Positions 1 to 10,910 of a DNA stretch of 10,910 nucleotides are shown here, in pieces (within the stretch, counting starts at the first letter, position 1; each line of letters starts with the position of its first letter). Below the pieces are notes generated by a model. It saw only the letters and a list, made by a program, of their open reading frames with translations. It did not search any database and was not told the DNA's origin. A program made the position numbers and the translations under genes. The DNA comes from Gemmatimonadota bacterium (lineage in GTDB: Bacteria > GCA-2686955): NCBI GenBank assembly GCA_002686955.1, contig NYZA01000142.1, forward strand, positions 1 to 10,910, read 5' to 3'.

Positions 1-66
1 CAACGCAGAGATCGGAACGAAGGCGGATGCCGGGCGAAGCGAAGGCTATGTGAAACAGGCTCCTAA
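1..66. repeat. Left copy of an inverted repeat pair (about 65 bp, runs off the edge)
   Basis: Bases 1-65 match the reverse complement of 10803-10867. By hand alignment 60 of 65 bases agree, without gaps; the mismatches are at 2, 23, 45, 51 and 53, and similarity stops at 66. The left edge of the window cuts the repeat, so its full length is unknown. Read on the minus strand it begins TTAG then GAGCCTGTT. The other copy begins CTAG then GAGCCTGTT. This resembles a YTAR-type target followed by the end of an IS5-superfamily element, which is inference only. The inner end stops 37 bp before the start codon of the DUF3604 gene. Confidence 0.85.
3..53 (+). other. Possible 3' end of an upstream gene (ATQRSERRRMPGEAKAM-stop)
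   Basis: This frame is open from the left edge and ends at TGA 51-53. It translates to ATQRSERRRMPGEAKAM. The same frame in the right-hand repeat copy gives ATQRSERRRMPGEAKTM and then stays open for longer. Two of the five differences between the copies are silent third-position changes in this frame. However, the nucleotide match continues about 12 bases past this stop, which argues for a DNA-level repeat rather than a conserved protein. The piece is too short for a family call. It may be the C-terminus of a gene cut by the window edge, or just an open frame in high-G+C DNA. Confidence 0.2.
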
Positions 67-102
67 GGGCGTGTCCCTTCACATTTCCGGGAGTACGAAC
101 CC

Positions 103-1980
103 TTGCATGTTCTCTTCAATCCGGTCTTGGCGTCTCTCGCGACCGCGTCGCTCGATCTGGCTCCCTTCGAACCTCCCACCTTGGGCGTCCACCCCTCGTT
201 AGTGGTATCTCGTGAGGCCACGGAGCTGCGCTTCGAGTTCGAGGCTCATACGCCCTTGCGCGCCGGCGCGGAACTACATGCACAGCTTCCGATCTCGATC
301 CAGGGAGAGAATCTCGACGATATGTGGGAGGCGGCACAGACTGCCGACTCCCTCGGAGGAGGCTACGTGTGGGTCGACGCACCGGCGCATATCGCGGCAC
401 ATGGCGTGACCGACAGCGGATGGCTGGTTGGAGTGACAATTGCAGAAGGCACGCTCAGGCGAGGCGAAACGCTGACTGTCCACTACAGGGGGCGCGCTCA
501 GGCTGCCGCCATGCCCCTGCGATTCCGAGGGCGCCTGCGCAGGGTGGGGAGCCGGCAATGGTTCACCTTCGAAGCGAGCTCCGAGACCCGGGTGGTCGGC
601 GCGGGCGCCGCATTCGCGCAGGTGGTCACGCCGGCCGATGTGGTGCTCGGCGAGCCCTTCGCTTTGATTATCGCGGTCATGGATCCCTTCGGAAACCCGG
701 CGTGGGGCTACCGCGATGCCGTGACGGTCGACATCGCCGGTATCGGGGAATTCACGCATCTCTTCTGCGCCGCGGACTCGGCGCGGGCACAGATCGAGGG
801 GTTGGTTGCCGGCGAGCCCGGATTGTTGCGGCCTGTCGCCAGGGCACCTGGGCTCCCGGTACGAACCGCTCCCCTCCTTGCGCATGAATCGCCCCCTCTT
901 AGGCGCCGTTTTTTCGGCGACACGCATTTTCATACCGGGCGCGGGGCAGGTTATCAGGGGTGGGTTCGTCCCGGCTCCTGGGTTTCGGGGGGCGATCACC
1001 GTGGCAACTACTCACGGCAGCCTTTGGCCTATGCCTACGCCCGCGACATGGCCGGGCTCGACTGGGCGTCCGCATCGGAGCACGATGTGACCGAGTTCGA
1101 CGGGGGGTTCAGCGAAGCCGATTGGGAGGCGAGCCAAGACCTCGCGGATGAGCTGTACGAGCCCGGCGTGTTTACGACCTTTTACGCCTGGGAATGGACG
1201 CACTGGGAAGAAGGGCATCGTGTCGTGTACTACAGAGACCGTGGCGGAGCGGTCTTCCATCGCCCGGAGTTCACAACCGTGACGGCTCTCTACGAGGCGC
1301 TCGAAACCCTGTCGATCCCGAGTCTGGTCATTCCGCACGTGATGAACGCCGAGGCGGACAACCGGATCTGGAGCGTGCCGCATCAGGGTTTGCAGCGTGT
1401 CGGTGAGCTCTACTCGCACCACAATGACGACGACGGGCCTGAGATCGCTGATCTCTTCGAGCTGGGCGTCGACGATTCGTGGTCGTATCGATATGCCTGG
1501 TCGCTCGGGCACCGCATCGGAGTGATCGGATCGAGCGACGACCATTTCGGCATGCCGGGCCGCGATGGATTCGCGCCCGATTCCGAGGGCTCGGGCGGTC
1601 TGGCGGTGGCATTGGCCACCGAGAACACACGAGAGGCGATCTGGGAAGCCCTCGACGCCAGACGCGTCTACGCGACGACGGGCGCCAGGATCTTGCTCGA
1701 CCTGCGGGTCAACCGTGAGCCGATGGGCTCCGCCATCGTCCGCGGCCCCGCACCGGCCGAGATTCGGGTCGCAGTGGCGGGCACCGCTCCCCTGGATCGC
1801 GTCGAGATCGTGCGAGGACACGAGGGGCGATACGAAACGCTCAACCTACCGGCCCAAGGGCGCATCGATCTCGAGCATCGGGTCGTAGACCACTCACTCA
1901 CCAGCCCCGCGCTCTACTACCTGCGCGTGCTTCAATCGGACGGCGAAATGGCCTGGAGCAGTCCGGTCTGGGTGCAATAG
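103..1980 (+). CDS. DUF3604 domain protein (PHP-like metal-dependent hydrolase fold)
   Basis: A 625-residue protein of the DUF3604 family, whose members look like metal-dependent PHP/amidohydrolase-type enzymes with no assigned reaction. Residues 1 to about 265 form a beta-rich N-terminal part. The family core follows: GDTHFHT (272-278) with His275 and His277, SEHD (325-328), FYAWEWT (360-366), PHVM (411-414) and GSSDDHFGMPG (476-486) with Asp480/His481. These are the expected metal ligands. RVYATTGARI (521-530) is another family hallmark, followed by a C-terminal beta region. The start is TTG at 103, the first possible start after the in-frame stop at 64-66. A GGGAG stretch at 89-93 lies about 9 bp upstream and supports it. 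The N-terminus is not a convincing signal peptide. The neighbouring genes do not suggest a substrate. Confidence 0.9.
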   Translation: MHVLFNPVLASLATASLDLAPFEPPTLGVHPSLVVSREATELRFEFEAHTPLRAGAELHAQLPISIQGENLDDMWEAAQTADSLGGGYVWVDAPAHIAAHGVTDSGWLVGVTIAEGTLRRGETLTVHYRGRAQAAAMPLRFRGRLRRVGSRQWFTFEASSETRVVGAGAAFAQVVTPADVVLGEPFALIIAVMDPFGNPAWGYRDAVTVDIAGIGEFTHLFCAADSARAQIEGLVAGEPGLLRPVARAPGLPVRTAPLLAHESPPLRRRFFGDTHFHTGRGAGYQGWVRPGSWVSGGDHRGNYSRQPLAYAYARDMAGLDWASASEHDVTEFDGGFSEADWEASQDLADELYEPGVFTTFYAWEWTHWEEGHRVVYYRDRGGAVFHRPEFTTVTALYEALETLSIPSLVIPHVMNAEADNRIWSVPHQGLQRVGELYSHHNDDDGPEIADLFELGVDDSWSYRYAWSLGHRIGVIGSSDDHFGMPGRDGFAPDSEGSGGLAVALATENTREAIWEALDARRVYATTGARILLDLRVNREPMGSAIVRGPAPAEIRVAVAGTAPLDRVEIVRGHEGRYETLNLPAQGRIDLEHRVVDHSLTSPALYYLRVLQSDGEMAWSSPVWVQ

Positions 1981-1998
1981 GCGCGCATTCGCGAACAA

Positions 1999-2445
1999 CT
2001 ACGAAGGCGAAATATCGACGCCCGCAAGCCCATTCCGGAATCGCGCCAACTCGGCTGCAAAGGGTCCGGTGATCTGCCCGAACATCTCCGCCACCTGCTC
2101 CGGTAGGTAATCGTGAACGATTCGGTTGCGCACATCGCGCATATCGAGCCAAAGCGATGTCGCCGATATCAGACCGAGCTTCTCCATTCGATGCAAGCGA
2201 TCCCGAAGTGTGTCCGAGGCAACAGCTTCATGGAGCATCTCGTAGGTTCTGAAGAAACGGAGGGCGATCTCGACGATGCGCACAAAGCGATCGGCCAGGG
2301 CGTCGTAGGGCTCCAGCTCGTCTGGAGTGTAGCTACGAGAGGGATCGTAGCGCTGAACGCGCCGCAATGACGCCTCGACGAGCGTCAGGCCCGCCTCACA
2401 CTTCTTCTTGCCGTTGGCCGCCAACGGAATCAACTCGCGATTCAT
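1999..2445 (-). CDS. hepT: HepT-like HEPN toxin (ribonuclease) of a HepT/MntA pair
   Basis: A 148-residue all-helical protein with the HEPN motif R-x4-H-x-Y at Arg106, His111 and Tyr113 (RNRIVHDY). In the HepT family this motif is the RNA-cleaving site, and its tyrosine is the residue AMPylated by the partner nucleotidyltransferase. The length is typical of the longer HepT-like subgroup. The ATG at 2445-2443 overlaps the TGA of the upstream mntA-like gene at 2444-2442 (ATGA). The two are therefore almost certainly translationally coupled, with antitoxin first. The 3' end faces the end of the DUF3604 gene with an 18-bp gap and no clear terminator. The role as a toxin rests on family knowledge and on the partner gene. 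The RNA target cannot be read from sequence. Confidence 0.87.
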   Translation of the reverse strand: MNRELIPLAANGKKKCEAGLTLVEASLRRVQRYDPSRSYTPDELEPYDALADRFVRIVEIALRFFRTYEMLHEAVASDTLRDRLHRMEKLGLISATSLWLDMRDVRNRIVHDYLPEQVAEMFGQITGPFAAELARFRNGLAGVDISPS

Positions 2446-2723
2446 CGAAAGCGCTCCAAAGTCAGCGACGCCAGAAACGCAGCCTGCTCGGCACTCAGAT
2501 TGTCGGGGTCGAGCACGACGACATCTAGCTTCTGCTCGCAGAGTAGGAAGAACTCCCGCCCGATTCGTTGGGCAAGCTCCAGAGGGGGCTCTTTCGAATA
2601 GACCAAAATGTCGATGTCGCCGCCGCGGGCGGCAGGATCGGTACGCGATCCGAAGAGATGCACCTCGCTCAGGCCCCGCGTCGCCCTTCGCAATGCCCTG
2701 GCTTCTTGTTGATCGAGCCGCAT
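2442..2723 (-). CDS. mntA: MntA-like minimal nucleotidyltransferase antitoxin
   Basis: A 93-residue minimal nucleotidyltransferase. FGSRTDPAARGGDIDIL carries the GS-x9-DxD signature (Gly25, Ser26, Asp36, Asp38). Asp67 in KLDVVVLD fits the third catalytic carboxylate. Such proteins transfer AMP from ATP to the tyrosine of the partner HepT and so neutralise it. The frame stays open upstream to 2963, but that stretch lies inside the FKBP gene and is Arg/Ser/Trp-rich shadow sequence. The start at MRLDQQEARA (ATG 2723-2721) gives a family-sized protein. There is no good Shine-Dalgarno before this ATG, so expression may depend on a leaderless or read-through transcript from the FKBP gene 40 bp upstream. 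Confidence 0.87.
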   Translation of the reverse strand: MRLDQQEARALRRATRGLSEVHLFGSRTDPAARGGDIDILVYSKEPPLELAQRIGREFFLLCEQKLDVVVLDPDNLSAEQAAFLASLTLERFR

Positions 2724-2763
2724 CGAGCGAGGATAGCAGGTTCGGCGAAACCCCCGGAAAAGG

Positions 2764-3660
2764 TCAGCCCAACACCCTACCGGCCTCCAGCTCCTCGACG
2801 ACCGCGGCCTGCACGTCGACGACCGTAACCTCGAAATCGAGCTCCTTGCCCGCATAGGGATGATTCGCGTCCAGGCGGGCGGTGTCGTCGTCCAGCGAGA
2901 GGACCACGACCGGCGTGGGTCCCTTCGGCGAGCGCATCGCCATGACCATTCCCGGCTCGACATCGTCCGGCAGGTTCTGTCGCGGCACCTCGATCACCCG
3001 CTTCGGATCGCGCGGGCCGAAGCCGTCCTCGGGAGGGACCGCGACTCTGATGCGATCCCCCGTCGAAAGGCCGGCCAGCGCGCGCTCCAGCCCCGCGACG
3101 ATCTGGCCGCGGCCGTAGAGGAAGCGCATCGGCCCGCGCCCCTCGCTCACTTCGAGGGTCTCGCCGGTCGCCGGATCACGCAGCACATAATCGAGTGTCA
3201 CCACGCGATCGTCCCGAACGTCCGCGGGCCCCTCGATCGGAACGCGCTCGATCGGGGCGTGCCCGTGGTGATGGGGATCGGATTCGTCGCCGGAACAACC
3301 CGAGGAACAGGCATCGGCGGGGCCGAACTCCCGTAGCTCACCCGCGATGAACGCCTCGATCGCCTTCGCAACGGTCCCCATCTTCTCATGGGAAAAGACA
3401 CTCACGCCGGCCTCTTGAAAGCCGGCCAGAGGACGCCCGCCCATGCCCCCGGCCACCAGAGCCTCGACGCCCTGTTCGCGAAGGAAGCTCACGGGCGCCA
3501 TGCAGCCCCCCTTAGCGTGTCCCTCGTTCGGAATCACCGTGATCTCGCCGGTGCTCTCGCCCTCGACCTGAACCAGGGTGTAGGTTTCTGAATGTCCGAA
3601 GTGCTCGGAGATGGTGGCGTCGAGGCCGCCCGGGGCCTCGGTGGGGATGGCGACGAGCAT
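2764..3660 (-). CDS. NifX/NifB-like cofactor-binding domain fused to SlyD-type FKBP peptidyl-prolyl isomerase
   Basis: A 298-residue two-domain protein. Residues 1-112 look like the NifX/NifB C-terminal family that binds iron-molybdenum cofactor precursors; visible family features are SEHFGHSETYTLV, GHAKGGCMAP and EALVAGGMGGRPL. Residues 113-146 form a linker with ACSSGC and HHHGH, likely to bind metal. Residues 152-284 match SlyD: LDYVLRDPATGETLE, FLYGRGQIVAGLE, VPPEDGFGPRDP, an insert-in-flap region (about 226-270), then DANHPYAGKELDFEV. SlyD is a cytoplasmic prolyl isomerase and chaperone that binds metal through a His/Cys-rich C-terminal tail. Here that tail is missing and the Cys/His cluster lies between the domains. 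An AAGGA site at 3672-3668, 7 bp before ATG 3660, supports the start. The protein is read divergently from the molybdenum hydroxylase operon. A role in metal or cofactor delivery is inference. Domain calls are firm, function is not. Confidence 0.85.
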   Translation of the reverse strand: MLVAIPTEAPGGLDATISEHFGHSETYTLVQVEGESTGEITVIPNEGHAKGGCMAPVSFLREQGVEALVAGGMGGRPLAGFQEAGVSVFSHEKMGTVAKAIEAFIAGELREFGPADACSSGCSGDESDPHHHGHAPIERVPIEGPADVRDDRVVTLDYVLRDPATGETLEVSEGRGPMRFLYGRGQIVAGLERALAGLSTGDRIRVAVPPEDGFGPRDPKRVIEVPRQNLPDDVEPGMVMAMRSPKGPTPVVVLSLDDDTARLDANHPYAGKELDFEVTVVDVQAAVVEELEAGRVLG

Positions 3661-3778
3661 CGCTGAGTCCTTGTCGGTGGGGCGCCGCGGCCAGCGCCGG
3701 CATGAACGGGAATAACCGCCTTCGAGAACCTATAATGCTAGCGGGTTCGCGGGAGCCAACCCAAGCGAGAATCAAGGC
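3661..3778. promoter_or_regulatory. Divergent intergenic region shared by the NifX-SlyD gene and the Mth938/hydroxylase operon
   Basis: This 118-bp gap separates the start codons of two divergent transcription units, so any operator here could act on both. It holds a perfect rightward -10 hexamer (listed separately) and the leftward ribosome binding site at 3668-3672. I found no convincing palindromic operator or riboswitch fold by eye. Confidence 0.5.
3731..3736 (+). promoter_or_regulatory. TATAAT -10 box for the Mth938/hydroxylase operon
   Basis: A perfect sigma-70 -10 hexamer TATAAT, rare by chance in such G+C-rich DNA. It lies 42 bp before the start of the Mth938 gene. At the usual 17-bp spacing the upstream hexamer is GGGAAT, a poor -35, so the promoter may need an activator or a different sigma factor. 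Transcription would start near 3743. Confidence 0.5.
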
Positions 3779-4168
3779 ATGTCCGATACCGGCAGACCCG
3801 ACGGCATCTCTCCACGAATCGTGGAGATCGAGTGGGGGCGCATTCGAATCGAAGAAGAAGAGGAGGACTTCAAGGACGCCAAGCTCTTCCCCGGCGGCTG
3901 TAGACGCTGGGATTGGAACGAGACCGCGACCCGGCACTCTCCGGGTGTTCAGCGCGCCGACGTCGAGGAATTGGTCGCGCACGGAGCAGGTGTCGTGGTC
4001 GTGGGCACCGGATATCGCGGACGATTGGGAATCAAACGCGAAACGATCGAGTTTCTGGAGCAGCGCGGAATCGATCTGCACGTGATGCAGACGGAGGCCG
4101 CGGTCGAGCGCTACAATGAACTTCGATGCGACGAATCGGTGGGTGGGTTGTTTCACACAACCTGCTGA
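3779..4168 (+). CDS. Mth938/DUF498 (AAMDC-type) domain protein
   Basis: A 129-residue protein of the Mth938 family (DUF498), related to the mitochondrial complex I assembly factor NDUFAF3. Family marks are clear: KLFPGGCRRWDWNETATRHS (35-54) followed by PGV, VVVVGTGYRGRLGI (72-85), AVERYNEL (108-115) and the C-terminal GLFHTTC. The acidic run EEEEED at 25-30 is unusual. Length is normal for the family. The ATG at 3779 has only a weak ribosome binding site. The stop at 4166-4168 is 10 bp before the start of the iron-sulfur subunit gene, so it is the first gene of the molybdenum hydroxylase operon. The family has no settled bacterial function. The NDUFAF3 parallel and operon position make an enzyme-assembly role reasonable but unproven. 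Confidence 0.88.
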   Translation: MSDTGRPDGISPRIVEIEWGRIRIEEEEEDFKDAKLFPGGCRRWDWNETATRHSPGVQRADVEELVAHGAGVVVVGTGYRGRLGIKRETIEFLEQRGIDLHVMQTEAAVERYNELRCDESVGGLFHTTC

Positions 4169-4178
4169 CGCGAAACAG

Positions 4179-4664
4179 ATGAAGCACCACGTCATTCGAA
4201 TCACTGTCAATGGGGACCGTCATACGCTGGCGGTGGCTCCACATTGGACGCTCGTGGAGGTGCTCAGAGAGCATCTGCGACTGACCGGCACGAAGCACGG
4301 TTGCGGGACGGGCGATTGCGGCGCGTGCACGGTCCTCCTGGACGGACGATCGGTCAACTCATGTCTGACCCTGGCCGTGGAGGTGGACGGGCGAGAGATC
4401 ACGACCATCGAAGGGATCGCCTCCTCGGGCGGGGAGCTTCACCCGGTTCAAGATGCCTTCATCGCCCACGGCGCCACCCAATGCGGCTTCTGCACGCCAG
4501 GCATGGTCGTATCGTCGGTACAGCTTCTGGCGACGAATTCGCGACCGGAGGAGCAGGAGATCCGCCACGCTCTCGGCGGCAATCTCTGTCGCTGCACCGG
4601 CTACACCAAGATCGTCGAAGCGATCGCCGCGGCGGCCACGCAGGGCGAGGAGGCCGAAGGATGA
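4179..4664 (+). CDS. Molybdenum hydroxylase small subunit, two [2Fe-2S] clusters
   Basis: A 161-residue iron-sulfur subunit of a xanthine dehydrogenase-family enzyme. It passes electrons between the molybdenum centre and FAD. The N-terminal plant-type cluster ligands are Cys42, Cys47, Cys50 (GCGTGDCGAC) and Cys62. The C-terminal cluster ligands are Cys102, Cys105 (QCGFCTPG), Cys137 and Cys139 (CRC). All eight are present. An in-frame ATG at 4116 would overlap the Mth938 gene by 53 bp and add 21 residues outside the family. ATG 4179 (MKHHVIRITVNG) gives the standard length, which equals that of HcrC of 4-hydroxybenzoyl-CoA reductase as I recall it. The stop overlaps the next start (ATGA at 4661-4664). 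The same organisation occurs for carbon monoxide dehydrogenase-like, isoquinoline and nicotinate enzymes, so no gene symbol is given. Confidence 0.95.
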   Translation: MKHHVIRITVNGDRHTLAVAPHWTLVEVLREHLRLTGTKHGCGTGDCGACTVLLDGRSVNSCLTLAVEVDGREITTIEGIASSGGELHPVQDAFIAHGATQCGFCTPGMVVSSVQLLATNSRPEEQEIRHALGGNLCRCTGYTKIVEAIAAAATQGEEAEG

Positions 4665-5527
4665 GACTCCCTCGCTTCGAATACCACGCCCCGGAACGGA
4701 TCGAGCAGGTCTTCGATCTGATGGAATCGCTCGGATCGGCGGCCGAACTGATGGCGGGTGGCACCGACCTGCTACCGGGGCTGAAGCTCGGTAAACGCAG
4801 CTGTGATCATATTGTGTCGCTCAGTCGCTTGAGCGAGCTCAAGGAGCTGAGCTTCAATGAGGCGAAAGGGCTCAGAATCGGCGCGGGCACGGTGCTCGCC
4901 GACGTTGCCGCACACGGCCCTGTTCGGGATCGCTACCGGATGCTGGCCAGCGCCATCGCCGATCTCGCCACGGTTCAGGTGCGTCACAGAGCAACGGTCG
5001 CGGGCAATCTCTGCAACGCTTCGCCATGCGCCGACACAGCGCCACCGCTGATGGCGATGGGAGCGATAATCGAGATCTCCAGCAGCGGCGGCAGGCGCGA
5101 TATCCCACTCGAGGAGCTGATGGTCGGTCCGGGTTCGATTGCTCTCGAAAAGGGAGAGATCGTCACCGCCATCATCGTGCCGACACCGAGACTCGAATCA
5201 CGCTCAACCTACATCAAATTCTCGCCCCGTTCGAAAGTCGATATCGCCGCGGTGAATGTCGCCGTCTCGACCACGACGACCCGTGGGCGCGTCGACGAGG
5301 TCGAGATATTCTTGGGAACCGTCGCACCAACGCCGATCCGCGCACGGCGGGCCGAAGTTCTGCTCAAAGGCTCCCATCTCAGTGAGTCCCTGCTCGCGAG
5401 CGCTGCCGCCGCCGCCCGTGACGAGTGTCTGCCGATCACCGATTTCAGAGCGACGGAAGAGTATAAGAGACATCTCGTAGAGGTCTTGACGAAGAGAGCG
5501 CTGATGACAACGACCGGGATCGCCTGA
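4661..5527 (+). CDS. Molybdenum hydroxylase FAD-binding (medium) subunit
   Basis: A 288-residue FAD subunit of the CoxM/HcrB/XdhB family. FAD-binding motifs are AGGTDLLPG (32-40) and TVAGNLCNASPCADTAPPL (112-130). The C-terminal CO-dehydrogenase flavoprotein domain covers roughly 180-285. The start ATG 4661 overlaps the previous stop by 4 bp and is preceded by GGCGAGGAGG, giving coupled translation. The frame is open back to 4244, but that part is the shadow of the iron-sulfur gene. Classical HcrB of 4-hydroxybenzoyl-CoA reductase carries an extra four-Cys [4Fe-4S] insertion of about 40 residues. No such insertion is seen here: there are only five cysteines (48, 118, 123, 256 and none clustered as a fourth ligand set), so it follows the shorter xanthine dehydrogenase/CODH pattern. 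Its stop overlaps the next start (TGATG). Confidence 0.95.
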   Translation: MRLPRFEYHAPERIEQVFDLMESLGSAAELMAGGTDLLPGLKLGKRSCDHIVSLSRLSELKELSFNEAKGLRIGAGTVLADVAAHGPVRDRYRMLASAIADLATVQVRHRATVAGNLCNASPCADTAPPLMAMGAIIEISSSGGRRDIPLEELMVGPGSIALEKGEIVTAIIVPTPRLESRSTYIKFSPRSKVDIAAVNVAVSTTTTRGRVDEVEIFLGTVAPTPIRARRAEVLLKGSHLSESLLASAAAAARDECLPITDFRATEEYKRHLVEVLTKRALMTTTGIA

Positions 5528-7794
5528 TGAGCCGCCAAACACTGATAGGAAAAAGCCTGCCGCGCCCCGACGCTAAGGCCAAGGTGACCGGTGGCGCCCA
5601 GTACACCGACGACATCCATCTTCCGGGCATGCTCCACGGAGCCTTGCTGCGGAGTCCGGTCGCCCACGCCAGAATCGCGAGCATCGATATCGATCGGGCA
5701 CGCGCCCTTCCCGGCGTCAAATGCGTGATTACGGGAAACGATGTACCCGCGGTTCGCTACGGCAACTGGCGTCTCGTGCCGGAGCTGCAAGACGAGACCG
5801 CGTTGGCCGTGGACAAGGTGCGCTTCATCGGCGACGAAGTAGCGGCAGTTGCCGCCGTCGATGCCGACACTGCGCGTGAAGCCCTCGAGCTGATCGATGT
5901 CGAGTACGAAGAGTTACCGGCCGTATTCGGCATCGAAGAAGCTCTGGCCGAGGGCGCACCGCATCTTCACGACGCACACACCGACAACATCAGTCTCACG
6001 CGAAATATCGACTACGGCGAGCTCGATCGGGCATTCGAGGAAGCGTTCCATATCCAAGAAGACGTATTCACGACCCATCCGGTCAACCACGCCTACATGG
6101 AGCCTTGCTCCGCCTTGGCTCGCGCTGAATCGGACGGCCGGATCACGATCTGGACATCGACGCAGACGCCCTACTACATCCAATGTCTGCTCGCCCGCAC
6201 GATGGAGCTGCGCGAGAACGACGTGCGGGTGATCAAGCCGCATGTGGGCGGCGGATTCGGCGGAAAGATGGAGCTGCGCCCTTGGGATTTCTGCGCCGCG
6301 TGGATGGCCCGCGAAATCGGGCGACCCGTGAAGTTCACGCTCGACCGCACGGAAGAGCTGGCGACCGGGCGCCGTCGCCATGCCGTGAAGATCAGCTCGA
6401 GGATCGCCTTCCAGGAAGATGGCACGATCACCGGCAAGGAGGTTCGCGCGTGGCTGAACGGCGGGGCGTACAACGGCATGGGGCCGACCGCGACCTTCCT
6501 GATCGGGAATTTCGGTGCGATGCTCTACCGTATTCCGGCGTACCGATACCGCGGACTCTACATCTATACGAATACCCCTCCAGCCGGAGCTATGCGCGGC
6601 TTCGGCGCCCCCCAGGCCCTCTACGCGGGGGAGACACAGATGAGCCAGGCCGCTGCCGCGCTCGGGCTCGATCCGATCGAGCTACGCCTGAAGAACTCCA
6701 TGACCGAGGGGGACGAGATCCCCGGTGTCGCGACGGTTGGCAGCTGCGGTCTGAAAGAGTGTCTCGAAGAGGTGCGAAGGATCAGCGGCTGGAACGAGAA
6801 GCGGGCCACCCTGGGCCGCGGCCATGGGATCGGTGTCGCCTGCTACAGTTTCATCTCGGGTGGCGTTTTCAACTGGTTCAACACGAAATACCCTTTCTCG
6901 AGCGCGGAGGTGCGGGTCTTCGACGACGGCACGGCCCAGCTCTCGACTCTGGCCGCCGACATCGGCCAAGGCTCCGATCTGATCCTGCCGCAGATCTTGG
7001 CCGAAGAGCTCGGCCTGAGAATGGACGACATCCGCCTGGTCACCGGCGACACCGCGGCCTGCCCTCAATCCGATCTCGGTACTTGGGGCAGCCGAGTCAC
7101 TCTCATGGCCGGCAACGCCGTGCGCCGGGCCGCCAAGGAGGTAAAAGAGCGGCTCTTCGAAATGGTGTCGCTGAAGTTCGATCTGAACGTCATTCACGAG
7201 CTGGAATGCGGTGACGGCCACATCTACGCAAAGAACAAGCCGAAACGCCGCATCCCCTTCGGTGAAGTCGTCGCCATGGCCCAACGCGCCAACCGTGGCG
7301 AGCCGATCAAAGCGACAGGGTACTACACGCCGCGAGATTGCGGGCTGGTGTCGCCGGCGTTCTCCTTCGGTGCGCAGGTCGCCGAAACGCGCGTCGATCT
7401 CGACACCGGCAAGGTCGAGGTGGAGCAGATGTACACGGTGCACGACTGCGGCGTCGAGCTCAACCCGATGGCGGTCGAAGGCCAGCTCGAGGGGTCGATT
7501 CAGATGAGCCTCGGCTACGCCCTATCGGAGACGCTCGTGATGCAGGAAGGCAGAACGCTCAATACCACTTTCCTCGATTATAAGATCCCCGTCGCGGCGG
7601 ATATGCCGCCGTCGATATCGAAGACCGTCGAGACCTTCGAGCCGGCGGGCCCCTTCGGCGCGAAAGAGGCCGGCGAAGGCCTGGCCTGCCCGACCGCTCC
7701 GGCGGTGGTCGACGCGGTATACGACGCCACCGGTTACTGCTGCAACGATTTGCCGATCACGCCGGAGAAGATCTTGGGGCATCTAGGAGCCTGA
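5527..7794 (+). CDS. Molybdenum hydroxylase large subunit (molybdopterin-binding, xanthine dehydrogenase family)
   Basis: A 755-residue catalytic subunit. It holds the Mo-pterin cytosine dinucleotide cofactor and hydroxylates or reductively dehydroxylates an organic substrate. Domains in order: ald_Xan_dh_C, about 20-130 (GGAQYTDDI, HGALLRSPVAHARI), then the MoCo-binding domain from about 150 to the end. Visible active-site features are GGGFGGK (241-247), MRGFG with Arg357, GQGSD (480-484) and GAKEAGEG (711-718), where Glu717 matches the catalytic base of xanthine oxidoreductase. Arg357 fits the conserved substrate-site arginine of xanthine dehydrogenases; CO dehydrogenase's Cys-containing loop is absent, so a CO dehydrogenase role is unlikely. 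Length is close to HcrA. The ATG overlaps the upstream stop by one base. No XdhC/CoxI-type maturation gene lies in the window. The substrate cannot be read; aromatic acyl-CoA, purine or N-heterocycle are all possible. Confidence 0.95.
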   Translation: MSRQTLIGKSLPRPDAKAKVTGGAQYTDDIHLPGMLHGALLRSPVAHARIASIDIDRARALPGVKCVITGNDVPAVRYGNWRLVPELQDETALAVDKVRFIGDEVAAVAAVDADTAREALELIDVEYEELPAVFGIEEALAEGAPHLHDAHTDNISLTRNIDYGELDRAFEEAFHIQEDVFTTHPVNHAYMEPCSALARAESDGRITIWTSTQTPYYIQCLLARTMELRENDVRVIKPHVGGGFGGKMELRPWDFCAAWMAREIGRPVKFTLDRTEELATGRRRHAVKISSRIAFQEDGTITGKEVRAWLNGGAYNGMGPTATFLIGNFGAMLYRIPAYRYRGLYIYTNTPPAGAMRGFGAPQALYAGETQMSQAAAALGLDPIELRLKNSMTEGDEIPGVATVGSCGLKECLEEVRRISGWNEKRATLGRGHGIGVACYSFISGGVFNWFNTKYPFSSAEVRVFDDGTAQLSTLAADIGQGSDLILPQILAEELGLRMDDIRLVTGDTAACPQSDLGTWGSRVTLMAGNAVRRAAKEVKERLFEMVSLKFDLNVIHELECGDGHIYAKNKPKRRIPFGEVVAMAQRANRGEPIKATGYYTPRDCGLVSPAFSFGAQVAETRVDLDTGKVEVEQMYTVHDCGVELNPMAVEGQLEGSIQMSLGYALSETLVMQEGRTLNTTFLDYKIPVAADMPPSISKTVETFEPAGPFGAKEAGEGLACPTAPAVVDAVYDATGYCCNDLPITPEKILGHLGA

Positions 7795-7801
7795 GCGCTC
7801 G

Positions 7802-8257
7802 TCACTCGATCGTCGTCTCCAGAACCACCCGCGGCCCCGGCGCGCTCACGCTCGACTTGTTCCTCTGCACCGTGACGAAGACCCGCGCCGGGCGCTCGGA
7901 GGGCAGTGCATCCTGTCTCGACAAGAACCCCTTGCCCCCCTTTCGGATCGTCAGCCGCCCGAGCGACTTGACCTCCCCTTCCTGAGCCTGCACCCAGCCG
8001 AAGTACGCCTGGCGCCGCGAGAGTGAAGGCAGGCGGTCGGCGAAGACGAGTATCGAGCCATCCGCCTCGCCGCACAGGATCTTGCCCGATGTCTCCATGT
8101 AGATGGGGCTGTCCATCGGACAGATCGTCATGGGCGGGCGCGCGCTCTGGACGCGCTCGTAGACAATCGGTGCCGGACTCGCCGCCAGGGTGGTCCCAAT
8201 GCTCAAGATCGAGAAGGCCAGGAAGGCAGCTCCGATCCGAACCTCTTTTCTCCGCAT
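7802..8257 (-). CDS. Exported protein with an RskA-like (anti-sigma-K factor C-terminal) domain
   Basis: A 151-residue protein. Residues 1-29 form a Sec signal peptide: MRRKEVR, a hydrophobic stretch at 8-24, and a likely cut near LAASPA. Residues 68-147 follow the pattern of the extracytoplasmic domain of anti-sigma factor RskA: ILVFADRLPSLSRRQAYFGWV, then GEVKSLGRLTI, RVFVTVQ and SAPGPRVVL. The N-terminal anti-sigma (zinc-binding) domain and membrane anchor of real RskA are missing. No sigma factor gene is nearby, so a direct anti-sigma role is unlikely. Cys46 and Cys62 could form a disulfide. The frame is open up to 8413, but start 8257 places the signal peptide first and has AGGA about 4 bp upstream. 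The gene converges on the hydroxylase operon with a 7-bp gap. The family call is by pattern and moderately secure. Function is unknown. Confidence 0.7.
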   Translation of the reverse strand: MRRKEVRIGAAFLAFSILSIGTTLAASPAPIVYERVQSARPPMTICPMDSPIYMETSGKILCGEADGSILVFADRLPSLSRRQAYFGWVQAQEGEVKSLGRLTIRKGGKGFLSRQDALPSERPARVFVTVQRNKSSVSAPGPRVVLETTIE

Positions 8258-8332
8258 GCGTCCTACCGGGGGGGTTGCAGAACGTCGGACGGGTGTGCGA
8301 TTTGCAATACACGTGCCAAGGCGGGGAAGCGA

Positions 8333-8357
8333 GCCGGCGCCAAAAAAGAACGCCGGC
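8333..8357 (-). promoter_or_regulatory. Perfect 7-bp GC hairpin in the leader of the RskA-like gene
   Basis: GCCGGCG (8333-8339) pairs with CGCCGGC (8351-8357) around an 11-base loop. On the minus strand the loop is T-rich. It lies 76-100 bp upstream of the start at 8257, inside the expected 5' leader. It may be a leader structure that affects mRNA stability or expression, or a chance GC palindrome. Confidence 0.35.
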
Positions 8358-8412
8358 CGACACCGGAATTCACCGTCGCTCGCGCGACGTGCGACATTGT
8401 GAACGCAAAGCA

Positions 8413-8418
8413 AGTATA
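8413..8418 (-). promoter_or_regulatory. Possible -10 box (TATACT) for the RskA-like gene
   Basis: On the minus strand this reads TATACT, one base from the sigma-70 consensus, in a short A/T-rich island. No -35 hexamer is seen at 17 bp. Transcription would start near 8406 and give a leader of about 150 bases that includes the hairpin at 8333-8357. Confidence 0.35.
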
Positions 8419-8474
8419 ACCCACTACCGCCCTATTGGGAGATTCCCCCCATCTCCGTGGGGAGGATTCCTCTA

Positions 8475-8500
8475 CCGGCGGCACGCCATCGTACCGCCGG
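8475..8500 (-). terminator. GC hairpin after the protease gene (possible terminator, no T run)
   Basis: CCGGCGG (8475-8481) pairs perfectly with CCGCCGG (8494-8500) around a 12-base loop. It lies 19-44 bp beyond the stop codon of the protease gene, where a terminator is expected. No T tract follows on the minus strand, so it is not a standard intrinsic terminator. It may act with Rho or protect the mRNA 3' end. Confidence 0.35.
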
Positions 8501-8518
8501 CGGGGCTTCAGGCCCGGG

Positions 8519-10660
8519 TCAATCCGCCAAACGGATCCCGGTCCAGGTTCCGGGACTGCCCGAATAGCTGAGCATCTCGCCGCTCATCGACTGGCCGTCC
8601 TCCTCCATCGTGCCCCAATAGTGGGTACCGCTCGTATACCACCAGTCCACGTCGCAGCCATCCTGCACCCAGGTACCGGTGTAACCTTCGGAATCGTCCC
8701 AGGTGCCGTCGGAGTAGAACCACTTGGTCACGACGCCCGACCAAATGTATGTGACGTCCCAGGTTCCCGTGAGATCGGGACAGGCTCCCGGAGTGGAGAC
8801 GGTGACGGGGAAGGAGTCGTCATCGATGAGAAGGCCGTCGCGGTAGAGCTCGGCCGTGACTGTGTAGGCGCCTTCCGGGGCGTTCACGGGCACGTCCAGC
8901 GAGACGGTGGTGCCGACGGAGTTCCCGGCCGTGACGATGACATCCGGCCCCGAGTAGAGCGTTTGCGTTAGATTCGCGGGCCCCTGAATCACCATCAATG
9001 CTTCGTCGAAGTGGAGATCGCCCGGGCATCCGTTGTCGGCCGCGGCATCGAAGTTCGTCGTCGCTCCCGGCGCGACCTGAGAGGGGTAGTTGCTCAGCGC
9101 GACCGTGAGATCGCAAGGATCTCCGTTCGAGGCCGCCAACACGGCTTCGTGCAAGTTGATCCGCCCCCAGCCCATGTAGCGGTCCCAGCCGGGTGTGTCC
9201 TCACCCGGGATTCCGACCTGGTCATCGGCGGTCGATTCCAGGATCGACTGCGCTTCGGTCGCACTCAGGGTGGGATCGGCGGACCAGATCAGCGCCAGAG
9301 AGCCCGCCGCGTGCGGACAAGCGGCCGAGGTACCGTTGAAGCCGGTGGTGTAGCCGCCGCCGGGAGAGGTCGTGAGCACGTCGACGCCGGGAGCGGCGAT
9401 GTCCATTTCGTTGCCGTAGTTGGAGCCCCACCAGTACTCGCCGTCACAGGAGCTTGGGTTCTTGCGCTCGTCGCACTGGCTCGTGGCCCCTACGCAGACG
9501 GTCGTACTGTACTTCGCGGGATAATTGACGGCACCGTTGTCGTTGCCGCTCGAGAAGCAAAGCAGAATGCCGTTGTCGCGCGCGTTCTGGCATGCGGCTT
9601 CGACGGCGCTGAAATCACCACTCGACATGCGCCAGGAGCAAGAGATCACGATCTGAGAGAAATCGCTCCCGCGGGTCACAACATAGTTGATGGCGTCGGC
9701 CCGATTCTGGTTCGCGCCGCTCGACAGGCTGACCTTGAGCGGCATGAGACGACAATCGGGAGCGACACCGGCCATTCCGGTGGAGTTGTTCGTCGCCGCG
9801 CCCGCGATGCCATTGGTCGCCGTTCCATGACTGCCCGAATCATGCGGAATCTTGTTGGGACCGTTCGAGAAGTCCCAATCCTCGCTGCCGATCGGAACCA
9901 CCTTCGATGCGAGATCCGGGTGGTCCCAGTCTATGCCGGTATCGATCACCGAGATGATCACATCGGAATCGCCCATCTCGACGTCCCAGGCGTCCTCGGC
10001 GTTGATATCGGCGCCGATAGTGCCGCCCGACTGGCCGGTGTTGTTGAGCGGCCACTGCTCGTCGTAGCGACTGTCGTTCGGAACGAAAAGTGCGTCTTCG
10101 AAGCTGAACGATGCGAGCTCGGCGAACCAGACATCTTCGTGCGCGTTGAAGTCCCGGATCGACTGGAAGAGACTGCGATCTTCCGGAGCGAAAAGAGTGT
10201 AGTAACCGGGCGTTCGCTGCTCGCGGGCAACGGAGGCCCCAAGGGCACCGATCACCTCGAGACGGCGCGCTTCGTCCACGCCGGCTTTGAACTGCACGGT
10301 GAGCTGATCCGGGGCGAATGTCTTGAGGAAGCCTTCCTGATCGCGCAGCAACGGCATCGCCGCCGCCACTCCAGGCATGGCGCGGAGCCGGGTCAGCATC
10401 CGGTCGGTGTCGGCATCGACGTCGAGCAGGAGATAGGGAGCCGCCCAGGCGGCTTCACGCTCGATCGCCGCGCCGGCGCCGGTCAAGCTCGCCCGGGCCG
10501 ATTCGGCGCCGGCTCCGGAGCGCAGGGAGACCTGCATCTTTCCGGAAACCTCGGTCATGGTGAACTGCTTGCCGTTGAATCCGGAAACATAGTGGTAGTC
10601 CCCTTCCGCGAAAGCCGCCGCGGCTGTGAGGGGGATCAGGGCGAGTGCGAGAGTTCTCAT
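8519..10660 (-). CDS. Secreted subtilisin-like serine protease (S8) with propeptide and C-terminal beta domains
   Basis: A 713-residue secreted S8 protease. Residues 1-18 form a Sec signal peptide (MRTLALALIPLTAAAAFA). About 20-195 is a propeptide resembling fervidolysin-type N-terminal domains (TVQFKAGVDEARRLEVIGAL). The catalytic domain begins near YDEQWPLNNTGQ (199-210). The triad is Asp240 (VIDTGIDWDHPDL), His279 (SHGTATNGIAGA) and Ser445 (FNGTSAACPHAAGS), with oxyanion Asn373 (SSGNDNG). Several cysteine pairs fit disulfides outside the cytoplasm. Residues 516-622 form an Ig-like beta domain. Residues 627-713 form a separate Trp/Gly-rich beta domain beginning CPDLTGTWDVTY and ending TWTGIRLAD. 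The frame opens at ATG 10747, which would add 29 residues before the signal peptide. ATG 10660 is chosen because it starts the signal peptide and has GGAGAT upstream. It probably digests extracellular protein; its specificity is unknown. Confidence 0.93.
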   Translation of the reverse strand: MRTLALALIPLTAAAAFAEGDYHYVSGFNGKQFTMTEVSGKMQVSLRSGAGAESARASLTGAGAAIEREAAWAAPYLLLDVDADTDRMLTRLRAMPGVAAAMPLLRDQEGFLKTFAPDQLTVQFKAGVDEARRLEVIGALGASVAREQRTPGYYTLFAPEDRSLFQSIRDFNAHEDVWFAELASFSFEDALFVPNDSRYDEQWPLNNTGQSGGTIGADINAEDAWDVEMGDSDVIISVIDTGIDWDHPDLASKVVPIGSEDWDFSNGPNKIPHDSGSHGTATNGIAGAATNNSTGMAGVAPDCRLMPLKVSLSSGANQNRADAINYVVTRGSDFSQIVISCSWRMSSGDFSAVEAACQNARDNGILLCFSSGNDNGAVNYPAKYSTTVCVGATSQCDERKNPSSCDGEYWWGSNYGNEMDIAAPGVDVLTTSPGGGYTTGFNGTSAACPHAAGSLALIWSADPTLSATEAQSILESTADDQVGIPGEDTPGWDRYMGWGRINLHEAVLAASNGDPCDLTVALSNYPSQVAPGATTNFDAAADNGCPGDLHFDEALMVIQGPANLTQTLYSGPDVIVTAGNSVGTTVSLDVPVNAPEGAYTVTAELYRDGLLIDDDSFPVTVSTPGACPDLTGTWDVTYIWSGVVTKWFYSDGTWDDSEGYTGTWVQDGCDVDWWYTSGTHYWGTMEEDGQSMSGEMLSYSGSPGTWTGIRLAD

Positions 10661-10663
10661 TAG

Positions 10664-10669
10664 ATCTCC
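10664..10669 (-). promoter_or_regulatory. Ribosome binding site GGAGAT deciding the protease start
   Basis: On the minus strand GGAGAT lies 3 bp (4-7 bp from the core GGAG) before ATG 10660. This favours 10660 over the in-frame ATG at 10747, which has no signal peptide directly after it. Confidence 0.65.
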
Positions 10670-10748
10670 GAAGTATTGTGCGGGCGCCTCTCTCGGCGTG
10701 GCCGCGATGCTCTGGTCGACGGGACGTAGCTCAATCCTAACCCCCATT

Positions 10749-10910
10749 TCAGCACGCCGAATCGATCGCTCGTATAGCTGATTTGGGGAGCGAGCGCCCC
10801 ACTAGGAGCCTGTTGCGCATAGTCTTCGCTTCGCCCGGCATCCGTCTTCGTTCCGATCTCTGCGTCGCTAAGTCCTTGAAAGGCAACCAGCCTTCCCGCG
10901 GACCCAGCTC
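10749..10910 (-). other. Partial open frame entering from the right edge; contains the right repeat copy
   Basis: The minus-strand frame is open from the right edge down to TGA at 10751-10749. It gives 53 residues that include ELGPREGWLPFKDLATQRSE, then RRRMPGEAKTMRNRLL. The middle matches the short frame at the left edge. The stop lies one base before the alternative protease ATG at 10747. It could be the C-terminus of a gene upstream of the protease, part of a mobile element, or an open frame by chance in high-G+C DNA. I do not recognise a family. Confidence 0.3.
10803..10867. repeat. Right copy of the inverted repeat pair
   Basis: The reverse complement of this stretch matches bases 1-65 (60 of 65 by hand). 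On the plus strand it begins CTAG (10802-10805) then GAGCCTGTT, and runs rightward toward the window edge through TTCGCTTCGCCCGGCATCC. The region after 10867 cannot be compared because the left copy is cut. The two copies point away from each other, so the 10.7 kb between them lies between two outward-running elements. Each copy is also upstream of, and in the same sense as, the nearest gene inside the window. Confidence 0.85.

Follow-up and report, generated by a model that had tools for sequence, protein, structure and literature searches.

Background

Several proteins carrying the Nitro_FeMo-Co domain (also designated NifX/NifB/NafY/ORP-type, and NifX-type below) are known to bind metal-sulphur species: MrpORP binds a [3Fe-4S] cluster and Orp8 a Mo-Cu-S cluster (PMC6345978), and IssA, a member of the NifX family, binds thioferrate (PMC5524996). 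In MrpORP the domain is joined to a partner in cofactor biogenesis, an Mrp/NBP35 NTPase (PMC6345978). Other proteins of the family, such as MTH1175, TM1816, Orp8 and IssA, are standalone, with no foldase fused to them.

SlyD, a metallochaperone prolyl isomerase of Escherichia coli, Thermus thermophilus and Helicobacter pylori, is known in the biogenesis of Fe-S and nickel enzymes, and in E. coli its isomerase activity is lowered by metal binding. In E. coli and H. pylori, SlyD has been described to interact with IscU, IscS, SufS and MisSU and to affect Fe-S enzymes (PMC10653786). No paper joining the NifX-type and SlyD families in one protein was found in the open literature, in agreement with the initial annotation of the locus studied here, which could name no protein with this combination of domains that had been characterised; uncharacterised members are present in public genomes. 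The parts are known, and so are fusions of the N-terminal domain to other partners (MrpORP), but the NifX-type/SlyD join itself appears to be undescribed. A natural fusion of this kind bears on how protein folding is coupled to metal delivery.

An intact gene joining two domains

The window, that is, the whole stretch of 10,910 nucleotides that was analysed, carries on its minus strand, at positions 2764-3660, a gene for a 298-residue protein in which a NifX-type domain is followed by a SlyD part. The frame runs from 3660 to 2764 with 298 codons, no internal stop and a terminal stop codon, and AAGGA is found 7 nt 5' of its ATG. Both domain profiles match above their cut-offs and sequences of solved structures match each half, so that the initial description of two usually separate domains in one intact frame holds. 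The contig that makes up the window is short (10.9 kb) and belongs to a draft assembly with an estimated completeness of 84.5%, which could raise the suspicion that two genes had been joined by a frameshift or by misassembly. However, an independent genome from another phylum (G1337; contig C45, 2499-3437, locus L175) encodes a 312-residue protein in which both domains recur; it shows 47% identity to the window protein from end to end and has the same junction. A frameshift or chimeric contig is therefore excluded, the chance of an artefact being negligible, and the fusion is real.

The N-terminal domain (about residues 14-105; positions 3346-3621, minus strand) matches PF02579 (IPR003731) at residues 14-105 with an E-value of 5.7e-19 and 68.7 bits, the cut-off being 26.3. 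In a search of the whole genome for the same profile, the fusion protein (E 2.6e-19) was the only Nitro_FeMo-Co protein found. Alignments with relatives show the conserved motifs HFGH (20-23) and GGCMAPV (51-57), and sequence searches of the PDB rendered 1o13 and 1t3v (annotated as 'probable NifB' or conserved hypothetical proteins; E about 4e-13), as well as resemblance to the solved NifX-type proteins 2yx6 and 1rdu. The NifX and NifB equivalog models of nitrogenase proper gave no NCBIfam match for this half at an E-value of 1e-3. Its sole, partial NCBIfam match was to the C-terminus of MrpORP (NF041136, positions 267-365, E 5.4e-13), with 49 bits against a cut-off of 450, and the NTPase domain of MrpORP is absent from the fusion protein according to Pfam and NCBIfam. 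MrpORP and the window protein are alike in having a Nitro_FeMo-Co domain joined to a partner, but MrpORP pairs a C-terminal domain of this kind with an ATPase, and the window protein an N-terminal one with a foldase; moreover, the Cys of the CxHFGHC motif of MrpORP are missing from the window protein. Only three Cys are present in the whole protein (53, 118 and 122), and these, together with His residues, are the candidate metal ligands.

The SlyD part (about residues 147-298; positions 2764-3222, minus strand) comprises an FKBP domain with the chaperone domain inserted in its flap. PF00254 matches residues 147-222 (E 9.5e-10, 39.1 bits against a cut-off of 21.1), and a comparison with PDB sequences rendered T. 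thermophilus SlyD (TtSlyD) as a full-length match that takes in the chaperone insert, with an E-value of 1.5e-23 and 41% identity at residues 148-298. The predicted structure, built on an alignment of SlyD rows only, so that its confidence figures apply to this half, has pLDDT values mostly above 90 and matches TtSlyD (4odm) in Foldseek with a TMt of 0.88. The NCBIfam equivalog for SlyD of the E. coli type (PRK10737) gave 82.9 bits, below its cut-off of 174. In the alignment with TtSlyD, pocket residues Y13, D23, I37, L40, Y63 and F128 correspond to Y158, E170, V188, L191, F214 and F276, and H119 to H267; the FKBP pocket is thus mostly intact, with Y158, L191, F276 and H267 kept. The Y63F variant of TtSlyD retains 76% of its activity (PMC5034536). 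The SlyD half is expected from these residues to be an active, perhaps slower, prolyl isomerase. Two other FKBP_C matches in the same genome correspond to a contig-edge fragment and to a 456-residue frame that may be trigger factor.

The Cys/His cluster of the linker

The linker (positions 3229-3315, minus strand) contains C118, C122, H130-132 and H134, as first noted (ACSSGC...HHHGH), followed by the junction HAPIERVPIEG. It had been proposed that this is the cluster that SlyD normally carries at its C-terminus, relocated to a position between the domains. The alignments do not bear this out. The window linker (ADACSSGCSGDESDPHHHGH) aligns onto the C-terminal tails of standalone NifX-type relatives, and the nearest relatives of the N-terminal domain, all standalone, have the C-terminal ends AQVCGGHGEGTCGQH, AQVCGGGGNCGHH and AQTCQGHSDQGDGCGSN. 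Among the loci fetched, 35 of the 70 open reading frames with the NifX-type domain and without an FKBP domain have at least two Cys and at least three His after the domain. Since standalone Nitro_FeMo-Co proteins carry a C...C/His tail at the aligned position, the cluster is, judged by homology of position, the NifX-type domain's own C-terminal tail, and a displaced SlyD tail is ruled out.

At the far end of the protein, the His/Cys tail found in many, but not all, SlyD proteins is absent. Near SlyD relatives end in EELxHGHxHG...HHH (for instance HGHVHG..GGHHH), and the window protein ends in EELEAGRVLG, with AGRVLG at the aligned position; the SlyD half has lost its usual His tail. The window protein differs from described SlyD proteins in this loss and in having the NifX-type domain and linker instead. 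The linker of the G1337 protein is longer and very rich in His (CGGGGGGCGGHGHDHGHEHGHEQGHDHGHHHH), and the junction HHxHAPxERxPIEGxxDVRxxR is common to both proteins. A Nitro_FeMo-Co domain was also observed in open frames of 244-293 residues with a His/Cys-rich end (L037, L067-L071, L102, L105 and L107). L037 and its kin were considered as further SlyD fusions and rejected, as the N-terminal domain matches in frames of about 250-290 residues that have no FKBP half. By eye, L037 seems to have a helix-turn-helix of the DUF134 type in its upstream part, possibly another fusion of the Nitro_FeMo-Co domain.

Distribution and origins of the fusion

The survey covered about 1,340 genomes, and all counts of fusions are lower bounds. 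The fusion is rare, being present in at least five of these genomes (the window genome, G1337, G547, G766 and G802), and it is not unique to the window. Among the candidates scored, 386 genomes drawn broadly, with at most a few from each phylum, rendered only the window's own fusion, and 345 genomes from the phylum of G024 rendered none; the closest N-terminal domains found, with up to 52% identity, are in this latter sample. At least three fusions (G547, G766 and G802) were found among 398 genomes of G053's phylum, which we take to be Bacillota because G053 bears Spo0A, and that of G1337 in 195 genomes from the phylum of G029. The window's own phylum is represented by two genomes, and the sister genome, which is about 83% complete, had no match to the fusion protein. 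Viral contigs rendered no fusion, and one long match (L025) was discarded as two tandem FKBP genes.

The same architecture is found in Lachnospira eligens (Bacillota), in two plasmid records. The L. eligens protein (WP_012740742.1, 304 residues) is annotated as 'FKBP-type peptidyl-prolyl cis-trans isomerase' only, and on at least some such proteins this label hides the metal half. It shares the domain order and a Cys/His-rich linker with the window protein, but overall identity is about 34% and both halves lie apart in the trees, which indicates a probably independent fusion. A fusion gene is also found on a contig from human faeces (MT836829.1, 1-7146) that was deposited as 'Bacteriophage sp.'; this contig carries FtsE/FtsX-like, CtpA-like and peptidase-like genes besides, and looks like bacterial chromosome rather than phage.

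Trees of both halves, which are based on short alignments with some long branches, reject a single clade of the window and Bacillota fusions (p-AU 0.00067 for the N-terminal half and 0.0013 for the C-terminal half), and the rejection is stronger when G1337 is added to the N-terminal tree (p 7.5e-6, AU test). One common origin of all the fusions is thus rejected by both halves. In the C-terminal tree the window and G1337 proteins come out as sisters, with an unstarred support of 91/95, and the N-terminal tree does not reject grouping them together (p 0.097). Because both trees reject a single origin of the window and Bacillota fusions, the join was probably made on two or more occasions, and a Cys/His-rich linker accompanied each; on the trees, at least two origins are well supported, if not beyond doubt. 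The surprise is this probable convergence on the same domain order and the same kind of linker.

Genomic context

The fusion gene lies head-to-head with a divergent gene for a DUF498/Mth938-like protein (3779-4168, plus strand; PF04430, E 1.9e-17), with 118 bp between them, and any association of the two is putative. The latter gene runs at its 3' end into the reading frame that follows, and precedes an operon for a three-subunit molybdenum hydroxylase (4116-7794, plus strand; Pfam and NCBIfam) with 2x[2Fe-2S], FAD and Mo subunits, whose best matches are the 4-hydroxybenzoyl-CoA reductase alpha subunit and XdhABC, all below the curated NCBIfam equivalog cut-offs. A NiFe-hydrogenase-like gene is located on another contig of the genome (C80), next to a frame that, by eye, we take to be HypF-like. 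The hydroxylase and the NiFe-hydrogenase-like protein are candidate clients.

No conserved gene neighbourhood was found among the fusions of L. eligens, G547, G766, G802 and G1337. In G1337 the fusion gene lies beside genes for a Nudix regulator and a LepA-like protein, and in L. eligens beside small ORFs and LysR/NhaC. In G547 it is preceded at about 113 bp, on the same strand, by a gene for a CobW/HypB/UreG-type GTPase with DUF1980_C (L126:5662-6597).

Possible functions of the fusion protein

The initial annotation had suggested one protein that binds a metal or metal cluster and helps a client fold. Its domain calls and the intact fusion stand, its account of the cluster as the relocated tail of SlyD does not, and the suggested activity is plausible. 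We favour a cofactor carrier joined to a foldase, since relatives of the N-terminal domain bind metal-sulphur species and SlyD interacts with Fe-S biogenesis proteins. The NifX-type domain and its flexible Cys/His tail would hold a metal ion or a small metal-sulphur cluster; the chaperone insert of SlyD would capture an unfolded or apo metalloprotein, whose prolines would be isomerised at the FKBP site; and the tether would allow the cofactor to be handed to the client during folding. We give about even chances to such a one-chain metallochaperone and foldase maturing metalloproteins, the inferred parts being the binding and identity of the metal, the client and the transfer. The presence of the two domains, an FKBP pocket that is largely kept and a linker cluster homologous to standalone tails are consistent with it, as are the repeated join in distant lineages, probably of separate origin and with a Cys/His-rich linker each time, and the GTPase gene just upstream in G547. 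By analogy, the metal-sulphur species bound by MrpORP, Orp8 and IssA and the ties of SlyD to IscU, IscS, SufS and MisSU point in the same direction. On the other hand, three Cys would be too few for a [4Fe-4S] cluster except with dimerisation or other ligands, the CxHFGHC Cys of MrpORP are missing, and the fusion is rare and shares no gene neighbourhood among the cases examined.

The same parts could instead make a metal-gated foldase, in which the NifX-type domain and linker would sense or sequester metal and switch the SlyD isomerase on and off, with no cofactor handed over. The linker may be able to bind metal whether or not a client is present, no conserved client gene lies near the fusions of L. 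eligens, G547, G766, G802 and G1337, and metal lowers the isomerase activity of E. coli SlyD. Characterised relatives such as MrpORP, however, hold clusters and transfer them via the NTPase domain (PMC6345978), and we consider gating unlikely, even if nothing in the sequences separates it from the metallochaperone. That two ordinary proteins are merely tethered, each keeping its separate job with no new function, would agree with the rarity of the fusion and with the closest relatives of each half being mostly separate genes; in G744 (Bacillota), for instance, a SlyD of 69% identity and a NifX-type protein are encoded by separate genes on different contigs. The probably separate origins with the same domain order and a Cys/His-rich linker each time, and the conservation of the junction between two phyla (window and G1337), make this rather improbable. 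A dedicated maturation factor for the divergent hydroxylase, delivering Mo or Fe-S during folding, is suggested by the head-to-head layout, by the requirement of that enzyme for Mo and two [2Fe-2S] clusters, and by the Mo-Cu-S binding of a family member (PMC6345978). Yet the fusion genes of G1337, L. eligens, G547, G766 and G802 showed no such neighbour, and the NiFe-hydrogenase-like gene provides another possible SlyD client, so that so narrow a role is very unlikely.

The two or more apparent origins in distant bacteria suggest that both parts cooperate in building metal-containing enzymes, and a natural fusion of probably repeated origin points towards the SlyD and NifX-type families being direct partners, which is open to testing with the separate proteins in laboratory organisms. 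More tentatively, and with somewhat less than an even chance, the fusions may form a recurrent, undescribed class of cofactor-loading foldases, in which the repeated joining of a NifX-type carrier to SlyD would place cofactor insertion and proline isomerisation on one machine. In G089 (L129:4240-10289), a standalone SlyD-like FKBP gene is followed, about 3 kb downstream on the same strand, by two NifX-type genes and two genes for MinD/Mrp-type ATPases.

Other features of the window

Rfam rendered no match in the window. Directly downstream of the fusion gene, at 40 bp, lies an MntA/HepT-like toxin-antitoxin pair (1999-2723, minus strand), consisting of a nucleotidyltransferase with a GSx9DxD-like motif and a HepT-like protein with RNRIVHDY, below the NCBIfam equivalog cut-offs. 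The remaining genes observed are a DUF3604/CehA-McbA-like metallohydrolase (103-1980, plus strand; Pfam and NCBIfam) and a large subtilase (S8) that is extended far beyond its protease domain at the C-terminus (8519-10747, minus strand).
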